Assembly: GCA_016185205.1 (NCBI GenBank)
Contig: JACPOA010000034.1
Location: forward strand, 124,001-188,000
Source of the DNA: Hyphomicrobiales bacterium
GTDB taxonomy: Bacteria; Pseudomonadota; Alphaproteobacteria; Rhizobiales; Xanthobacteraceae
Length of the DNA: 64,000 bases
Direction of reading: 5' to 3'
The notes below the pieces were generated by a model that saw nothing but the letters and a program-made list of their open reading frames with translations, ran no database searches and had not been told where the DNA came from. The position numbers were made by a program, and so were the translations under genes. Positions 1 through 64,000 of the stretch are shown piece after piece (position 1 is the stretch's first letter; the number at the start of each line of letters is the position of its first letter).

Positions 1-18
1 TCGTTCTGGCGCGACCAT
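1..18 (-). CDS. 5' end of a gene leaving the window (possibly low-molecular-weight protein phosphatase)
   Basis: An ATG on the minus strand at 18-16 opens a frame reading MVAPER to the window edge. It starts 7 bases after the UPF0262 stop. In related genomes the gene after the UPF0262 gene is a low-molecular-weight phosphatase/ArsC-like gene, which is the only reason for the suggestion. Six codons cannot prove it. Confidence 0.3.
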
Positions 19-25
19 AAGAAGA

Positions 26-520
26 TCAGCCCTTCCAGTGCAGCACGCAGATCAGGGTGAACAGGCGGCGCGCGGTGTCGATATCGACCGCCACCTTGTC
101 CTTGAGCCGCTCCACCAGGATATTTGAGCCGTCGTTGTGGATACCGCGCCGGCCCATATCGATCGCCTCGATCTTGTCGGGCGTGGCGGTGCGGATCGCC
201 TGATAATAGCTGTCGCAGATCATGTAGTAGTCCTTCACGATCCGGCGCAGCGGCGAGAGCGAGAACAGATGCGCGACCACCGGCGTGCCGTCCTCCAGCC
301 GGATGTCGAACACCAGGCGGTTGCCGTTGATGGAGAGATGCAGCGCGTAAGGGCCGCCGTCGTGGCCGACCGGCTTGAACGAGTTCATCTCGAGCAGGTC
401 GTAGATCGCGACTTCGCGTTCGTGCTCGACGTCCGGGTTGGAACGGCCGATCGATGCCTCGTCGAGGGTGACCGAGACCAGGCGCTGCTTGTCGGCAGCG
501 TGTGATTTCGCCGGGCTCAT
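26..520 (-). CDS. UPF0262 family protein
   Basis: A 164-residue protein of the uncharacterised UPF0262 family, recognised by its central segment ([31 protein letters not shown]). The start [11 protein letters not shown] is chosen because its ATG overlaps the hisD stop by 4 bases (ATGA), typical of translational coupling; the frame stays open further upstream but only inside hisD. The location directly after hisD is conserved in Alphaproteobacteria. No catalytic motif or signal peptide is visible, so it is probably cytoplasmic. The function is unknown. Confidence 0.9.
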
Positions 521-1812
521 TTTAGATTGAGGCGGATCGCCACCGAGCGCGCATGGGCGGCGAGCCCTTCGGCGGTCCCGAGCGCGATCGCGGCCGGCCC
601 CAGCGCGCGCAGCTGCTCGGGCCCGCATTTGAGTATCGAAGTGCGCTTCATGAAATCGAGTACGCCGAGGCCGGACGAGAAGCGCGCCGAACGCGACGTC
701 GGCAGCACGTGGTTGGAGCCGGCGACGTAGTCGCCGATGGCTTCCGGCGTATGCGCGCCGATGAAGATCGCGCCGGCATTGCGGATTTTTGCCGAGAGCG
801 CTTCGGCATCCTCAGTGGCGATCTCCAGATGCTCGGGCGCCAGCCGGTCGACCAGCGCGATTGCCGCGTCGAGCTTGGGCACCATGATGATGGCGCCGAA
901 ATCGCGCCACGACGCCGCCGCGACCGCGGCGCGCGGCAGCGTCTTGAGCTGGGATTCCACCGCCTTCTCGACCTCGGTTGCGAGCGCAGTGTCGTCGGTG
1001 ATCAGGATCGATTGCGCGCTGGCGTCATGCTCGGCCTGCGCCAAAAGATCGGCCGCGATCCAGTCGGGGTTGCCGGTCTTGTCGGCGAGAATGAGCACTT
1101 CGGACGGGCCGGCGATCATGTCGATGCCGACCTGGCCGAACACCAGCCGCTTGGCCGCCGCCACATAGGCGTTGCCGGGGCCGACGATCTTGGCGACGGC
1201 TGCGATGCTCTCGGTGCCATAGGCGAGCGCGGCCACCGCTTGCGCGCCGCCGATGCGATAGATCTCGTCGACGCCGGCGAGCTTGGCCGCCGCCAGCACC
1301 AGCGGCTCCAGTTTGCCGTCCGGCGTCGGCACCACCATCACCAGCCGCGCGCAGCCGGCGACCTTGGCCGGCACGGCGTTCATCAATACCGACGACGGAT
1401 AGGCCGCCGTGCCGCCCGGCACGTAAAGCCCTACGGCTTCGATCGCGGTCCAGCGCGAACCTAGTTCGACGCCGAGCGCGTCGGTGAAACGATCGTCGGC
1501 GGGCTTCTGGCGGGCGTGATAGGCCTCGATGCGGGTGCGCGCGAGCCTGAGCGCGGCCATCGCTTCGGCGCTGCAAAGCTTCTCCGCCGCGTCGATCTCG
1601 GCCGCGCTCACCCGCAGGCCGGTCTTGGAAAGATCGATGCGGTCGAACTTGGCGGTCAGCTCGAACAGTGCGCGGTCGCCGCCCGTCCTCACCGCGTCGA
1701 TGATGCCGCGCACGGTCGCTTCCACGTCCTGCGCCGCCTCGCGCTTGACGCCGAGGAAGGCGCTAAACCGCGTCGCGAAGTCGGCGCTTTGACTATCCAA
1801 TCGAAGGGGCAT
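517..1812 (-). CDS. hisD: Histidinol dehydrogenase
   Basis: HisD oxidises L-histidinol to L-histidine in two NAD-dependent steps with a bound zinc, the last reaction of histidine synthesis. The 431-residue protein has the family features: [18 protein letters not shown] near residue 130, the [12 protein letters not shown] nucleotide-binding stretch, [12 protein letters not shown], and the catalytic Glu-His pair in LAPEHLEI, followed by GSNHVLPT. The start MPLRLDSQ gives the usual family length; an in-frame upstream start would add 26 unconserved residues. It overlaps the UPF0262 gene by 4 bases, and DUF2948 lies upstream on the same strand after an intervening small gene. Confidence 0.97.
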
Positions 1813-1938
1813 GGCGTGGAATCTGATCCATTGTCGCTGAATCGAACCCCTACCTAGCATTTTTGCCCGCGCCGGCGCCCAAAAAAGCAAAGACTCCGTC
1901 GCGAGACGGAGCCTTGCCGAGAAACCGTGGTCGCCAGA

Positions 1939-2214
1939 TTACATCTTCATCTTACTCTTTTTATGATGGCGCATGTGCTTCTTGCCCATTTTATGATGGC
2001 GCATGTGCTTCATGCCCATTTTCGGCTCTTCCAAGACACACGGCAGGACGCAGACGCCGCCATTATGGAAGTTGCAGTGGGTGATGGTGGGCACACAGAC
2101 CGCGGGCGCGCCGATCTTGCCGCACAGACAGCCCACCGCAGCCTGGGCCGGTGTGCCGGTCGTTAGCAGCGCGGCGCCCAGCAGCAGCGCCGCTCCAATG
2201 ACGATTTTGCGCAT
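1939..2214 (-). CDS. Small secreted Cys-rich, His/Met/Lys-tailed protein
   Basis: A 91-residue protein with a clear Sec signal peptide (MRKIVIGAALLLGAALL, cleavage near AQA-AVG). The mature part has several cysteines (CLCGK, VCVP, HCNF, VCVLPC) and then a tail of His, Met and Lys built from a duplicated ten-residue unit ending HMRHH. The composition suggests metal binding or a cell-surface role, but no family is recognised. The start at the signal peptide is preferred over an upstream in-frame start. It lies between DUF2948 and hisD, where most relatives have no gene. Confidence 0.7.
   Translation of the reverse strand: MRKIVIGAALLLGAALLTTGTPAQAAVGCLCGKIGAPAVCVPTITHCNFHNGGVCVLPCVLEEPKMGMKHMRHHKMGKKHMRHHKKSKMKM
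1961..2020. repeat. 30-bp tandem direct repeat inside the small secreted protein gene
   Basis: Positions 1961-1990 and 1991-2020 are near-identical 30-bp units differing at one or two bases. The unit is a multiple of three and encodes the duplicated K-M-G-x-K-H-M-R-H-H segment, so the repeat changes tail length without a frameshift. Confidence 0.9.
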
Positions 2215-2360
2215 AGGTTCAATCCCTGTTGGAGAAAGCGGTTTCAGTACGCCACTGAAGTTCCACAATATCAAGCGAGGCGCGCCCTTAAGCGCCTGCG
2301 GCGCAAGGGTTCTGAACCGAAATCATTGTTGCGGTGCAGCTTGAGCCGGACCCGCAGCCG

Positions 2361-2831
2361 TCAGCGGCGGCCGGTTTTCGGCTGCCCTTCGTCGGCGAGG
2401 CTGTGGACCGGGCGGGCGGCGGTGACCCAGGTCGGTCCGAGATCGGCCAATTCGGCTTCCAGGCATTCGACCTCGAGCCGCAACTCCGCCCCGCCCGAAA
2501 AGACCAGGGTGACGACCCCGGAGGGCTCATCGGTTTCGGCAAACTCGACCGCCAGCAGGTTGAGCACCGCGTCCTTGCCGGCGGGGCTGATCTCCCGGCA
2601 TTTGCAGGACAGGACGCGCTCGAAGCGCAGGGCCGCGCGCCGGCGGCGGTATTCGGTACCGCCGTTTTGCGCGTTTTCCCAATCGAAACGGTTGACCGCG
2701 ACCACCACGCGCTTCTCTTGCGGTCGCCAATGAACGTCGGCGACCTTGACCACCGCATCCTGCAGGTGGGTCGAGACGACCTCGAGATCTTCCTCATCGA
2801 GGACGACGAATTTCAGCGGATCCATGGACAT
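2361..2831 (-). CDS. DUF2948 family protein
   Basis: A 156-residue protein of the DUF2948 family, with the expected N-terminus (MSMDPLKFVVLDEEDLEVVSTHLQDA) broken here by a second Met at residue 3, and the conserved strand segments KVADVHW and ALRFERVL. DUF2948 normally lies between murA and hisD in Alphaproteobacteria. Here murA is 3.9 kb away because two extra genes are inserted. No signal peptide, membrane segment or catalytic motif is visible. The function is unknown. Confidence 0.88.
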   Translation of the reverse strand: MSMDPLKFVVLDEEDLEVVSTHLQDAVVKVADVHWRPQEKRVVVAVNRFDWENAQNGGTEYRRRRAALRFERVLSCKCREISPAGKDAVLNLLAVEFAETDEPSGVVTLVFSGGAELRLEVECLEAELADLGPTWVTAARPVHSLADEGQPKTGRR

Positions 2832-2897
2832 AACTGCTCCCGGTCCATGGGTAGTTAGGCAAAGCCGCGCGCGCCTGCAAGGTGGTCTTTTTTATTG

Positions 2898-2984
2898 GCG
2901 CATGACCTTATCCGACCTCCTTCGCCCGCCAAAGCGGGCTTCGCGAAGGCGGGAAACCGGTACCCACTTTTCGGGATCATGCGC
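2898..2984 (+). repeat. REP-like palindrome, composite copy 1
   Basis: The outer element begins GCGCATGAC and ends CTTTTCGGGATCATGCGC. Compared with the simple copies it carries a 38-bp insertion (2916-2953), itself a GC-rich inverted repeat with CTTCGC and GCGAAG arms, placed between TCCGA and AAACCGGT. It lies between DUF2948 and the ModA-like gene. Confidence 0.9.
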
Positions 2985-3687
2985 TAAACGCCGGCTCCAG
3001 CCCGGCCGCCGTCCAGCGCGCGGCGCTGGCCGGATCGGTCAGCTTACGCAGCAGGGCGCGCGCACCCTCGGGCGCGGCGGCGCGGTTGAGAATGGCGGCG
3101 GTATAGCTATTAGCATTGTGCAACGCGCCCGGCAGCGGGCCGACCACCGTGACGCCCTTAACGGTCAGCGCCTCGCTGATGAAGGTAGTACCGATCTCGG
3201 CACGGCCGTCGGCGACCGCCTGCGCCACCTCGTAGCCGCGCTTGCCGAGCACGGCTTTGCTGTTGACCGCCTCGGCGATGCCGAGTTTTTGCAGCAACCC
3301 GGCGAAATAGGTGCCGGACGAACCGCCCGCCGCCGGATCGGAATAAGCGACGGTGCGCGCCTTGAGCAGCGCCTGCTTGAACGCTTCCGGCGTGGAGATG
3401 TCCGGCAGCGGAGCGCCCTCCTTCACCACCACGCCGGTGACGGTGCGGCCGAGTTCGGCGCGGCTGCCGGGCACGAACAGGCCGGTCTTTTCCAGCGCCT
3501 CGATTGCCGACGCCGACAGGATGGCCAGGTCGGCCGTCTCGCCGGCTTGCAACCGTTCGCGCAGCGCGCCGACCGTGTTGAAATTCAGGTTGAGCCGGTT
3601 GCCGGTCTCGCGTTCGAACTCGGCGCCGAGCGCCGTCACCATCGACTGCACGGCGCCGGCGCTCATGACTTTGATTCCTGCGGGCAC
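2977..3687 (-). CDS. ModA-like molybdate/oxyanion-binding protein without signal peptide
   Basis: A 236-residue type 2 periplasmic-binding-protein fold related to ModA: an SAGAVQ start strand, FNTVGALRERLQAGETADLAILS, and the second-lobe YSDPAAGGSSGTYF that usually contacts the anion. The GTG start at 3687 has a strong ribosome-binding site (AAGGGAG, 5 bases of spacer) and no hydrophobic leader follows. The protein is therefore predicted cytoplasmic, unlike transport ModA. No permease or ATPase gene is adjacent. It may be a sensor or binding protein, or a decayed transport component. Its 3' end overlaps the REP element. Confidence 0.75.
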   Translation of the reverse strand: MPAGIKVMSAGAVQSMVTALGAEFERETGNRLNLNFNTVGALRERLQAGETADLAILSASAIEALEKTGLFVPGSRAELGRTVTGVVVKEGAPLPDISTPEAFKQALLKARTVAYSDPAAGGSSGTYFAGLLQKLGIAEAVNSKAVLGKRGYEVAQAVADGRAEIGTTFISEALTVKGVTVVGPLPGALHNANSYTAAILNRAAAPEGARALLRKLTDPASAARWTAAGLEPAFSA

Positions 3688-3879
3688 GGCGACTCCCTTG
3701 TGTTGCCCAGTCGGGCGCGGATCGTGACCGGCCCGAGCGATCTCGTCCAGGCGCGGCGGAGGGACTGGTCGCCGCGGTGTTGCAGAATGGTCTTAAACTA
3801 CCGCTAGTTGTTTTCCCGTCGCACTCATTATAGGTTGTATTGGACTGAGGCCGAACTCAAAGCGCGGTTGGGGGGCATC

Positions 3880-6723
3880 ATGTTGATCGACAGTTATCAA
3901 ATCAAGCAGACTCAAAAGCGTTATACGGAGCGCACCGAACAGCGGGCACGCAACGAGCGGCTGATCAAGCTGAAACGCCCCCTCGAAGTCGACACACCGG
4001 AGCGCGTAGAGAAATTTCTCAAGCTGCGCGGACTTGCGGTCTCGATCGACGGCAAACCCACCATCGAAAACATGTCGAAGGTTATGGCCGGAGAAGTCGC
4101 CGGCCTCACCGCCGAGCTTGGGCTTGAGCGGCAGATCGGCAACAACGACCTGATGGGCATCGCATTCCTGGAAGAAGGGATTCGCGTCGCACGGACTGTC
4201 GCCCGTATCTGGGTCAGTGTCGTCAGCGGCCAGCCGCACGCCTACGGCACCGGCTTCCTGGTTTCGCCGCGCCTTCTGATCACGAACCATCATGTGCTCG
4301 GCGACCCTGCGACCGCCCGCAATTCGATTGCCGAATTCGATTATCAGCGGCGCAACGACGGCTCGCTGATTCAGTCCACATCTTTTGCGCTCGATCCCGA
4401 TACGTTCTTCTATGCGGATCAAGATTTGGATTATGCCTGCGTGGCCGTCAGACAGTCGTCGTCGACGGGCCGGCCGCTGGCGAATTACGGCTATAACCAC
4501 TTGTCGGAGGCGGAAGGCAAAGCGATTGCCGCGCAGTGGGCCAACATCATTCAGCATCCGAGCGGCGAGCCGAAACAGTTGAGCTTGCGCGAGAACCAGA
4601 TCGTCGACGTGCTTCCCCAATTCCTCCATTACAAGGCCGACACCGCGCCGGGCTCTTCGGGTTCTCCCGTTTACAACGACCGCTGGGAAGTGGTCGCCTT
4701 GCACCACTCCGGCGTCTACGAAAAGACTCCCGACGGTCGACCGGTCGCGCTCAACGGCCAGCCCTGGCAGGCGGGGATGGGCGAAGACCAGATCAAATGG
4801 ATATCGAACGAGGGCGTTCGTATCAGCCGCCTGATCGCGCATCTGCGCGGGCAATTAGAAACCGACGCGCACCGCGCCATGTTCGGTGAATTGCTCGCAG
4901 CGCCGCAGGAGGGCGTGCCCAATATCGACGGCCCGTCGAGAGGATCAGACACGGCTGCATCGCCAGCCCCCGCCGCCGACGGCTCCGTGACGTGGACGAT
5001 TCCTCTCACCGTGACGGTGAATGTCGGCGGGCGGACGGTCGCCGCACCGCTTATCGCTGCGACGCCGGCTGCCCGGCCACCGGCGGTTGGTGGCCCGTCT
5101 ATCCCGGCGGCGCCGCAAAGCGGCGACGGGCGAAGCCCCAACGAGGTTCTCAACGCGGCCAAGGCGGCATTGGGCCAGCGCAGCAACGTCATGAATGTGC
5201 GGCTGGGCTATGTTTTCAAGGATGGCAGAATCACCAAGGACCGCGCGCTGGTGGTGACGGTGCGCAAGAAACTGAGCAACGCCGACCTGCGAGCGACCAA
5301 CATCGAAGAACTTCCCGCCAGCTTCGGCGGCCTGAAGGTGGAAGTCAGCGATCCGACGATCGAAGAATTGATCCTGGCCGATCAAGGCTACGCCGCGCAC
5401 GAGGCGCTTGCGCTCAATATCGACGCGCTCGCTGCGGAAATCACTTACAAGCCGCCGGCTTCGCCCGGCCTCAACCGCGTCAAGGCTTCGATGACGGTCA
5501 ATGCCCATCTCAGCCCGGACGCCGGCTGGGCGCAATTATCGGCCTTCCTCGGCGACACCAAGAAAACGCTCACGGTCGGCATGTACGACTTCGGAGCCCG
5601 CCACATCGCCGATGCGATCAAGGAGGTCGGCGGCCTTCGTACCTTCAAGGATATGACGTTGACGCTGCAGCCTGGGCAGAGCGTCGGCTCCGGCACCAAA
5701 GCCAACGACCTGAAGGACAAGGAGGCGGTCGAAGAGCTGCAGGACGCGCTGGGCAACAAGTTCAAGATGGCCTGGATCAAGATCGGTTCGGTGAACGGTT
5801 GGGTGGCGAGTTCGTATCACATCAAGGTCGCCGTGCGCGACAAGTCGTCGTTCTGGCTGTCGAGCGGCAATTGGCAGTCGTCGAACCAGCCGCCGCCGCC
5901 GGCCAACCCGCTGGCCCGTCCATGGGACCGGTCATGGCTCTCGAAATATAATCGCGAGTGGCATGCCATCGTCGATCATCCCGGCTTGGCGGCCGACTTC
6001 GAAAAATACCTGCTGCACGATTTCAATAACAATACCGACGGCCCCGAAGAAGCGATGATCCTGCCCGATCTGCTGATGCCGGAAGAGATGTTCATGCCGA
6101 CGGCGATCGAGCGCGCGGCGCCGTTCAAATATTTCGAACCGTTAATCGAGACGCGCGTGTTCGACGTGCAGCCGCTGCTCACCCCGGACAATTTCCACGA
6201 ACACACGCTCGCGCTCATCAACAGCGCGCATGAGGAGTTGCTGATTCAGAATCAAACCTTCAACGCGCCCAAGCCCACGCATGCGAAACTCAAGGAGTTG
6301 CTGTCGGCCGTGCTCGACAAGCAGAGGGCCGGCGTCAACGTGCGTATCATCTTCCGGCTGCTGATGAAGGCCGACGCGCGCAAGAATTTGGAGGCGTTGC
6401 AGGACTTCGGCTTCGACATGAGCGCCATCCGCGTGCAAAAGAACTGCCACACCAAAGGCATGGTGGTCGACCGCAAACGGGTCATGCTGGGCAGCCAGAA
6501 CTGGTCGGAACAAGGCGTATCGCTCAACCGCGATGCCAGCCTGCTGTTTGAGGACGAGAAACTCGCCAAGTATTTCGCCGAAATTTTCGAGCACGATTGG
6601 CAAAATCTGGCGACCGACGATATCGGCTCGGCGCCGTCAGGAGTCGAACTCGCGACCGCCGACGGAGCGGCACCCGAGGGTACCGTCAAGCTGAGTGTCG
6701 AGGAGTACCTGGAGACGCTGTAA
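3880..6723 (+). CDS. Trypsin-like serine protease fused to a phospholipase D-like domain
   Basis: A 947-residue multidomain protein. Residues about 110-320 form a chymotrypsin/HtrA-like protease with a triad readable as His138 (TNHHV), Asp184 (DLDYA) and Ser260 (GSSGSP). Residues about 420-530 hold a small domain (RLGYVFKDGRITKDRALVVTV) like those next to Nal1-type peptidases. The C-terminal half carries two HKD motifs of the phospholipase D superfamily: H647-x-K649-x4-D654 with G663-N664, and H857-x-K859-x4-D864 with G871-S872-x-N874. Both active sites look intact. No signal peptide or membrane span is seen. The ATG at 3880 follows a GGGGGG ribosome-binding site; an upstream start at 3808 lacks one. 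The target is unknown; single-gene defence or stress roles are possible. Confidence 0.85.
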   Translation: MLIDSYQIKQTQKRYTERTEQRARNERLIKLKRPLEVDTPERVEKFLKLRGLAVSIDGKPTIENMSKVMAGEVAGLTAELGLERQIGNNDLMGIAFLEEGIRVARTVARIWVSVVSGQPHAYGTGFLVSPRLLITNHHVLGDPATARNSIAEFDYQRRNDGSLIQSTSFALDPDTFFYADQDLDYACVAVRQSSSTGRPLANYGYNHLSEAEGKAIAAQWANIIQHPSGEPKQLSLRENQIVDVLPQFLHYKADTAPGSSGSPVYNDRWEVVALHHSGVYEKTPDGRPVALNGQPWQAGMGEDQIKWISNEGVRISRLIAHLRGQLETDAHRAMFGELLAAPQEGVPNIDGPSRGSDTAASPAPAADGSVTWTIPLTVTVNVGGRTVAAPLIAATPAARPPAVGGPSIPAAPQSGDGRSPNEVLNAAKAALGQRSNVMNVRLGYVFKDGRITKDRALVVTVRKKLSNADLRATNIEELPASFGGLKVEVSDPTIEELILADQGYAAHEALALNIDALAAEITYKPPASPGLNRVKASMTVNAHLSPDAGWAQLSAFLGDTKKTLTVGMYDFGARHIADAIKEVGGLRTFKDMTLTLQPGQSVGSGTKANDLKDKEAVEELQDALGNKFKMAWIKIGSVNGWVASSYHIKVAVRDKSSFWLSSGNWQSSNQPPPPANPLARPWDRSWLSKYNREWHAIVDHPGLAADFEKYLLHDFNNNTDGPEEAMILPDLLMPEEMFMPTAIERAAPFKYFEPLIETRVFDVQPLLTPDNFHEHTLALINSAHEELLIQNQTFNAPKPTHAKLKELLSAVLDKQRAGVNVRIIFRLLMKADARKNLEALQDFGFDMSAIRVQKNCHTKGMVVDRKRVMLGSQNWSEQGVSLNRDASLLFEDEKLAKYFAEIFEHDWQNLATDDIGSAPSGVELATADGAAPEGTVKLSVEEYLETL

Positions 6724-6741
6724 GCCCGCGCCGAGCGCAGA

Positions 6742-8031
6742 TCAGGAACTGATCCGCTCGATCGCCGCGCCGCAGCGGGCGAGCTTGTCCTCGAGCCGCT
6801 CGAAGCCGCGGTCGAGGTGATAGACGCGGTTGACCATGGTCTCGCCTTCGGCGGCGAGCGCGGCGATCACCAGCGACACCGAAGCGCGCAGATCGGTCGC
6901 CATCACCGGAGCGCCCTTGAGCCGCTCGACGCCTTCGATGGTGGCGGTCTCGCCGTCGAGATGGATGTGGGCGCCGAGGCGGGCCAGCTCCTGCACATGC
7001 ATGAAGCGGTTCTCGAAGATGGTCTCGGTGATGTGCGAGGTGCCCTTGGCGCGCGTCATCAGCGCCATCAGCTGCGCCTGCAGGTCGGTGGGAAATCCCG
7101 GGAACGGCGCGGTCGTCACCTCGACCGGCTCCAGGCCGGCGCCGTTGCGCGCGATGCGGATGCCCTCATTGGTCGGGGTCACGGTGGCGCCGGCCCGCAC
7201 CAGAACGTCGAGCGCGGCCTGCAACAGCTCGGGACGCGCGTTCTGCAGCAGCACATCGCCGCCCGCCATCGCCGCCGCCATTGCATAGGTGCCGGTCTCG
7301 ATGCGGTCGGGCAGCACCGCATGGCGCGCGCCGTGCAGCCGAGCGACGCCGTCCACCACGATGCGCGAGGTGCCGGCGCCGGAAATTTTCGCGCCCATCT
7401 TGTTGAGACAATCGGCGACGTCGCCGATCTCCGGTTCGCGCGCGGCATTCTCGATGACGGTCGTGCCATGCGCGAGCGCGGCACCCATCAGCGCGGTATG
7501 CGTGCCGCCGACGGTCACTTTGGGAAAATTTATTTCGCCGCCGCGCAAGCCGTTTTTGGCGCGCGCGATCACATAGCCGCCTTCGATCTCGATCTCGGCG
7601 CCGAGCCGCTCCAGCGCCATGATCAAGAGATCGACCGGCCGCGTGCCGATGGCGCAGCCGCCCGGCATCGAGACCTTGGCCTCGCCCATGCGCGCCACCA
7701 AGGGCGCCACCACCCAGAAGCTCGCCCGCATCTTGGAGACCAACTCGTAGGGCGCGGTGGTGTCGACAATCGTCTTGGCCGAGATGTGCAACGTGCGGCC
7801 GGAATTGGGATCGTCGCCCGGGCGTTTTCCCGCGATCGTGATATCGACGCCGTGGTTGCCGAGGATGCGCTGCAGCTGGACGACATCGACGAGGCGCGGC
7901 ACATTGTCGAGGATCAGCGTGTCCTCAGTCAGCAGGCTCGCGATCATCAAGGGCAGCGCGGCGTTCTTGGCGCCCGAGATCGGGATCGTGCCGTTGAGCC
8001 GCTGTCCGCCGACAATACGTATTCGATCCAT
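6742..8031 (-). CDS. murA: UDP-N-acetylglucosamine 1-carboxyvinyltransferase
   Basis: MurA transfers enolpyruvate from PEP to UDP-GlcNAc, the first committed step of peptidoglycan synthesis in the cytoplasm. The 429-residue protein starts [25 protein letters not shown] (written here only as family-typical start) and has the active-site cysteine Cys126 in [10 protein letters not shown], the residue targeted by fosfomycin. FPTDLQAQ and ENRFMHV follow. Its length is standard. It converges with the protease/PLD gene (18-bp gap). In relatives it lies directly beside DUF2948 and hisD. Confidence 0.97.
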
Positions 8032-8187
8032 GACGCCCCGCCCGCTACCTCACGATCAATATTGCCCGATCTATGACCCGCCGGGCGCCCTCCTGCAAAG
8101 TCAATTATTTGGGAAGGTTACCACCCTCGCCGGGAAAATGCGGCGAAAGTCGGACCTACATAGATACTCCTATCAGCGGCAAAATCC

Positions 8188-9381
8188 TCAATGAACGCTG
8201 GCCCGGGCGGACGCCATGGCCGGTGGCGACACCTTGCGGGTGGTGGGCGCCTCGATGCGTTCGAACGGCTCCAGCCGGGGCGGCTCGTGCTGCCACGCCT
8301 TGCCGGAACGGCCCAGGGCGCGGCCGACCTCGAACAGCTTCTTCATCTCATCCGGATTGAAGTCCAGCGGATTCTTCGATGCCGGCACGTCGTCCGGTAT
8401 GTAGGCAAGATTGAACGCCGCATTGGTCCGGCGCGTGGTGACATAGGTCTGATACACCGTCTTGTACAACAAGCCGCGCAGGAGCTCGCTGATCGACTTG
8501 CGCGCTATGCCGGTCAGGCTGTTCTCTACCGAGGTCTCAGCGGTGCGCAGTTTCAGCGCACTGTTGATGACCAGGTAGACGTTCTTGTGCTTGTAGGGTC
8601 CGTTCAGCATGAACGATCGCAACAGGACCGGCGCCTTGACGGCTCCGTCGACATGCATCTGCGCGTTCTCGGTCCCACCGTCGTTGCCGACGCGGATGAG
8701 GACCGGCTTGAAAAAGGCCGGCACCGCCGCCGACGCACGAATGATTTCACGGTAAAGCTCGAGCGAGTCTTGATCGCGGCTGGCGGCGATCGCACCCATG
8801 TTCCAGACCGACATGATGCCGGCATCGAGATTCGTTGTGGCGACGTAGAGCCGGCGGCCCTTGTTGTGCTCGGCCGCAACAGTCGCAAGCACGCTTTCGT
8901 CAATCACCTCGACCAGACGGCTCTTCAACCGGGCGGTATCATAGAGACTGTCGTTGAGCAGGCCTTCCAGCCCGCGCGACGTGAAGACGTCGGCAGTTGT
9001 GGTCGTCGTGTAGAACTTTTCCAGCAATGGATCGGCGGAAGGGCCGATGAATGCAAAGGTCGACATCAACGCACCGGTCGACACGCCGGTGACGATGTCA
9101 AATTGCGGCCGCTTGCCGGATTCGGTCCAGCCGGCCAGAAGGCCGGCACCGAAGGCGCCGTCCGCGCCGCCGCCGGAGAGCGCGAGGATATTCAGGTCGG
9201 CCTTCGCGGTCTGCGCGCGCTCGCTGGTCAAGAGCACCTGCGACTTTTCGTCGAACAGCGAAACCGCCGCCCAATGCGAGCTGACGCGTGTGGCCTCGGA
9301 AACATTGCGTTCGGCTGCGAGGCAGCCGGTCAGCAACAAGAGGCCGGCGAAAGCGCCGGCGAGACGCCACGCGCGAAACAC
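8188..9381 (-). CDS. Patatin-like phospholipase lipoprotein
   Basis: A 397-residue lipoprotein with a lipobox (LLTGC, Cys20) and a patatin domain at about residues 63-260. The oxyanion-hole glycines are at 70-72 (SGGGADGAFGAG), the nucleophile Ser101 is in GVSTG, and Asp245 is in the DGA motif, so the Ser-Asp dyad is complete. It would hydrolyse acyl ester bonds of lipids at the membrane it is anchored to. The start is GTG, behind a run of G that can serve as ribosome-binding site. The substrate is not predictable from sequence. Confidence 0.88.
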   Translation of the reverse strand: MFRAWRLAGAFAGLLLLTGCLAAERNVSEATRVSSHWAAVSLFDEKSQVLLTSERAQTAKADLNILALSGGGADGAFGAGLLAGWTESGKRPQFDIVTGVSTGALMSTFAFIGPSADPLLEKFYTTTTTADVFTSRGLEGLLNDSLYDTARLKSRLVEVIDESVLATVAAEHNKGRRLYVATTNLDAGIMSVWNMGAIAASRDQDSLELYREIIRASAAVPAFFKPVLIRVGNDGGTENAQMHVDGAVKAPVLLRSFMLNGPYKHKNVYLVINSALKLRTAETSVENSLTGIARKSISELLRGLLYKTVYQTYVTTRRTNAAFNLAYIPDDVPASKNPLDFNPDEMKKLFEVGRALGRSGKAWQHEPPRLEPFERIEAPTTRKVSPPAMASARASVH

Positions 9382-9491
9382 TAAAATTCCCCCCCAACGG
9401 CCGCGCGGTGCGCGCGCCCTTTCGACGCATAATCTTAGGCTGGCAAACGAGCGGCTTGCAACTCGGTGCCGCCCGCGTTCAAGGGAACCGG

Positions 9492-9677
9492 TTAACGTTC
9501 CTTGGGTTGGGCGCGCGCTGCGGCTTGCGTTTCCGTCTTTTGCTGCGTCGTCCGCTGCCTCTGTTGCATCTTGCGCCGCTCCAGATTGGAGCGCAGCGCG
9601 GCGGCCAGCCGGGCGCTGCGGGCGTCGAGTTTCTTGGGCTTTTTCGGCGTTTTGCCGCTATCGGGCGCGTGCGTCAT
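9492..9677 (-). CDS. Small basic conserved hypothetical protein
   Basis: A 61-residue, Lys/Arg/Gln-rich protein (KKPKKLDARSARLAAALRSN, then a Gln-rich tail). Short proteins with the KKLDARxARLAAALRxNL pattern are common in Bradyrhizobium relatives. It is probably helical and could bind nucleic acid by charge, but no domain is recognised. It lies between the patatin gene and tRNA-Thr. Confidence 0.6.
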   Translation of the reverse strand: MTHAPDSGKTPKKPKKLDARSARLAAALRSNLERRKMQQRQRTTQQKTETQAAARAQPKER

Positions 9678-9798
9678 AGCCCTCCATACGGCGAAAGATT
9701 TCGTCCTGCAAGTTGACCCTTTGCCTTGCGCCGATGGGGGCGCTTATGGCAGTTTCCGCCGCGTTCGCGCCGCCCGCCATGCCGGCGCGCATTTTTCC

Positions 9799-9873
9799 GC
9801 TGCCGTAGCTCAGTGGTAGAGCACCCCCTTGGTAAGGGGGAGGTCCACAGTTCAATCCTGTGCGGCAGCACCA
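9799..9873 (+). tRNA. tRNA-Thr (anticodon GGT)
   Basis: The full cloverleaf is readable: acceptor stem GCTGCCG/CGGCAGC, D arm GCTC-AGTGGTAGA-GAGC-like, anticodon stem CCCCC/GGGGG with loop TTGGTAA (anticodon GGT), T arm CACAG-TTCAATC-CTGTG, discriminator A, and an encoded CCA at 9871-9873. It decodes ACC/ACT. No direct repeat of the 3' end was seen that would mark an integrated element. Confidence 0.97.
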
Positions 9874-9926
9874 CTCACATTATAAAGCGGTCCGCTCAAA
9901 TCCTGTCAGCGGAACCACGCATCCGG

Positions 9927-10178
9927 TCATCGGGCTCGGTCACGATCGGCATAATGACGATGATGATGCCGGTGACGCTTGAGGCCCCAGCTGCGCGCGA
10001 TGTCCGGACCCGCCGTGTAGCCGACTACACCGCCCGCCACCGCGCCCACCGGACCAGCGACGATCGCTCCCGCAACGGCGCCCATGGCGCCATCGCCCAA
10101 TCGCTCCTGCGCTCCGGCAACGGTCGGCGCGAATGCGATACCGGCGGCAATGGCGGCAGCTGCGAAAATTTTCTGCAT
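9927..10178 (-). CDS. Small secreted glycine-zipper protein
   Basis: An 83-residue protein with a signal peptide (cleavage near AGA-QER) followed by a glycine/alanine-rich hydrophobic segment (GAMGAVAGAIVAGPVGAVAG) typical of glycine-zipper envelope proteins, then a His/Arg tail (RHRHHHRHY). It probably resides in the envelope. The ATG at 10178 has a GGAGG ribosome-binding site. The exact role is unknown. Confidence 0.8.
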   Translation of the reverse strand: MQKIFAAAAIAAGIAFAPTVAGAQERLGDGAMGAVAGAIVAGPVGAVAGGVVGYTAGPDIARSWGLKRHRHHHRHYADRDRAR

Positions 10179-10351
10179 GGCGTTCCTCCATTCAACAACG
10201 ACGTGATTTCAAAAAACGTAGACTAACAATGCGGAACCAGATGAAAGGTTCCATTCTGAACGCAGTGCGTTAGGTTCCCAACGTTTCCAAAATTTAAATG
10301 AAACGCCGCAGCATGTGATTGCATTAACCGAGACTAGTAGAGGAGGACATC

Positions 10352-10621
10352 ATGAAACAATTTCGACTATGGATGAGTCTCACCGGCGCGGCGCTGTTGA
10401 CGCTCGTCGTATCCGCGCCGGCCAGCGCGCAGGTTTATTTTGGCGCCGGGCCGGGCGGCGTCGGCGTAGGGATCGGCGACCCCTACTATAACGACTACGG
10501 CTGGCGTCATCGCCACCACTATTGGGGCGGCGCTTACGCCAGCGACTGCCGCGTGATCCGCGAACGCATTATCACGCCGAGCGGGCGCGTCGTCTTCCGT
10601 TCGCGCCAAATCTGTGACTGA
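10352..10621 (+). CDS. Small secreted Gly/Tyr/His-rich protein
   Basis: An 89-residue protein with a signal peptide (ending SAPASA-QVY), a Gly-rich YFGAGPGGVGVGIGDPYY segment, an RHRHHYW stretch and two cysteines (DCRVIRERI, RQIC) that may pair. A GAGGAGG ribosome-binding site precedes the ATG. Similar short envelope proteins are frequent in Bradyrhizobium relatives. It is followed 16 bases later by another small exported protein. Confidence 0.8.
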   Translation: MKQFRLWMSLTGAALLTLVVSAPASAQVYFGAGPGGVGVGIGDPYYNDYGWRHRHHYWGGAYASDCRVIRERIITPSGRVVFRSRQICD

Positions 10622-10637
10622 TAAAAGGAGTAAGATC

Positions 10638-10982
10638 ATGTCGAAAAAGTTCTTATCGCTCGCTGCCGCAGCCGCGTTGCTGGTGACAGCCACCGCGTCC
10701 GCTAATGCCCAAAGCACGACGCGGGAGACAACTCCCGGTGCTCAGATGCAAGAGAAAGGCTCGGTCAACGGTTCGCCGGGCGCGTCCGGCTATGCCCCCG
10801 GGCATCTGATGCAGGAAAAGGGCTCGGTGAAGGGCACGACCGGAGCGTCGGGCTATGCGCCGGGTCACGAAACGACCGGCTCGGCCACCGTCAAGGGCGG
10901 CGCCGATGTCGACGTCGGCAAGGGTGGCGCCAAGGCGGGTGCCAAGACCGACATCGACGCGGGCGCCAAGGTCGGCAAGTAG
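10638..10982 (+). CDS. Small exported protein with internal repeats
   Basis: A 114-residue protein with a signal peptide ending ASANA-QST. The mature part has two copies of a 21-residue unit (MQEKGSVxG...GASGYAPGH) and a low-complexity Gly/Ala/Lys/Asp tail. It looks disordered and hydrophilic, as in stress or envelope-associated proteins. The start at 10638 is chosen because AAAGGAG lies 8 bases upstream and the signal peptide begins there. It is likely co-transcribed with the preceding gene. Confidence 0.8.
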   Translation: MSKKFLSLAAAAALLVTATASANAQSTTRETTPGAQMQEKGSVNGSPGASGYAPGHLMQEKGSVKGTTGASGYAPGHETTGSATVKGGADVDVGKGGAKAGAKTDIDAGAKVGK

Positions 10983-11019
10983 TTCGACCGTTCGCTTCTC
11001 ATCATGGAAGTGCGGAGGG

Positions 11020-11045
11020 CCGCCCCAACTTGGGGCGGTCTTTCC
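11020..11045 (+). terminator. Rho-independent terminator
   Basis: CCGCCCCAA and TTGGGGCGG form a perfect 9-bp stem (11020-11039) followed by TCTTT. It lies 38 bases after the small exported protein stop and just before the convergent GGDEF-EAL gene end. Confidence 0.75.
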
Positions 11046-11053
11046 GCGTGGCC

Positions 11054-13363
11054 TCAGCTGGCGGCGGCGAGGTCCTTCGGCCATGGCGCCGGCGCGCGGC
11101 CGACCACGTCGGCATAATCGGCGATCGGCGTCGGCCGGCCGATCAAATAGCCCTGGATCTCATCGCAGGACTCGCTGGCGAGGAACTTGAGCTGTTCTTC
11201 GGTCTCCACGCCCTCGGCTACCACCGGCAGATCGAGCCCGCGGCCGAGCGCGATCACCGCGCGGATGATGGTGGCCGCCTGCTGGCTTTGGTTGAGGCTG
11301 GCAATGAAGCTCCGGTCGATCTTGATCTTGTCGAAAGGGAACGACTGCAAATAGGATAGCGACGAATATCCGGTGCCGAAATCGTCCATGGCGATGCGCA
11401 CGCCGAGATTCTTCAGCCGGCGCAGGATCGCCACCGCGCGCGTGAAATCGCCGATCAACACGCCCTCGGTGATCTCCAGCTCCAGCCGCGCCGGCGGCAG
11501 ACCGGTCTCCAGCAGAATCTGATGCACCAGGCTCGGCAGGTCGCCATGCTGGAATTGCACCGGCGACAGATTGATGGCGATCGACAACGGCCGCGGCCAA
11601 GAGGCGGCCTCGCGACAGGCGCTGCGCAGCACCCATTCGCCGAGCGCAATGATGATGCCGCTCTCCTCGGCGAGCGGAATGAAGGTCGTGGGCGGCACCA
11701 AGCCGTGACGCGGATGATGCCAGCGCACCAGCGCCTCGAAGCCGGTGATGTCTCCGGCGATATGCGCCTGCGGCTGATAATGCAACGCGATCTCGTCGCG
11801 CATGATTGCGTTGCGCAAATCCTGCTGTAGCGCGCGCTTCTCGCGCAACTGATGGTCCATCGACGTTTCGAAGAAACGGATGGAACCGCGCGCCTCCGAT
11901 TTCGCGCGCGATAAAGCGGCGTCCGTATTGGCGATCAGCGTCGCGGCGTCGGCGCCGTCCTGCGGATAGATGCCGACGCCGATGGTCAGGCCGACCCGCA
12001 GCGGATGGCCCTCGATGTCGATATCGGAATCGAACGCCGCGACGAGCTGTTCGGCGAGAATGACGGCGGTGGCTGGCTGCAGCCCGGTCGGCGTGATGAT
12101 GCTGAATTCGTCGCCGCCGACGCGCGCCAGAAACGCGCCTTGGCACGCGGTTTCCAGCCGGCGCGCCGCTTCACACAGCAGAGCGTCGCCGACCGAATAG
12201 CCGAACACGTCATTGACCTCCTTGAAGCGGTCGAGATCGACGCAGAGCACGGCGAAGCTTTCGCCCGCCCGCGCGGCGAGCTCGAGCGTGGCACCGATGC
12301 ACTCATTGAATGCCGCGCGATTTGGCAGCTCGGTGAGCGAATCGTGATGCGCCATATGGACGATGCGCTGCTCGTGGCGCTTGCGCTCGGTCAAGTCATC
12401 AATGACGACAATCATATATTGCGGTCTACCGTCTTCGCCCATGACCGGAAGCCGCGTCGTGGTAACGATGCGAGTATTGCCGGTCGGCGTGATGATCGCG
12501 TGCTCTCCACTAATTATCTCTCTGCCGGATCTCAGAAATTCGAGATCGTGCTGGTGGATGAGATCGGCGGTTCCCTTCGAAAAAATCTCCGCGGTGGTTC
12601 TGCCGATCATATTTTCGCGCGGGAGATCAAAATGTTTTTCGCCGGCTTTGTTGATCAGCAGATAGCGGAGGCTCGGGAGTTCCTTGACGATGATGTTCGA
12701 AGGCACATTGTTGATGATCGTATCAAGAAACGTCCGTGTGCGATCGAGTTCGCGCTCCGCCCGCCTGCGCTCGGTGATGTCCTCGTGCGTGGCCACCCAG
12801 CCGCCACCCTGCATTGGCTGGTTGACGACGGCGACGGTGCGGCCGTCGCTCAAATCGACCGTGTGCGTGAAGGGCTTGTCCTGCTTGAGCGCCGCGCGCA
12901 GTTGCGCTTCGTAGCGCTCAGGGTTGAGCGGAAACGTTCCCGCTGCGATCCGCGCGCCGAGCAGGTCCTGGACCGTGCAGCCGCGCCAGATGCTGCGCGG
13001 ATCGATGTTGTACATGGCCCGGTAGCGCTCGTTCCAGACCATGAGCCGGTTCTGCGCATTGAACATGCACAGACCCTGAATCATGTTGTTGATCGCGCCG
13101 TCGAGCCACTTGTTCTGCTCGTGCAGCTTGTGTCGCACGCAAAGCGCCGATCGCTGCGCGACGAGACTCATGCCGAGAAGCGAGCCGATCACGGCCGATA
13201 ATATGATGGACGATGTAGTCAGCGGCACCGAATAGGCGCTGACGATTTCCATCGCGGCGGCTGTGAGCGCAAAGCCGAGCAGGCCGGCGAGGCTGCTTAT
13301 TCGCCAGTCGCTATCTTCGCCGAGATTTTTCCGCAGTCGGAACATGGCTCCGTCTATAGGCAT
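11054..13363 (-). CDS. PAS-GGDEF-EAL cyclic-di-GMP enzyme
   Basis: A 769-residue protein. There are two N-terminal membrane segments (about residues 22-70), two PAS domains (about 85-200 and 205-330), GGDEF (about 335-505) and EAL (about 515-755). The diguanylate cyclase motif GGDEF is intact (RVGGDEFSII). The phosphodiesterase residues are also intact (EAL in FEALVRW, DDFGTGYSS, KIDRSF, EGVET). Both c-di-GMP synthesis and breakdown are therefore possible, tuned by PAS ligands at the inner membrane. A second ATG at 13345 is possible. It is probably a stand-alone gene. Confidence 0.93.
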   Translation of the reverse strand: MPIDGAMFRLRKNLGEDSDWRISSLAGLLGFALTAAAMEIVSAYSVPLTTSSIILSAVIGSLLGMSLVAQRSALCVRHKLHEQNKWLDGAINNMIQGLCMFNAQNRLMVWNERYRAMYNIDPRSIWRGCTVQDLLGARIAAGTFPLNPERYEAQLRAALKQDKPFTHTVDLSDGRTVAVVNQPMQGGGWVATHEDITERRRAERELDRTRTFLDTIINNVPSNIIVKELPSLRYLLINKAGEKHFDLPRENMIGRTTAEIFSKGTADLIHQHDLEFLRSGREIISGEHAIITPTGNTRIVTTTRLPVMGEDGRPQYMIVVIDDLTERKRHEQRIVHMAHHDSLTELPNRAAFNECIGATLELAARAGESFAVLCVDLDRFKEVNDVFGYSVGDALLCEAARRLETACQGAFLARVGGDEFSIITPTGLQPATAVILAEQLVAAFDSDIDIEGHPLRVGLTIGVGIYPQDGADAATLIANTDAALSRAKSEARGSIRFFETSMDHQLREKRALQQDLRNAIMRDEIALHYQPQAHIAGDITGFEALVRWHHPRHGLVPPTTFIPLAEESGIIIALGEWVLRSACREAASWPRPLSIAINLSPVQFQHGDLPSLVHQILLETGLPPARLELEITEGVLIGDFTRAVAILRRLKNLGVRIAMDDFGTGYSSLSYLQSFPFDKIKIDRSFIASLNQSQQAATIIRAVIALGRGLDLPVVAEGVETEEQLKFLASESCDEIQGYLIGRPTPIADYADVVGRAPAPWPKDLAAAS

Positions 13364-13534
13364 TAAAACAGGACGCGCCTGCCGATCTGTTCGCTTGCCG
13401 ACGCAACCTAGAGGAATGGGTTGTTGCCCCGCTTAATTCCCGCGAGCCGCGACGTTTAATTGGCCGGCATCGCTAAGAGGCCGTAAATCCGGCCGCTAAA
13501 GCTCGATATGTGTGGAACCGGCGCTTTGTTTGAA

Positions 13535-15235
13535 CTAGCGCGGCTTGAGGAACGCGAAATCGCAGCCCTGGTCGGCGCCGAGGATTTCCTGGGCATAGAG
13601 CCGGGCATAGCCGCGCGACGGCGTTGCCGCGGCCGGCTTCACAGTGTCCGCGCGGCGCTTGAGTTCCGCCTCGTCGACCATGAGATCGATGCGGCGCTCT
13701 CTGACCGAGAGCTTGATGCGGTCGCCATTGCGTACCAGGCCGAGCGGGCCGCCCGACGCTGAGTCCGGCGTCACGTGCAGCACGACGGTGCCGAAGGCGG
13801 TGCCGCTCATGCGCGCGTCCGACACCCGCACCATGTCCTTGACGCCCTTGCTGGCGAGCTTCTTCGGGATCGGCAGATAGCCGGCCTCCGGCATGGCCGA
13901 GGCCGAATGCGGCCCGGCATTCTGCAGAACCAGGAAATCGTTGGCGGTGACGTCGAGGTTCGGATCGTCGATGCGCGCGGCGAGGTCCTCGAGCGAGGTG
14001 AACACCACCGCCTTGCCCTCGAACTCGAACAGCTTGGCGTCGGCCGCCGAGCGTTTGAGGATGGCGCCCTGCGGGGCCAGATTGCCGAACAGTGCGACCA
14101 GCCCGCCCTGCGGCTCCAGCGGCGACTTGCGTTCGGCGATGATGCTGCGGTCGACAAAGCCGCCGGCATCGGCGGCAAGCCGCTCGCCCAACGTCTCGCC
14201 GGTCACGGTCATGGCGTCGAGATGCAGCAGGTCCTTGATCTCGCGCATCAGCGCGCCCATGCCGCCGGCGGCGAACAGATCCTCCATGTAGCCGTTGCCG
14301 ACCGGCTTCAGGTTCACCAGCACCGGCGTGCTGTCGGACAATTCGTTGAGCCGCGCGAGCGACACCGGCACGCCGGCGCGGCCGGCGATGGCGGCCAGAT
14401 GGATCACCGCATTGGTGGAGCCGCCGATCGCCAGCAGCACGCGAAACGCATTCTCGATGGATTTTCGGTTGATGATGACGTCGGGCGTGAGCTTGGAGCC
14501 GATCAACTTGACGGCGAGCGCGCCGGTGGCTTCCGCCGCGCGTAGCCGGTCGGCATGCACGGCAGGGATGGCGGCGGTGCCGGGCAGGATCATGCCGAGC
14601 GCCTCGACCAGGCAGGCCATGGTCGAGGCGGTGCCCATCACCGCGCAGGTGCCGGCGGTGGTGGCGAGCTTGCCTTCGATCTCGTTGATTTCCTTATCGT
14701 CGATCTTGCCGGCGCGGTATTGCGCCCAGAACCGGCGGCAATCGGTGCAGGCGCCCAGCCGCTCGCCGCGATGGCGCCCGGTCATCATCGGTCCGCCCAC
14801 CAGCATGACCGCAGGCCGGCCTGCCGAGACCGCGCCCATGATCTGCGCCGGCACCGTCTTGTCGCAGCCGCCCATCAGCACCACGGCGTCCATGGGCTGC
14901 GCGCGGATCATCTCCTCGGTGTCCATCGACATCAGGTTGCGGAATTTCAGGCTGGTCGGATTGAGGAATACCTCGCCGAGCGAGATGGTGGGGAATTCCA
15001 TCGGCAAGGCGCCGGCCGCCAGCACGCCGCGTTTCACCGCATCCAGCAGTTCGGGGAAATGGCGGTGGCAATTGTTGAAGCCGGACGGCGTATAGGCGAT
15101 GCCGACCACCGGCTTTTTCAGCATGGCGTTGGAATAGCCCATCGAGCGCGCAAACGAGCGCCGCAGATAGAGCGAGAAATCGCGGTCTCCGTAATTGGTG
15201 AGACCGTGCTCGATGCCGGTGGACTTGTCGCTCAT
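13535..15235 (-). CDS. IlvD/Edd family dehydratase (probably sugar-acid dehydratase)
   Basis: A 566-residue Fe-S dehydratase. The three cluster cysteines are visible: Cys56 (NNCHRHF), Cys124 (GGCDKT) and Cys197 (AGTCAVMGTAS). Their spacing matches pentonate dehydratases such as L-arabinonate dehydratase rather than IlvD itself. It should dehydrate an aldonic acid to a 2-keto-3-deoxy acid. Its ATG overlaps the stop of the upstream membrane-protein gene by 4 bases. The substrate is uncertain, and a role in branched-chain amino-acid synthesis is less likely. Confidence 0.88.
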   Translation of the reverse strand: MSDKSTGIEHGLTNYGDRDFSLYLRRSFARSMGYSNAMLKKPVVGIAYTPSGFNNCHRHFPELLDAVKRGVLAAGALPMEFPTISLGEVFLNPTSLKFRNLMSMDTEEMIRAQPMDAVVLMGGCDKTVPAQIMGAVSAGRPAVMLVGGPMMTGRHRGERLGACTDCRRFWAQYRAGKIDDKEINEIEGKLATTAGTCAVMGTASTMACLVEALGMILPGTAAIPAVHADRLRAAEATGALAVKLIGSKLTPDVIINRKSIENAFRVLLAIGGSTNAVIHLAAIAGRAGVPVSLARLNELSDSTPVLVNLKPVGNGYMEDLFAAGGMGALMREIKDLLHLDAMTVTGETLGERLAADAGGFVDRSIIAERKSPLEPQGGLVALFGNLAPQGAILKRSAADAKLFEFEGKAVVFTSLEDLAARIDDPNLDVTANDFLVLQNAGPHSASAMPEAGYLPIPKKLASKGVKDMVRVSDARMSGTAFGTVVLHVTPDSASGGPLGLVRNGDRIKLSVRERRIDLMVDEAELKRRADTVKPAAATPSRGYARLYAQEILGADQGCDFAFLKPR

Positions 15236-17373
15236 GCCGATACTTTCTGAAGGCGAGCCAGTGCGGACGCAAGCTGCCGCGAACGGCGATGATTTGCAAT
15301 GCGCTCCGATACGCCAGGATAGCGGCGCTGGAGCCAGCCGATACCGACCTCGCGCATGAAGACCATGACCACCAGCAAAGTGAGGAACCAGGTCAGGAAA
15401 TGATAGCGGGCGATGGCCGCATTATAAAAGAGTGCGACCCCATGCTGGGCGAGCGCCGAGGCGCCGACCAGCCGCAGCCAAGAATCGAACGAAGTGTCGA
15501 ACGCCCGCCCGCGCAGCACGACATAGCCAAGAATGGCGACGCCGGCGGCGTTCAGCGGGATGGTGGCATAGGATTCGGCCGGTTCGCTCAGCCAGTTCGC
15601 CACCTGGGTGAGCGCGCGCATCGCATAGCCGCCGCTAAAGTCGAGGCTCAGCAGTTCGCGCAGCGCGGTCAGATATGCGGTCGGCGGCATGACCAGCAGG
15701 TCGGAATTGGCCGAATTGGCGCTGAACAGCACGAACACATGGCCGAACACCCAGTTGTGCAGCGCCATGGAAAACACCGGCAAAGTGCCGATGCACAGGC
15801 CGGCCAGTCGCGGCCATTGCTTTGCATAGAGCGCGGCCAAGCCGCAGCCTGCGAGCAGCACCGCGGCGGCCGGCGCGACGATCGGTTTCATGGCGATGCC
15901 GAGCGCCAGCAGCAACGCGCCGAACAGCGCTGGAAAGAATTTTCCAGCGGGGCCGGCCGGGCTCGTGCCGATGATCGTCCCCAGGCCGGCGATGAACAGG
16001 ATATAGGCCGCCGGATCGGCAAAGCCGCGCGCCGCCCATTTGACGTAATGCGCGAAGCTGGTGCCGAACAGCATGCCGACCGGCACCGCCACGAACAGCA
16101 AAACCAGCGCGAGCGGCCATGGCTCCGGCAGGAAGCGGCAGAACAGCCGGTGAGCCAGGAACGGCAACAGCAGAATGAGCGACAGGTAGCCGAGATAGCT
16201 GTCGCCGAACGCGATGTGTTCGAGCGCGCGGAAATAGCGCAGGCCGGGGCCGCCGTAATAAAAAACCTTCTCGCCGCCTTCGAGCGCGCCCCAGATATCG
16301 CCGGCCAACAGCTTCTGCACAATCAAGCGTCCGACACCGTCGTAAAACAGCCCATCGTCGCCGCCGTCGAACGGCCGTACACCGCCGAGGAAGCTGCCGT
16401 CGTCGACGGCAATGACGACGACCGCGAGGCCGATCAGCACGAACGGCAGGATGGTGTGGCGCGCCTCGATGCGCACCAGCGTCACGACCAGGGCGAACGC
16501 CGCCGCCAGCACCAGCGACCCGCTGGCGAGCTGCAACCACCACACCGGCCATGGCGGCGTCAGACGCATCGCTAGCGAGTCCGGCTTGATGGCGATACCG
16601 ACAATGCGCCGGCCGGCATCGGCGGGCTCGATCGTGCGGCAGCCGTCGCCCGACCACAGGGCAAAATGCTCACCGGCGCTTTCCCACATGACGTCGCCGC
16701 GCCAGCACAGCTCGCCGCCGACGTATGCCGCCGGCAGACGGATCATCTCGAACCACGGCATGGTGAGATGCCAGCGCTGCATTCCCATCCAGAAGCGGCG
16801 GTCGCGCTGCGCGCGCTGCACATCGCTCGCCGGCAGCCAATTGTATTGAGCCTCGTTGATGAAGCCGAGCCGCAGCCAGACCGGATCGGAAAAGTCGATT
16901 GTCCTCACCGCGCGCGACAGTGCCGACTTGTAAAAAATCCCATCGGCCGAAAAGGCAAAGGCCCGATCCGGGAAGCCGCCGGCCACCCAGCAGCCCGCCA
17001 CATCGGCCTTGCAGCGCTGCGCCGGCGGATATTGCTTGTCGAATTCCTGCGCCAGATGGCGGTAGACGTCCGCCGGAAGCCCGCGCTCCAGCGCCGGGCT
17101 TGGCAGGAAGACGTTATGGCCCTCGTCGATGCGCGGCGGCGCCAACAGCGCCTGCCCGGCAAGTGCGACTGCGACGATCGCCGCTGCTGCCAGCCAGGCG
17201 CGGCCTTGTGCCCGCACCTCGCCGCTGAAAATGACCACGGCCAAGACCACGAGCAGCGCATAGTCGGCCACGCTGTTGACCGGCAGGCCGACCGCGGCCA
17301 CGCCCAGCATCAGCGCCGCAAACTTGCGCCATCCGGCGCCGGTTGGCGCAACATCCGCGCGCATTGCAGTCAT
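15232..17373 (-). CDS. Large polytopic membrane protein, unknown function
   Basis: A protein of 713 residues with two N-terminal membrane segments, a soluble extracytoplasmic region (about residues 75-270), and about ten further hydrophobic helices to the C-terminus. The layout recalls glycosyltransferase-39/PMT-like or polymer-processing membrane proteins, but no diagnostic motif is seen. The ATG at 17373 is chosen because the longer frame begins inside a REP element and would add an artificial MGTGFRIRSCA leader. It overlaps the dehydratase gene by 4 bases and diverges from the sugar-modification operon. Confidence 0.75.
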   Translation of the reverse strand: MTAMRADVAPTGAGWRKFAALMLGVAAVGLPVNSVADYALLVVLAVVIFSGEVRAQGRAWLAAAAIVAVALAGQALLAPPRIDEGHNVFLPSPALERGLPADVYRHLAQEFDKQYPPAQRCKADVAGCWVAGGFPDRAFAFSADGIFYKSALSRAVRTIDFSDPVWLRLGFINEAQYNWLPASDVQRAQRDRRFWMGMQRWHLTMPWFEMIRLPAAYVGGELCWRGDVMWESAGEHFALWSGDGCRTIEPADAGRRIVGIAIKPDSLAMRLTPPWPVWWLQLASGSLVLAAAFALVVTLVRIEARHTILPFVLIGLAVVVIAVDDGSFLGGVRPFDGGDDGLFYDGVGRLIVQKLLAGDIWGALEGGEKVFYYGGPGLRYFRALEHIAFGDSYLGYLSLILLLPFLAHRLFCRFLPEPWPLALVLLFVAVPVGMLFGTSFAHYVKWAARGFADPAAYILFIAGLGTIIGTSPAGPAGKFFPALFGALLLALGIAMKPIVAPAAAVLLAGCGLAALYAKQWPRLAGLCIGTLPVFSMALHNWVFGHVFVLFSANSANSDLLVMPPTAYLTALRELLSLDFSGGYAMRALTQVANWLSEPAESYATIPLNAAGVAILGYVVLRGRAFDTSFDSWLRLVGASALAQHGVALFYNAAIARYHFLTWFLTLLVVMVFMREVGIGWLQRRYPGVSERIANHRRSRQLASALARLQKVSA

Positions 17374-17398
17374 GGGGCGGTCCCAAGCCTTTTCACTT

Positions 17399-17445
17399 GC
17401 GCATGATCTTATCCGAAAACCGGTACCCACTTTTCGGGATCATGC
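17399..17445 (+). repeat. REP-like palindrome, copy 2
   Basis: Simple copy: GCGCATGATC at the left, CCGAAAACCGGTACCC in the middle, TTTTCGGGATCATGC at the right. It lies in the divergent gap between the membrane-protein gene and the oxidoreductase gene. Confidence 0.92.
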
Positions 17446-17510
17446 TGGCCCTATATGCCCTTGCCTAGCATGGCGATTTGGCTCAAATCCATGGCGCGCG
17501 CCAAACCATC

Positions 17511-18593
17511 ATGTCGAGCAGGACTGACACCGTGATCCGTCTAGGCATCGTCGGCAGCAATTACGGACGCACCGTGCAGTTGCCTGCGTTCCGCGCCGAT
17601 CCGCGCTGCCAGGTGGTGGCGCTCGCCGGCAGCGAGCAGGGGCGCACCGCCGAACTCGCCCGCGCGGCGGGCGTGCCGAAAGCCTATGGCGACTGGCGCG
17701 CGCTGGTCGAGGACGCCGATGTGCAGGCGGTCGCCATCGCCACGCTGCCGAGCCTGCAGGCGCGCATCGCCATCCGCGCGCTCGAACTCGGCAAGCCGGT
17801 ATTCGCCGAAAAGCCGATGGCGAGCGATCTTGGCCAGGCCCGCGCCATGCTGCGGCAGGCGACGGCAAGCAATTTGCCGACCATGATCGATTTCAACTTC
17901 ACCCAGATCATGGCCTGGCTGCGCGCCAAGGCCATGCTCGATGCCGGCGCCGTCGGCGCGTTGCGCCATGTCACGGTGCATTGGCATGTCGAGAGCCGCG
18001 CCCTGCAATTGCGCATGCGCAACTGGAAAACCTTGGGCGACGACGGCGGCGGCGTGATGGGCAATTTCATCAGCCACTGTTTCCATTATCTCGAATGGTT
18101 CTGCGGCCCGCTCGCCGGCCTGTCGGCGCGCGTGTCCGGCGTGCCGGACGACGGCGAGCTGGAAACCACGGTGGCGATGGCGATGCAGTTCAAGGCCGGC
18201 CCGCTGGTCAGCCTATCCATGAGCTGCGCGTCTTATCTCGGCATCGGTCACCGCATCGAATTCTTCGGCGAGGACGGCACCTTGATCCTGCACAACCCCG
18301 GCGCCGACTACATGCGCGGCTTCGAATTGTCCCACGCCAAGCGGCCGGCGGCGCTGCAACGCGTTGCGGTCGAGGATCCGGCCGACGCGCAGTATCCCGA
18401 CGGCCGCATCGCGCCGGTGTCGCGGCTGGCCAAGCTCTGGTTCGACGCCATCGAGCGCGGCGGCGCGCCCACGCCCGGCTTCGCCGAAGGCTATCGCGTG
18501 CAGCGCCTGATCGACATGGCACGCCGCTCGCACAGCCAAGGCGCCTGGATCGACGTCGCGGCGGAAGACGCCAGACCGGAGAGCAATTCGTGA
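17511..18593 (+). CDS. Gfo/Idh/MocA family oxidoreductase
   Basis: A 360-residue NAD(P)-dependent sugar oxidoreductase. It has an N-terminal Rossmann strand (RLGIVGSNYG), the family EKP motif at residues 100-102 (FAEKPMA) and a C-terminal beta-sheet domain. It would oxidise or reduce a sugar or sugar nucleotide in the cytoplasm. The ATG at 17511 is taken; a GTG at 17532 is an alternative, and an upstream ATG at 17478 is less likely. It overlaps the epimerase gene by 4 bases and heads an operon with an epimerase and a C-methyltransferase. Confidence 0.88.
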   Translation: MSSRTDTVIRLGIVGSNYGRTVQLPAFRADPRCQVVALAGSEQGRTAELARAAGVPKAYGDWRALVEDADVQAVAIATLPSLQARIAIRALELGKPVFAEKPMASDLGQARAMLRQATASNLPTMIDFNFTQIMAWLRAKAMLDAGAVGALRHVTVHWHVESRALQLRMRNWKTLGDDGGGVMGNFISHCFHYLEWFCGPLAGLSARVSGVPDDGELETTVAMAMQFKAGPLVSLSMSCASYLGIGHRIEFFGEDGTLILHNPGADYMRGFELSHAKRPAALQRVAVEDPADAQYPDGRIAPVSRLAKLWFDAIERGGAPTPGFAEGYRVQRLIDMARRSHSQGAWIDVAAEDARPESNS

Positions 18594-19567
18594 GCAAAGT
18601 CCTCGTCACTGGCGGCAGCGGTTTCATCGGCTCCGCGCTGGTGAAGGTGCTGGTGCACGCGGGATCGCGCGTGCGCGTGCTCGACGACAATTCGCGCGGC
18701 TCACCGCGTCGGCTCAAGAACGTGGCGAAGGACATCGAATTCATTGCCGGCGACATTCGCGATGCCGCCGCGGTCGCGGCGGCGGCTCAAGGCATGGACG
18801 AGGTGCATCACCTCGCCTTCGTCAACGGCACCGAATTCTTTTACAGCCAGCCCGAGCTGGTGCTCGATGTCGGCGTGCGCGGCATGGTCAATGTGATCGA
18901 CGCCTGCCGCAAGCAGAAGGTCGGCACGCTGATCCTGGCGTCCAGCTCCGAGGTCTATCAGACGCCGCCACACATCCCGACCGCCGAGGACGCGCCGCTG
19001 GTGGTGCCGGATGTGCAAAACCCGCGCTATTCCTACGGCGCCGGCAAGCTGATCAGCGAGGTGATGGCGATCAATTTCGGCCGCAAATATTTCGAGCGCG
19101 TACTCATTTTCCGCCCGCACAATGTCTACGGCCCCGACATGGGCTTCGAGCACGTGGTGCCGCAATTCGCGCTGCGCCTGCACGCCCTCGGCAAAAGCCA
19201 GCCGGCCGGCCGGCTGCGCTTCGATATCCAGGGCACCGGTAAGGAGACGCGCAGCTTCTGCTTCGTCGACGATCTGGTGGCCGGCGTCATGGTGATGCGC
19301 GACAAGGGCGAGCATCTCGGCATCTATCACATCGGCACCGCTGAGGAAGTCACCATCGCCGAGCTGGCGCGGCGCATTGCCGCCTGCGCGCAGCGCGAGA
19401 TCGAGCTGGTGCTCGGGAAGTTGCAGGCCGGCGGCACCATACGGCGCTGCCCCGACATTTCGAAACTGGCCAAGCTAGGCTATAAGCCGCGCGTGCCGCT
19501 TGAGCAGGGTTTGCGCTCTACGCTCGACTGGTACTGGAGCAACGCGCAGCTCGCGCCGAAGCCCTGA
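18590..19567 (+). CDS. NAD-dependent sugar epimerase/dehydratase
   Basis: A 325-residue extended short-chain dehydrogenase. It has the GGSGFIG nucleotide-binding motif at the N-terminus, the SSSEVY segment and the catalytic YSYGAGK tyrosine/lysine pair, as in UDP-glucose 4-epimerases and dTDP-sugar dehydratases. The GTG start overlaps the preceding TGA (GTGA), indicating coupling. With the neighbours it should help build a modified nucleotide sugar, probably for surface polysaccharide. Confidence 0.9.
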   Translation: MSKVLVTGGSGFIGSALVKVLVHAGSRVRVLDDNSRGSPRRLKNVAKDIEFIAGDIRDAAAVAAAAQGMDEVHHLAFVNGTEFFYSQPELVLDVGVRGMVNVIDACRKQKVGTLILASSSEVYQTPPHIPTAEDAPLVVPDVQNPRYSYGAGKLISEVMAINFGRKYFERVLIFRPHNVYGPDMGFEHVVPQFALRLHALGKSQPAGRLRFDIQGTGKETRSFCFVDDLVAGVMVMRDKGEHLGIYHIGTAEEVTIAELARRIAACAQREIELVLGKLQAGGTIRRCPDISKLAKLGYKPRVPLEQGLRSTLDWYWSNAQLAPKP

Positions 19568-19581
19568 CGCTTAAGGACATT

Positions 19582-20856
19582 ATGCATTTAGGCCCCACCA
19601 AAGTCGCGCGCGCCGCCGGCAGCGGCGCCAGCGTTCCGGTTGAAAGCTGTCAGGTCTGCGGCTATGCGCCGCTCGATGACGTGCTCTCGCTCGGCTACAT
19701 GCCGCCGGTCAACCAGATGGTGCCGATCGGCCAGGTGCCGCGCCAGCAGCCGTGGTTCCCCACCAATCTCCTGCATTGCCAAAAGTGCGACCTGGTGCAG
19801 CTCGGCCTCGCCGTCGATCCGGTGATCATCTTCCCACCGGAATATCCCTACACCAGCGGCACCACCAAGCTGCTACGCGACAATTTCGCCGACCTGCACC
19901 GCGAATCCGCCGCCATGCTGGACTTAGGCGACAAGGACCTCGTCGTCGATATCGGCTCCAACGACGGCACGCTGCTGTCGAATTTCCAGAAAGGCGGCCA
20001 CCGCGTGCTCGGCATCGAGCCGACCGACGTCGGTGACATCGCCAACGGCAAAGGCATTCCGACGCTCAAGCGCTATTTCGGTGTCGAGGTGGCGCGCGAG
20101 GTCAAGCGCGAGCATGGGCCCGCGCGCGTGGTCACGGCGGCGAATTGTTTCGCGCATATCGAGGACGTGCATGCTATCGTCGACGGCATCGTCGAGATGC
20201 TTGCCGCCGATGGCGTGTTCATTTCCGAATCGCACTACCTCATCGGCCTGCTCGACACGCTGCAATACGACACCGTCTATCACGAGCACCTGCGCTATTA
20301 TTCGGTGGCGAGCCTCAAGCACCTTTTGGAGATGCACGATCTCGAGGTGTTCCATGCGCGCCCGATCCCGAGCCACGGCGGCTCGATCCGCGTCTATGCG
20401 GCGCGCCGCGGCGCCCACACCGTGCAGGACAGCGTGCGGCACATGCTGGCGGCCGAGCCGCGCGGCAAGGCCATGACAAAACGGCTGGCCGATTTCAAGC
20501 GCGACGTTCTGCTGTCGAAGCTGCGACTGCTGTCGATGCTGCGCGACCTGAAGGAAAAGGGCGCCCGTATCGTCGGCATCAGCGCGCCGTCGCGCGCCTC
20601 AACGCTGTTCAACTATGTCGGGCTCGACGACGGCATTATCGATTACGTCTGCGAAATTCCCGGCTCCTTGAAGATCGGCAAATGCATGCCGGGCACGGCC
20701 ATCCCGGTGGTCGACGAGGCCCGGCTATTTTCCGACCAGCCCGATTGCGCGATCGTTTTTTCCTGGCACATCGCCGACGAGCTGGCGCCCAAGCTCAAGG
20801 CCAAGGGTTTCCGCGGGAAGCTGATCACGCCGCTGCCGGTGCCGCGGTTTCTGTGA
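19582..20856 (+). CDS. Sugar C-methyltransferase family protein
   Basis: A 424-residue protein with the three-part layout of NovU/TylCIII-type C-methyltransferases: a zinc-binding N-terminus (CQVCGY and CQKCDL), a SAM-binding core (VVDIGSNDGTLL, then GIEP) and a C-terminal domain (GISAPSRASTL) that resembles a nucleotide-binding fold. It would methylate a carbon of a keto-deoxysugar nucleotide. It is in line with the epimerase after a 14-bp gap, so the operon likely makes a branched or methylated deoxysugar. Confidence 0.9.
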   Translation: MHLGPTKVARAAGSGASVPVESCQVCGYAPLDDVLSLGYMPPVNQMVPIGQVPRQQPWFPTNLLHCQKCDLVQLGLAVDPVIIFPPEYPYTSGTTKLLRDNFADLHRESAAMLDLGDKDLVVDIGSNDGTLLSNFQKGGHRVLGIEPTDVGDIANGKGIPTLKRYFGVEVAREVKREHGPARVVTAANCFAHIEDVHAIVDGIVEMLAADGVFISESHYLIGLLDTLQYDTVYHEHLRYYSVASLKHLLEMHDLEVFHARPIPSHGGSIRVYAARRGAHTVQDSVRHMLAAEPRGKAMTKRLADFKRDVLLSKLRLLSMLRDLKEKGARIVGISAPSRASTLFNYVGLDDGIIDYVCEIPGSLKIGKCMPGTAIPVVDEARLFSDQPDCAIVFSWHIADELAPKLKAKGFRGKLITPLPVPRFL

Positions 20857-20868
20857 TAGTTTGCGTCG

Positions 20869-21453
20869 ATGACCGACTGGCCGAAAATCAAATCCCGGCG
20901 GACCATCGACATCTCGCAATGGATGAAGGTGATCGAGCGCGAGGTCGAGTTCGCACCCGGCGGCAAGAGCGAGCTTTATCACGCGGTCGGCCAGCAGGAT
21001 TACATCGCCATCGTCGCCTTGACGCCGGACGGCCGCATTCCGATCGTGCGGCAATACCGGCCGGCGCTCGAGCAGTTCACCTGGGAATTGCCGGCCGGCA
21101 TGGTCGACAAAGGCGAAACCGCCGCCGACTGCTGCCGGCGCGAGCTGATGGAGGAGACCGGCTTTCCGGTCCGCTCGTTGCATGCGCTCGGCAGCTACGC
21201 GCCCTGCACCGCGCGCCTGTCGAACCGGGTGCATTCATTCTTCGTCGCGACCGCGGCACGCGCCGAAGCGCCGGCCACCGAAGCCGGCATCGAACTCAGA
21301 CTGGTGACGCCGGCTGACCTCGGCGCGCTGATCCAGAGCGGCGACTTCATCTTGCAGCTTCATATCGGCGCCATTCTGCTGGCGGGCCTCGCCGGGCACA
21401 TTAACCTTGCCGCGTTCCAATTGTCGGACCGCAGCGGGCCGGCCAAGCCCTGA
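20869..21453 (+). CDS. Nudix hydrolase, ADP-ribose pyrophosphatase-like
   Basis: A 194-residue Nudix enzyme with the complete Nudix box at residues 77-99 ([20 protein letters not shown] core, G-x5-E-x7-REL-x-EE-x-G). The preceding [18 protein letters not shown] matches ADP-sugar pyrophosphatases. It would cleave ADP-ribose or another nucleoside diphosphate sugar. It starts 12 bases after the methyltransferase and may be part of the same transcript. The substrate is not settled by the sequence. Confidence 0.88.
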
Positions 21454-21484
21454 AGGCCTCAGCGGGGCCCGGAAACGGGCGTTT

Positions 21485-21525
21485 TTGACAATAGTCAATT
21501 TGATCTCGCGCAATGTCGCTATGCT
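21485..21525 (+). promoter_or_regulatory. FNR/FixK-type boxes and -10 element upstream of hemA
   Basis: TTGACAATAGTCAA (21485-21498) is a perfect TTGA-N6-TCAA half-site pair. TTGATCTCGCGCAA (21500-21513) matches with one mismatch. A -10-like TATGCT lies at 21520-21525, putting the first box at about -41, the class II activator position. FnrL/FixK control of hemA is known in Rhodobacter and oxygen control in Bradyrhizobium. Here it is inferred from sequence. Confidence 0.7.
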
Positions 21526-21610
21526 GGATATTGTTGAATGTCCGCCTCGACAACACCCTAGGAACTCTTTTAAAAAAGAGCTGGGTGGGGCGGGAAAGCA
21601 GACAAGTACC

Positions 21611-22840
21611 ATGAATTACAATAGTTTCTTCGCGTCAGCCCTGGACACGCTTCGGGACGAGCGCCGTTACCGGGTTTTTGCCGATCTCGAACGCATCGCC
21701 GGGCGCTTTCCGCAGGCGATCTGGCATTCGCCGCAAGGCAAGCGCGAGGTCGTGATCTGGTGTTCCAACGATTATCTCGGCATGGCCCAGCACCCCAAGG
21801 TGATCGGCGCCATGGTCGACGTCGCCGCCCGCATGGGCACCGGCGCCGGGGGAACCCGCAACATCGCCGGCAACAACCATCCGCTGATCGAGCTGGAGCG
21901 CGAGCTCGCCGATCTGCACGGCAAGCCGGCCGCGCTGGTGTTCACCTCCGGCTATGTCTCGAACCAGACCGGCATCCCGACCATCGCCAAGCTGCTGCCC
22001 AATTGCCTGCTGCTGTCCGACGCGCTCAACCACAATTCCATGATCGAAGGCGTGCGCCAGTCCGGCTGCGAAAAGCTGATCTGGCGGCATAACGATGTCG
22101 GCCACCTGGAAGAGCTGCTGAAAGCCGCCGATCCGAAGCGGCCGAAGCTGATCATGTTCGAGAGCCTCTATTCCATGGATGGCGACGTGGCGCCGATGCA
22201 CGCGATCTGCGATTTGGCCGAGCGCTACGGCGCCATGACCTATGTCGACGAAGTGCACGCGGTCGGCATGTATGGCGCGCACGGCGGCGGCATCGGCGAC
22301 CGCGAAAACGCCATGCAGCGTCTCGACGTGATCGAGGGCACGCTGGCCAAGGCGTTCGGCTGTCTCGGCGGCTATATCGCGGGCAGCAAGGACCTGATCG
22401 ACGCGGTGCGCTCCTACGCGCCCGGTTTCATCTTCACCACTGCGCTGCCGCCGGCGATCTGCGCCGCCGCCACCGCCGCCATCCGCCACCTGAAGACCTC
22501 GCAATGGGAGCGCGAGCGGCATCAGGATCGCGCCGCGCGCGTCAAGGCGGTGCTCAATGCCGCCGGCCTGCCGGTGATGCCGAGCACCACGCATATCGTG
22601 CCGGTGCTGGTCGGCGATGCGGAGAAGTGCAAGGCAGCGGGCGACATGCTGCTGACCGAGCACGGCATCTATATCCAGCCGATCAACTATCCGACCGTGC
22701 CGCGCGGCGAGGAACGCCTGCGCATCACGCCGTCGCCCTATCACGACGACGTGCTGATCGACCGGCTGGCGGAAGCGCTGGTCGACGTGTGGGACCGGCT
22801 CGAACTGCCGACCCGCAAGCAGGCGATGGCGGCGGAGTAG
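21611..22840 (+). CDS. hemA: 5-aminolevulinate synthase
   Basis: HemA condenses glycine and succinyl-CoA to 5-aminolevulinate with PLP, the first step of heme (and, in phototrophs, bacteriochlorophyll) synthesis by the alphaproteobacterial C4 route. The 409-residue protein shows [35 protein letters not shown] and the PLP lysine Lys247 in GTLAKAFG. The start MNYNSFF is family-typical; longer in-frame starts overlap the regulatory boxes. It stands alone, downstream of FNR/FixK-type sites. Confidence 0.97.
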
Positions 22841-22893
22841 CTGTTACGGGCGCTAGCTCTAACGACCCTTATTGCCGTTTTGGGCATTTATTA

Positions 22894-22921
22894 AACCAAA
22901 AGGTATTTACAACCTTTGGTT
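22894..22921. promoter_or_regulatory. Imperfect inverted repeat upstream of the peptide/di-iron cassette
   Basis: AACCAAAAGGT (22894-22904) and AACCTTTGGTT (22911-22921) form an inverted repeat with one extra base in the left arm. It lies 50 bases before the 59-residue peptide gene, with TATAAC (22942-22947) downstream as a possible -10. It may be an operator. Nothing proves binding. Confidence 0.4.
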
Positions 22922-22969
22922 ATGTTTGTATATTGTGCACCTATAACAATTAAACAGGGAGACTTGCCA

Positions 22970-23149
22970 ATGCCAGCCATAGATAAGGCGAAGGGCGAAG
23001 AAGTCATCATCCACGTCCCGCCCGGCACATCCAAGCACGTCAAGATCGTCGAGACCGACCCCGCCCATCGCGGCCATGACATCATGATTCAAGTGAGCAA
23101 GGAACGAAAGACTCGCGTTTCGGATGCGGTCGGCGTCATCGTGAAATAG
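22970..23149 (+). CDS. 59-residue peptide, candidate RiPP precursor
   Basis: A short protein (MPAIDKAKGEEVIIHVPPGT at the start, ending SDAVGVIVK) with a GGGA ribosome-binding site 9 bases before the ATG. It has no signal peptide, membrane span or cysteine. The next gene begins 3 bases after its stop, so the two are translationally linked. Because both following proteins carry peptide-recognition-like domains, this may be their substrate. It could instead be an unrelated small regulator. The region is more AT-rich than its surroundings. Confidence 0.65.
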   Translation: MPAIDKAKGEEVIIHVPPGTSKHVKIVETDPAHRGHDIMIQVSKERKTRVSDAVGVIVK

Positions 23150-23152
23150 GTC

Positions 23153-24196
23153 GTGTCCGCGACTTCCTGTAGTTCAATTTTGAGCGATAGTGACGATAAC
23201 GCCAGCTCGACGCGGCCGGCGCTGCTTTTTCCGATTCAAATTGATCAAGAAAAGTCGAACCTTACGATTTCGACTTATGACAATGTGTTTCGATTTGACG
23301 GAATCCCCGGCCCGCAAGCAGCCGAAATCATCCGTCACATCAATTCTGGCTCTACGGTGGAGCAAATTTCAAATGCGGTGCAAGCCGACCGTACCATCGT
23401 CGACGCATTCATCAGAAGCCTGATCGATCAAGGTCTCGCCACGGAAGCTGAGCCGGAGGTCTATACCGGCGCACAATTCACAGCGACGCTACGATCCTTT
23501 TACGATCAGTGGAACGATCAGTTGTTTTCACACTCGCTCTGGCAATCTTTGTCGCTCGGGACGGCCAGCAGATCGATCGTGGACGGATGGTTGATCGAAA
23601 CATATCATTTTATACGCGGCGCTAATGCCCGCCTCCCTTATGCAATCGCGCATACTGCCGATCCGCGCGTGCGCAACATCTTCGCGCACCACTACCGCGA
23701 AGAGTACGACCACTACGGTTTCTTCGCCGAGGCACTGGTCAGGCGACAGATTTCACCAGAGCACGTCGAGCAGCTAGGGCCCTTGGTCGGCACACGCGCC
23801 GTGATCAATTGGACACGGAGGTGCGCACGCACGGACTCGCTCGCCTATGCTGCTTGTTCGGGCCTGTTGGAATCGACGGGCACCGATTCGGCACGAGCGC
23901 GGGCTTTCTACCGCACCGTCGCCACAAATTTCGATGCGGACCAAACCAATTTCATTGACCCATTAATGAAACATATCGATCTTGACGAAGGTTTCGAGCA
24001 CGGCAACGTGATGGCAGACATATTCAATCCGATCCCGCAATTGTCCGCTCAACGCGCCAATATGATCGTGCAAATGACCTACCAGTTTGTTGAGACGCTG
24101 ATGCAGTGGTTTTCCGACATCGAAATACATTATTTTCGCTTCCCGCATCAATCGAAACGAACCGTTCGAATCTATCGGAGCAATCCGGCGGATTGA
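23153..24196 (+). CDS. RRE-like winged helix fused to heme-oxygenase-like di-iron domain (protein A)
   Basis: A 347-residue protein. Residues about 27-100 read like a PqqD/RiPP-recognition-element fold: VFRFDG strand, a helix, SGSTVEQI, then IVDAFIRSLIDQGL. Residues about 105-330 form a heme-oxygenase-like (iron-containing redox enzyme) helical domain with likely metal ligands E149, HYREEYDH (H180, E184, H187) and H274-x3-D278-x4-H283. These positions recur in the next gene. The GTG start follows the peptide gene by 3 bases. It probably uses two irons and O2; substrate unknown. Codon usage is more AT-rich than in neighbours, suggesting transfer. Confidence 0.7.
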   Translation: MSATSCSSILSDSDDNASSTRPALLFPIQIDQEKSNLTISTYDNVFRFDGIPGPQAAEIIRHINSGSTVEQISNAVQADRTIVDAFIRSLIDQGLATEAEPEVYTGAQFTATLRSFYDQWNDQLFSHSLWQSLSLGTASRSIVDGWLIETYHFIRGANARLPYAIAHTADPRVRNIFAHHYREEYDHYGFFAEALVRRQISPEHVEQLGPLVGTRAVINWTRRCARTDSLAYAACSGLLESTGTDSARARAFYRTVATNFDADQTNFIDPLMKHIDLDEGFEHGNVMADIFNPIPQLSAQRANMIVQMTYQFVETLMQWFSDIEIHYFRFPHQSKRTVRIYRSNPAD

Positions 24197-24205
24197 GGGG
24201 CAGCT

Positions 24206-25204
24206 ATGCTTCTACTCCATCCCGACTGCAGCATTAAAGATGAAGGGGAGCGCTTCATCATCGAGGATCGCGTGATCAAGCTCACATATACGGGCGAGAG
24301 CGCGACACTGTGCAGGCAGGCGCTTCCGCTGCTGCCGTCTGCCCGCGACATCGACGACATCGTTGGCGGCACGTCCTATTCCATGGCGTCACTCAAACAA
24401 TTGGTCGCTGGCTTGGAATCGGAAGGCCTCGCGCTGGATTTGTCCCACGTGGAGGAACTCGACGACAACCTTCTTATTGAAAAGATTCGTACGGCCTCAC
24501 GCTTTTGGAATCAGCATATCATGGGACAAGTCTTCCCAAGTCGACTATTCGAAGGTCATGCGACCCGTCCTGAGGTGCTCGGCTGGGGCATCGAATTTTA
24601 TTTTTTCATACGCGCAGCCAATGAATACATGGCGCGTGGCGTGGCGCGCGACGATGCGCCCACCGAGGTTTTGGCAGAGGTCTGGAAACACTATGTCGAG
24701 GAATCGGGCCACGAAGAGATATTTTTAACGGGCTTGCTCGGATGCGGTCTCCGCCGGCAAGAAATTGTCGATCGCATGCCGCTTCCGTCCACAATGGCGC
24801 TTACGAACTTCCTGTACGAAAAAGCGTGCAGCACGATATTTGACTATCTTTCGGTCTTTGCACTGATGCAACCGCTCGCAACACCGCCTAGCCGATCGGA
24901 CATTAGCCAGCGTTACGATGCGCTCAGGAGTTGGTATCCATTTGCATCACCGCTGTTCAACGCGTTCGAACAGCACGACACCATTGATGCCGATCTGGCG
25001 CATGCAAAGCTCGCGATTGCTCCGGCGATTATTTGGCGCTCCCCTGCTTCGAAGCACGAGAGGCTGGCGATATTTCAGACCATTCGCGAGACGGCCGAAC
25101 ACTTTATCCTGTTTTTTGAAGGTATCCCTCGTTACTACAAAAACGAACGTTTCCTCAATTATCGTCAGCGTCCAACGGCGATCAACGCATCGTTCGTATC
25201 GTAA
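24206..25204 (+). CDS. RRE-like winged helix fused to heme-oxygenase-like di-iron domain (protein B)
   Basis: A 332-residue paralogue of the preceding protein. The N-terminal 80 residues again resemble a PqqD-like recognition domain (RFIIEDRVIKLTYTG, helices, LKQLVAGLESEGLALDL). The C-terminal domain repeats the ligand pattern: E130 in EFYFFIRAANE, HYVEESGH (H162, E166, H169), and H257-x3-D261-x4-H266. The two proteins are divergent overall, so they may form a heterodimer or catalyse successive steps. It starts 9 bases after gene A. No known RiPP enzyme neighbours (YcaO, radical SAM, peptidase, exporter) are present. Confidence 0.7.
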   Translation: MLLLHPDCSIKDEGERFIIEDRVIKLTYTGESATLCRQALPLLPSARDIDDIVGGTSYSMASLKQLVAGLESEGLALDLSHVEELDDNLLIEKIRTASRFWNQHIMGQVFPSRLFEGHATRPEVLGWGIEFYFFIRAANEYMARGVARDDAPTEVLAEVWKHYVEESGHEEIFLTGLLGCGLRRQEIVDRMPLPSTMALTNFLYEKACSTIFDYLSVFALMQPLATPPSRSDISQRYDALRSWYPFASPLFNAFEQHDTIDADLAHAKLAIAPAIIWRSPASKHERLAIFQTIRETAEHFILFFEGIPRYYKNERFLNYRQRPTAINASFVS

Positions 25205-25233
25205 GCGCTGGCGGCGGCATAGCCTTTACAATT

Positions 25234-25281
25234 GCGCATAATCTTGTCCGAAACCGGTTTCCACTTTTCGGGATTATGCGC
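25234..25281 (+). repeat. REP-like palindrome, copy 3
   Basis: Starts GCGCATAATC and ends GATTATGCGC, with TCCGAAACCGGTTTCC in the middle. The paired base changes at both ends (AATC/GATT) keep the stem, evidence that the hairpin is selected or was homogenised. It lies in a convergent gap after the di-iron cassette. Confidence 0.92.
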
Positions 25282-25282
25282 G

Positions 25283-26365
25283 CTAATCCTGAAACGGCGG
25301 CGGCGGACGCAGCGGCTTGCCGGCGTCGTCCGGCGGCTTAAGCCGACGCGCGGCGTGGCGCGCCACGAACGGCATACTCAACAGCACAAAAAAGATGCGC
25401 GTGAGATGGTGCGCGCCGACATAGACCGGGTCGAGATGCAGCGCGAGCGCGAGCAGCATCATGGCGTCGACCGCGCCGGGCGCATAGGCGATTATCACCT
25501 CGGCGACAGGGAGCGACAGCAGGCTGACCAGCCCGGCCGCGAATATCGCCGCGATGGTCACCGCGACCGCGAATGAGCCGAATGCGGCGCCGACGTAATG
25601 CAGCAATAGTCGCAACGGCGTATTGGCGAAGCGCGAGCCGGTCACCGCGCCGAAGGCGATCATGACCGTGTAGGTCACCCACCACGGCATCGCCACTTGA
25701 ATGAGTCCGCTGCCGTGCAACACGGCCGAGGTGACCATGGCGCCGAAGATCAGCCCGCCGGGAAACCTTATGCGAAACGCGATGAACGCGACGGCGCTGG
25801 AGGCGACAATGAGAATGGCGAGTTCGCCGATCGGAAATGGGCCGAGCGTCGCGGCGGCGCTAGGAGTGATATGCCCGACCAGGCCGAGCATCGCGAGCGC
25901 TGCCGGCAGCCCGACCGCGATGATCACCACGCGAATACTCTGCACGATTGCGATGGCGCGCACGTCGGCGTCGATTTCGACGGCAATCGCCATCACCTGC
26001 GACAGCCCGCCCGGCACGGCGGCAAGATAGGCCGTCGCCGTGTCCCAGCCGTGCACGGTGCGCAAATAGGCGGTGCCGCCCAGACTGATGCAGACGATTG
26101 CGAGAATCAGCACGCCGAGGCTCAGCGGATAGGTCGCCATGCCGTGCAGCGTCTGCGGCGTCACCACCGAGCCGAGCGAAATGCCGATCAGCACCAGCAG
26201 AATGCGCATCATCGCCGTCGGAATCAGCATCGGCCGGCCGGCCAGCGCGGCGCCGGCAACCGCCAGGATCGAGCCGGACAGAAAGCCGGCGGGCATCCCC
26301 AGGAGGCCGAGCGTGAGGCCACCGGCGACGGCGAATGCCAGCGTTTCCGCTACGTGGCGGAACAT
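25283..26365 (-). CDS. AbrB-family membrane protein
   Basis: A 360-residue integral membrane protein with about ten helices, matching the AbrB/ammonia-monooxygenase-like membrane family (two repeats, each with LLVLIGISLGSVVTPQ or GAVTGSRFA-type turns, and YLAAVPGGLSQVM / YAPGAVDAMMLLAL). Members are poorly characterised, though some have been linked to transport. The ATG at 26365 is chosen; a TTG at 26398 and a GTG between them are in frame. Despite the name it is not the AbrB transcription factor. Confidence 0.8.
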   Translation of the reverse strand: MFRHVAETLAFAVAGGLTLGLLGMPAGFLSGSILAVAGAALAGRPMLIPTAMMRILLVLIGISLGSVVTPQTLHGMATYPLSLGVLILAIVCISLGGTAYLRTVHGWDTATAYLAAVPGGLSQVMAIAVEIDADVRAIAIVQSIRVVIIAVGLPAALAMLGLVGHITPSAAATLGPFPIGELAILIVASSAVAFIAFRIRFPGGLIFGAMVTSAVLHGSGLIQVAMPWWVTYTVMIAFGAVTGSRFANTPLRLLLHYVGAAFGSFAVAVTIAAIFAAGLVSLLSLPVAEVIIAYAPGAVDAMMLLALALHLDPVYVGAHHLTRIFFVLLSMPFVARHAARRLKPPDDAGKPLRPPPPFQD

Positions 26366-26586
26366 GGCAGAGCGGCCGATCGTTGAGGGCACGGACAAGG
26401 ATGGAGAGCCGGTCAGTTCGGATTGAATCGGAATCGGACCCTAGCATTTTGCCTGCGCTTGAGCTTTTCCGGCCTTGCGGGGCGCCGGCCGCAAGTCTCC
26501 ATCATGGACCTGAAGCCCATTCTGTGGTGACTTAAGGACCGTAAAATCCTTGCCCAAGCGGGGTTTAGGCCCGATCCGGAGCGCAT

Positions 26587-29500
26587 ATGCTTGAAGGCTG
26601 GGTCGTCATCGCGGTGGCGCTTGCCTATATCGGCCTGCTGTTCCTGGTGGCGAGCTACGGGGACCGCACCCGCGGGCTCGGCCGCGAGGGCCGCGCCCGC
26701 CTGCTGATCTATCCGCTGTCGCTGGCGATCTATTGCACGTCGTGGACGTTCTTCGGTTCGGTCGGCTCGGCCTCACGCACCGGCTACGAATTCCTCACCA
26801 TCTATATCGGCCCGGTGCTGATGATCGGGCTGTTCTCGCCGCTGCTGGTGCGCATCGTGCGCTTGGCGAAAACCCAGAACATCACCTCGATCGCCGACTT
26901 CATCGCCGCGCGCTACGGCAAGGGCCAGGCGGTTGCTGCCACCGTCGCGCTGATCGCGATCATCGGCACCATTCCCTACATCGCGCTGCAGCTCAAAGCG
27001 GTGTCATCCTCGCTTGAAACCATTCTCGCGCATATCACGCTGGCAGGCGTCGCCGGTAGGCCGCTGCTCGGCGACATCGCGCTATTCGTGGCGCTGTCGA
27101 TGGCGACCTTCGCGGTGCTGTTCGGCACCCGCCATATCGACGCCACCGAGCATCAAGATGGGTTGATGCTGGCGATCGCGACCGAATCGATCGTCAAGCT
27201 GTTCGCCTTCCTGGCGGTCGGTATCTTCGTGACGTTCTGGATGTTCGGCGGCCCCAGCGCGCTGTTTGAGGCGGCGCGACAACATCCGGACACGACAAAC
27301 CTGTTCGCGCACGAAGCGCCGTTCGACACGCTGGTCGTCACCACGCTGCTGTCGTTCGTGGCGATCATCCTGCTGCCGCGACAATTCCATGTGGCGGTGG
27401 TCGAGAACAACAACGAAGGCGAGATCAAGCGCGCCGCCTGGCTGTTTCCGCTCTATCTGGTGCTGATCAACCTGTTCGTGGTGCCGATCGCGCTCGCCGG
27501 CCTGCTCAACTTCAAGCCAGGCACGGTCGACAGCGACATGTTCGTGCTTGCGCTGCCGTTGCAGGCCGGCTCCAACGTCCTCACCATCGCCGCCTTCGTC
27601 GGCGGGCTGTCGGCCGCCACCGCCATGGTGATCGTGGAATCGGTGGCGCTCTCGATCATGGTGTCGAACGACCTCGTCATGCCGCTAGTGCTGCAGCGGC
27701 GCGGGGCGCTGCTCGGCGGCCGCGAGAATGTCGGCTCGCTGCTGCTCAAGGTGCGGCGACTTTCGATCTTCGCGATTCTGCTGCTCGCCTACATGTACTA
27801 CCGCCTGGCCGGCGATGCGCAGCTTTTCGCCATCGGCATTCTGGCCTTCGCCGCGATCGCGCAACTGGCGCCGGCGTTTTTCGGCGGGCTGTTCTGGCGG
27901 CGCGCCACCGCCGGCGGCGCCATTGCCGGCATGACGGCCGGCATTCTGATATGGGCCTATACGCTGCTGTTGCCGACCTTCGCCGACATCGGCGTTATCG
28001 GACAGCGCGTCCTGACCGAGGGCCCCTGGGGATTGACCATGCTGCGCCCGCAGCATCTGTTCGGGCTGGAGCTGGCACCGCTGGTGCATGGCGTGCTCTG
28101 GAGCTTGGCGCTCAATATCCTGTGTTACGTCGGCTTCTCGCTGCGCCGGGAGCCTTCCGAGATCGAGCGGCTGCAGGCCAACACCTTCGTGCCGTCGGAT
28201 CTCACGCCGATCGCGCCGAGCTTCCGGCTCTGGCGTTCGTCGGTGACGGTGGACGAGCTCACCACCATGATCGCGCGCTATCTCGGCGAGGAGCGCACCC
28301 GCTCCGCGTTCGAGAGCTTCGCGGCGACCCATCGCATCAGCCTGGAAGCCAAGGACGAGGCCGATTTCCGGCTGGTGCGCTATGCCGAGCACATCCTCGC
28401 CTCGGCGATCGGCGGCGCTTCCTCGCGGCTGGTGCTTTCGCTGCTGTTGCGCAAGCGCACGGTTTCGACCAAGGCGGCCTTGAAGCTGCTCGACGACGCC
28501 AATGCCGCGATCCAGTACAACCGCGAAATCCTGCAGACCGCGCTCGATCACGTGCGCCAGGGCATCGCGGTGTTCGACAAGGATATGCAGTTGATCTGCT
28601 GGAACCGCCAGTTCGGCGAAATCCTCGATCTGCCGCCGAGCCTGATCCGCGTCGGCATCGGGCTCGCCGACATCCTGCGCTTCAACAACCGGCGCGGTCA
28701 TGTCGCGCCTGAGCGCATCGAGGAATTCGTGCTGGCGCAGGTCGAGCGCTACGTCTCCGGCAACGAGCCGTTCCTGGAACGCTTCGCGCAGGACGTGGTG
28801 ATCGAGGTGCGCGCCAACCGCATGCCGGACGGCGGTATCGTCACCACCTTCACCGACATCACCGCCAGCGTCGAGGCGGCGGAAGCGCTCGAGCGCTCCA
28901 ACGAGACGCTGGAGCGGCGCGTGCGCGAGCGCACCGAGGAGCTCACGCTGCTCAATGCCGCGCTCGGGCGCGCCAAGGGCGAGGCCGACGCCGCCAATAT
29001 CTCCAAGACCAAGTTCCTGGCGGCGGCGAGCCACGACATCCTGCAGCCGCTCAACGCGGCGCGGCTTTACGTCACCAGCCTGATCGAGCGCCAGGGCGGC
29101 CGCGACGACCGCCGCCTGATCGACAATATCGATGCCTCGCTCGAGGCGGTGGAGGAAATCTTCGGCGCGCTGCTCGACATGTCGCGGCTCGACACCGGCG
29201 TCATGCGCCCGGAATTCGCCAGCTTCCGCATCGACGAGCTGATGCGTCAGATCGAGCTGGAATTCTCGCCGCTAGCCGCCGCCAAGGGGCTCGATCTCAA
29301 ATACGTCACCTGCTCGTTGGTGGTGCGCTCCGACCGCCGGCTGCTGCGCCGGCTGGTGCAGAACCTGGTGTCGAACGCCATCAAATACACGCCGGCCGGC
29401 CGCGTGCTGATCGGCTGCCGGCGGCGCGGCGATCGACTGCGCATCGATGTCTACGACACCGGCGTCGGCATCCCCGAATCCCAGCGGCGCGACATTTTCG

Positions 29501-30102
29501 TGGAGTTCCACCGGCTCGAGCAGGGCGCCAGGATCGCGCGCGGGCTGGGCCTGGGGCTTTCGATCGTCGAGCGCGTGGCGCGCGTGCTCGGCTCCGCGAT
29601 CGAGCTCGACTCGATCCCCGCCGGCGGCTCGCACTTTGCGGTCGCCGTGCCGCTGTCGAACGCCGCCCCGGTCGAACTTCCGGCGCGCGACGCCTCCCGC
29701 ATCGATCCCAGCCAGCTCGCGGGCACCACCGCGCTCTGCATCGACAACGAGCCATCGGTGCTCGACGGCATGGAAACCTTGCTGCACGGCTGGGGCTGCG
29801 ATGTCATCAAGGCGCCCGACCTCGATATCGCGCTGGCCGCGATCGAAAAGGATGGCGTCACGCCGAACGGTCTGCTGGTCGACTATCACCTCGATCACGG
29901 CAACGGCATCGAGGCGATCGTCGCATTGCGGGCGCATTGCGGCGATCTGCCGGCCATCCTGCTCACCGCCGACCGTTCGCCGGTCGTGCGCGAACAGGCG
30001 CGCGCGCAAGGCATCCAGGTGCTGCACAAGCCGATCAAGCCGGCCGCGCTGCGCGCGCTGCTGGCGCAATGGCGCGTACTGCGGGTGGCGGCGGCGGAGT
30101 AG
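26587..30102 (+). CDS. Hybrid sensor histidine kinase with SSS transporter domain (CrbS/MxtR-like)
   Basis: A 1171-residue protein. It has an N-terminal sodium:solute-symporter-like domain with 12-13 helices (about 1-500), a STAC linker (about 515-620), a PAS domain (about 640-760), a coiled coil, HisKA with phospho-acceptor His816 (AASHDILQP), an HATPase (NLVSNAIKYTP, DTGVGIP, GLGLGLSIV) and a C-terminal receiver with Asp1099 (VDYHLDHGNG). This is the architecture of CrbS/MxtR, which control acetate use through a LuxR-type partner. Such a partner is encoded convergently next door. The transporter-like domain may sense or carry its ligand; this is family knowledge, not shown here. Confidence 0.92.
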   Translation: MLEGWVVIAVALAYIGLLFLVASYGDRTRGLGREGRARLLIYPLSLAIYCTSWTFFGSVGSASRTGYEFLTIYIGPVLMIGLFSPLLVRIVRLAKTQNITSIADFIAARYGKGQAVAATVALIAIIGTIPYIALQLKAVSSSLETILAHITLAGVAGRPLLGDIALFVALSMATFAVLFGTRHIDATEHQDGLMLAIATESIVKLFAFLAVGIFVTFWMFGGPSALFEAARQHPDTTNLFAHEAPFDTLVVTTLLSFVAIILLPRQFHVAVVENNNEGEIKRAAWLFPLYLVLINLFVVPIALAGLLNFKPGTVDSDMFVLALPLQAGSNVLTIAAFVGGLSAATAMVIVESVALSIMVSNDLVMPLVLQRRGALLGGRENVGSLLLKVRRLSIFAILLLAYMYYRLAGDAQLFAIGILAFAAIAQLAPAFFGGLFWRRATAGGAIAGMTAGILIWAYTLLLPTFADIGVIGQRVLTEGPWGLTMLRPQHLFGLELAPLVHGVLWSLALNILCYVGFSLRREPSEIERLQANTFVPSDLTPIAPSFRLWRSSVTVDELTTMIARYLGEERTRSAFESFAATHRISLEAKDEADFRLVRYAEHILASAIGGASSRLVLSLLLRKRTVSTKAALKLLDDANAAIQYNREILQTALDHVRQGIAVFDKDMQLICWNRQFGEILDLPPSLIRVGIGLADILRFNNRRGHVAPERIEEFVLAQVERYVSGNEPFLERFAQDVVIEVRANRMPDGGIVTTFTDITASVEAAEALERSNETLERRVRERTEELTLLNAALGRAKGEADAANISKTKFLAAASHDILQPLNAARLYVTSLIERQGGRDDRRLIDNIDASLEAVEEIFGALLDMSRLDTGVMRPEFASFRIDELMRQIELEFSPLAAAKGLDLKYVTCSLVVRSDRRLLRRLVQNLVSNAIKYTPAGRVLIGCRRRGDRLRIDVYDTGVGIPESQRRDIFVEFHRLEQGARIARGLGLGLSIVERVARVLGSAIELDSIPAGGSHFAVAVPLSNAAPVELPARDASRIDPSQLAGTTALCIDNEPSVLDGMETLLHGWGCDVIKAPDLDIALAAIEKDGVTPNGLLVDYHLDHGNGIEAIVALRAHCGDLPAILLTADRSPVVREQARAQGIQVLHKPIKPAALRALLAQWRVLRVAAAE

Positions 30103-30110
30103 TCGTCAGC

Positions 30111-30191
30111 CGCTCGTCCCCGCGGAAGCGGGACCCAGAATTTGCACAAGAGAAGAAATTACTGGATGCCCGCTTTCGCGGGCATAAGCGG
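30111..30191. repeat. Long intergenic hairpin repeat, family B copy 1
   Basis: CGCTCGTCCCCGCGGAAGCG at the left faces CCCGCTTTCGCGGGCATAAG at the right, with an ACCCAGA and TGGAT core. Related elements occur at 55810-55884 and 59636-59708. It fills the gap between convergent kinase and regulator genes and may end transcription from both sides. Confidence 0.8.
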
Positions 30192-30196
30192 AGAAA

Positions 30197-30871
30197 TTAC
30201 CCTTCCGCGTTTGCGCCTTGCTGCGGCCATTGGCCGGCTTCGATCTTGGCGGCCGCGATCACGGCTTGCGTGCGGCTCTCGACGCCGAGCTTCTGCAGTA
30301 TAGCCGACACGTGCGCCTTCACCGTCGCTTCCGACACGCCGAGCTGGTAGGCGATCTGTTTGTTGAGCAGGCCCTCCGACAGCATCATCAGCACGCGCAC
30401 CTGCTGCGGGGTCAGCGTCGCCATCCGCCCCATCAGCTCGGCCGCCTCGGAGTCGGCGCCGGCGCTCAGATCGACGTCGGGCGGCGTCCACACCCCGCCG
30501 CTCAGCACGCGCGAGATCGCCGCGCGCATGGTATCGACGCCGAGCGTCTTCGGGATGAAGCCGGAAGCGCCGAACTCCATGCAGCGGCGGATGGCGGCGG
30601 GATCGTCATTGGCCGAGACCACGATCACCGGCACGCTGGGGTATTGCGCGCGCATATACATAAGGCCGGAAAAGCCGCGCACGCCCGGCATCGCCAAATC
30701 CAGCAGAACGAGATCGACGTCGCCGCTGAGCAGCTCGACCACATCGTCGAACGTGCCGGCTTCCGTGATGTCGACCTTTTCCAACAGACCGGAAATCGCC
30801 TCGCGCATCGCGCCACGGAACAACGGGTGGTCGTCGGCGATCACCAAGCGGTATTGCTCTGGCTGCTCCAC
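30197..30871 (-). CDS. LuxR/NarL-type response regulator (CrbR/ErdR-like)
   Basis: A 224-residue two-domain regulator: a receiver (about 8-125) with acidic pocket ADDHP, phospho-acceptor Asp in LVLLDLAMPG, and switch lysine in GFIPKT; then an LuxR helix-turn-helix (about 150-210: LTPQQVRVLMMLSEGLLNKQ, VSEATVKAHVSAILQKL). It is the probable partner of the SSS-kinase 94 bases away, matching CrbR/ErdR, which activates acetyl-CoA synthetase expression in other bacteria. The start is GTG. No acs gene is in the window. Confidence 0.92.
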   Translation of the reverse strand: MEQPEQYRLVIADDHPLFRGAMREAISGLLEKVDITEAGTFDDVVELLSGDVDLVLLDLAMPGVRGFSGLMYMRAQYPSVPVIVVSANDDPAAIRRCMEFGASGFIPKTLGVDTMRAAISRVLSGGVWTPPDVDLSAGADSEAAELMGRMATLTPQQVRVLMMLSEGLLNKQIAYQLGVSEATVKAHVSAILQKLGVESRTQAVIAAAKIEAGQWPQQGANAEG

Positions 30872-31221
30872 TTATTGAACTTTCGTTGGTGTCTGCGGCC
30901 GGCCCGCAAAACCTCTGCGTCGGTTGTCCTCTTGGGTCAATGTTCCACCCCGCTTGTTTCCTGCGCAAGTGCTTCGCCGGGCGTCACAAATCGACGCTGT
31001 ACCATGCTTCGCTGCAGTGCAAGAAATGCCATATTTATCAGAGTATTACGAGGGGCTATTTGGTCAAAAGTCGTATATGGCGGCTGGGACGCCCCGGCTA
31101 AACTTCCCCCAATTCGCCCGCATGCGAACACGCATTACCCCATCCTCAAATGGCTGGCGCGTGCCCGTCTCAGGCCGGGCACGCAAACGCGTGGAAAAAT
31201 CGCCACAGCGGAGAACTCAAG
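30872..31221. other. 350-bp divergent intergenic region
   Basis: Lies between the response regulator (minus) and the MHS transporter (plus), so it should carry both promoters. It is less GC-rich than the flanking genes and has an AT-rich stretch (31026-31082). I see no convincing reading frame, hairpin or FNR-type box. Confidence 0.6.
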
Positions 31222-32859
31222 ATGAGCGCAATGGCAGGCACCGTGGGCCGGACCAGAGGCATGTCGAGGGACGAAAAATTCGTCATCGTCGCATCGTCGC
31301 TCGGCACAGTTTTTGAGTGGTACGATTTCTATCTGTACGCGGTGCTGGCACCGTTCTTCGCTGTCCTGTTCTTCCCGGCCGGAAATGATACGGCGGCTTT
31401 GCTGTCGGCCTTCGCCACCTACGCGGCAGGTTTTCTCGTGCGCCCGTTCGGCGCGGTCATCTTCGGCCGCATCGGCGATCTGGTCGGACGCAAATACACC
31501 TTCCTCGTCACCATCATGGTGATGGGCAGCGCCACCTTCATGGTCGGCGTGCTGCCGACCTTCGCCAGCATCGGCTGGCTGGCGCCGATCCTGCTGGTCA
31601 CGCTGCGCCTGCTGCAGGGCCTGGCGCTCGGCGGCGAGTACGGCGGCGCGGCAACCTATGTCGCAGAGCACACGCGGGCGCATGAACGCGGTTATGCCAC
31701 CAGCTGGATTCAGACCACGGCAACGCTCGGTCTGCTGCTCGCCCTTATCCTGATCGCGTTGTGCCGCGGCAACATGGCTACCGATGACTTCGCCGAGTGG
31801 GGCTGGCGTATTCCGTTCCTAATCTCGATCGTCCTGTTGGTATTTTCGGTCTATATCCGGCTCCGGCTGAATGAGACGCCGATCTTCCAGAAAATGGTGG
31901 CCGAGGGCAAAGGCTCGAAAGCGCCGTTGACCGAGAGCTTCTTCCGCTATCCGAACAACAAATACGTGGTGTTGGCGCTCCTCGGCGCCACCGCCGGTCA
32001 AGGCGTGGTCTGGTACACGGGCCAGTTCTACGCGTTGTTCTTTCTCGTCATCACATTGAAGGTCGATTACATCACGGCTTACGCGCTGATTGCGCTTTCG
32101 CTCGTGATTGGCACGCCGTTCTTCATCGCGTTTGGCTGGCTGTCCGACCGCATCGGCCGGCTCAAAATCATCCTGGCCGGCTGCGCGATCGCGGCGATCA
32201 CCTACATCCCGCTGTTCGCGGGACTGACGCACTACGCCAATCCGGACCTTGAGGCGTTCGCCGAAAAGAATCCGATCACGGTCACGGCGGACCAGACGAG
32301 TTGCAGCCTGCACATCTTCGTCGGTCCGTGGTCGAAGTTCTCGGATTGCGACCGCGCGCGGGACTTCCTCACCAGTTCGGGCCTGTCGTTCAAGATCGCC
32401 GGCACACCGGGAGCGAAATCAGTCGACCTGGATATCGGCGGGAAAAAGATTACGGGCTGGGACGCGGAGAAGTGGACGGCCGCGCTCGCCGCCAACAACT
32501 ACCCGAAGTCGGCCGACCCGAAGAAGATCAACTACTTCATGGTTGAGCTGATCCTGGTCGTCATGGTGATCTACGTCACCATGGTGTACGGGCCGATCGC
32601 GGCGTTCCTGGTCGAGATGTTCCCGACCAAGATCCGCTACACCTCGATGTCACTGCCCTATCACATCGGCAATGGCTGGTTCGGCGGCATGCTGCCGCTG
32701 CTGGCGACCGCGATGGTGGCAACGACCGGCAATATCTACGCGGGGCTCTGGTATCCGATCGGCGTGGCAGTGATGACTCTCATCATCGGCCTCGTCTTCC
32801 TGCGCGATACCAAGGGTGTGGATATTTCGACCGGATCGGGTGTTTCGATCCAGAAGTAA
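31222..32859 (+). CDS. MFS transporter, metabolite:H+ symporter (MHS) family
   Basis: A 545-residue inner-membrane transporter. It has the family start (SSLGTVFEWYDFYLY), the loop motif GRIGDLVGRKYTF between helices 2 and 3, LQGLALGGEYGGAATYVAEH and the second-half WLSDRIGRLK. A soluble insertion of about 90 residues (about 350-440, with TSCSLHIFVGPWSKFSDCDR) separates helices in the second half, as in some MHS subfamilies. It likely imports an organic acid by proton symport. Its position next to a CrbS/CrbR-like pair hints at carboxylate uptake under that control. GGAG ribosome-binding site. Confidence 0.9.
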   Translation: MSAMAGTVGRTRGMSRDEKFVIVASSLGTVFEWYDFYLYAVLAPFFAVLFFPAGNDTAALLSAFATYAAGFLVRPFGAVIFGRIGDLVGRKYTFLVTIMVMGSATFMVGVLPTFASIGWLAPILLVTLRLLQGLALGGEYGGAATYVAEHTRAHERGYATSWIQTTATLGLLLALILIALCRGNMATDDFAEWGWRIPFLISIVLLVFSVYIRLRLNETPIFQKMVAEGKGSKAPLTESFFRYPNNKYVVLALLGATAGQGVVWYTGQFYALFFLVITLKVDYITAYALIALSLVIGTPFFIAFGWLSDRIGRLKIILAGCAIAAITYIPLFAGLTHYANPDLEAFAEKNPITVTADQTSCSLHIFVGPWSKFSDCDRARDFLTSSGLSFKIAGTPGAKSVDLDIGGKKITGWDAEKWTAALAANNYPKSADPKKINYFMVELILVVMVIYVTMVYGPIAAFLVEMFPTKIRYTSMSLPYHIGNGWFGGMLPLLATAMVATTGNIYAGLWYPIGVAVMTLIIGLVFLRDTKGVDISTGSGVSIQK

Positions 32860-32885
32860 AAATCACTTGCTCTCACGCATAATTG

Positions 32886-33353
32886 TTACTTGCTGCCGAT
32901 GAACTGGAAAATCACCTCGCGGCTGTGAGCTTTGCGCCGGTGCTCGACCAGGTAGATGCCCTGCCAGGCGCCGAGCGCGAGCCGGCCGCGGCTCACCGGC
33001 ACATGCAGCGACACGCCGTTGAGCATCGCCTTCACATGTGCCGGCATGTCGTCCGGCCCTTCCACGTCATGAACCCAGGGCGCGTCTTCCGGCGCCAACC
33101 GGTCGAGCGCGCCGATCAGATCGTGCTGCACGCCCAGATCGGCATTCTCCTGGATGGTAAGCGAGGCCGAGGTGTGACGCAGATAGACCAGCAGAGCGCC
33201 CTCGCCCGCGCCAATCTGCGCGATGAAATTTACGGCGTCGCCGGTGATCTCGGTGAAACCGACCCCGGATGTGTCCACGTACAGCGTCGCGGTCGCGATC
33301 AACTGCGGCGTGACTTCGGTGATGGCGGAAAGGTGGCCGGGCATGCGACGCAC
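32886..33353 (-). CDS. YjbQ/UPF0047 family protein
   Basis: A 155-residue protein of the YjbQ family (annotated in some databases as secondary thiamine-phosphate synthase, a weak activity). It shows the family signatures HTSASLTIQENAD, HDVEGPDDMPAHVK, SLHVPV and GTWQGI-like LGAWQGIYLVEHR, which form a metal/phosphate site. Cytoplasmic. The start is GTG at 33353 or ATG at 33344. The physiological role is not established. Confidence 0.9.
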   Translation of the reverse strand: MRRMPGHLSAITEVTPQLIATATLYVDTSGVGFTEITGDAVNFIAQIGAGEGALLVYLRHTSASLTIQENADLGVQHDLIGALDRLAPEDAPWVHDVEGPDDMPAHVKAMLNGVSLHVPVSRGRLALGAWQGIYLVEHRRKAHSREVIFQFIGSK

Positions 33354-33372
33354 ATTACAGCGCCGAGCTGAA

Positions 33373-33834
33373 TCAGCCCTTGCGCATCATGTCCTTCTGG
33401 AAATTCATGATCATGTCGACCAGGCGCCGCCAGGCGTTCTCGATCGCCGCGCGCGCGCGATCGATGTCTTCGCGCAATTGCTTGGCCTCGTCGCTCTTCG
33501 GCGCGGGCGTCAGGTCGGCCGGCGGGCGTGGCGGCGGCAGCGGCGCGCGCAAGCCCGCGATCTCCGTCTTCAGGCTGGTGACCTCATCCGCCAGCCGCGC
33601 GATCTCCTTCTCCAGCGCGGCGCGATCTTCCGGCACCGCCTGACAGGCCCAGCCGACCGTATGCGGGCTGCAGAACGAGATCTGCCCGGATGAATTATCG
33701 AGCCGCAAAAATCCGTCATCGACGCGATTGAAGCTGTAGCGCGGGGCGACATTCGGCGGCGCGCTGTCTTGCGCCAGCGCCGACGTGGCCGCGCAGCCGA
33801 GCAGCACGGCAATGGCAAGCCTGGTATTCGGCAT
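33373..33834 (-). CDS. Exported protein with C-terminal coiled coil, unknown function
   Basis: A 153-residue protein with a signal peptide (ATSALA-QDS). It has a central segment with two cysteines (ISFCSPHTVGWACQAV), a helix (DRAALEKEIARLADEVTSLKTE in part) likely to form a coiled coil, a Pro-rich linker (PLPPPRPP) and a second helix. A GGAGG ribosome-binding site fixes the ATG at 33834. Similar proteins next to atp operons occur in Bradyrhizobium relatives. The function is unknown. Confidence 0.75.
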   Translation of the reverse strand: MPNTRLAIAVLLGCAATSALAQDSAPPNVAPRYSFNRVDDGFLRLDNSSGQISFCSPHTVGWACQAVPEDRAALEKEIARLADEVTSLKTEIAGLRAPLPPPRPPADLTPAPKSDEAKQLREDIDRARAAIENAWRRLVDMIMNFQKDMMRKG

Positions 33835-33979
33835 GGCGATGTCCTCCCATTCCGGCGCTGGGGATAGCCACTCTATCATCCGGCCGGCCGCGGCTGAACC
33901 GCCGACGCGCGTCGCCTGTTGATGCGCTTGCCGCAGCGCACGCAATGCAGCCACCACGGTCTGGAAAATTCCGCGTTTC

Positions 33980-33993
33980 TTGATATGGATCAA
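33980..33993. promoter_or_regulatory. Perfect FNR/FixK-type box upstream of the Fo-ATPase operon
   Basis: TTGATATGGATCAA is a perfect palindromic TTGAT-N4-ATCAA site. It lies 115 bases before atpI and 146 bases from the divergent exported-protein gene, so it could act on either. Confidence 0.65.
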
Positions 33994-34018
33994 ACGTTTA
34001 GGCCGCAGACCCAGTTCC

Positions 34019-34047
34019 TTGACTCGGCAATATGCGGTCAGTATGGT
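34019..34047 (+). promoter_or_regulatory. Putative sigma-70 promoter of the atp operon
   Basis: TTGACT (34019-34024) and TATGGT (34042-34047) are separated by 17 bp. The predicted start near 34054 places the FNR/FixK box at about -67, compatible with class I activation. This is a pattern match only. Confidence 0.5.
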
Positions 34048-34107
34048 CCGCGCGGCTTTTAGGGCGGCGGGACATTCGGAGCCTATAAAACCACGCAGGT
34101 CGAAAGC

Positions 34108-34467
34108 ATGGCTGACGACAGGCGCGGCACCACAGGCGAACGCAAAGAACCGCCGGACGACGAGGCTGCTCTCTCCGCGAGGCTCCAGCGTCTCGGCGAC
34201 CGGCTCGCAACTGCGAACCGACCATCCGAAAACGACACCGGTCCTCGTCAGCACGCCGATGCTTCGGCGATGGCGCGCGGTTTCCGGCTTTCAACCGAGC
34301 TGGTCGCGGGTGTTGTCGTCGGCGCGCTGATCGGCTGGCTGCTCGATCGCTGGCTGGGGATTTCGCCGTGGGGGCTCATCGTGTTTCTGTTGCTCGGCTT
34401 TGCCGCCGGCGTGCTTAACGTGATGCGGGCAGCGGGCGTCGTTCGCGACAGGAATTTGACAGACTAG
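34108..34467 (+). CDS. atpI: AtpI/AtpZ-type ATP synthase accessory protein
   Basis: A 119-residue protein with a long charged N-terminus and two closely spaced membrane helices (LVAGVVVGALIGWLLDRW and WGLIVFLLLGFAAGVLNV) with the Gly and Asp pattern of AtpI. AtpI helps assemble the c-ring and may carry Mg2+. It is the first gene of an Fo operon, which in Rhizobiales is separate from the F1 genes; no F1 gene is in the window. Confidence 0.88.
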   Translation: MADDRRGTTGERKEPPDDEAALSARLQRLGDRLATANRPSENDTGPRQHADASAMARGFRLSTELVAGVVVGALIGWLLDRWLGISPWGLIVFLLLGFAAGVLNVMRAAGVVRDRNLTD

Positions 34468-34485
34468 AGCGCAAGTTCAAAGATA

Positions 34486-35238
34486 ATGGCCGTCGACCCG
34501 ATCCACCAATTTCAGATCATCGATCTCTTTCCGGTCGTCAAAATCGGACATACCGAGATCGCCTTCACCAATTCGGCGGCCTATATGGCCGTCGCGGTGC
34601 TGGTCATCATGCTGTTCCTGATCGGCGGCACCGCGCGGCGCAGCCTGGTTCCGGGACGCCTGCAGTCGGCAGCCGAGCTGTCGTACGAATTCGTCGCCAA
34701 TACGATTCGCAGCACGGCGGGCACCGAAGGAATGCGCTTCTTCCCGTTCGTGTTCACGCTGTTCATGTTCATCCTGGTGGTGAACCTGATCGGGCTGATC
34801 CCCTACACCTTCACCGTGACCACCCATATCGTGATCACCGCGACGCTGGCGCTGTCGGTGTTCGTGACCGTGCTGGTCTACGGCTTCTGGAAGAACGGGC
34901 TGCACTTCTTCAACCTGTTTGTGCCCAAGGGCATTCCGGTCTACATCCTGCCGCTGATCGTCTTTATCGAGGTGCTGTCGTTCATCTCGCGCCCGATCTC
35001 GCACAGCGTGCGTCTGTTCGCCAACATGCTGGCCGGCCACATCACGCTGAAAGTGTTCGCCAGCTTCATCACGTTGCTCGGCGGCCTCGGCATTTTCGGC
35101 ATAGCCGGCGCGACGCTGCCGCTGGCGCTGGTGGTCGCGCTCACCGCGCTCGAGCTGCTGGTCGCCTTCCTGCAAGCCTACGTGTTCGCCATCCTCACCT
35201 GCATCTATCTCAACGATGCAATCCATCCGGGCCACTGA
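34486..35238 (+). CDS. atpB: ATP synthase Fo subunit a
   Basis: A 250-residue, roughly six-helix membrane subunit forming the proton half-channels beside the c-ring. The essential arginine is seen in [14 protein letters not shown], with the family segments [21 protein letters not shown] and [18 protein letters not shown]. Length is standard. It starts 18 bases after atpI and precedes atpE. Confidence 0.96.
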
Positions 35239-35269
35239 GGCCCGACCGTTCCAGCAAAAGGAGTTCGTT

Positions 35270-35497
35270 ATGGATCCAGTGGCAGCAAAGTACATCGGTG
35301 CCGGCATCGCCTGCATCGGCATGGGTGGTGCCGGCGTCGGCGTCGGCGCGATCTTCGGTCACTATCTGGCCGCCGCGCTGCGCAATCCGTCGGCCGCGCA
35401 GGGCCAGTTCGGCAACCTGATCTTCGGGTTTGCGGTGACCGAAGCGCTCGGCATCTTCTCGCTGCTGATCGCGCTGCTGCTGCTGTTCGCGCTGTAA
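35270..35497 (+). CDS. atpE: ATP synthase Fo subunit c
   Basis: A 75-residue hairpin of two membrane helices with a Gly-rich first helix ([14 protein letters not shown]), the polar loop RNPSA and the proton-carrying carboxylate Glu58 in [10 protein letters not shown]. The ATG at 35270 follows AAAGGAG. The c-ring rotates as protons pass. The loop and Glu are those of H+-type rather than Na+-type c subunits (no Na+ ligand set is evident). Confidence 0.97.
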
Positions 35498-35531
35498 TCC
35501 GGCAACCGGCAGCCGGGGCTGCGTTCCTAAA

Positions 35532-36065
35532 ATGGCGACCAATTCGCACACCGAACAGCCGTCGGGCCATAAGGGCGCCTTCCCGCCCTTCAACCCGACC
35601 ACGTTCGCGTCGCAACTGTTTTGGCTCGTCATTGCCTTCGTCGTCCTTTACGTGCTGATGGCGAAGCTGGCGATCCCGCGGATCGGCTCCATCATCGAAA
35701 GTCGTCAGAAGAGCATCGCCGACGACCTCGCAGGCGCCGCTTCGCTCAAGGCGGAGTCTGACGCGGCGATCGCGGCCTACGAAAAGGCGCTGGCCGAAGC
35801 CCGCGCTCGCGCGCAGGCGATCGCCAACGAGACCCGCGACAAGCAGGCCGCCGCGGCGGAAGCTACGCGCAAACGGCTCGAGGGCGAACTCAACGCCAAA
35901 TTGGCGGAAGCCGAGAAGACCATTGCCGCCACCAAGCAGGCCGCGATGGCGAATGTGCGTGGCATCGCCGCCGACGCTACCAAGGCGATTGTCGAGCGGC
36001 TGATCGGCAAGGCACCGGCCGACGCCGCGGTCGACGCGGCCGTTGCCGACGCGCTGAAGAGCTGA
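35532..36065 (+). CDS. atpG: ATP synthase Fo subunit b'
   Basis: A 177-residue peripheral-stalk subunit: a single N-terminal membrane helix (LFWLVIAFVVLYVLMAKLAI) preceded by the FNPTTFASQ segment, then a long charged, Ala-rich helix. The form with a 30-residue pre-helix region is b' rather than b. It pairs with the following gene product in the stator, as in photosynthetic and rhizobial Alphaproteobacteria. Confidence 0.92.
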   Translation: MATNSHTEQPSGHKGAFPPFNPTTFASQLFWLVIAFVVLYVLMAKLAIPRIGSIIESRQKSIADDLAGAASLKAESDAAIAAYEKALAEARARAQAIANETRDKQAAAAEATRKRLEGELNAKLAEAEKTIAATKQAAMANVRGIAADATKAIVERLIGKAPADAAVDAAVADALKS

Positions 36066-36077
36066 GGAAGGCAACCC

Positions 36078-36581
36078 GTGCACACCATTCTCGAATTGCT
36101 GGGCGATGCCGAGTTCTGGGTCGCGGTCGCTTTCGTGATCTTCGTGGCCGGAATGGGCTATCTTGGCGTCCACCGCATGGTCGCCAAATCGCTCGACGAG
36201 CGCGCCGGCCGCATCAAGGCCGAGCTCGACGAAGCGCGCAAACTCAAGGACGAGGCCGCCCAGTTGCTGGCGCAATACCAGCGCAAGCGGCAGGAGGCCG
36301 AAGGCGAGGCGCAGGAGATCATTGCCGGCGCCAAGGCCGAGGCCGAACGCCTTGCCATTGAGGCCAAGGCCAAGATCGAGGAATTCGTCGCCCGCCGCAC
36401 CAAGATGGCCGAAACCAAGATCGCCCAGGCCGAGGCGCAGGCCGCCGCCGATGTTCGTGCCGCCGCCGCCGACGCCGCCGTCGCCGCCGCCGAGAAAATC
36501 CTCACCCAGGAGACCACGGGCAGCTTGGCCGCCGAGCTGATCTCCAAGGGCATCGAGGACGTCCGCAAAAAGCTGAACTAG
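36078..36581 (+). CDS. atpF: ATP synthase Fo subunit b
   Basis: A 167-residue stator subunit with an N-terminal helix ([20 protein letters not shown]), then a long coiled coil rich in Ala, Glu and Lys. The GTG start at 36078 follows GAGGAAGG. It is the last gene of the Fo operon; the following 190 bases hold no gene. Confidence 0.94.
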
Positions 36582-36806
36582 CAGGCGGACTTAGCTGGTA
36601 TTGGCCGCCATTTGCCGTCGCCGGGGTGAGCCGCCCGGCGAGCCCAGGCCCCCGCATCGGCGCCATTGTTGTCCCCGCTATTAACTTTGGGTGGTCGCGC
36701 CCGCCCTTTGCCTACCTCCTTACCACCTCTATTCTCGCATTATTGATTCGTCCGCGTTGTTGTTTGCGTGCTGGCCGGAAGAACCGGCCGAAGCATCGGT
36801 GGACCC

Positions 36807-37463
36807 GTGGTCATCTTCGATTGCAACGGCGTTCTCGTCGATAGCGAGCCGTTGGCGACTGCCATTGTATCGCAAGAGTTCATGCGGGCCGGTTTCCCGC
36901 TGACGCCGGATATTGTCGCGCGCTATTTCACCGGCCGGCGTCCCGCCGACATGTTCGCCGAGGTTGAGATCGCCGCCGGCCGCAAGCTGCCGCCGGATTT
37001 CGCCACCACCGTCGCGACCGCGACCTTGCGCCGCTTCCGCGCCGAGTTGCGCGCGACCAAGCACGCCGCCTACGCGCTGTCCTGGCTGCGCGGGCCGAAA
37101 TGCGTGGCCTCGTCCTCCTCGATCGACCGCATCCGCGTCAGCCTCGAGAGCACCGACCTGATCCGCTTCTTCGAGCCCAATCTGTTCTCGGCCAGCGACG
37201 TGCGCAACGGCAAGCCGGCGCCCGACCTGCTGCTGCATGCCGCCGGCCGCATGCGCATTGCGCCGCGTGAGTGCATCGTGGTGGAGGATTCGGTCGTCGG
37301 CACCGCCGCCGGCGTCGCCGCCGGCATGACGGTGATCGGTTTCGTCGGCGGCAGCCATGCCGGAGGCCAGCTCGGTAATCATCTGCGTGCGGCCGGCGCC
37401 AGCGCGGTGATCTCCGACCTGCGCGCGCTCAAGAGCACGATCATCGATTTAAGAGGGTGGTGA
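36807..37463 (+). CDS. HAD-superfamily phosphatase-like protein with altered DxD motif
   Basis: A 218-residue beta-phosphoglucomutase/GPH-like HAD protein. The nucleophile region reads FDCNGVLVDSE: Asp5 is present but the usual second aspartate (general acid/base, +2) is Asn7. The later motifs are normal (SSSS, NGKPAPD lysine, VVEDSVVG). Loss of the second Asp normally weakens phosphatase activity, so catalysis may differ. The GTG at 36807 is chosen; a GTG at 36768 is in frame but has no ribosome-binding site. It may be a sugar-phosphate enzyme or a binding protein. Confidence 0.78.
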   Translation: MVIFDCNGVLVDSEPLATAIVSQEFMRAGFPLTPDIVARYFTGRRPADMFAEVEIAAGRKLPPDFATTVATATLRRFRAELRATKHAAYALSWLRGPKCVASSSSIDRIRVSLESTDLIRFFEPNLFSASDVRNGKPAPDLLLHAAGRMRIAPRECIVVEDSVVGTAAGVAAGMTVIGFVGGSHAGGQLGNHLRAAGASAVISDLRALKSTIIDLRGW

Positions 37464-37493
37464 CGAGCTTCGTCGCTTCGTCCTGCATACTCC

Positions 37494-37585
37494 CTCGTCA
37501 TGCCCGGCCTTGTGCCGGGCATCCACGTCTTGGCCAAAAAAGAAAGTCGTGGATGGCCGGGACGAACCCGGCCATGACGAACGGT
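37494..37585. repeat. Long intergenic hairpin repeat, family C
   Basis: CGTCATGCCCGGCCTTGTGC and CCCGGCCATGACG are the outer arms, with inner arms CCACGTCTT/AAGTCGTGG around a short A-rich loop. It fills the gap between the convergent HAD and lipoprotein genes. It is a double-stem structure able to end transcription both ways. Confidence 0.85.
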
Positions 37586-37610
37586 TGATTCAGTACGGGC
37601 GGAAGACTGC

Positions 37611-38300
37611 TCAACTCTGCTTCGGTTTGGCAACCGTCTTTGGCTTGGCGGCCGGTTTCTTCTTCACCGGCGGTTTTTTCTCCGGCGTCGCGCCGGCCGG
37701 ATCGAAGCCGATATAGACCACGTAGGAATCGATATCGGCCAGCGGCTGCGGCAGCGGAAACGAGACATCGGAATCGATATGGGTGAAGGTGACGCGGTCG
37801 ACCGCGCCGGCGATCGTCACCGGAATGCGCGCGAGTTTCGACACGACAGTCTTCGGGTTGACGCCTTCGTGCACCACCGCGAGGCGCAGCGGCACTTCGA
37901 CCGTGCCGGGACCGCCGGCCGGACCGGTGATGACGCGGCCCTCGACGCCGACCTTCATGGTCATGACGCCGGCATTGACGTGGCATTCGCGCGCGGTGCG
38001 GATGATGCTGCCCTGATAGCGCACGTCGAGCGCCGCCGGCTCGCCCCCGCCCGGCTTGCTGCCGATCAGCAGCGACGCCGCGCCGGTGCGCACGTCGACG
38101 CTGGGACATTCGATGTCGGCGGCGTTGGTATCGCTGCCAACGCCGGCCACGTTGTCACCGCCGGTCGTCGCTTTTGACGACGAGCTGAATAGATCCAGGG
38201 AGGACGAGCCGAACAAATTGCCGCCGCAGCCGCCCAAGACCAATGACAAGCCCAATGCCAAGCCCACTAGCGCGGCCATGGTCGTACCGTTTCGCATCAT
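37611..38300 (-). CDS. Putative lipoprotein, unknown function
   Basis: A 229-residue protein with a lipobox (LSLVLGGC, then GGNLFGSSS) giving a lipid-anchored N-terminus, a middle domain (about 65-200) with two cysteines (IECPSVDVR, ARECHVNAG), and a Lys/Pro-rich tail (EKKPPVKKKPAAKPK) suited to span or contact the cell wall. The ATG pair at 38300/38297 is chosen; a longer frame would start inside a REP element. It is likely a periplasm-facing lipoprotein. No enzymatic motif is seen. Confidence 0.78.
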   Translation of the reverse strand: MMRNGTTMAALVGLALGLSLVLGGCGGNLFGSSSLDLFSSSSKATTGGDNVAGVGSDTNAADIECPSVDVRTGAASLLIGSKPGGGEPAALDVRYQGSIIRTARECHVNAGVMTMKVGVEGRVITGPAGGPGTVEVPLRLAVVHEGVNPKTVVSKLARIPVTIAGAVDRVTFTHIDSDVSFPLPQPLADIDSYVVYIGFDPAGATPEKKPPVKKKPAAKPKTVAKPKQS

Positions 38301-38349
38301 GTCTCCGTGTCGCTCCCCACGCATCGTCTGGCTCAGACTCTTAATATTG

Positions 38350-38398
38350 GCGCATGATCTGGTCCGAAAACCGGTGCCCACTTTTCGGGATCATGCGC
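38350..38398 (+). repeat. REP-like palindrome, copy 4
   Basis: Simple copy beginning GCGCATGATC and ending GGATCATGCGC, centre CCGAAAACCGGTGCCC. It is located upstream of the lipoprotein gene and before the MNT-HEPN operator. Confidence 0.93.
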
Positions 38399-38484
38399 TG
38401 GCAGACGTATCTTATAGCAAGCCAAGCGTGGCAAGCCCAAGGCTAGGCTTAACCATTGATTTTACAGCGTTAAAAATGCGCCGT

Positions 38485-38529
38485 TTGATCATACCCATAT
38501 TGGGGTGTATACTACCCAATATGGGTATG
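38485..38529 (+). promoter_or_regulatory. Promoter and operator-like inverted repeat of the MNT-HEPN pair
   Basis: CATACCCATATTGGG (38490-38504) and its exact complement (38515-38529) form a 15-bp-arm inverted repeat with a 10-bp spacer. A -35 TTGATC (38485-38490) and -10 TATACT (38508-38513) have 17-bp spacing across it. The expected start near 38520 meets the ATG at 38521, so the message may be leaderless. Binding would block the promoter. Confidence 0.7.
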
Positions 38530-39129
38530 ATTAGACCGGAAGCCACAAGCATATCGGACGCGCTGTTTTCAAAGGTCCAGCAGCGCGTGCTGGCTCTCAT
38601 CTTCGGCCAACCTGAGCGCAGCTTTTATACCTCGGAGATTGTGAGAACCGTTCACTCAGGAACGGGTGCGGTTGAACGCGAACTATCTCGCTTGCAGCGC
38701 AGCGGTCTCGTGTCCGTCGAACGCATCGGCAACCAGAAACATTACCGGGCCAACCATGAGTCGCCCATTTTCGAGGAACTGCAAAGCCTCGTTGCGAAGA
38801 CAGTGGGTTTGGCAGAGCCTATTAGAAAATCGCTTGAGCCCTACGCCGACAAAATCAAGACCGCTTTCATCTTTGGATCGGTGGCGAAAGGCACGGATAC
38901 GGCGCGCAGTGACATTGATCTCATGGTGATCGGGGACGAATTGAGCTACTCCGAACTTTATACGGCGTTACAAAATGTCGAGAACGTATTGCGTCGTAAG
39001 GTGAGCCCGAAGTTCCTTGCTCCGAAAGAGTGGCAGCGCAAAGCTTTGGACAAAGGTTCATTCGTCAGCAAGATAAGCGTGCTGCCGAAGCTCTTTATTT
39101 TGGGCTCGGAGAAAGACATCGAACCATGA
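38521..39129 (+). CDS. Winged-helix MNT nucleotidyltransferase (antitoxin-like)
   Basis: A 202-residue protein. An N-terminal winged helix (about 12-75: LFSKVQQRVLALIFG, YTSEIVRTV, GAVERELSRLQRSGLVSV) is fused to a minimal nucleotidyltransferase domain with GS at 119-120 and metal aspartates D131 and D133 (SDIDLMVIG). MNT partners of HEPN toxins modify the toxin by adding AMP. The winged helix could repress the pair through the inverted repeat over the start. ATG at 38521 (or 38527). It overlaps the next gene by 4 bases. AT-richer than its surroundings. Confidence 0.85.
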   Translation: MGMIRPEATSISDALFSKVQQRVLALIFGQPERSFYTSEIVRTVHSGTGAVERELSRLQRSGLVSVERIGNQKHYRANHESPIFEELQSLVAKTVGLAEPIRKSLEPYADKIKTAFIFGSVAKGTDTARSDIDLMVIGDELSYSELYTALQNVENVLRRKVSPKFLAPKEWQRKALDKGSFVSKISVLPKLFILGSEKDIEP

Positions 39130-39554
39130 GCAAAAAGGAGCTCGATAATCTAGTCAAGATCAACCGGATCAAAGCCGAGCCAGCATCACGATCGGAGTTT
39201 GATGGCATGGTGGTGTCGGCGCGTAAACGTTTGATTGACGCACAGAATGAAAGTCTTGACCCGGACAGCCAATTTGACCTGGCCTATGGCGCGGCACATC
39301 GGCTGGCGCTGGCCGCTCTGCGGCACGCCGGTTACCGATCCGAGAATCGAATCACGGTTTTCCAGACACTGGTTCACACGTTGGGCTCGGATAACACCGA
39401 CGTGCAAATCTTTCTCAAAGCACACAACGAGAGGAATCTGGCAGAATACCAAGGCCGTATGGAAATTGACGCGCGTCTTCTGGCCGATCTGATCCGCTGT
39501 GCAAAACAATTAGAGGCGGCGGTTGGAAAGCTCGATCCTCCTGCCGGCGAATGA
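39126..39554 (+). CDS. HEPN-domain protein (toxin-like partner)
   Basis: A 142-residue all-helical protein with HEPN features (FDLAYGAAHRLALAALRHAGYR at about 50-71, split here, and RNLAEY at 103-108). The RNase motif of HEPN toxins is R-x4-6-H. Here RN-x-x-E-Y has Tyr108 in that region and no His, so RNase activity may be altered, or the domain may be a non-nuclease HEPN. It is coupled to the MNT gene by a 4-bp overlap. Toxin function is inferred from the pairing. Confidence 0.8.
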   Translation: MSKKELDNLVKINRIKAEPASRSEFDGMVVSARKRLIDAQNESLDPDSQFDLAYGAAHRLALAALRHAGYRSENRITVFQTLVHTLGSDNTDVQIFLKAHNERNLAEYQGRMEIDARLLADLIRCAKQLEAAVGKLDPPAGE

Positions 39555-39619
39555 CGTTCGTTGAAATTTTGCCGAGGGTACGGGCGCTGACACTAGCTTC
39601 CCCGGAATAACTGACCATA

Positions 39620-40204
39620 TCAATCCGGGCCATCGGCGAGCCGCGCATACAACAGATGGTCCTGCCAGGTCCCGTTGATGCACAGATAGCTGCGGGCATA
39701 GCCCTCGCGCGTAAAGCCGGTCTTCTCCAGCAGGGAAATCGAGGCGGTATTGGCCGGGATGCAGGCCGCCTCCAGCCGGTGCAGCCGCAGCGTGCGGAAG
39801 CAGAACGGCACCAAAGTGCGCACCGCCGCGGTCATATAGCCCTTGCGGGCGAACGGCGCGCCGATCCAGTAGCCGATGGAGCCCGCCTGCGCGACGCCGC
39901 GGCGGATATTGGCGAGCGTCAGCCCGCCGACCAGGGCATTGTCGTCGCTGCGAAAGATCATGAAGGCATAGGCGAGATCGCTGCGCTGATCGTCGGCATA
40001 GCGCTTGAGGCGGCGGCGGAAGGCGCCGCGCGAAAGATCGTCGTCCGGCCAGGTCGGCTCCCAGGGCACCAGGAAATCGCGGCTCGCCTCGCGCAAGGCG
40101 GCCCACTCGGCATAGTCGCTGCCTTGCGGCACGCGCAGCGCGACGCCGTCGCCGACGATGGCCGGCACGCTGTCGTTGAAACTAACGCTGCGGAAGAACG
40201 CCAT
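39620..40204 (-). CDS. GNAT acetyltransferase, RimJ/RimL-like
   Basis: A 194-residue acetyltransferase with the RimJ-type layout: GVALRVPQGSDYAEWAALRE start, the acetyl-CoA region GSIGYWIGAPFARKGYMTAA, and LEAACIPANTASISLLEKTGF then YARSYLCINGTWQDHLLYA. It probably acetylates protein N-termini or small amines with acetyl-CoA. The ATG at 40204 has AGAGG 6 bases upstream; a TTG at 40219 is less likely. It follows the M16 peptidase gene by 21 bases, at the 3' end of the cta-thrC gene string. Confidence 0.88.
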   Translation of the reverse strand: MAFFRSVSFNDSVPAIVGDGVALRVPQGSDYAEWAALREASRDFLVPWEPTWPDDDLSRGAFRRRLKRYADDQRSDLAYAFMIFRSDDNALVGGLTLANIRRGVAQAGSIGYWIGAPFARKGYMTAAVRTLVPFCFRTLRLHRLEAACIPANTASISLLEKTGFTREGYARSYLCINGTWQDHLLYARLADGPD

Positions 40205-40225
40205 GACGGCCTCTGCCAAACGCGG

Positions 40226-41497
40226 TCAGGCCGCGCGGCGAACAAGACTTTCAGCGATCGCGGCGGTGCTTTCAAGCCCTTTGCCGGGCCCGAGCGCGGA
40301 GATCGCCGGCCGGCTGCTTCCGATCAGCGCACGGCCGGCGGCGCGCGCGCTCGCGACCGTCACGGCGTCGACCTTGCCGACGATTTCGGCGAGCGGGACC
40401 GGCCGGCCATAGGCTAACATTTGCCGGGCAATTTGCCCGAGGCGCGCCTCCGAGCTTTCCAGCGCCATCAGCAGGCTGGCCTTCATCTGCGCCTTGGCGC
40501 GGGCGACCTCGGTTTCGTTGAGCGTCTCGGTGGCATTGGCGACCTCATCGATCATCACGCGCATGAGCTCGGGCGCGTCGATCTCGTCGGTGCCGGCATA
40601 GAGCGCGAACAGCCCGGTATCGGCATAGGGCATATGGAAGGCGTGGATGGCGTAGCAGAGCCCGCGCTTCTCGCGCACCTCCTGGAACAGCCGCGACGAC
40701 ATGCCGCCGCCGAGCACGCTGGTGAACACCTGCAGGCTGTAGAGCGCCTCGTCGCGCACGGCCAAGCCCCGCAGCGCCAGCGCGATATGCACCTGCTCGA
40801 GATCGCGGCTCTCGACCCGGGTGCCGCCGCGGAAAGTCGCCGGCTCCGGCGCCGGCGCGGCCGGTCCGATGAATTTGACGAAGCGCTTCTCGGCCTCCTC
40901 GACGATTGTCCGGTGCTCGACGGCGCCGGCGGCGGCCACCAGCATGCCGGGCGCGCGGTAGTTGCGCGCGAGATAGTCGCGAATGCGCGCCGAATTGAAC
41001 GAGCGCACGGTCTCCGGCGTGCCGAGAATGGAACGGCCGACCGCCTGCTTGGGAAACGCGGTCTCCTGCAAGCGGTCGAACACCAGGTCGTCGGGCGCGT
41101 CCTGCACGGCGCCGATTTCCTGCACGATCACGTTCTGCTCGCGCCGCAACTCCTCCGCATCGAAAGCCGGCTCGGACAGGATGTCGGACAACACGTCAAT
41201 CGCCAGCGGCACGTCGGCCTTGAGCACGCGCGCGTAATAGGCGGTGCTCTCCACGCTGGTCGAGGCATTGAGATCGCCGCCGACCGCCTCGATCGACTCG
41301 GCAATCTGGCGCGCGGTGCGCCGCTTGGTGCCCTTGAACGCCATGTGTTCGAGCAGATGCGAAATGCCGTGTTCGTCGGGTTTTTCGTCGCGGCTGCCGG
41401 CGCCGATCCAGACCCCGAGCGTGGCGGATTCCAGATGCGGCATGCGGTCGGTCACCACCGACAGGCCGGACGAAAGCCTGGTCACTTCGACGCTCAT
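40226..41497 (-). CDS. M16 family zinc peptidase
   Basis: A 423-residue processing-peptidase-like protein with the inverted zinc motif HLLEHMAFKG (H-x-x-E-H) near residue 45-50 and a downstream glutamate region (ESTAYYARVL), plus the PFAM-M16 second half (GGGMSSRLFQEVREKRGLCYAI). It resembles mitochondrial MPP beta and bacterial PqqL/YmxG-type peptidases. It overlaps thrC by 4 bases (ATGA). The substrate in the cell is unknown. Confidence 0.92.
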   Translation of the reverse strand: MSVEVTRLSSGLSVVTDRMPHLESATLGVWIGAGSRDEKPDEHGISHLLEHMAFKGTKRRTARQIAESIEAVGGDLNASTSVESTAYYARVLKADVPLAIDVLSDILSEPAFDAEELRREQNVIVQEIGAVQDAPDDLVFDRLQETAFPKQAVGRSILGTPETVRSFNSARIRDYLARNYRAPGMLVAAAGAVEHRTIVEEAEKRFVKFIGPAAPAPEPATFRGGTRVESRDLEQVHIALALRGLAVRDEALYSLQVFTSVLGGGMSSRLFQEVREKRGLCYAIHAFHMPYADTGLFALYAGTDEIDAPELMRVMIDEVANATETLNETEVARAKAQMKASLLMALESSEARLGQIARQMLAYGRPVPLAEIVGKVDAVTVASARAAGRALIGSSRPAISALGPGKGLESTAAIAESLVRRAA

Positions 41498-42909
41498 GCC
41501 GCTGCTCCTTCACGCGCCGCACGCGACGCCGACAAGACAAAACGTTCCACCGCCGCCTGATCGGCCGGCAGCACGCTGACGCGCTCCGGCCGCTGCGACA
41601 GATCGGCGAGCCAGTCGGGCAGCGCCGGCGTGATGCCGCAGGCAGCCGCAACGGCGTCCGGAAACTTGGCGGGATGCGCGGTCGACAGCACCACCATCGG
41701 CACCGCGGGGTCGCGCGTCTCCTTCTCGGCCACCGCCAGGGCGACCGCGGTATGCGGATCGGCGCAATAGCCGGCCTCGCGCATCCAGGCGCGCATGGTG
41801 GCGGCGCATTCCTGCTCGTCGGCGCGGTCGGCGGTAAACAGCGCGCGCATCTCCTTGAGCGCATGCGCCGACACGACGAAGCGGCGCGACTGCGCCAGCG
41901 AGGCCATCGCGGCGCGCACCGCCGCGGCGTCGCGGCGGCCGGTCTCGAACAGCAGCCGCTCGAAATTGGACGAGATCTGGATGTCCATCGAGGGCGATGA
42001 GGTCGCCACCACGTCCTTGATTTCGTAGGCGCCGGTGGCGAAGGCGCGGGCGAGGATGTCGTTGACATTGGTCGCCACCACCAGCCGGTCGATCGGCAGC
42101 CCTAAGCGCTGCGCGACATAGCCGGCATAGACGTCGCCGAAGTTGCCGGTCGGCACCGTGAAAGCGACTTTCCGGTGCGGCGCGCCGAGCGCGACCGCCG
42201 CGGTGAAGTAATAAACCGTCTGCGCCACGATGCGCGCCCAGTTGATGGAATTGACGCCGGACAGCCGCACGCGGTCGCGGAAGGCATGATGATTGAACAT
42301 CGCCTTCACCAGCGCCTGGCAGTCGTCGAAGGTGCCCTCGATCGCCAACGCATGCACGTTTGCATCCGTCGCCGTCGTCATCATGCGCCGCTGCACCTCG
42401 GAGATGCGGCCATGCGGGAACAGCGCCACCACGTCGACCTGGGCGCGGCCACGGAACGCTTCGACCGCGGCGCCGCCGGTATCGCCCGAGGTCGCCACCA
42501 CGATGGTGCTGCGCTCGCCGCGCGCGCGCAGCACATGATCCATCAGCCGCGCCACCAGCTGCATCGCCAGGTCCTTGAAGGCGAGCGTCGGCCCGTGGAA
42601 CAGCTCCAAGACGAAAAGACTGGCACCGAGCTGCACCAGCGGCGCGGTGGCCGGATGGCGGAAGGTGCCGTAGGCCTCCTGCGCCATGCGCGCGAGATCG
42701 GCCTCCGCGATGCTGTCGCCGACGAAGGGCCGGATCACCTCGACCGCGACCTCGGCGTAAGGCCGGCCGGCAAAGCCGGCGATGGTCTTGGCATCGAGCG
42801 CCGGCCAGGATTCCGGCACGTAGAGGCCGCCGTCGCGGGCGAGCCCGGCCAGCATGACCTCGACGAAATTAAGCGCGGGGGCCTCGCCCCGGGTTGAGAC
42901 GTAACGCAT
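41494..42909 (-). CDS. thrC: Threonine synthase
   Basis: A 471-residue PLP enzyme converting O-phosphohomoserine to threonine. It shows FHGPTLAFKDLAMQL with the PLP lysine, SGDTGGAAVEAFRG, and NSINWARIVAQ and VPTGNFGDVYAGY. Its N-terminal YVSTRGEAP is typical of the long bacterial type. Gene order thrC-M16 peptidase-GNAT is conserved in Rhizobiales next to the cta cluster. Confidence 0.96.
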   Translation of the reverse strand: MRYVSTRGEAPALNFVEVMLAGLARDGGLYVPESWPALDAKTIAGFAGRPYAEVAVEVIRPFVGDSIAEADLARMAQEAYGTFRHPATAPLVQLGASLFVLELFHGPTLAFKDLAMQLVARLMDHVLRARGERSTIVVATSGDTGGAAVEAFRGRAQVDVVALFPHGRISEVQRRMMTTATDANVHALAIEGTFDDCQALVKAMFNHHAFRDRVRLSGVNSINWARIVAQTVYYFTAAVALGAPHRKVAFTVPTGNFGDVYAGYVAQRLGLPIDRLVVATNVNDILARAFATGAYEIKDVVATSSPSMDIQISSNFERLLFETGRRDAAAVRAAMASLAQSRRFVVSAHALKEMRALFTADRADEQECAATMRAWMREAGYCADPHTAVALAVAEKETRDPAVPMVVLSTAHPAKFPDAVAAACGITPALPDWLADLSQRPERVSVLPADQAAVERFVLSASRAAREGAAA

Positions 42910-42986
42910 TGAATTGACTTGGCTTTATGGTTCCGGCACGGCGTCCAGGCCACACTAGCCTTGCACGCCCGCTTTCACAAGAAACG

Positions 42987-43736
42987 TCACGATCTGCGCC
43001 GCAAGCGCCCGACGAGCCACACCACATAGACGCCGGCCAAAGCGAGCGCGAGGCCGAACCAGGTGATGGCGTATTGCAGGTGATTGTCGGGCAGCGCGAC
43101 CACGAGCTTGCCCGGCTTGGGCCAGCCGCCCGCGGGCACCGGCGATTCCTGATCGATATAGAACGGGGCTGCCGTTGCCCATGTCTTGGCGGCGGCGATC
43201 GCCTTGGGATCGCGCAAATACCAGACATTGCCCGCCACGTCGTCGGCGGGCGTGAACAGCCCGCGCGTCTCCGGCCAGCGCATGACGCCGACGATCTCGA
43301 CAGTACCGCGCGGCGCGCCTGCGCGCGTGGCGGCATCCTTACGCTCGAGCGGCACGAAGCCGCGGTTGACCAGCACGATGCTGCCGCCGGCCAATTGCGC
43401 CGGCGCGAACACCCAGTAGCCCGGACCTTTCACGTCGGGCCGCAACGGCGAGCCGGCGGTGTAGACCAGCGCTTCCTGGCCGTCGAGAAATTCGGCCGGA
43501 AACGCGACGCGGGTATATTCATTGCCTTCCGGCAGCAGCCGCGGCCAGCTGGCGCGCGGGGCTAAATTTTCCGACGCGCGATTGAGTCGCGTGGTCAGCG
43601 TCAGGATCAGATTTTCCTTCCAGGTCTTGCGGTCGAGCTGCCAGAGGCCGAGCCCGCACAAAATGGCGACGCCGACAATGGCAAACACCGTCGCATCCAG
43701 AATCCCGCGCCGGCTCTTTGCATGCGCTTCGCTCAC
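42987..43736 (-). CDS. SURF1 family cytochrome oxidase assembly protein
   Basis: A 249-residue inner-membrane protein with one helix at each end (FAIVGVAILCGLGLWQLDRK and ITWFGLALALAGVYVVWL) and a periplasmic domain between (NRGFVP, GVMRWPE). SURF1 aids heme a insertion into subunit I of the aa3 oxidase. The GTG start overlaps the DUF983 stop (GTGA), so it is coupled to that gene and downstream of the cta genes. Confidence 0.92.
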   Translation of the reverse strand: MSEAHAKSRRGILDATVFAIVGVAILCGLGLWQLDRKTWKENLILTLTTRLNRASENLAPRASWPRLLPEGNEYTRVAFPAEFLDGQEALVYTAGSPLRPDVKGPGYWVFAPAQLAGGSIVLVNRGFVPLERKDAATRAGAPRGTVEIVGVMRWPETRGLFTPADDVAGNVWYLRDPKAIAAAKTWATAAPFYIDQESPVPAGGWPKPGKLVVALPDNHLQYAITWFGLALALAGVYVVWLVGRLRRRS

Positions 43737-44137
43737 GCGTCGCCCTTGCGCACTTGGTGTTCTAGGAGTTCTTGGCGGCCTTCCGCCGCCTTGTGATGGT
43801 ATTGCAGCGCGATCAGCAGGCCCTTGAGCAGACGCAACGGAGCCAGCGTCACCAGCAAAATCAGCGGCAGCCACAACACCGCATGCAGCCAGTAGGGCGG
43901 CTGATAGACCACCTCGGTCATCAGCGCCGCGAACACCACGATGGCGCCGCCGATCAGGATCACGAACACCGCCGGCCCGTCGCCGGCATCGGCAAAGCCG
44001 TAATCGAGACCGCAGCGCTCGCAGGCCGGACGCAGGGTCAAGAATCCCTGGAACAGCCGGCCCTCGCCGCAACGCGGACAGCGGCCGCGCAGTCCCCTGC
44101 CGATCGGCAGTGCGGTCGGCGGCGTATGGTCAGTCAT
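43733..44137 (-). CDS. DUF983 family membrane protein
   Basis: A 134-residue protein with a zinc-ribbon-like start (CPRCGEGRLF then CERCGLDY) and two membrane helices. DUF983 proteins nearly always sit in alphaproteobacterial cta clusters between ctaE and surf1, as here, so a role in oxidase assembly is likely. It overlaps SURF1 by 4 bases. Confidence 0.9.
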   Translation of the reverse strand: MTDHTPPTALPIGRGLRGRCPRCGEGRLFQGFLTLRPACERCGLDYGFADAGDGPAVFVILIGGAIVVFAALMTEVVYQPPYWLHAVLWLPLILLVTLAPLRLLKGLLIALQYHHKAAEGRQELLEHQVRKGDA

Positions 44138-44153
44138 GCGTTACCTCAAATTA

Positions 44154-44179
44154 AAAGGGCGGCGTCGCCGCCGCCCTTT
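44154..44179 (-). terminator. Hairpin terminator after ctaE
   Basis: AAAGGGCGGC (44154-44163) pairs with GCCGCCCTTT (44170-44179). On the minus strand the stem ends in CCCTTTTAATTT. It lies 20 bases beyond the ctaE stop and ahead of the DUF983 gene. Confidence 0.7.
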
Positions 44180-44199
44180 GTGACGAAACGCGTCGGCGA

Positions 44200-45045
44200 T
44201 CAGTGGGCGGCGCTGGCGCCGGAGCCCCACACATATATGCAGGCGAACAGGAACAGCCACACCACGTCGACGAAATGCCAGTACCAGGCGGCGAATTCGA
44301 AGCCGAGATGCTGGGTGGGCGTGAAATGGCCGCTGAGCGCGCGCAGCAGGCAGACGATCAGGAAGATCGTGCCGATGATCACATGCGCGCCGTGGAACCC
44401 GGTCGCCATGAAGAAGGTGGCGCCATAGATGTTGCCGGCAAAGCCGAAGGCGGCGTGCGCATATTCATAGGCCTGCACGCCGGTGAAGGTGACGCCGAGC
44501 AAAATGGTCAGCATCAGGCCCCATTTCAAACCCTGCCGGTCGCCCTCCAGCAGCGCGTGATGCGCCCAGGTCACCGTGGTGCCCGAGGTGAGCAGGATCA
44601 GCGTGTTCAAGAGCGGCAGGTGCCAGGGATTGAAGGTTTCGATGCCTTGCGGCGGCCACACGCCGTGGGTGAAGGCCAGGCGGCCGACCTCGTGCGCTTC
44701 GCCGGGAAACAGCGCGGTGTTGAAATAGGCCCAGAACCAGGCGACGAAGAACATCACTTCGGAGGCGATGAACAGGATCATGCCGTAGCGATGCGAGATC
44801 TGCACCACGCGGGTGTGGTAGCCCTCGTGTTCGGCTTCGCGGATCACGTCGCGCCACCAGGCGATAAAGGTGTAGAGCACGCCGATGACGCCGATGCCGA
44901 ACACCAGCGGCGCCGCGGCAAACATGTGATGCATCCAGGCGATGGCGCCGACCGCCAGGATGAAGACGGAGGTGGCGCCAACCGCCGGCCACGGGCTCGG
45001 ATCGACCAGGTGGTAGTCGTGTTGCTTGGCGTGAGCGTCGGCCAT
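44200..45045 (-). CDS. ctaE: Cytochrome c oxidase subunit III
   Basis: A 281-residue polytopic subunit of aa3 cytochrome c oxidase. It shows the family motifs [39 protein letters not shown], and the C-terminal [11 protein letters not shown] and [17 protein letters not shown]. Seven helices are expected. It is separated from ctaG upstream by a REP element. Confidence 0.96.
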
Positions 45046-45069
45046 TGTCGTCTCCGTCTAGTTTTTTCT

Positions 45070-45118
45070 GCGCATGATCTTATCCGAAAACCGGTTCCCA
45101 CTTTTCGGGATCATGCGC
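45070..45118 (+). repeat. REP-like palindrome, copy 5 (inside the cta cluster)
   Basis: Simple copy: GCGCATGATC ... CCGAAAACCGGTTCCC ... GGATCATGCGC. It lies between ctaE and ctaG, both minus-strand, so it would be transcribed within the message and could affect its stability or stop RNase decay. Confidence 0.93.
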
Positions 45119-45122
45119 TCCG

Positions 45123-45740
45123 TTAGAGCTTGCTCTTATCCGTGCCCGGCGCCTCGGCCACCGGCTGCGCAGAATCGCGCTGCCGAAAGAAGGTGTAGGA
45201 CAGCGTGATGGTGTTGAGATCGTCCTGGTCGCGGTCCTTGGCGATCTCGGGATCGACATAGAACACGACCGCTAATTCGCGCGTCTCGCCGGCTTTGAGG
45301 CGCTGATCGGTGAAGCAGAAGCAGTTGATCTTGGCAAAATAAGACCCGACCTGCGGCGGCGAGACGTTGTAGGACGCGACCCCCATGATCTCGCGCGCGG
45401 CCTGGTTGACGACCTTGTAGTGCACGGTCGCCACCTCGCCGATGCGGACCTTGATCTCGTTCCGCTCGGGCTTGAATTTCCACGGCAGGCCGGGCCCGAC
45501 GTTGGAATCGAAGCGGATGGTCAGTTCGCGGCCGAGCACCTGGTCGGGCGCCTGGCTGGCGACCTGGGTGGTGCCGCCGAAGCCCGTGGTCTTGCAGAAC
45601 CAACTGTACAGCGGCACCGACGCATAGGCCGCTCCCACCATCAGCGCCACGAACGCGCCGCAGGCAGCCGCGATCAGCATGTCGCGGCGCAGCGGCTTCT
45701 TGTCGTCGTGGGATGCGGGTGCGGTCATCGGTTTGTTCAT
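45123..45740 (-). CDS. ctaG: Cytochrome c oxidase assembly protein CtaG/Cox11
   Basis: A 205-residue copper chaperone that helps build the CuB site of oxidase subunit I. One N-terminal helix anchors it; the periplasmic domain carries the Cu-binding CFCF motif (INCFCFTDQ) and the upstream FCKTTGFGG. The ATG at 45740 touches the ctaF stop; a GTG at 45743 is an alternative. Standard length. Confidence 0.95.
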   Translation of the reverse strand: MNKPMTAPASHDDKKPLRRDMLIAAACGAFVALMVGAAYASVPLYSWFCKTTGFGGTTQVASQAPDQVLGRELTIRFDSNVGPGLPWKFKPERNEIKVRIGEVATVHYKVVNQAAREIMGVASYNVSPPQVGSYFAKINCFCFTDQRLKAGETRELAVVFYVDPEIAKDRDQDDLNTITLSYTFFRQRDSAQPVAEAPGTDKSKL

Positions 45741-45904
45741 CACATCGGGCGCAGCAGGACGATCGGGCCCTTCACCAGGGTCATCGCGTAGAACAGCACG
45801 ACCAGCGCCGCCAGCACCAGCGCGATCGCGATCGAGCGCGAGCGCCGGCTGCGCTTCTGCGCCTCGGTGAGCACGACACCTTCGTCCTTGGCCGGTTCGT
45901 TCAT
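45740..45904 (-). CDS. Small cta-cluster membrane protein (CtaF/CoxF-like)
   Basis: A 54-residue protein with a charged N-terminus (KDEGVVLTEAQKRSRRSRS) and one membrane helix (IAIALVLAALVVLFYAMTLV). Such short proteins are conserved between ctaB and ctaG in Alphaproteobacteria and belong to the oxidase assembly cluster. It overlaps the ctaG start region. No motif gives its function. Confidence 0.85.
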   Translation of the reverse strand: MNEPAKDEGVVLTEAQKRSRRSRSIAIALVLAALVVLFYAMTLVKGPIVLLRPM

Positions 45905-45918
45905 GGCGACTCCGGGGC

Positions 45919-46878
45919 TCACGCTGTCAGTCGGGCGAGCAGCCCGCCCCATCCGCGCTCGACCAGGAGCGTTGCGAATAGGAGAAACAAATACAGGATC
46001 GAGAAAGCGAACAGATGCCGGCAGGCGCGTTCGGCCGGGCGGCGTTCCTGCAGAACTTGGCCGGCCAGCGCCAGCATGATGGCGCCGGTCACGCTCGCCA
46101 CGACGCCATAAAGGACACCGGCATAGCCGAGCGCCCAGGGCGCGATGCCGAGCGGCACCAGCACGAGCGTATAGAGCATGATGTGCCGCCGCGTGCTGAC
46201 ATCGCCGGCGACCACCGGCAGCATCGGAATGCCGGCGCGGGCATAGTCCTCGGTGCGATACAGCGCGAGCGCCCAGAAATGCGGCGGCGTCCAGAAAAAG
46301 ATGATCAGGAACAGCAACACCGGCTCGAGCGACAGCGAACCCGTCACCGCCGCCCAGCCGATCGTCGGCGGAAAGGCGCCGGCGGCGCCGCCGATCACGA
46401 TGTTCTGCGGCGTCGAGCGCTTGAGCCACATCGTGTAGATAACGACATAGAAGAAGATGGTGAAGGCGAGCAACGCGGCCGCCAGCGCATTGACCAAGAG
46501 GCCCAGCACCACCACCGCGAACGAGGCGAGCGTGAGACCGAAGGCGAGCGCCTCGCCCGGCTGCACGCGGCCCATCGGCACCGGACGGCGCGCGGTGCGC
46601 GTCATCACCGCGTCGATATCGGCGTCGTACCACATGTTGAGGCTACCGGCAGCGCCGGCGCCGACCGCGATGCAGAGCAGCGCGGTGAAACCGGTGAGCG
46701 GATGCAGGTGGCCCGGCGCCACCGCCAGGCCGACCAGCGCGGTGAACACGACGAGCGACATCACGCGCGGCTTCATCAGCGCGAGGTAATCGCCGACGCT
46801 GGCCGAGCTCGGCTCGACCAGGCCGGCCGCGGCGGCCAGCCGGCCGCGGAAGTCTGCGCCTTCGCTGATAAGCGACAT
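45919..46878 (-). CDS. ctaB: Protoheme IX farnesyltransferase (heme O synthase)
   Basis: A 319-residue UbiA-family enzyme attaching a farnesyl group to heme b to make heme o, precursor of heme a. It has the prenyl-diphosphate motif [15 protein letters not shown] and the second site YDxD-type region, [15 protein letters not shown], and about nine helices. It follows ctaD after 4 bases. Confidence 0.95.
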
Positions 46879-46882
46879 GGGT

Positions 46883-48642
<1,760 letters not shown>

Positions 48643-48647
48643 GATGC

Positions 48648-49487
48648 TTATTGTGCGCCGGCCGCGGCAATCGCGGTCGAACGAACGCTGTCATCGGTGG
48701 CGTATTTCTTCTTGGCCTGTTCGAGCCAGGCCGTGTAGTCCCGATCGCTCACCACATGGATGGCGATCGGCATGAAGGCGTGATCCTTGCCGCAAAGTTC
48801 GGAGCACTGGCCGTAATACATGCCTTCGCGCTCGGCCTTGAACCAGGTCTCGTTGATGCGGCCGGGGATAGAGTCGATCTTGATGCCGAACGAGGGGATC
48901 GCGAAGGAGTGGATCACGTCGGCGCCGGTGGTGAGCACGCGCACCACCTTGTTGACCGGAACCACCATTTCATTGTCGACCGCCAGCAGCCGCGGCTGGC
49001 CCGGCTTGCGGTCCTTGTCTTGCAGCATCAGCGAATCGAATTCGAACTTGCTGTCCGGATAGCTGTAGCTCCAGAACCACTGCTTGCCGGTGGCCTTCAC
49101 CGTCAGGTCGGCCTGCGGGATGTTGAGCTGATGGAACAGCAGGCGGAACGAGGGCACCGCGATCGTCACCAGGATGAGCACCGGCACCACCGTCCAGATC
49201 ACCTCGATGGTGGTGTTGTGGGTGGTGCGCGAGGGCACCGGATTGCTGCGGGCGTTGAACTTCACCGCCACGATCACCAGCAGCGCCAAAACGAACAGCG
49301 TGATCGCCACGATCAGGTACATCAGGAAATTGTGGAACCAGATGATGTTGTCCATCACCGGAGTGACGCCCTGTTGCAGTCCGAGCTGCCAGGGCTCCGG
49401 CTGACCGGTGGCGGCCAGCGCCACGCCCAGACCAAGACCGGTCACGCTCGTGGCCACGAATGCGATCAACCGCTTGAACATCAGCAT
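48648..49487 (-). CDS. ctaC: Cytochrome c oxidase subunit II
   Basis: A 279-residue subunit with a signal-like first helix, two membrane helices and a periplasmic CuA domain. The CuA ligands are readable in YGQCSELCGKDHAFM (two Cys, His, Met) with the earlier His in VIHSFAIP. KQWFWSYSYPDS is the aromatic cytochrome c docking region. It is first of the cta genes. A terminator-like hairpin lies in its leader (see the finding). Confidence 0.96.
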   Translation of the reverse strand: MLMFKRLIAFVATSVTGLGLGVALAATGQPEPWQLGLQQGVTPVMDNIIWFHNFLMYLIVAITLFVLALLVIVAVKFNARSNPVPSRTTHNTTIEVIWTVVPVLILVTIAVPSFRLLFHQLNIPQADLTVKATGKQWFWSYSYPDSKFEFDSLMLQDKDRKPGQPRLLAVDNEMVVPVNKVVRVLTTGADVIHSFAIPSFGIKIDSIPGRINETWFKAEREGMYYGQCSELCGKDHAFMPIAIHVVSDRDYTAWLEQAKKKYATDDSVRSTAIAAAGAQ

Positions 49488-49924
49488 TGCCGAATGCGCT
49501 CCTTGACGAAAAAAACCGGCCTAAATCAGGCCCCTTGTTGCCGCCCACCGCAGGCAAGATGTTCGGCTCAACCCCGCTAAGCATGGCATATCGCCACGGG
49601 CGTGGCAGCTTAAGCGGTGCGACGGGACGGGGGGAAATCCCAGTTTTTAAAACCACAATTCCGACCGATCTGCAATGCGTCTAATTCGCGATTGCATGCG
49701 ATCATCGGCTTATCCTGGGGAGCCCTTCATGTGCCGCATTTACGCCACGGCGCCGGCGCCATGGATTACCGCGCCTGGGTTAACTCAGCCGGCGTGCCTT
49801 GCTTGACAGGATTAGCCGGGCATGACCCAAACGGGGCGACTAAAATACCGCTGCGGGGCGGCGATTCGGTGTTGCGCCATGGTGGCCGGGGACCGCCGCG
49901 ACCGGCTGCCTAAGGGATTGAGCG
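49488..49924. other. 437-bp divergent region between ctaC and ialB
   Basis: It carries promoters for ctaC (minus) and ialB (plus). It contains a short hairpin with T-run on the minus strand (49511-49532) and an AT-rich patch (49637-49690). A TTGACA at 49803-49808 could be a -35 for ialB, but I found no matching -10. No credible gene is seen. Confidence 0.6.
49511..49532 (-). promoter_or_regulatory. Terminator-like hairpin in the ctaC leader
   Basis: On the minus strand GGCCT-GATTT-AGGCC is followed by GGTTTTTTT. It lies 24 to 45 bases upstream of the ctaC ATG, with the ribosome-binding site AAGGAG just after it. It could act as an attenuator, or end an upstream transcript. Confidence 0.5.
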
Positions 49925-50461
49925 ATGGGCATTTTCGGATACCGGAGGTACGCGCTTGGATGCCGAATGTGGCTTTTGCCACTAGCGCTGGGCTTGGCAC
50001 TTTTCGCGCTGCCCGCCGAGCGGGCCGCGGCCCAGGGCGCCGTCAAGTCGGTGCACAAGGACTGGCAGATCCGCTGCGATACCCCGCCCGGCGCCAAGGC
50101 CGAGCAATGCGCGCTGATCCAGAGCGTGACGGCGGAAGACCGCGCCAATGTCGGCCTGACCGTGATCGTGCTCAAGACCGCCGACGCCAAGAGCCGGCTG
50201 ATGCGGGTGGTGGCGCCGCTCGGCGTGCTGCTGCCGTCGGGCTTGGGCCTCAAGATCGACGCCACCGATGTCGGCCGCGCCGGCTTCGTGCGCTGCCTGC
50301 CCAACGGCTGCATCGCCGAAGTGATCATGGACGACGAGTTGATCAAGAAGCTGCGCACCGGCAAGGCTGCGACCTTCATCATCTTCCAGACGCCGGAGGA
50401 AGGCATCGGCTTCCCGATGAGCCTCGCCGGTTTCGATGAGGGTTACGACAAGCTGCCGTAA
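49925..50461 (+). CDS. Invasion-associated locus B (IalB) family protein
   Basis: A 178-residue exported protein with a signal peptide (ending ERAAA-QGA) and an IalB domain (KDWQIRCDTPPGAKAEQC, VRCLPNGCIAEVIMDD). Four cysteines could form two disulfides. IalB of Bartonella affects entry into red cells; environmental relatives have no known role. Commonly located near cta/tldD genes in Rhizobiales. Confidence 0.9.
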   Translation: MGIFGYRRYALGCRMWLLPLALGLALFALPAERAAAQGAVKSVHKDWQIRCDTPPGAKAEQCALIQSVTAEDRANVGLTVIVLKTADAKSRLMRVVAPLGVLLPSGLGLKIDATDVGRAGFVRCLPNGCIAEVIMDDELIKKLRTGKAATFIIFQTPEEGIGFPMSLAGFDEGYDKLP

Positions 50462-50542
50462 GACCCGTCCTGCCCACCCTCGCCTTCCCCGCCCGATCCG
50501 TGGATACTGCCGGCGCAATGTCGTGCGCGGGAGATTGATGCG

Positions 50543-51424
50543 GTGAATCTCGGATTTGTCGGCCTGGGCGCCATGGGGCAGCTCATCGTTCCACGCCTGA
50601 TGGCGGCGGGGCATTCCGTCACCGGCTGGAACCGCTCGCGCGACAAGGCCGCGCCGCTGATCAAAGCCGGGATGGCCTGGGCCGACACACCGCGCGCGGT
50701 GGCGGAAAAATCCGAGATCGTCTTTTCCATCGTCACCGATTCGAAAGCCGTGAAAGCGGTGGCGCTCGGCCCCGACGGCATCATCGCCGGCCTCGCCCAG
50801 GGCGGCATCTTCATCGACATGAGTACGATCGAGCCGGACGAAAGCCGCGCGGTGGCGGCGCAATTCGCCAAGGCCGGCTGCATCATGCTCGACGGCCCGC
50901 TCTCGGGCTCGCCGGTTACCATCGTGCAAGGCAATGCCTCGATCATGATCGGCGGCGACGAGGCCGCCTTCGAGCGCGTCAAACCCGTTCTCTTGGCGAT
51001 CGGCCCGAAGGTGACGCGCATCGGCGGCAATGGGCTGGCCTGCCAGATGAAGATCGCGGTCAACCTGCTGCTGATGGTCGAGGTGATCTGCTTCGGCGAA
51101 GCGGTAGCGCTGGCCGAGAAGGGCGGCGTTGCCCGCGACGTCGCGCTCGATGCCATCCTCAAGAGCGTCGCCGCCTCGCCGGTGCTCGGCTATCGCGGGC
51201 CGTTCATCCTCGACGGCAAGATGCCGGAGGTGCCGCTCGCCGACGTGACGCTGCAGCAGAAGGATATGCTGCTGGCGCTCAATCTCGGCCGCACGCTCGG
51301 CTCGCCGGTGCCGCTCGCCGCCGCCGCCAACGAGATGATGAATGCCTGCCGCGGGCTTGGGCTAGACGGCAACGATTTCGTGGTCGCGCACCAGGTCTAT
51401 CGCCGGCTGGGTGGGCAGGAATAA
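50543..51424 (+). CDS. NAD(P)-dependent 3-hydroxyisobutyrate dehydrogenase-like enzyme
   Basis: A 293-residue beta-hydroxyacid dehydrogenase. It has the Rossmann start NLGFVGLGAMGQLIVPRL, the substrate motif LDGPLSGSPV and the catalytic lysine in GLACQMKIAVNLLLM (consensus G-x-x-x-K). It would oxidise a hydroxy acid with NAD(P). The GTG start follows GGGAGA. It heads a short set with a cupin and a hydratase. Confidence 0.9.
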   Translation: MNLGFVGLGAMGQLIVPRLMAAGHSVTGWNRSRDKAAPLIKAGMAWADTPRAVAEKSEIVFSIVTDSKAVKAVALGPDGIIAGLAQGGIFIDMSTIEPDESRAVAAQFAKAGCIMLDGPLSGSPVTIVQGNASIMIGGDEAAFERVKPVLLAIGPKVTRIGGNGLACQMKIAVNLLLMVEVICFGEAVALAEKGGVARDVALDAILKSVAASPVLGYRGPFILDGKMPEVPLADVTLQQKDMLLALNLGRTLGSPVPLAAAANEMMNACRGLGLDGNDFVVAHQVYRRLGGQE

Positions 51425-51438
51425 TTTGGAGGCCAAGT

Positions 51439-51927
51439 ATGACGTCATCGGCTGAGAAATTCGGACGCGCTTTGGGAAAAGCCGTGAAAGGCGCGGCCGC
51501 CATCATGAACGAAGACAAGAAAGATCCGGTCATGTTCCGCACCAACCTGCGCGACGTGCCCAAGGTCGAGGGCCTCAAGCGCGACGACGGCTGGGTCGAC
51601 ATGCAGGTGCAGTTCCTGATCGACAAGAAAACCGCCGACGCCGACCACGTCGTCGGCTGGACCGTGCTCAAGCCGGGCGCGCGCCACGAGAATCATCGCC
51701 ATCACCATTGCGACGAGTTCTTCATCGTGCTGAAGGGCCACGGCATGATCTACACCGACAAGGGCGACACGCCGTCGGTGGAAGGCGACGTGGTCTATTC
51801 GCCGCGCGGCTGCTGGCACGGCTTCAACAACACCTCGAACGAGGACGTGGTGCTGGTGTGGGGCTGGATGGGCGCCGGCTCGATCGAGGCCTCCGGCTAT
51901 GAGGTGCATCCGGAGAATCATAAGTGA
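51439..51927 (+). CDS. Cupin-domain protein
   Basis: A 162-residue protein with a single cupin fold. The metal-binding motifs are HENHRHHHCDEFFIVLKG (His, His, Glu) and PRGCWHGFNN (last His). It may isomerise, decarboxylate or bind a small carboxylate. It overlaps the hydratase gene by 3-4 bases, so the two likely act together. Confidence 0.88.
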   Translation: MTSSAEKFGRALGKAVKGAAAIMNEDKKDPVMFRTNLRDVPKVEGLKRDDGWVDMQVQFLIDKKTADADHVVGWTVLKPGARHENHRHHHCDEFFIVLKGHGMIYTDKGDTPSVEGDVVYSPRGCWHGFNNTSNEDVVLVWGWMGAGSIEASGYEVHPENHK

Positions 51928-52631
51928 GCGATCTCGACAATCCCCTCATCAAGAAAGGCATGACCGCGCAGCTGGCCACGCGGCGCGCGCGCATCGCCGC
52001 CGGCGAAAAACCGCTCGGCTGGAAAGTCGGCCTGGGCGCACCCACCACCATGCAGAAGCTCGGGCTCGCGGGCCCGCTGGTCGGCTATCTGATGCAGCGC
52101 GCGCTGCTGCTGTCCGGCAGCACCGCGTCGCTGAAAGGCTGGCTCAGGCCGGTGGCCGAGCCGGAAATCTGCGTGCGCATGGCGCGCGATCTGCCCGGCG
52201 GCGCAACGGCGGATGCGGCGCTGGCGGCGGTGAAGGAAATCTTGCCGGCCATCGAGCTCGCCGATCTCGATCCGGTGCCGGCGGTGGATAATCTCGACGC
52301 CGTGCTGGCAGGCGACATCTTTCAGCGCCACGTCCTGCTGTGCGGCAATATGCGCGCCGGCGGCGCGACTTCCGGCCTCACCTCGCGGCTGATCCGGCGC
52401 GGCGCCGAGGCCAACCGCACCACCGACCCGGAAGCGCTCACCGGCAAGCTCACCGACATCGTCGCGCATGTCGCCAATACGCTCGCCGCTTTCGGCGAGA
52501 AGCTCGCCGCCGGCGACGTCATCATCACCGGCTCGATCACGCCGCCGCTGCTGCTCGAGCCGGACGAGACCGCGCTCACCCACGCGCTCGATCCGATCGG
52601 CGAGGTGTCGGTGAGTTTCTCGCGGGAGTGA
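51924..52631 (+). CDS. 2-keto-4-pentenoate hydratase-like (FAH superfamily) enzyme
   Basis: A 235-residue protein like MhpD/hydratases of meta-cleavage pathways: GWKVGLGAPTTMQKLG, EPEICVRMARDL (metal Glu), EIL-PAIELADLD and ITGSITPP. It would add water to a 2-hydroxydienoate, or decarboxylate an oxalocrotonate-type acid. GTG start overlaps the cupin stop. With the dehydrogenase and cupin it suggests breakdown of an unidentified carboxylate. Confidence 0.88.
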   Translation: MSDLDNPLIKKGMTAQLATRRARIAAGEKPLGWKVGLGAPTTMQKLGLAGPLVGYLMQRALLLSGSTASLKGWLRPVAEPEICVRMARDLPGGATADAALAAVKEILPAIELADLDPVPAVDNLDAVLAGDIFQRHVLLCGNMRAGGATSGLTSRLIRRGAEANRTTDPEALTGKLTDIVAHVANTLAAFGEKLAAGDVIITGSITPPLLLEPDETALTHALDPIGEVSVSFSRE

Positions 52632-52650
52632 GCAGACAGAAGCAAAACCC

Positions 52651-53409
52651 GTGATCCCCTGGTCCTTGCTCGATACGGCACAAGTGCCCGGCGGCGGCGA
52701 ACTGCGCCTGATGCGGCGCGGCGCCGAATTCTCGATCAAGCTCGGCACCAACGAGTTGATGAACAGCCGGCTGAGCGCAACCGAGCAGGCGCTCGCCACG
52801 ATTGCTTGCGAGAAAATCAAGAGTCGCGAGCGGCCGCGCATCCTGATCGGCGGATTGGGCATGGGTTTCACGTTGCGGGCGGCCCTCGTCGTCCTCGGAA
52901 GGCAGGCCCAAATCATGGTCGCCGAACTGGTGCCGGCGGTGGTGGCCTGGGCGCGCGGTCCGATGGCGGAGCTGTTCGGCAACAGCCTGACCGATCCGCG
53001 CGTGCGCATCCGCGAAACGGATGTCGGCGGCCTGATCCGCACGGCACGGTCGGAATATGACGCAATCCTGCTCGACGTCGACAATGGGCCGGAAGGAATG
53101 ACCCGCGAAGCCAATGACGGGCTTTATGATCTCGAAGGGCTCGCCGCCGCTTACACGGCGCTACGCCCTGGCGGCGTGCTAGCGATATGGTCGTCGCGCC
53201 CCGATCCGAAATTCACCCAGCGGCTGCGCAAGACCGGTTTTGACGTGGTCGAGAATCCCGTGCGCGCCAAGGGCCCGCAAGGCGGCGCGCAGCATTTCAT
53301 CTGGACCGCGACGCGGGGCGATGGACCGCGACGCGGGGCGAGTAGGGCTGGGTTTTGGGCACGCCATCATCGCCGGTTTGATTGCAAATACGCAATCCAC
53401 GCTGATTGA
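52651..53409 (+). CDS. Spermidine-synthase-like methyltransferase-fold protein with a frameshifted C-terminus
   Basis: A 252-residue protein with a spermidine synthase-type fold: ILIGGLGMGFTLRAALVVLG, VAELVPAVVAWARG and ILLDVDNGPEG. It lacks the gate and aspartate residues needed to name it as SpeE. A perfect 20-bp tandem duplication (53302-53321, 53322-53341) shifts the frame. Without it the frame would end ATRGE-stop; with it, 27 unrelated residues follow RGD and run into the convergent nuclease gene. The core is intact. Confidence 0.82.
   Translation: MIPWSLLDTAQVPGGGELRLMRRGAEFSIKLGTNELMNSRLSATEQALATIACEKIKSRERPRILIGGLGMGFTLRAALVVLGRQAQIMVAELVPAVVAWARGPMAELFGNSLTDPRVRIRETDVGGLIRTARSEYDAILLDVDNGPEGMTREANDGLYDLEGLAAAYTALRPGGVLAIWSSRPDPKFTQRLRKTGFDVVENPVRAKGPQGGAQHFIWTATRGDGPRRGASRAGFWARHHRRFDCKYAIHAD
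53302..53341. repeat. 20-bp perfect tandem duplication
   Basis: Two identical 20-bp units in the 3' end of the spermidine-synthase-like gene. Twenty is not a multiple of three, so the copy changes the reading frame and removes the ancestral stop (TAG at 53343-53345). Confidence 0.95.
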
Positions 53410-54224
53410 AGTACTTCATGTTCAACACCGTAAAGCACTTCGCGATTTGACTGGTGCCGTCGCGTATCAAATTGCTTGAGAATTGTTTGTTCCATTTTAT
53501 ATGCCGCGCGGGCCGTACTCCACAAATGGTATAAGGATGTTCTGTAACGAAGACCACCAAGCTGCGGGAGCGACGAAAGATTAAAGCTGCGTTCGCGCAT
53601 TTTGTAATCAAATGCCCAGCCTACTTTGAATGCACTTTTAGATGCGCTCTCAATTTTCATCAGATAGGTGTAGGCGGGCGCCCGACGAAAATGCATTACC
53701 CCCGTTCGTTTCGTTGTGGGGGGCGGGGCCGCTTTCCGGCGTGCGCTTTCCTCGCCTTCAATACGAGCGATTGTTCGTATCGGTGCTAATAGTTCGACTT
53801 CTCGTTTTGGAAAATTTTCGATCTGCCGCGCTTCCTCTTCAAGAAGCGGTACAATGCCGGAAGCTGAATCCATCCCAAATTGCCGTGATGAGATTTCTTC
53901 AAACAGTGGTGGTTCTAAGAATTCCCAAGCCTGCCGATTTATCAGCCCGAAAGGCCAGCGATAGTTGCCTTCGGAATCGAAATCTACGGCGCGCTTATCC
54001 AAATCAAAATCCAGCGTGCTAACTACTTCGGTGGTGGGTGCCATGATCCCAAGGGCGCGGCCTTTAAACTCCAGATCGGTTTGATCGCCCTTTGTGCCGA
54101 CAAGCACGACCAAGTCCCCAGGCTTGAGTACTTCGCGTGCTCCATCTCGCCACCCTTTCGTGCTGAATTGGAGCGGTCCACAAGGGACACTGAAGCCCCA
54201 CACTTTCGTCATATAGACGGTCAT
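53367..54224 (-). CDS. GIY-YIG nuclease with EVE/PUA-like N-terminal domain
   Basis: A 285-residue protein. The C-terminal part (about 183-270) fits the T5orf172/MUG113 GIY-YIG family: YTYLMKI (185-191, GIY-like), FKVGW (199-203, YIG-like), Arg210/212 in KMRERS, Glu245 in YKMEQTIL and Asn260 in NREVLYGV. The N-terminal part (TKVWGFSVPCGPLQ, KPGDLVVLVG, FKGRALGI) resembles EVE/ASCH-type base readers, so it may cut modified DNA. Alternative: a genome-bound homing-like protein. AT-rich, inserted between ialB and tldD; start ATG at 54224. Confidence 0.75.
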   Translation of the reverse strand: MTVYMTKVWGFSVPCGPLQFSTKGWRDGAREVLKPGDLVVLVGTKGDQTDLEFKGRALGIMAPTTEVVSTLDFDLDKRAVDFDSEGNYRWPFGLINRQAWEFLEPPLFEEISSRQFGMDSASGIVPLLEEEARQIENFPKREVELLAPIRTIARIEGEESARRKAAPPPTTKRTGVMHFRRAPAYTYLMKIESASKSAFKVGWAFDYKMRERSFNLSSLPQLGGLRYRTSLYHLWSTARAAYKMEQTILKQFDTRRHQSNREVLYGVEHEVLQSAWIAYLQSNRR

Positions 54225-54379
54225 GGCATTAGGCCTTTGGTTCAGTGTGAAGTGCCACGATATGCCAAAGCACACCTTTCTAAAATCATTGTCAGAAAGA
54301 CTTGCGAAAACCTACCCTCGCCAAATCGGCCCGGACGCCCTATCTAGGTCCTAGAGAGCGCACACGGGATAATCATATT

Positions 54380-55801
54380 ATGGACCCAGCCATTTCTTCC
54401 CTTCTCGAACGCGCCGGGCTCGACAGAGCCAAGGTGCGCAACATTATCGGGCGCGGGCTGGACGGCGCCGACGACGGCGAATTGTTCCTGGAATATCGCC
54501 AGTCGGAAGTGCTGGTGTTCGACAACGGACGGCTCAAGCAGGCGACCTACGACACGTCGCAGGGCTTCGGCCTGCGCGCGGTCAAGGACGAGGCGGTCGG
54601 CTACGCGCATGCCTCCGATCTGGCGGAGGGCGCGCTGGCCCGCGCCGCCGAGGCGGTGCGCGCGGTCAAAAGCGGGCACAGCGGCAAATACGCCGAGCCG
54701 CCCGGCCGCACCAACGCCAAGCTCTATGGCGACGACAATCCGCTCGGTGAGCAACCTTTCGAATCGAAGGTGAAGCTGCTGGAGACCATCGACGCCTATG
54801 CGCGCGCCAAGGATGCGCGCGTGCGGCAGGTGACCGCCAGCGTGGCTGCCACCTGGCAGGTGGTGGAGATCCTGCGCGCCGACGGCGAGAGCTATCGCGA
54901 CATCCGCCCGCTGGTGCGGCTGAACGTGTCGGTGGTCACCGGCGACGGCGACCGCCAGGAAACCGGCAGCTTCGGCTTTGGCGGGCGCGAGGGCTATGCG
55001 CGCTTCATCGAGACGCATGCCTGGCAAAGCGCGGTCGACGAAGCGGTACGCCAGGCGCTGGTCAATCTCGACGCCGTGCCGGCGCCGGCCGGCGAGATGG
55101 ACGTCGTGCTCGGCTCCGGTTGGCCGGGCGTGATGCTGCACGAGGCGGTCGGCCATGGCCTCGAAGGCGATTTCAATCGCAAGAAGACCTCGGCCTTTGC
55201 CGGCCTCATGGGCCAGCGCGTCGCAGCCTCGGGCGTCACCGTGGTCGACGACGGCACCATGCAGCAGCGCCGCGGTTCACTCTCGATCGACGACGAAGGC
55301 ACGCCGACCAACCGCACCGTGCTGATCGAGGACGGCATCCTGGTCGGCTACATGCAGGACCGGCAGAACGCGCGCCTGATGGGCATGAAGCCGACCGGCA
55401 ACGGCCGGCGCGAATCGCATGCCCACGTGCCGATGCCGCGCATGACCAACACCACCATGTTGGCGGGTACGCACGATCCGCAGGAGATCATCGCCTCGGT
55501 GAAGAACGGACTCTACGCGGTCAATTTCGGCGGCGGCCAGGTCGACATCACCTCCGGCAAATACGTGTTCCAGTGCACCGAGGCCTACAGAATCGAGAAC
55601 GGCAAGGTGACCGCGCCGGTGAAAGGCGCCATGCTGATCGGCAACGGGCCGACCGACCTGCATCGCATCTCGATGATCGGCAACGACTTCGCGCTCGATC
55701 CCGGCATCGGCACCTGCGGCAAGAACGGCCAGGGCGTGCCGGTCGGTGTCGGCCAGCCCAGCCTGCGCATGGATCGGATTACGGTGGGCGGGACGGGCTA
55801 A
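54380..55801 (+). CDS. tldD: Metalloprotease TldD
   Basis: A 473-residue TldD protein. TldD-TldE form a zinc protease needed for microcin and toxin maturation in enterics. The zinc motif HEAVGHGLEGD (H254-E-x3-H258/259) is intact, with FGFGGREGY and SGKYVFQCTEAYRIENG downstream. No tldE lies beside it. The ATG at 54380 fits the family start (MDPAISSLLERAGLD); a longer frame is not needed. It usually neighbours ctaC and ialB in Rhizobiales. Confidence 0.95.
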   Translation: MDPAISSLLERAGLDRAKVRNIIGRGLDGADDGELFLEYRQSEVLVFDNGRLKQATYDTSQGFGLRAVKDEAVGYAHASDLAEGALARAAEAVRAVKSGHSGKYAEPPGRTNAKLYGDDNPLGEQPFESKVKLLETIDAYARAKDARVRQVTASVAATWQVVEILRADGESYRDIRPLVRLNVSVVTGDGDRQETGSFGFGGREGYARFIETHAWQSAVDEAVRQALVNLDAVPAPAGEMDVVLGSGWPGVMLHEAVGHGLEGDFNRKKTSAFAGLMGQRVAASGVTVVDDGTMQQRRGSLSIDDEGTPTNRTVLIEDGILVGYMQDRQNARLMGMKPTGNGRRESHAHVPMPRMTNTTMLAGTHDPQEIIASVKNGLYAVNFGGGQVDITSGKYVFQCTEAYRIENGKVTAPVKGAMLIGNGPTDLHRISMIGNDFALDPGIGTCGKNGQGVPVGVGQPSLRMDRITVGGTG

Positions 55802-55809
55802 CCAAAAAT

Positions 55810-55884
55810 CCGCTCGTCCCCGCGCGTAAGCGGGAACCCAGAGCCAAGCACGCTGGATTCCCGCTTTCGCGGGAATGAGCGGAG
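55810..55884. repeat. Long intergenic hairpin repeat, family B copy 2
   Basis: CGCTCGTCCCCGCGCGTAAG faces CCCGCTTTCGCGGGAATGAG. Related to copy 1 at 30111-30191. It fills the gap between convergent tldD and the PAN-domain gene. Confidence 0.8.
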
Positions 55885-55888
55885 AAAT

Positions 55889-56431
55889 TTACCTCACCAC
55901 CCCCGATATGCAGCACGGCTTGCGGCGCGGCGGCTTGATTCTGTCTTTCAGATAGCAGCGCGGGAACGGGGTGATATAGCCGGGCCGTACATAGGTCCAG
56001 GCGCGGCATTTGCTCTCGGCCTCGCAGGCCGCTTTGCAGGGAGCGCCTGCGGAATCGGCCGCCACCTCGAAATAGCGATAGTCGCCGCCGAGCCGGTCGA
56101 TGGAAAATTCCAGCGGCCCCTGGCTCCGCTCCACCACGCCGGCGCCGCGCACGCCCGACACGCAGCATTGGTCTTCTTGCCGCGGCGGCACCCTGTTCTT
56201 CAGCCAGCAGGTTGCCCGCGCCGTCTCCGTGCGCGGATAGGAGAAGCTCCAGGCCCGGCAGCGCGCATCGCGTTCGCAGCGCGCGGCGCAATCGGCCGGG
56301 TCGGCGCCCTTGATCTGGACGCTCAGGTAGTCGCCGCCACGGCGGTCGAAGCCTGTCTGCGCCTGTGCGCTCGCCGGGAGTCCGGCCATCGCGAGCGTCA
56401 GCGCGCCTGTCAAGACCACAATGAATCGCAT
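55889..56431 (-). CDS. Secreted protein with two PAN/apple-like domains
   Basis: A 180-residue protein with a signal peptide (ASAQA-QTG) and two repeats of a Cys-rich PAN-type module (about 28-95 and 108-178: CAARCERDARCRAWSF, CWLKNRVP, CCVSGV; then CKAACEAESKCRAWTY, CYLKDRIK, CCISGV). Each has six cysteines, likely three disulfides. PAN domains bind proteins or carbohydrates outside the cell. The partner is unknown. Confidence 0.88.
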   Translation of the reverse strand: MRFIVVLTGALTLAMAGLPASAQAQTGFDRRGGDYLSVQIKGADPADCAARCERDARCRAWSFSYPRTETARATCWLKNRVPPRQEDQCCVSGVRGAGVVERSQGPLEFSIDRLGGDYRYFEVAADSAGAPCKAACEAESKCRAWTYVRPGYITPFPRCYLKDRIKPPRRKPCCISGVVR

Positions 56432-56598
56432 GCGGCCATGTTAACGCACGAGCCGGCACACCGGTACAATGTCTCCGCGCAAAAAAGTTTGCGCCCGCCG
56501 GAGGGGCCGGCGGGCGCTTGATCCGGCCGCGAGAGGGGATGATCGCGAGGCTCGGATCGCGCGGCCGATGAGAGGGATCGGCCGTTTCTCTATGTTTG

Positions 56599-56647
56599 GC
56601 GCATGATCTTTCCCGAAAACCGGTGCCCACTTTTCGGGATCATGCGC
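56599..56647 (+). repeat. REP-like palindrome, copy 7
   Basis: Simple copy: GCGCATGATC ... CCGAAAACCGGTGCCC ... GGATCATGCGC, in the gap between the PAN-domain gene and the DUF1127 gene. Confidence 0.93.
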
Positions 56648-56934
56648 TATGGTTTCGTCGCGCGGCTCAGGCGGCGCTCGAGCGCGCGCTCGCGCAGCAA
56701 TGCGGTCGGGTCTTCCCAGAACGGCTCCGAGAAGGCGTCGCGCAGGTCGGCGCGGGTGATGCCCATGTCGGCCAGCATGCGGCGGTCGAGATTGGCCAGC
56801 GTGGTCGCCTCGTTCCAGTGGCGGCGCCGCTGCGCCAGTTTCTTGATCCAGCTCGTCACCAGGACCAGCAGGGACGCCAAGGCGCGCAGCAAAGTGCCGC
56901 CGGCAATAGGCAAAACGGGGATATTTGCGCTCAT
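56647..56934 (-). CDS. DUF1127 family protein
   Basis: A 95-residue protein ending in the DUF1127 motif (LANLDRRMLADMGITRADLRDA), preceded by a hydrophobic N-terminal segment. DUF1127 proteins are short, Arg-rich and in some Rhizobiales affect phosphate and RNA metabolism. Divergent from the LysR gene 200 bases away. Confidence 0.9.
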   Translation of the reverse strand: MSANIPVLPIAGGTLLRALASLLVLVTSWIKKLAQRRRHWNEATTLANLDRRMLADMGITRADLRDAFSEPFWEDPTALLRERALERRLSRATKP

Positions 56935-57074
56935 GTCAGTCTTCCTTCAGTTCGCGGTTGCGGGCCTCAATTCGCCCTGAACCGCGCAGCAGAACCACCC
57001 GAAAACCCCACCCGTTTCCTCTGGTGGCAGGATAATGATACTGACCTATTGATTAGTAAAACGAATGTTTTTAA

Positions 57075-57088
57075 TCTGATCGATCAGA
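57075..57088. promoter_or_regulatory. Palindrome upstream of the LysR gene
   Basis: TCTGATCGATCAGA is a perfect 14-bp palindrome in the AT-rich divergent gap between DUF1127 and the LysR gene, 47 bases before the LysR ATG. It may be a binding site for the regulator. Unproven. Confidence 0.45.
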
Positions 57089-57134
57089 ATATATGATACG
57101 GCCGACGGGCCGTGCCATACGCTGGGAGACCGCC

Positions 57135-58013
57135 ATGACCGCGTTGCTCGACGTCGACCAATTGCGCACCTTCATCGCCATCGCCGAGACCGGCAGCTTC
57201 ACCAAGGCGGCCGAGGTAGTGAACAAGACCCAGTCCGCCGTGTCGATGCAGATGAAGCGGCTGGAGGAGCGGCTGGAGCGGCCGATCTTCGCGCGCGACG
57301 GCCGCGCCTCGAAACTCACCGAAGACGGCACGCGGCTGCTCGATTACGCCCGCCGCATCGTCAAGCTCAATGTCGAGACCGTCGCCGCCTTCTCCGACGC
57401 CGAGCTGTCGGGCCGCGTGCGGCTGGGCGTGCCGGACGATTATGCCGACCGCTATCTGCCCGAGATCATGGCGCGCTTCTCGCGCGCCTATCCGAGCGTC
57501 GAGCTGACCGTGATCTGCGAGCCCTCGGTCGATCTGCTCGACCGCATCGACGCCAACGAGATCGATCTTGCCATCGTCACCAATTGCGAGAGCAAACGTC
57601 CCTCGGAAATCTTCCGGCGCGAGCGACTGCTGTGGGTAAGCTCGAACCGGCATCCGACGCACCTGGAGCAGCCGGTCCCGCTCGCGCTCGGCCGGCCGAC
57701 CTGCGTCTGGCGCCGCATCGCGGTCGAGAAGCTCGATCAGATCGGCCATCCTTACCGCCTGCTCTATTCGAGCTCCAATGCCGGCGCGGTGGCGGCCGCC
57801 GTGCTCGCGGGGCTCGCGGTGTCGGTGCTGCCGGAGTCCGGGCTGCGCACCGGCATGCGCGTGCTCAACGCGGCCGAAGGTTTCCCGGAACTGCCGAGTT
57901 GCCGTATCGGGCTGGTGCGCACCGCCCATGAGAGCTCGGCGCTCGCCGACGCGCTCGCCGGTCACATCGTGTCGTCGCTCGACAACCTGTCGGAAGCGCA
58001 AGCGGCGGAGTAA
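57135..58013 (+). CDS. LysR-family transcriptional regulator
   Basis: A 292-residue regulator. The N-terminal winged helix reads FIAIAETGSFTKAAEVVNKT, SAVSMQMKRLEERL; the rest is a periplasmic-binding-like ligand domain (VRLGVPDDYADRYLPEIM, DLAIVT). The ATG at 57135 follows GGGAGA; a start at 57093 is longer than the family norm. It is divergent from DUF1127, which may be its target. Ligand unknown. Confidence 0.92.
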   Translation: MTALLDVDQLRTFIAIAETGSFTKAAEVVNKTQSAVSMQMKRLEERLERPIFARDGRASKLTEDGTRLLDYARRIVKLNVETVAAFSDAELSGRVRLGVPDDYADRYLPEIMARFSRAYPSVELTVICEPSVDLLDRIDANEIDLAIVTNCESKRPSEIFRRERLLWVSSNRHPTHLEQPVPLALGRPTCVWRRIAVEKLDQIGHPYRLLYSSSNAGAVAAAVLAGLAVSVLPESGLRTGMRVLNAAEGFPELPSCRIGLVRTAHESSALADALAGHIVSSLDNLSEAQAAE

Positions 58014-58019
58014 TCGGCC

Positions 58020-58176
58020 TCATGGTGAGGAGCGGCCGAAGGCCGCGTCTCGAACATCGCAAGTCGGGTTTACCCGACTTGCGCATATAAAACGGCCGAT
58101 ATCGGGTAAACCCGACATCGGCGTGGCCGCCCCATCCTTCGAGACGCGTCGCTTCGCGACGCTCCTCAGGATGAGG
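58020..58176. repeat. Long intergenic hairpin repeat, family D
   Basis: A pair of outer arms (CATGGTGAGGAGCGGCCGAA and the facing CTCCTCAGGATGAG) surrounds inner stems (AAGTCGGGTTTACCCGACTT and ATCGGGTAAACCCGACATCG). It fills the gap between convergent lysR and the glutamate-cysteine ligase gene. Confidence 0.8.
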
Positions 58177-58180
58177 CGGA

Positions 58181-59551
58181 TCAATACGCATACTCATCAA
58201 AAATCGGCTCGATCGAGCCCTGCCACGGCCCGTGGAATTTCTCCAGCAATTCCTCCGCCGGCGTGATGCCGCGGCCGACCGATTCCTCGAGCGGGCGCAG
58301 ATAGCGCGTCTCGTCGCGGCCGTTGCGGTCGAGATATTTGCGGCGTTGCAGGCCGTACGAGGCGAGCCGCAAGGTTTCCTGCGCCAGCGTGAGCACGTTG
58401 CGGCCGCCGATCTCGGCGCGAAAGCCAAGACTGGGCACGTCGTCGCGCAGCTTCTGCCGCTCAACGGCGCTCCAGCTTTTGACCATGTCCCAGCAGGCGT
58501 CGAGCGCGTCGTCGTCATAGAGCAGGCCGACCCAGAAGGCTGAGAGCGAGGGCAACCGGTGCCACGGCCCGCCGTCGGCGCCGCGCATCTCCAGATAACG
58601 CTTGAGCCGCACTTCGGGAAAAATCGTGCTCAGGTGATTGGCCCAGTCGGAAATGGTCGGCCGCTCGCCCGGCAATTCGGCCAGCTTACCGGCGAAAAAA
58701 TCCTTGAACGACTTGCCCGCGACGTCGATATATTTGTCGCCACGCTTGATGAAATACATCGGCACGCCGAGCGCGTAATCCACCCAGCGCTCGAAGCCCA
58801 TGCCGTCCTCGAACGCCCAGGGCAGCATGCCGGCGCGGGCATTGTCGGTATCGCGCCAGATCTGCGAGCGGAACGACAGCAGGCCGTTCGGCTTGCCTTC
58901 GGTGAACGGCGAATTGGCGAACAGCGCGGTCGCCACCGGCTGCAGCGCCAGCGACACGCGCAGCTTCTTCACCATGTCGGCTTCCGACGAGAAGTCGAGG
59001 TTCGCCTGCACCGTGCAGGTGCGGTACATCATGTCGAGGCCGAGCGAGCCCACCTTCGGCATGTAGGCGGTCATGATCTTGTAGCGGCCCTTCGGCATTT
59101 TCGGCATATCCGCGCGCGACCAATTCGGAGTCATGCCGAGGCCGAGGAAGCCGATGCCCAAGGGCTTGGCCACCTCGCGCAATTGCGCCAGATGCGCCAT
59201 CAGCTCCGAGCAGGTCTGGTGCACGGTTTCGACCGGCGCGCCGGACAGCTCGAACTGGCCGCCCGGCTCCAATGAAATGGCGCCGCCATGGGTGACGTCG
59301 AACATGCCGATGATGTTGTCGCCCTCCATGATCGGCTCCCAGCCGAGATGGTGCTGCATGCCTTCGAGCAGCGCGCGGATGCTGCGCGGACCGGCGTAAG
59401 GCACCGGGCGATGGCCGGCGACGGTGAAGGCGAACTTCTCATGCTCGGTGCCGACGCGGAATTGCGCCTTCGGCTTGCAGCCCGCTTCGAGCCAGGCGAC
59501 GAGTTCGTCGCGCGTCTCGATAGGAGTCATGTCGATCTGGTCACGAGCCAT
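58181..59551 (-). CDS. Glutamate-cysteine ligase (plant/alphaproteobacterial type)
   Basis: A 456-residue ATP-dependent ligase joining glutamate and cysteine, first step of glutathione synthesis. It has FRVGTEHEKFAF, GGAISLEPGGQFELSG, GLGMTPNW and ARAGMLPWAFEDGMGFERW, as in the plant-type GshA/GCS2-like group common in Rhizobiales. ATG at 59551 is chosen over a longer start. A gshB gene is not in the window. Confidence 0.92.
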   Translation of the reverse strand: MARDQIDMTPIETRDELVAWLEAGCKPKAQFRVGTEHEKFAFTVAGHRPVPYAGPRSIRALLEGMQHHLGWEPIMEGDNIIGMFDVTHGGAISLEPGGQFELSGAPVETVHQTCSELMAHLAQLREVAKPLGIGFLGLGMTPNWSRADMPKMPKGRYKIMTAYMPKVGSLGLDMMYRTCTVQANLDFSSEADMVKKLRVSLALQPVATALFANSPFTEGKPNGLLSFRSQIWRDTDNARAGMLPWAFEDGMGFERWVDYALGVPMYFIKRGDKYIDVAGKSFKDFFAGKLAELPGERPTISDWANHLSTIFPEVRLKRYLEMRGADGGPWHRLPSLSAFWVGLLYDDDALDACWDMVKSWSAVERQKLRDDVPSLGFRAEIGGRNVLTLAQETLRLASYGLQRRKYLDRNGRDETRYLRPLEESVGRGITPAEELLEKFHGPWQGSIEPIFDEYAY

Positions 59552-59635
59552 TCGGCAGTCCGGGAAGAAAAAAGGTCGCGACCTTAAACATGGGGAGACG
59601 GAAAGGGCAATGCGAGGTGGGCTTCGATCCATCCG

Positions 59636-59708
59636 CTCATGCCAGCGCAAGCGGGCATCCAGTTTTTCTGCTCAGGACTGGGTCCCCGCTTCCCGCGGGG
59701 ACGAGCGG
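59636..59708. repeat. Long intergenic hairpin repeat, family B copy 3
   Basis: CTCATGCCAGCGCAAGCGGG faces CCCCGCTTCCCGCGGGGACG, with a CAGGACTGGG core. It is a divergent relative of copies 1 and 2. Confidence 0.7.
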
Positions 59709-59786
59709 AATATTTTTCCAGCGCCCTCATCTTTTTTCCCCGATTTAAATTTCAAACAACCAACCATCGTCGCCCGCATTGCTTTT

Positions 59787-59934
59787 TTTCTTATCCCTCC
59801 CCCGCTTGCGGGGGAGGGCGGCCGCGAGCATCGCGAGCGGCGGGTGGGGGCCGCTCTCATTCAATCTCATGCGTAACCCCACCCCCGGCGCTTTCGCGCC
59901 GGACCTTCCCCTTTCAGGGGAGGGATAAAGATAG
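59787..59934. repeat. GC-rich intergenic repeat, family E
   Basis: Stem CCCTCCCCCG/CGGGGGAGGG (59798-59818) is followed by CCCCACCCCCGGCGC and CCCCTTTCAGGGGAGGG. Only one full copy is seen here; a short remnant (CTCTCCCCCGCCCGCTTACG) lies at 62307-62326. Confidence 0.65.
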
Positions 59935-59986
59935 TTCTTATTTTGTTCTTTCGTCCCTGCCGCGAATGCCCTATTGATCTCAGCCC

Positions 59987-61096
59987 ATGCCGCAGTTCAC
60001 CCCCCATCAAGATGCCGCGCTGCAGGCGGTCGCCGCCTGGCTCAAGGACAAGCCGGGCGCGAACGGCACCCCGCAGGTGTTCCGCCTGTTCGGCTATGCC
60101 GGCACCGGCAAGACCACGCTCGCCCGCCACCTCGCCGAGCACGTCGACGGCGAGGTGAAGTTCGCCGCCTTCACCGGCAAGGCGGCTTCGGTGATGCGCG
60201 GCAAGGGCTGCCACGGCGCCTCGACCATCCACAGTCTGATCTACCGCGCGCGCGAGAGCGGCGAGGAAGTGCCGAATTTCGATCTGTGGGACGAGGCGCC
60301 CGCCTCCAAGGCCGAGCTGATCATCATCGACGAATGCTCGATGGTCGACGCCGAGCTCGGCCGCGACCTGCTGTCGTTCGGCGTGCCGCTCTTGGTGCTG
60401 GGCGATCCGGCGCAGCTGCCGCCGATCCAGGGCGGCGGGTTTTTCACCGAGGCCGAGCCGGACATGATGCTGACCGAGGTGCACCGGCAGGCCGCCGGCA
60501 ACCCGATCATACGGCTGTCGATGGACATTCGTGCCGGCGACACTCTCGAGCCCGGCCGCTATGGCGACACGCAAGTGGTCGTCAAGAACGATCTCGATCC
60601 GCAGCGCGTGCTGGAGGCCGACCAGGTGCTGGTCGGGCGCAACGCCACGCGCCGCGCCTACAACATGCGCATGCGCGAGCGGCGCGGCTTCGAAGGCGAG
60701 CTGCCGTCGGCCGGCGACAAGCTGGTGTGCCTGCGCAACAACCGCAAGAAGGGCCTGTTCAACGGCGGGCTGTGGACGGTGAAGGAGCGCGGCGGGCGCA
60801 AGAGCGGCATCATGACGATGCGACTGCTGCCCGACGACGAGACCGCCACGCGCGGCGTCAAGGTGTCGGTGCGGCCGGAATGTTTTTCCGGCGGCATCGA
60901 GCAGATCGACTGGCAGCGGCGAAAACCGTACGACGAGTTCGACTATGGCTATGTGCTCACCGTACACAAGGCGCAAGGGTCGCAGTGGGACGACGTGGTG
61001 CTGTTCGACGAGAGCTTCGCGTTTCCCGACAGCCGCGAACGTTGGCTCTATACCGGCGTCACACGGGCGGCGAAGCGATTGATTGTCGTCGTGTGA
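59987..61096 (+). CDS. RecD-like SF1 DNA helicase
   Basis: A 369-residue helicase core: Walker A GYAGTGKTT (residues about 36-44), Walker B IIIDECSM, GDPAQLPP, and the C-terminal TVHKAQGSQWDDV and YTGVTRA motifs. It is shorter than RecD and has no nuclease domain. It would unwind DNA from a 5' end, in repair or recombination. It overlaps the convergent MFS gene by 38 bases. Confidence 0.9.
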   Translation: MPQFTPHQDAALQAVAAWLKDKPGANGTPQVFRLFGYAGTGKTTLARHLAEHVDGEVKFAAFTGKAASVMRGKGCHGASTIHSLIYRARESGEEVPNFDLWDEAPASKAELIIIDECSMVDAELGRDLLSFGVPLLVLGDPAQLPPIQGGGFFTEAEPDMMLTEVHRQAAGNPIIRLSMDIRAGDTLEPGRYGDTQVVVKNDLDPQRVLEADQVLVGRNATRRAYNMRMRERRGFEGELPSAGDKLVCLRNNRKKGLFNGGLWTVKERGGRKSGIMTMRLLPDDETATRGVKVSVRPECFSGGIEQIDWQRRKPYDEFDYGYVLTVHKAQGSQWDDVVLFDESFAFPDSRERWLYTGVTRAAKRLIVVV

Positions 61097-62300
61097 TCTT
61101 CCCTGCCCGCCAGCGCACGAACGGCAACGCCGCCAGCGCAATCGCCGTAAACGCGGCGCCGGCGAGGAAGGTGCCGGCGGGGCCGACAAAGTCCCACAAC
61201 GCACCGGCGAGGATGCTGGCCGCCAGCATGGCGAGGCCGCTCACCAGATTGAACATGCCGAAGGCGGTGCCGCGCAATTCCTCCGGCGCGGTGTCGGCGA
61301 CCAGCGCCGACAGCAGCCCTTGCGTCAGCCCCATATGCAGGCCCCACAGCGCCACACCCAGCATGACCACGGCGACGCTGCCGCCGATGGCAAGCGCCAG
61401 ATCGGCCAGTACCAGCAGCGCGAATCCGACGGTGACCAAGCCGTAGCGGCCGATGCGGTCGGACAGCGCGCCGGCCGGCCAGGCCGACACGGTATAAGTG
61501 ACGTTCATCACCACCAGCACCAGCGGCACCACGGCGAGCGGCAGGCCGACCGACTGCGCGCGCAGCAGCAGGAAGGCCTCGCTGAAGCGCGCCAGCGTGA
61601 AGATGGCGGTGACGCCCACGATCATCCAGTAGACACGGGACAGCCGCTTGAGCTCGCGGCGCGACAGCGGCGAGCGCACCTTGCGCAGGTGTGGCGGGCG
61701 TTCCGGCTCGTGCACGCCGAACACGATGATGGCGACCGAGATGAAGGCGGGAATCACCGCCATCCAGAACACCGCGGTGAAATCGTTCATGAATATCGCC
61801 ATGAACGCGATCGCCAGCAGCGGGCCGAGCACCGCGCCGACGGTGTCGAGCGACTGGCGCAGGCCGAAGGCATTGCCGCGCAGATCGGCGGGCGTGAGAT
61901 CGGCGATCAGTGCATCGCGCGGCGCGCCGCGGATGCCCTTGCCGACGCGGTCGACGAAACGCGCCGCCACCAGCCAGCCGATGCTTGAGGCCAGCGGAAA
62001 CACCGGCTTGGTGAAGGCGGCTAGGCCATAGCCGAAGGCGGCCAGCCACTTGCGCTTGCCGAGATAGTCGCTGAGCGCGCCGGAGAATATCTTGGTTATC
62101 GAGGCGGTGGCTTCGGCGATGCCCTCGATGATGCCGACCGTCAGCGTCGAGGCGCCCAGCACGGTGACGAGATAGAGCGGCAGCAGCGCATGGATCATCT
62201 CGGAGGAGATGTCCATGAACAGCGACACCAGACCGAGCGCCCAGACGCCGCCCGGAACCTCACGCCAGCGGAACAGGGAGCGGGGTCGGTCGGTCGTCAC
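61059..62300 (-). CDS. MFS transporter
   Basis: A 413-residue, 12-helix transporter with the helix 2-3 loop (GALSDYLGKRKW) and its half-repeat (GALSDRIGRYGL), and DRVGKGIRGAPRDALIADLTP, as in drug/uncharacterised MFS exporters. The start is GTG at 62300. The substrate is unknown. It overlaps the helicase gene at its 3' end. Confidence 0.88.
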   Translation of the reverse strand: MTTDRPRSLFRWREVPGGVWALGLVSLFMDISSEMIHALLPLYLVTVLGASTLTVGIIEGIAEATASITKIFSGALSDYLGKRKWLAAFGYGLAAFTKPVFPLASSIGWLVAARFVDRVGKGIRGAPRDALIADLTPADLRGNAFGLRQSLDTVGAVLGPLLAIAFMAIFMNDFTAVFWMAVIPAFISVAIIVFGVHEPERPPHLRKVRSPLSRRELKRLSRVYWMIVGVTAIFTLARFSEAFLLLRAQSVGLPLAVVPLVLVVMNVTYTVSAWPAGALSDRIGRYGLVTVGFALLVLADLALAIGGSVAVVMLGVALWGLHMGLTQGLLSALVADTAPEELRGTAFGMFNLVSGLAMLAASILAGALWDFVGPAGTFLAGAAFTAIALAALPFVRWRAGKITRRQSIASPPV

Positions 62301-62336
62301 GCTTCACCTCTCCCCCGCCCGCTTACGGGAAGGAGC

Positions 62337-64000
62337 TTACGCCGCCTCTTTCTTCTTCGCCGGCGCGAAGCGGCCGTAGAAGCTCTCGCCCTTGTCCGCC
62401 ATCTCGATGAGCAGCTTGCAGGGCGCGAAACGCGCGCCGTATTTCGCCTCCAGCGCGCGGCAGAGCGCGACGAATTTCTTGCTGCCCATCATGTCGATAT
62501 AAGACAGCGTGCCGCCGGAGAACGGCGCGAACCCGAAGCCGAGGATGGAGCCGACATCGGCCTCGCGCACGTCGGTCAAGACTTTCTCCTCGAAGCAGCG
62601 CGCGGTCTCCAGCGCCTGCATCGCCAACAGCCGGTTCTTCAATTCCTGCACGTCGATGGTGTCGGGGTCGAGTTTCTTCGGCTGCAGGTCAGCGAGACCC
62701 GGCCATAATTTCTTTGGGCCGCTCGCCGGATAATCGTAGAAGCCCTTGCCGTTCTTGCGCCCGAAGCGGCCGCGCTTCTCGACCATCTCTTCCAACAGCG
62801 TCTTCTGGCGCGGATCGATGGCGGCGGCGCCGAGGTCGGCTTCCGTCGCCTTGAGGATTTTCCAAGCGAGATCGACCGCCACCTCGTCGTTGAGCGAGAG
62901 CGGGCCGACCGGCATGCCGGCCATGCGGCCGACATTCTCGATCATCGCCGCCGGCACGCCTTCGCACAGCATCAGATGGCCTTCGCGGATGTAAGTGCCG
63001 ACCACGCGCGAGGTGTAGAAGCCGCGCGAGTCGTTGACGACAATCGGCGTCTTGCGGATGGCACGCACGTAATCGAGCGCGGCGGCCAGCGCCCGGTCGC
63101 CGGTATTCTTGCCGAGGATGATCTCGACCAGCATCATGCGGTCGACCGGCGAGAAGAAGTGGATGCCGATGAACCGCGGCTGGTCCTTGAACTCGGTGGC
63201 GAGCGAGGTGATCGGCAGCGTCGAGGTGTTGGAGGCAAAGATCGCCTGGTCGCCGATGACCGCCTGGATCTTGGCGATGACCTCGGCCTTCACCTTGCGA
63301 TCCTCGAACACCGCCTCGATCACCAGGTCGCAATCCTTGAGCGCGCCGTAGTCGGGCGTCGGCGTGATCAGACTGAGCAGCCCGTCGCGCTCGGCGCTTT
63401 TCATGCGACCCTTGGCGACGCGATCGCTGAGCGCCTTGTGCAAGGCGGCCTTGCCCTTGTCGGCCGTCTCCTGGTCGCGATCGATCAGCACCACCTGCAA
63501 GCCGGCGGCCGCGCTCACCTGCGCGATGCCGGCGCCCATGAAGCCGGCGCCGATCACGCCGATTTTTTTCAAGCTTGTTGCCGGCTCCGCGGCCGGCCGG
63601 CGCGCACCCTTGTTGAGCTCCTGCATGGAGACGAACAGCGTGCGGATCATGCTGGCCGCTTCCGGCGAGCGCAGGATCTTGGCGAACCAGCGCGACTCGA
63701 CGCGCAGCGCCGTGTCCATGTCCACCTGCAGGCCTTCGTAGACGGTCTGCAGAATGGCGCGCGCCGCCGGATAGTTGTCGTAGGTCTCGCGCCGGTAGAT
63801 GGCGTTGGCCGGCGGGAACACCATCATGCCGGCTTTCGAATAGACCGGGCCGCCCGGCAGCTTGAAGCCCTTCTCGTCCCAGGGCTTGACCGCCTTGCCG
63901 CCGGCCTTGATCCAGTCCTTGCCTGCTTTCACCAGATCGGCCGCTGGCACCACCGCGTCGATCAGCTTCATCGCCTTGGCGCGATCGAGCTTGAGCTGGT
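62337..64000 (-). CDS. Fatty acid oxidation multifunctional enzyme (3-hydroxyacyl-CoA dehydrogenase part), 5' truncated by window
   Basis: The visible 553 residues hold the C-terminal end of an enoyl-CoA hydratase domain and a full 3-hydroxyacyl-CoA dehydrogenase: IGVIGAGFMGAGIAQVSAAAGL, DLVIEAVFED, IGIHFFSPVDRMMLVEII and GFYTSRVVGTYIREG, then a second C-terminal domain. The frame is open to the edge (QLKLDRAKAMKLID...), so the start is outside. It is FadB/FadJ-like, acting in beta-oxidation. Confidence 0.9.
   Translation of the reverse strand, partial: QLKLDRAKAMKLIDAVVPAADLVKAGKDWIKAGGKAVKPWDEKGFKLPGGPVYSKAGMMVFPPANAIYRRETYDNYPAARAILQTVYEGLQVDMDTALRVESRWFAKILRSPEAASMIRTLFVSMQELNKGARRPAAEPATSLKKIGVIGAGFMGAGIAQVSAAAGLQVVLIDRDQETADKGKAALHKALSDRVAKGRMKSAERDGLLSLITPTPDYGALKDCDLVIEAVFEDRKVKAEVIAKIQAVIGDQAIFASNTSTLPITSLATEFKDQPRFIGIHFFSPVDRMMLVEIILGKNTGDRALAAALDYVRAIRKTPIVVNDSRGFYTSRVVGTYIREGHLMLCEGVPAAMIENVGRMAGMPVGPLSLNDEVAVDLAWKILKATEADLGAAAIDPRQKTLLEEMVEKRGRFGRKNGKGFYDYPASGPKKLWPGLADLQPKKLDPDTIDVQELKNRLLAMQALETARCFEEKVLTDVREADVGSILGFGFAPFSGGTLSYIDMMGSKKFVALCRALEAKYGARFAPCKLLIEMADKGESFYGRFAPAKKKEAA

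What the first reader, a model, noticed from the sequence alone, without database searches (positions are those of the whole stretch)
22894..25204. Candidate new peptide-modifying cassette: 59-residue peptide plus two RRE-like/di-iron fusion proteins
Three tightly linked genes (3- and 9-bp gaps) follow hemA in a visibly more AT-rich block, ended by a REP. Both large proteins begin with a PqqD/RiPP-recognition-like winged helix and continue into a heme-oxygenase-like di-iron domain. The ligands align between the two: Glu149/Glu130, the H-Y-x-E-E-x-x-H motif, and H-x3-D-x4-H. A 59-residue peptide gene is directly upstream and would be the natural substrate. I know of no described RiPP system with two such fusions; this is not a database statement.
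Basis: partly seen in the sequence, partly recalled or inferred. Interest (0 to 1): 0.78.

Follow-up and report, generated by a model that had tools for sequence, protein, structure and literature searches.

The report
Peptide gene with two iron-oxidase partners
A three-gene bacterial cassette encodes a small peptide and two iron-oxidase-like proteins with a built-in peptide-binding domain, and related gene sets elsewhere suggest a little-known way of making chemically altered peptides or amino acids.

Summary
(1) The N-terminal domain looks like a RiPP recognition element (RRE): the 17 best Foldseek PDB hits of its model are RiPP or PqqD proteins, though none reaches E 0.001; the family profile's best PDB sequence hits are LynD, PbtF and TruD; hhalign to PqqD proteins gives E 1.9e-6. 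Pfam's PqqD model did not hit either window protein. (2) The peptide is conserved beside the enzymes: a genome of another genus has the same trio in the same order, its peptide 40% identical and ending in the same GVIVK, near a RiPP-maturation radical SAM gene. Many wider relatives also have a short peptide gene near RRE-HDO genes. Correction: judged by MboA, the third iron carboxylate is Glu240, not Glu149; in the second enzyme it is Gln222, as in four other second-type proteins of window-like clusters. Most likely the enzymes bind the peptide and oxidise its C-terminal end; no chemistry was shown. Eight paper searches of an open-access library found no RRE-HDO fusion described.

The parts
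22906..22934 (+). sigma-70-like promoter TTTACA-17-TATATT in the AT-rich gap before the peptide gene
   Evidence: consensus scan, 10 of 12 matches; 5 sites found in 22780-25320 against a mean of 1.8 in shuffles; a consensus match only
22956..22961 (+). AGGGAG ribosome-binding site, 8 nt before the peptide ATG
   Evidence: read in the sequence
22970..23149 (+). 59-residue candidate precursor peptide P0001, ending ...DAVGVIVK
   Evidence: ORF; 40% identical to the 60-aa peptide of G1303, which also ends GVIVK (score 91, reached by 0 of 20,000 shuffles)
23153..24196 (+). HDO1 (P0002): N-terminal RRE plus heme-oxygenase-like dimetal oxidase domain; MboA-type ligand set E184, H187, E240, H274, D278, H283 complete
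23210..23461 (+). RRE domain of HDO1 (residues 20-103)
   Evidence: AlphaFold2 pLDDT 91.0, Foldseek, family profile, hhalign to PqqD
24206..25204 (+). HDO2 (P0003): RRE-like N-terminus (by family profile, not modelled alone) plus HDO domain; E166, H169, Q222, H257, D261, H266
25205..25222 (.). imperfect copy (15 of 18 bases) of the 3' end of hemA (22823-22840) at the right border
   Evidence: reached by 1 of 1000 single-base shuffles of the flank
25247..25271 (.). genomic palindromic repeat that ends the block
   Evidence: one of 93 matches in the genome

Best explanation
The trio is a minimal RiPP-type cassette. The 59-residue peptide is a ribosomal precursor. The RRE at the front of each large protein holds the peptide's N-terminal part (which includes the VPxGT...HV stretch shared with G1303), and this brings the C-terminal end (...GVIVK) into the HDO domain. 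HDO1, whose six metal-ligand positions match those of the acetylenase MboA, activates O2 at a dimetal centre and oxidises the C-terminal residue or its neighbours, most simply by desaturation or hydroxylation, with the terminal carboxylate bound to iron as in MboA. HDO2, with Gln in place of one ligand Glu, is either a second-step enzyme with an altered metal site or a non-equivalent partner subunit. Shown by computation: gene order, RRE fold of HDO1, HDO fold of HDO1, ligand residues, conservation of the trio. Inferred: peptide binding, metal, site and kind of modification, and the fate of the product (a modified peptide or a released unusual amino acid).
For: RRE: the 17 best Foldseek PDB hits of the domain model are chains of TbiB1, ThcOx, McbBCD, PqqD, PbtF, TigE, TbtB and MccB; best PDB profile hits LynD 1.9e-4, PbtF 1.3e-3, TruD 1.5e-3; hhalign with 8 PqqD-family proteins E 1.9e-6. 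HDO: full-length model pLDDT 88.1, hits CADD, PqqC, 3dde, TenA, UndA; profile hit to MboA 2.3e-10. MboA's ligands Glu86, His89, Glu143, His172, Asp176, His181 and the substrate's C-terminal carboxylate on Fe1 (PMC13185094, passages) line up with P0002 E184, H187, E240, H274, D278, H283. G1303 trio: HDO1 37.9% to P0002 (2e-59), HDO2 32.4% to P0003 (3e-41), peptide 40%, and a TIGR03975 RiPP-maturation radical SAM gene (7.6e-195) ending 273 bp before the peptide. Peptides near relatives end in subfamily-conserved residues: HL in 33 of 36 loci of one scan and [VI]L in the 3 cyanobacterial ones, GATCG in 3 of 3, AAIVE in the two fused-pair loci G035 and G719. Control with a motif chosen after seeing the peptides: an HL ORF within 1 kb upstream on the same strand in 32 of 36 loci, on the other strand in 1, in shuffles in 0. 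Peptide codons: dN 0.04-0.39 against dS 0.23-2.1 in 7 of 8 pairs, the eighth without a dS value. Two of the three cyanobacterial peptides have a leader-like stretch with a GG site; the third is cut by its contig end.
Against: No mass spectrometry, metal or binding data. No Foldseek hit of the RRE model is at E 0.001 or below, winged helices of other kinds also appear in the profile list, and Pfam's PqqD model does not hit P0002 or P0003 at E up to 1. HDO2's RRE was not modelled. No peptidase, exporter or radical SAM gene lies between hemA and the AbrB-type gene, and the genome has no TIGR03975 match. P0003 has Gln222 for a ligand Glu. The HL subfamily has Asn for the ligand Asp. No neighbouring peptide was found for the third HDO of G1303 or a partial HDO in L030; six weaker class-level hits were not examined for peptides. 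Peptide C-termini differ between subfamilies (K, E, G, L), so a single chemistry is unlikely.
Confidence: 0.72

Rival explanations
1. Scaffold (pearlin-like) version: the peptide is only a carrier. Its C-terminal residue is oxidised while attached, cut off, and the unusual amino acid is the product, as 3-thiaglutamate is made on TglA. This is a sub-case of the best explanation rather than its opposite.
For: Relatives carry genes that suit small molecules: aminotransferase III, ATP-grasp enzyme (with a below-cut-off match to the L-amino acid ligase C-terminal domain) and MFS in L036; aminotransferase III, EamA and GNAT in L006; GNAT in L009; TauE in L065; aminotransferase V in L069; aminotransferase III in G1303. 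Some peptides are only 20-27 aa with the C-terminus as their most conserved part. Carrier logic: PMC9303977 and PMC9016710 (search listing with the start of the abstracts).
Against: No ligase that would add a residue to the peptide and no matching peptidase was seen in the neighbourhoods examined; the window trio has no accessory gene of this kind between its two flanking genes.
Confidence: 0.4
2. The HDOs act on a free metabolite, and the peptide is a regulatory or chaperone-like small protein bound by the winged helix.
For: [quoted passage not shown] a few of 47 members have weak Pfam hits to regulator winged helices such as TrmB and MarR.
Against: The closest folds are RREs, two of the entries solved with a leader peptide by their titles (TbiB1), ranked above other winged helices; two cyanobacterial peptides have leader-like stretches with a GG site; G1303 has the trio near a RiPP radical SAM gene; peptide C-termini are conserved.
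Confidence: 0.1
3. The window's trio is a partial or decaying version of a larger cluster, taken up by transfer and no longer making a product.
For: G1303 has a radical SAM, an aminotransferase and a third HDO near the trio, none of which lies between hemA and the AbrB-type gene in the window; the own genome has no TIGR03975 match; among 40 genus genomes only the own one has it; it is an AT-richer insertion between hemA and the AbrB-type gene, which lie within about 100 nt of each other in 6 of 7 relatives where both were found.
Against: All three ORFs are open, ligand residues are kept, and a ribosome-binding site and a promoter-like site are present; L064 (a 6.3-kb contig) has a peptide and a fused pair without an evident further biosynthetic gene (read by eye).
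Confidence: 0.18
4. CADD-like self-sacrificing enzyme: the HDO cuts a small product out of its own residues and the peptide is incidental.
For: CADD is the top Foldseek hit of the whole model.
Against: By family profile MboA scores better than CADD (2.3e-10 against 1.3e-5), and the peptide is co-conserved.
Confidence: 0.03

Closest known systems
MboA, HDO acetylenase of mangotoxin biosynthesis (PDB 9ypi; PMC13185094)
   Same: HDO domain with the same six ligand positions and the same H-x3-D-x4-H spacing; acts on the C-terminal residue of a peptide whose carboxylate binds iron
   Different: 250-residue chain matched from residue 25 on, with no RRE in front; its tripeptide is made by ATP-grasp ligases, not by the ribosome; works with redox partner MboB
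VarO of thiovarsolin biosynthesis (PMC6511847, passages)
   Same: Heme-oxygenase-like protein in a RiPP cluster; its deletion removes a dehydrogenation
   Different: YcaO-TfuA pathway with a repeating precursor; no RRE fusion or HDO pair is mentioned in the passages I read
PQQ biosynthesis (PqqA, PqqD, PqqC)
   Same: Ribosomal peptide, PqqD-type domain and a heme-oxygenase-fold enzyme
   Different: PqqC uses no metal and D follows C in the natural fusion (both recalled); here the RRE precedes the HDO
Pearlins, 3-thiaglutamate (TglA and partners; listing and abstract starts)
   Same: Possible use of a peptide as scaffold for an amino-acid product
   Different: There the modified residue is added by a tRNA-dependent ligase, not seen here; TglH is of the MNIO family (recalled)
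RRE-fused RiPP enzymes such as LynD, TruD, ThcOx, MccB
   Same: RRE on a modifying enzyme
   Different: Catalytic domains are YcaO, flavin or ThiF types (recalled), not HDO

Membership tests
RiPP biosynthetic cassette | short genetically encoded precursor next to the enzyme genes, conserved with them | tested here: met
   wider family
RiPP biosynthetic cassette | RRE or other leader-binding domain | tested here: met
   fold and profile; binding itself not tested
RiPP biosynthetic cassette | post-translational modification of the precursor | not testable with these tools
   needs mass spectrometry
RiPP biosynthetic cassette | peptidase and exporter genes near by | tested here: not met
   none between hemA and the AbrB-type gene; further flanks were not annotated; this feature is not universal (recalled)
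RRE (PqqD-like) domain | strands followed by three winged-helix helices, nearest folds RREs | tested here: met
   HDO1. HDO2: only as a member of the family profile
RRE (PqqD-like) domain | match to Pfam PF05402 | tested here: not met
   no hit for P0002 or P0003 at E up to 1; among 47 members it is not in the 25 of 53 families shown. PF05402 is said to retrieve RREs incompletely (PMC7470986, passages)
HDO (heme-oxygenase-like dimetal oxidase) | heme-oxygenase helical bundle | tested here: met
   HDO1 by model and profile; HDO2 by Pfam below cut-off and phmmer to 3dde
HDO (heme-oxygenase-like dimetal oxidase) | 3-His/3-carboxylate ligand set, HDO1 | tested here: met
   E184, H187, E240, H274, D278, H283
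HDO (heme-oxygenase-like dimetal oxidase) | 3-His/3-carboxylate ligand set, HDO2 | tested here: not met
   Q222 at the place of one Glu; the other five are kept
HDO (heme-oxygenase-like dimetal oxidase) | binds two metals and activates O2 | not testable with these tools
   needs protein
Thiovarsolin-type RiPP | YcaO-TfuA pair | tested here: not met
   the block holds only the trio, and the two flanking genes are 5-aminolevulinate synthase and AbrB-type
Pearlin | peptide aminoacyl-tRNA ligase gene in the cluster | tested here: not met
   none between the two flanking genes

The most novel reading that the evidence does not exclude
RRE-HDO proteins define a new RiPP class spread over Pseudomonadota, Actinomycetota and Cyanobacteriota, in which paired HDOs of unequal metal sites (one complete, one with Gln for Glu, or one with five of six ligand positions changed as in the three cyanobacterial loci) work as a heteromeric enzyme on the C-terminal residue of a ribosomal peptide, used as a scaffold to build oxidised amino acids; the window holds a minimal form.
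Probability: 0.4. Interest if true: 0.87.

Novelty: new variant of a known kind. Interest (0 to 1): 0.76.

Why it matters
An RRE fused to a dimetal oxidase would add an enzyme family with many known chemistries (desaturation, alkyne, nitrile, azetidine; named in PMC13185094 and PMC13108848) to ribosomal peptide modification, with a self-contained recognition tag. The peptide families found here, ending HL, GATCG, MCG, IVE or IVK, suggest the reaction site and make a direct co-expression test possible.

Tried and rejected
A homologue search with P0002 alone failed in genome contigs (16 stretches, none confirmed); profile A4 and the second Burkholderia HDO found nothing in viral contigs. Relatives came through plasmids (4 records) and profiles or alignments. 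tblastn of HDO2, of the G719 double HDO and of the window peptide in plasmids gave nothing. Similarity of the window peptide to the R. etli and Burkholderia MCG peptides is only suggestive: 16 and 110 of 5000 shuffles reach the score, among seven peptides tried; for the other five 522 to 5000 of 5000 do. The tree (quick method, before G1303 was known) puts P0002 and P0003 on long branches and decides nothing; one-to-one pairing with G1303 rests (E-values there for a set database size of 1,000,000). A known product such as rhizobitoxine was thought of from the hosts and dropped for lack of evidence. hemA as a part of the system was rejected: it is present next to the AbrB-type gene in relatives without the trio.

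Dropped or unexamined: 5 rows (L006 two, L008 one, L009 two) left out of the alignment given to AlphaFold; 8 of the 10 PF05402 matches went into A8; the ligand table covers 48 rows out of the 132 HDO-like ORFs (many of these overlap or repeat); the third, longer HDO-like proteins (about 470-530 aa) were not analysed; peptides of the six weaker class-level hits were not looked for. An earlier count said the flanking genes are adjacent in 7 of 8 relatives; recounted it is 6 of 7.
Full report
Observation. The three ORFs, their gaps, the AT-richer block and the closing repeat are as described. Upstream is 5-aminolevulinate synthase and downstream, on the other strand, an AbrB-type membrane protein. 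The peptide has an AGGGAG site 8 nt before its ATG and a promoter-like site before that.

Where it sits. Nine relatives of the genus were given. Eight had hemA at the cut-off (not G1126), eight had the AbrB-type gene (not G1113), seven had both. In six of the seven the matches are convergent and 12-98 nt apart (G1098, G1105, G1110, G1121, G1124, G1128); in G1127 about 1 kb of other cargo lies between. The window has about 2.4 kb there, so the trio looks like an insertion. It was found in the own genome only among 40 of the genus.

RRE. Pfam's PqqD model does not hit P0002 or P0003 at E up to 1, and is not in the 25 of 53 families shown for 47 members; some of those had weak winged-helix hits. 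Three other tests point to an RRE. The N-terminal profile of 39 sequences aligned to 8 PqqD-family proteins with E 1.9e-6, probability 89.6. The same profile against 177,635 distinct PDB sequences puts LynD (1.9e-4), PbtF (1.3e-3) and TruD (1.5e-3) first; MusD (5.6e-3), PaaA (0.09), TfuB1 (0.13) and the PqqD part of PqqCD (0.49) stand further down among other winged helices. The AlphaFold2 model of residues 20-103 of P0002 has pLDDT 91.0, with four strands, three helices and a last strand. Its first 17 Foldseek PDB hits, chains of eight proteins or complexes, are RRE-bearing or PqqD proteins (TigE by recall); the best is at E 2.3e-3, probability 1.00. None of 1097 hits is at E 0.001 or below. 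The domain of HDO2 was not modelled alone.

HDO. The full-length P0002 model has pLDDT 88.1. Foldseek gives CADD, PqqC, 3dde, TenA homologues and UndA among the first 20. By profile the best solved relatives are 3dde (1.1e-12) and MboA (2.3e-10). MboA's ligands are Glu86, His89, Glu143, His172, Asp176 and His181, and the C-terminal carboxylate of its substrate binds Fe1 (PMC13185094; I read the first of six parts, and passages). With the numbering offset read these fall on P0002 E184, H187, E240, H274, D278, H283, all present, and on P0003 E166, H169, Q222, H257, D261, H266. The Glu-to-Gln change is in P0003, in HDO2 and the third HDO of G1303, and in the second halves of the fused pairs of G035 and G719. 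The first-type and single HDOs of window-like clusters keep Glu, and so do the second HDOs of the HL subfamily. In the HL subfamily the ligand Asp is Asn, and the first HDO of the three cyanobacterial loci has five of the six positions changed, Glu184 alone being kept.

The peptide. (a) Same trio: of 323 genomes of the family searched with profile A4, three matched at 1e-12, the own genome, G035 and G1303. G1303 has peptide (60 aa), HDO1 and HDO2 in the window's order. The peptide is 40% identical to the window's and ends in the same five residues; 0 of 20,000 shuffles reach the score. HDO1 matches P0002 (37.9%, 2e-59) and HDO2 matches P0003 (32.4%, 3e-41) better than any other of the eleven proteins compared. 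A RiPP maturation radical SAM C-methyltransferase gene (TIGR03975, 648.9 bits, cut-off 281.85) ends 273 bp upstream, a class III aminotransferase follows, and a third HDO lies on the other strand. (b) Fused pairs: G035 and G719 have a 626/628-aa double HDO and a 51-52 aa peptide ending TKKLRAAIVE just upstream. (c) Single HDOs: G447, G913 and G1082 have 20-22 aa peptides ending GATCG; R. etli p42f a 67-aa peptide ending MCG; the second HDO of two Burkholderia loci a divergently encoded 68-aa peptide ending MCG. (d) HL subfamily: a genome-contig scan with the first HDOs of Robbsia, Tistrella and Rhodococcus gave 36 loci. 33 of 36 have an upstream peptide ORF ending HL, 32 within 1 kb and that of Tistrella 1.9 kb away with another gene between. 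The three cyanobacterial ones have a peptide ORF ending in [VI]L, picked by eye, about 0.14 to 0.76 kb upstream; two have a leader-like stretch ending QGG and the third is cut by its contig end. The HL motif was chosen after the peptides had been seen; with it the same-strand count is 32 of 36 against 1 on the opposite strand, 0 in shuffles and 0 downstream, where short contigs count as 0. Loci of near relatives are not independent. Robbsia and Rhodococcus plasmids have such peptides too. In eight codon comparisons dN is well below dS in seven; the eighth gave no dS. No peptide was found for the third HDO of G1303 or a partial HDO in L030.

Neighbours of relatives suggest small-molecule products: aminotransferase III, an ATP-grasp enzyme, MFS, EamA, GNAT, TauE, aminotransferase V (ten proteins scanned, one without a hit). 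None of these lies between the window's two flanking genes.

Distribution. With P0002 alone 2 of 397 genomes of the order match at 1e-10, with P0003 alone 1 of 397 at 1e-6. Profile A4 at 1e-12 matches 10 of 385 genomes of the class, four at 2.6e-37 or better and six between 2e-18 and 6e-13 (three of those six are Tistrella-type 691-aa double HDOs), and 4 of 398 of the phylum. The draws overlap and are not additive.

Literature. Eight searches ran in an open-access library that lacks most subscription journals. Seen: MboA paper (first part and passages), HDO review PMC13108848 (passages), thiovarsolin paper PMC6511847 (passages), RRE-Finder PMC7470986 (passages), RRE structure paper PMC12710340 (term search only, six HDO-related terms absent), nitrilobacillin preprint PMC13060819 (passages). 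VarO is the one heme-oxygenase-like RiPP protein I met there; no RRE-HDO fusion was found described. This does not prove that none is in print.

Judgement. That the trio is a RiPP-type cassette is well supported by computation; that oxidation falls on the C-terminal end is inferred from MboA and from subfamily-conserved C-termini; the product is unknown.

Noticed in passing
L089 (G1127:C30:42200-43800); window 22823-22840 and 25205-25222: The 3' end of hemA looks like an insertion hotspot: G1127 carries other cargo there followed by a near-copy of the hemA 3' end (read by eye), and the window's trio is followed by an imperfect copy (15 of 18 bases). No integrase was seen in either insert.
   Followed up: partly
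L042:3882-4928, L043:356-1441, L044:5884-6969: Cyanobacterial RRE-HDO pairs in which the first HDO has five of six metal-ligand positions changed, a likely pseudoenzyme partner.
   Followed up: partly
L006:13837-15324, L007:11944-13539 and others: Many HL-subfamily loci have a third, longer HDO-like protein of about 470-530 aa after the pair.
   Followed up: no
L036:9333-12904; L035, L037, L038 by blastp clusters: HL-subfamily loci in Pseudomonas, Chimaeribacter and Photorhabdus add an aminotransferase, an ATP-grasp enzyme and an MFS exporter (Pfam for L036 only), which would suit a small peptide product.
   Followed up: partly
L096:4137-6122: RiPP-maturation B12 radical SAM (TIGR03975) gene 273 bp upstream of the G1303 trio.
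   Followed up: partly
L026:5199-5405 and 3845-4939: Two Burkholderia loci hold a second, single RRE-HDO gene with a divergent 68-aa peptide ending MCG beside an HL-type cluster.
   Followed up: partly
window 25247-25271: Palindromic repeat with 93 matches in the genome.
   Followed up: yes
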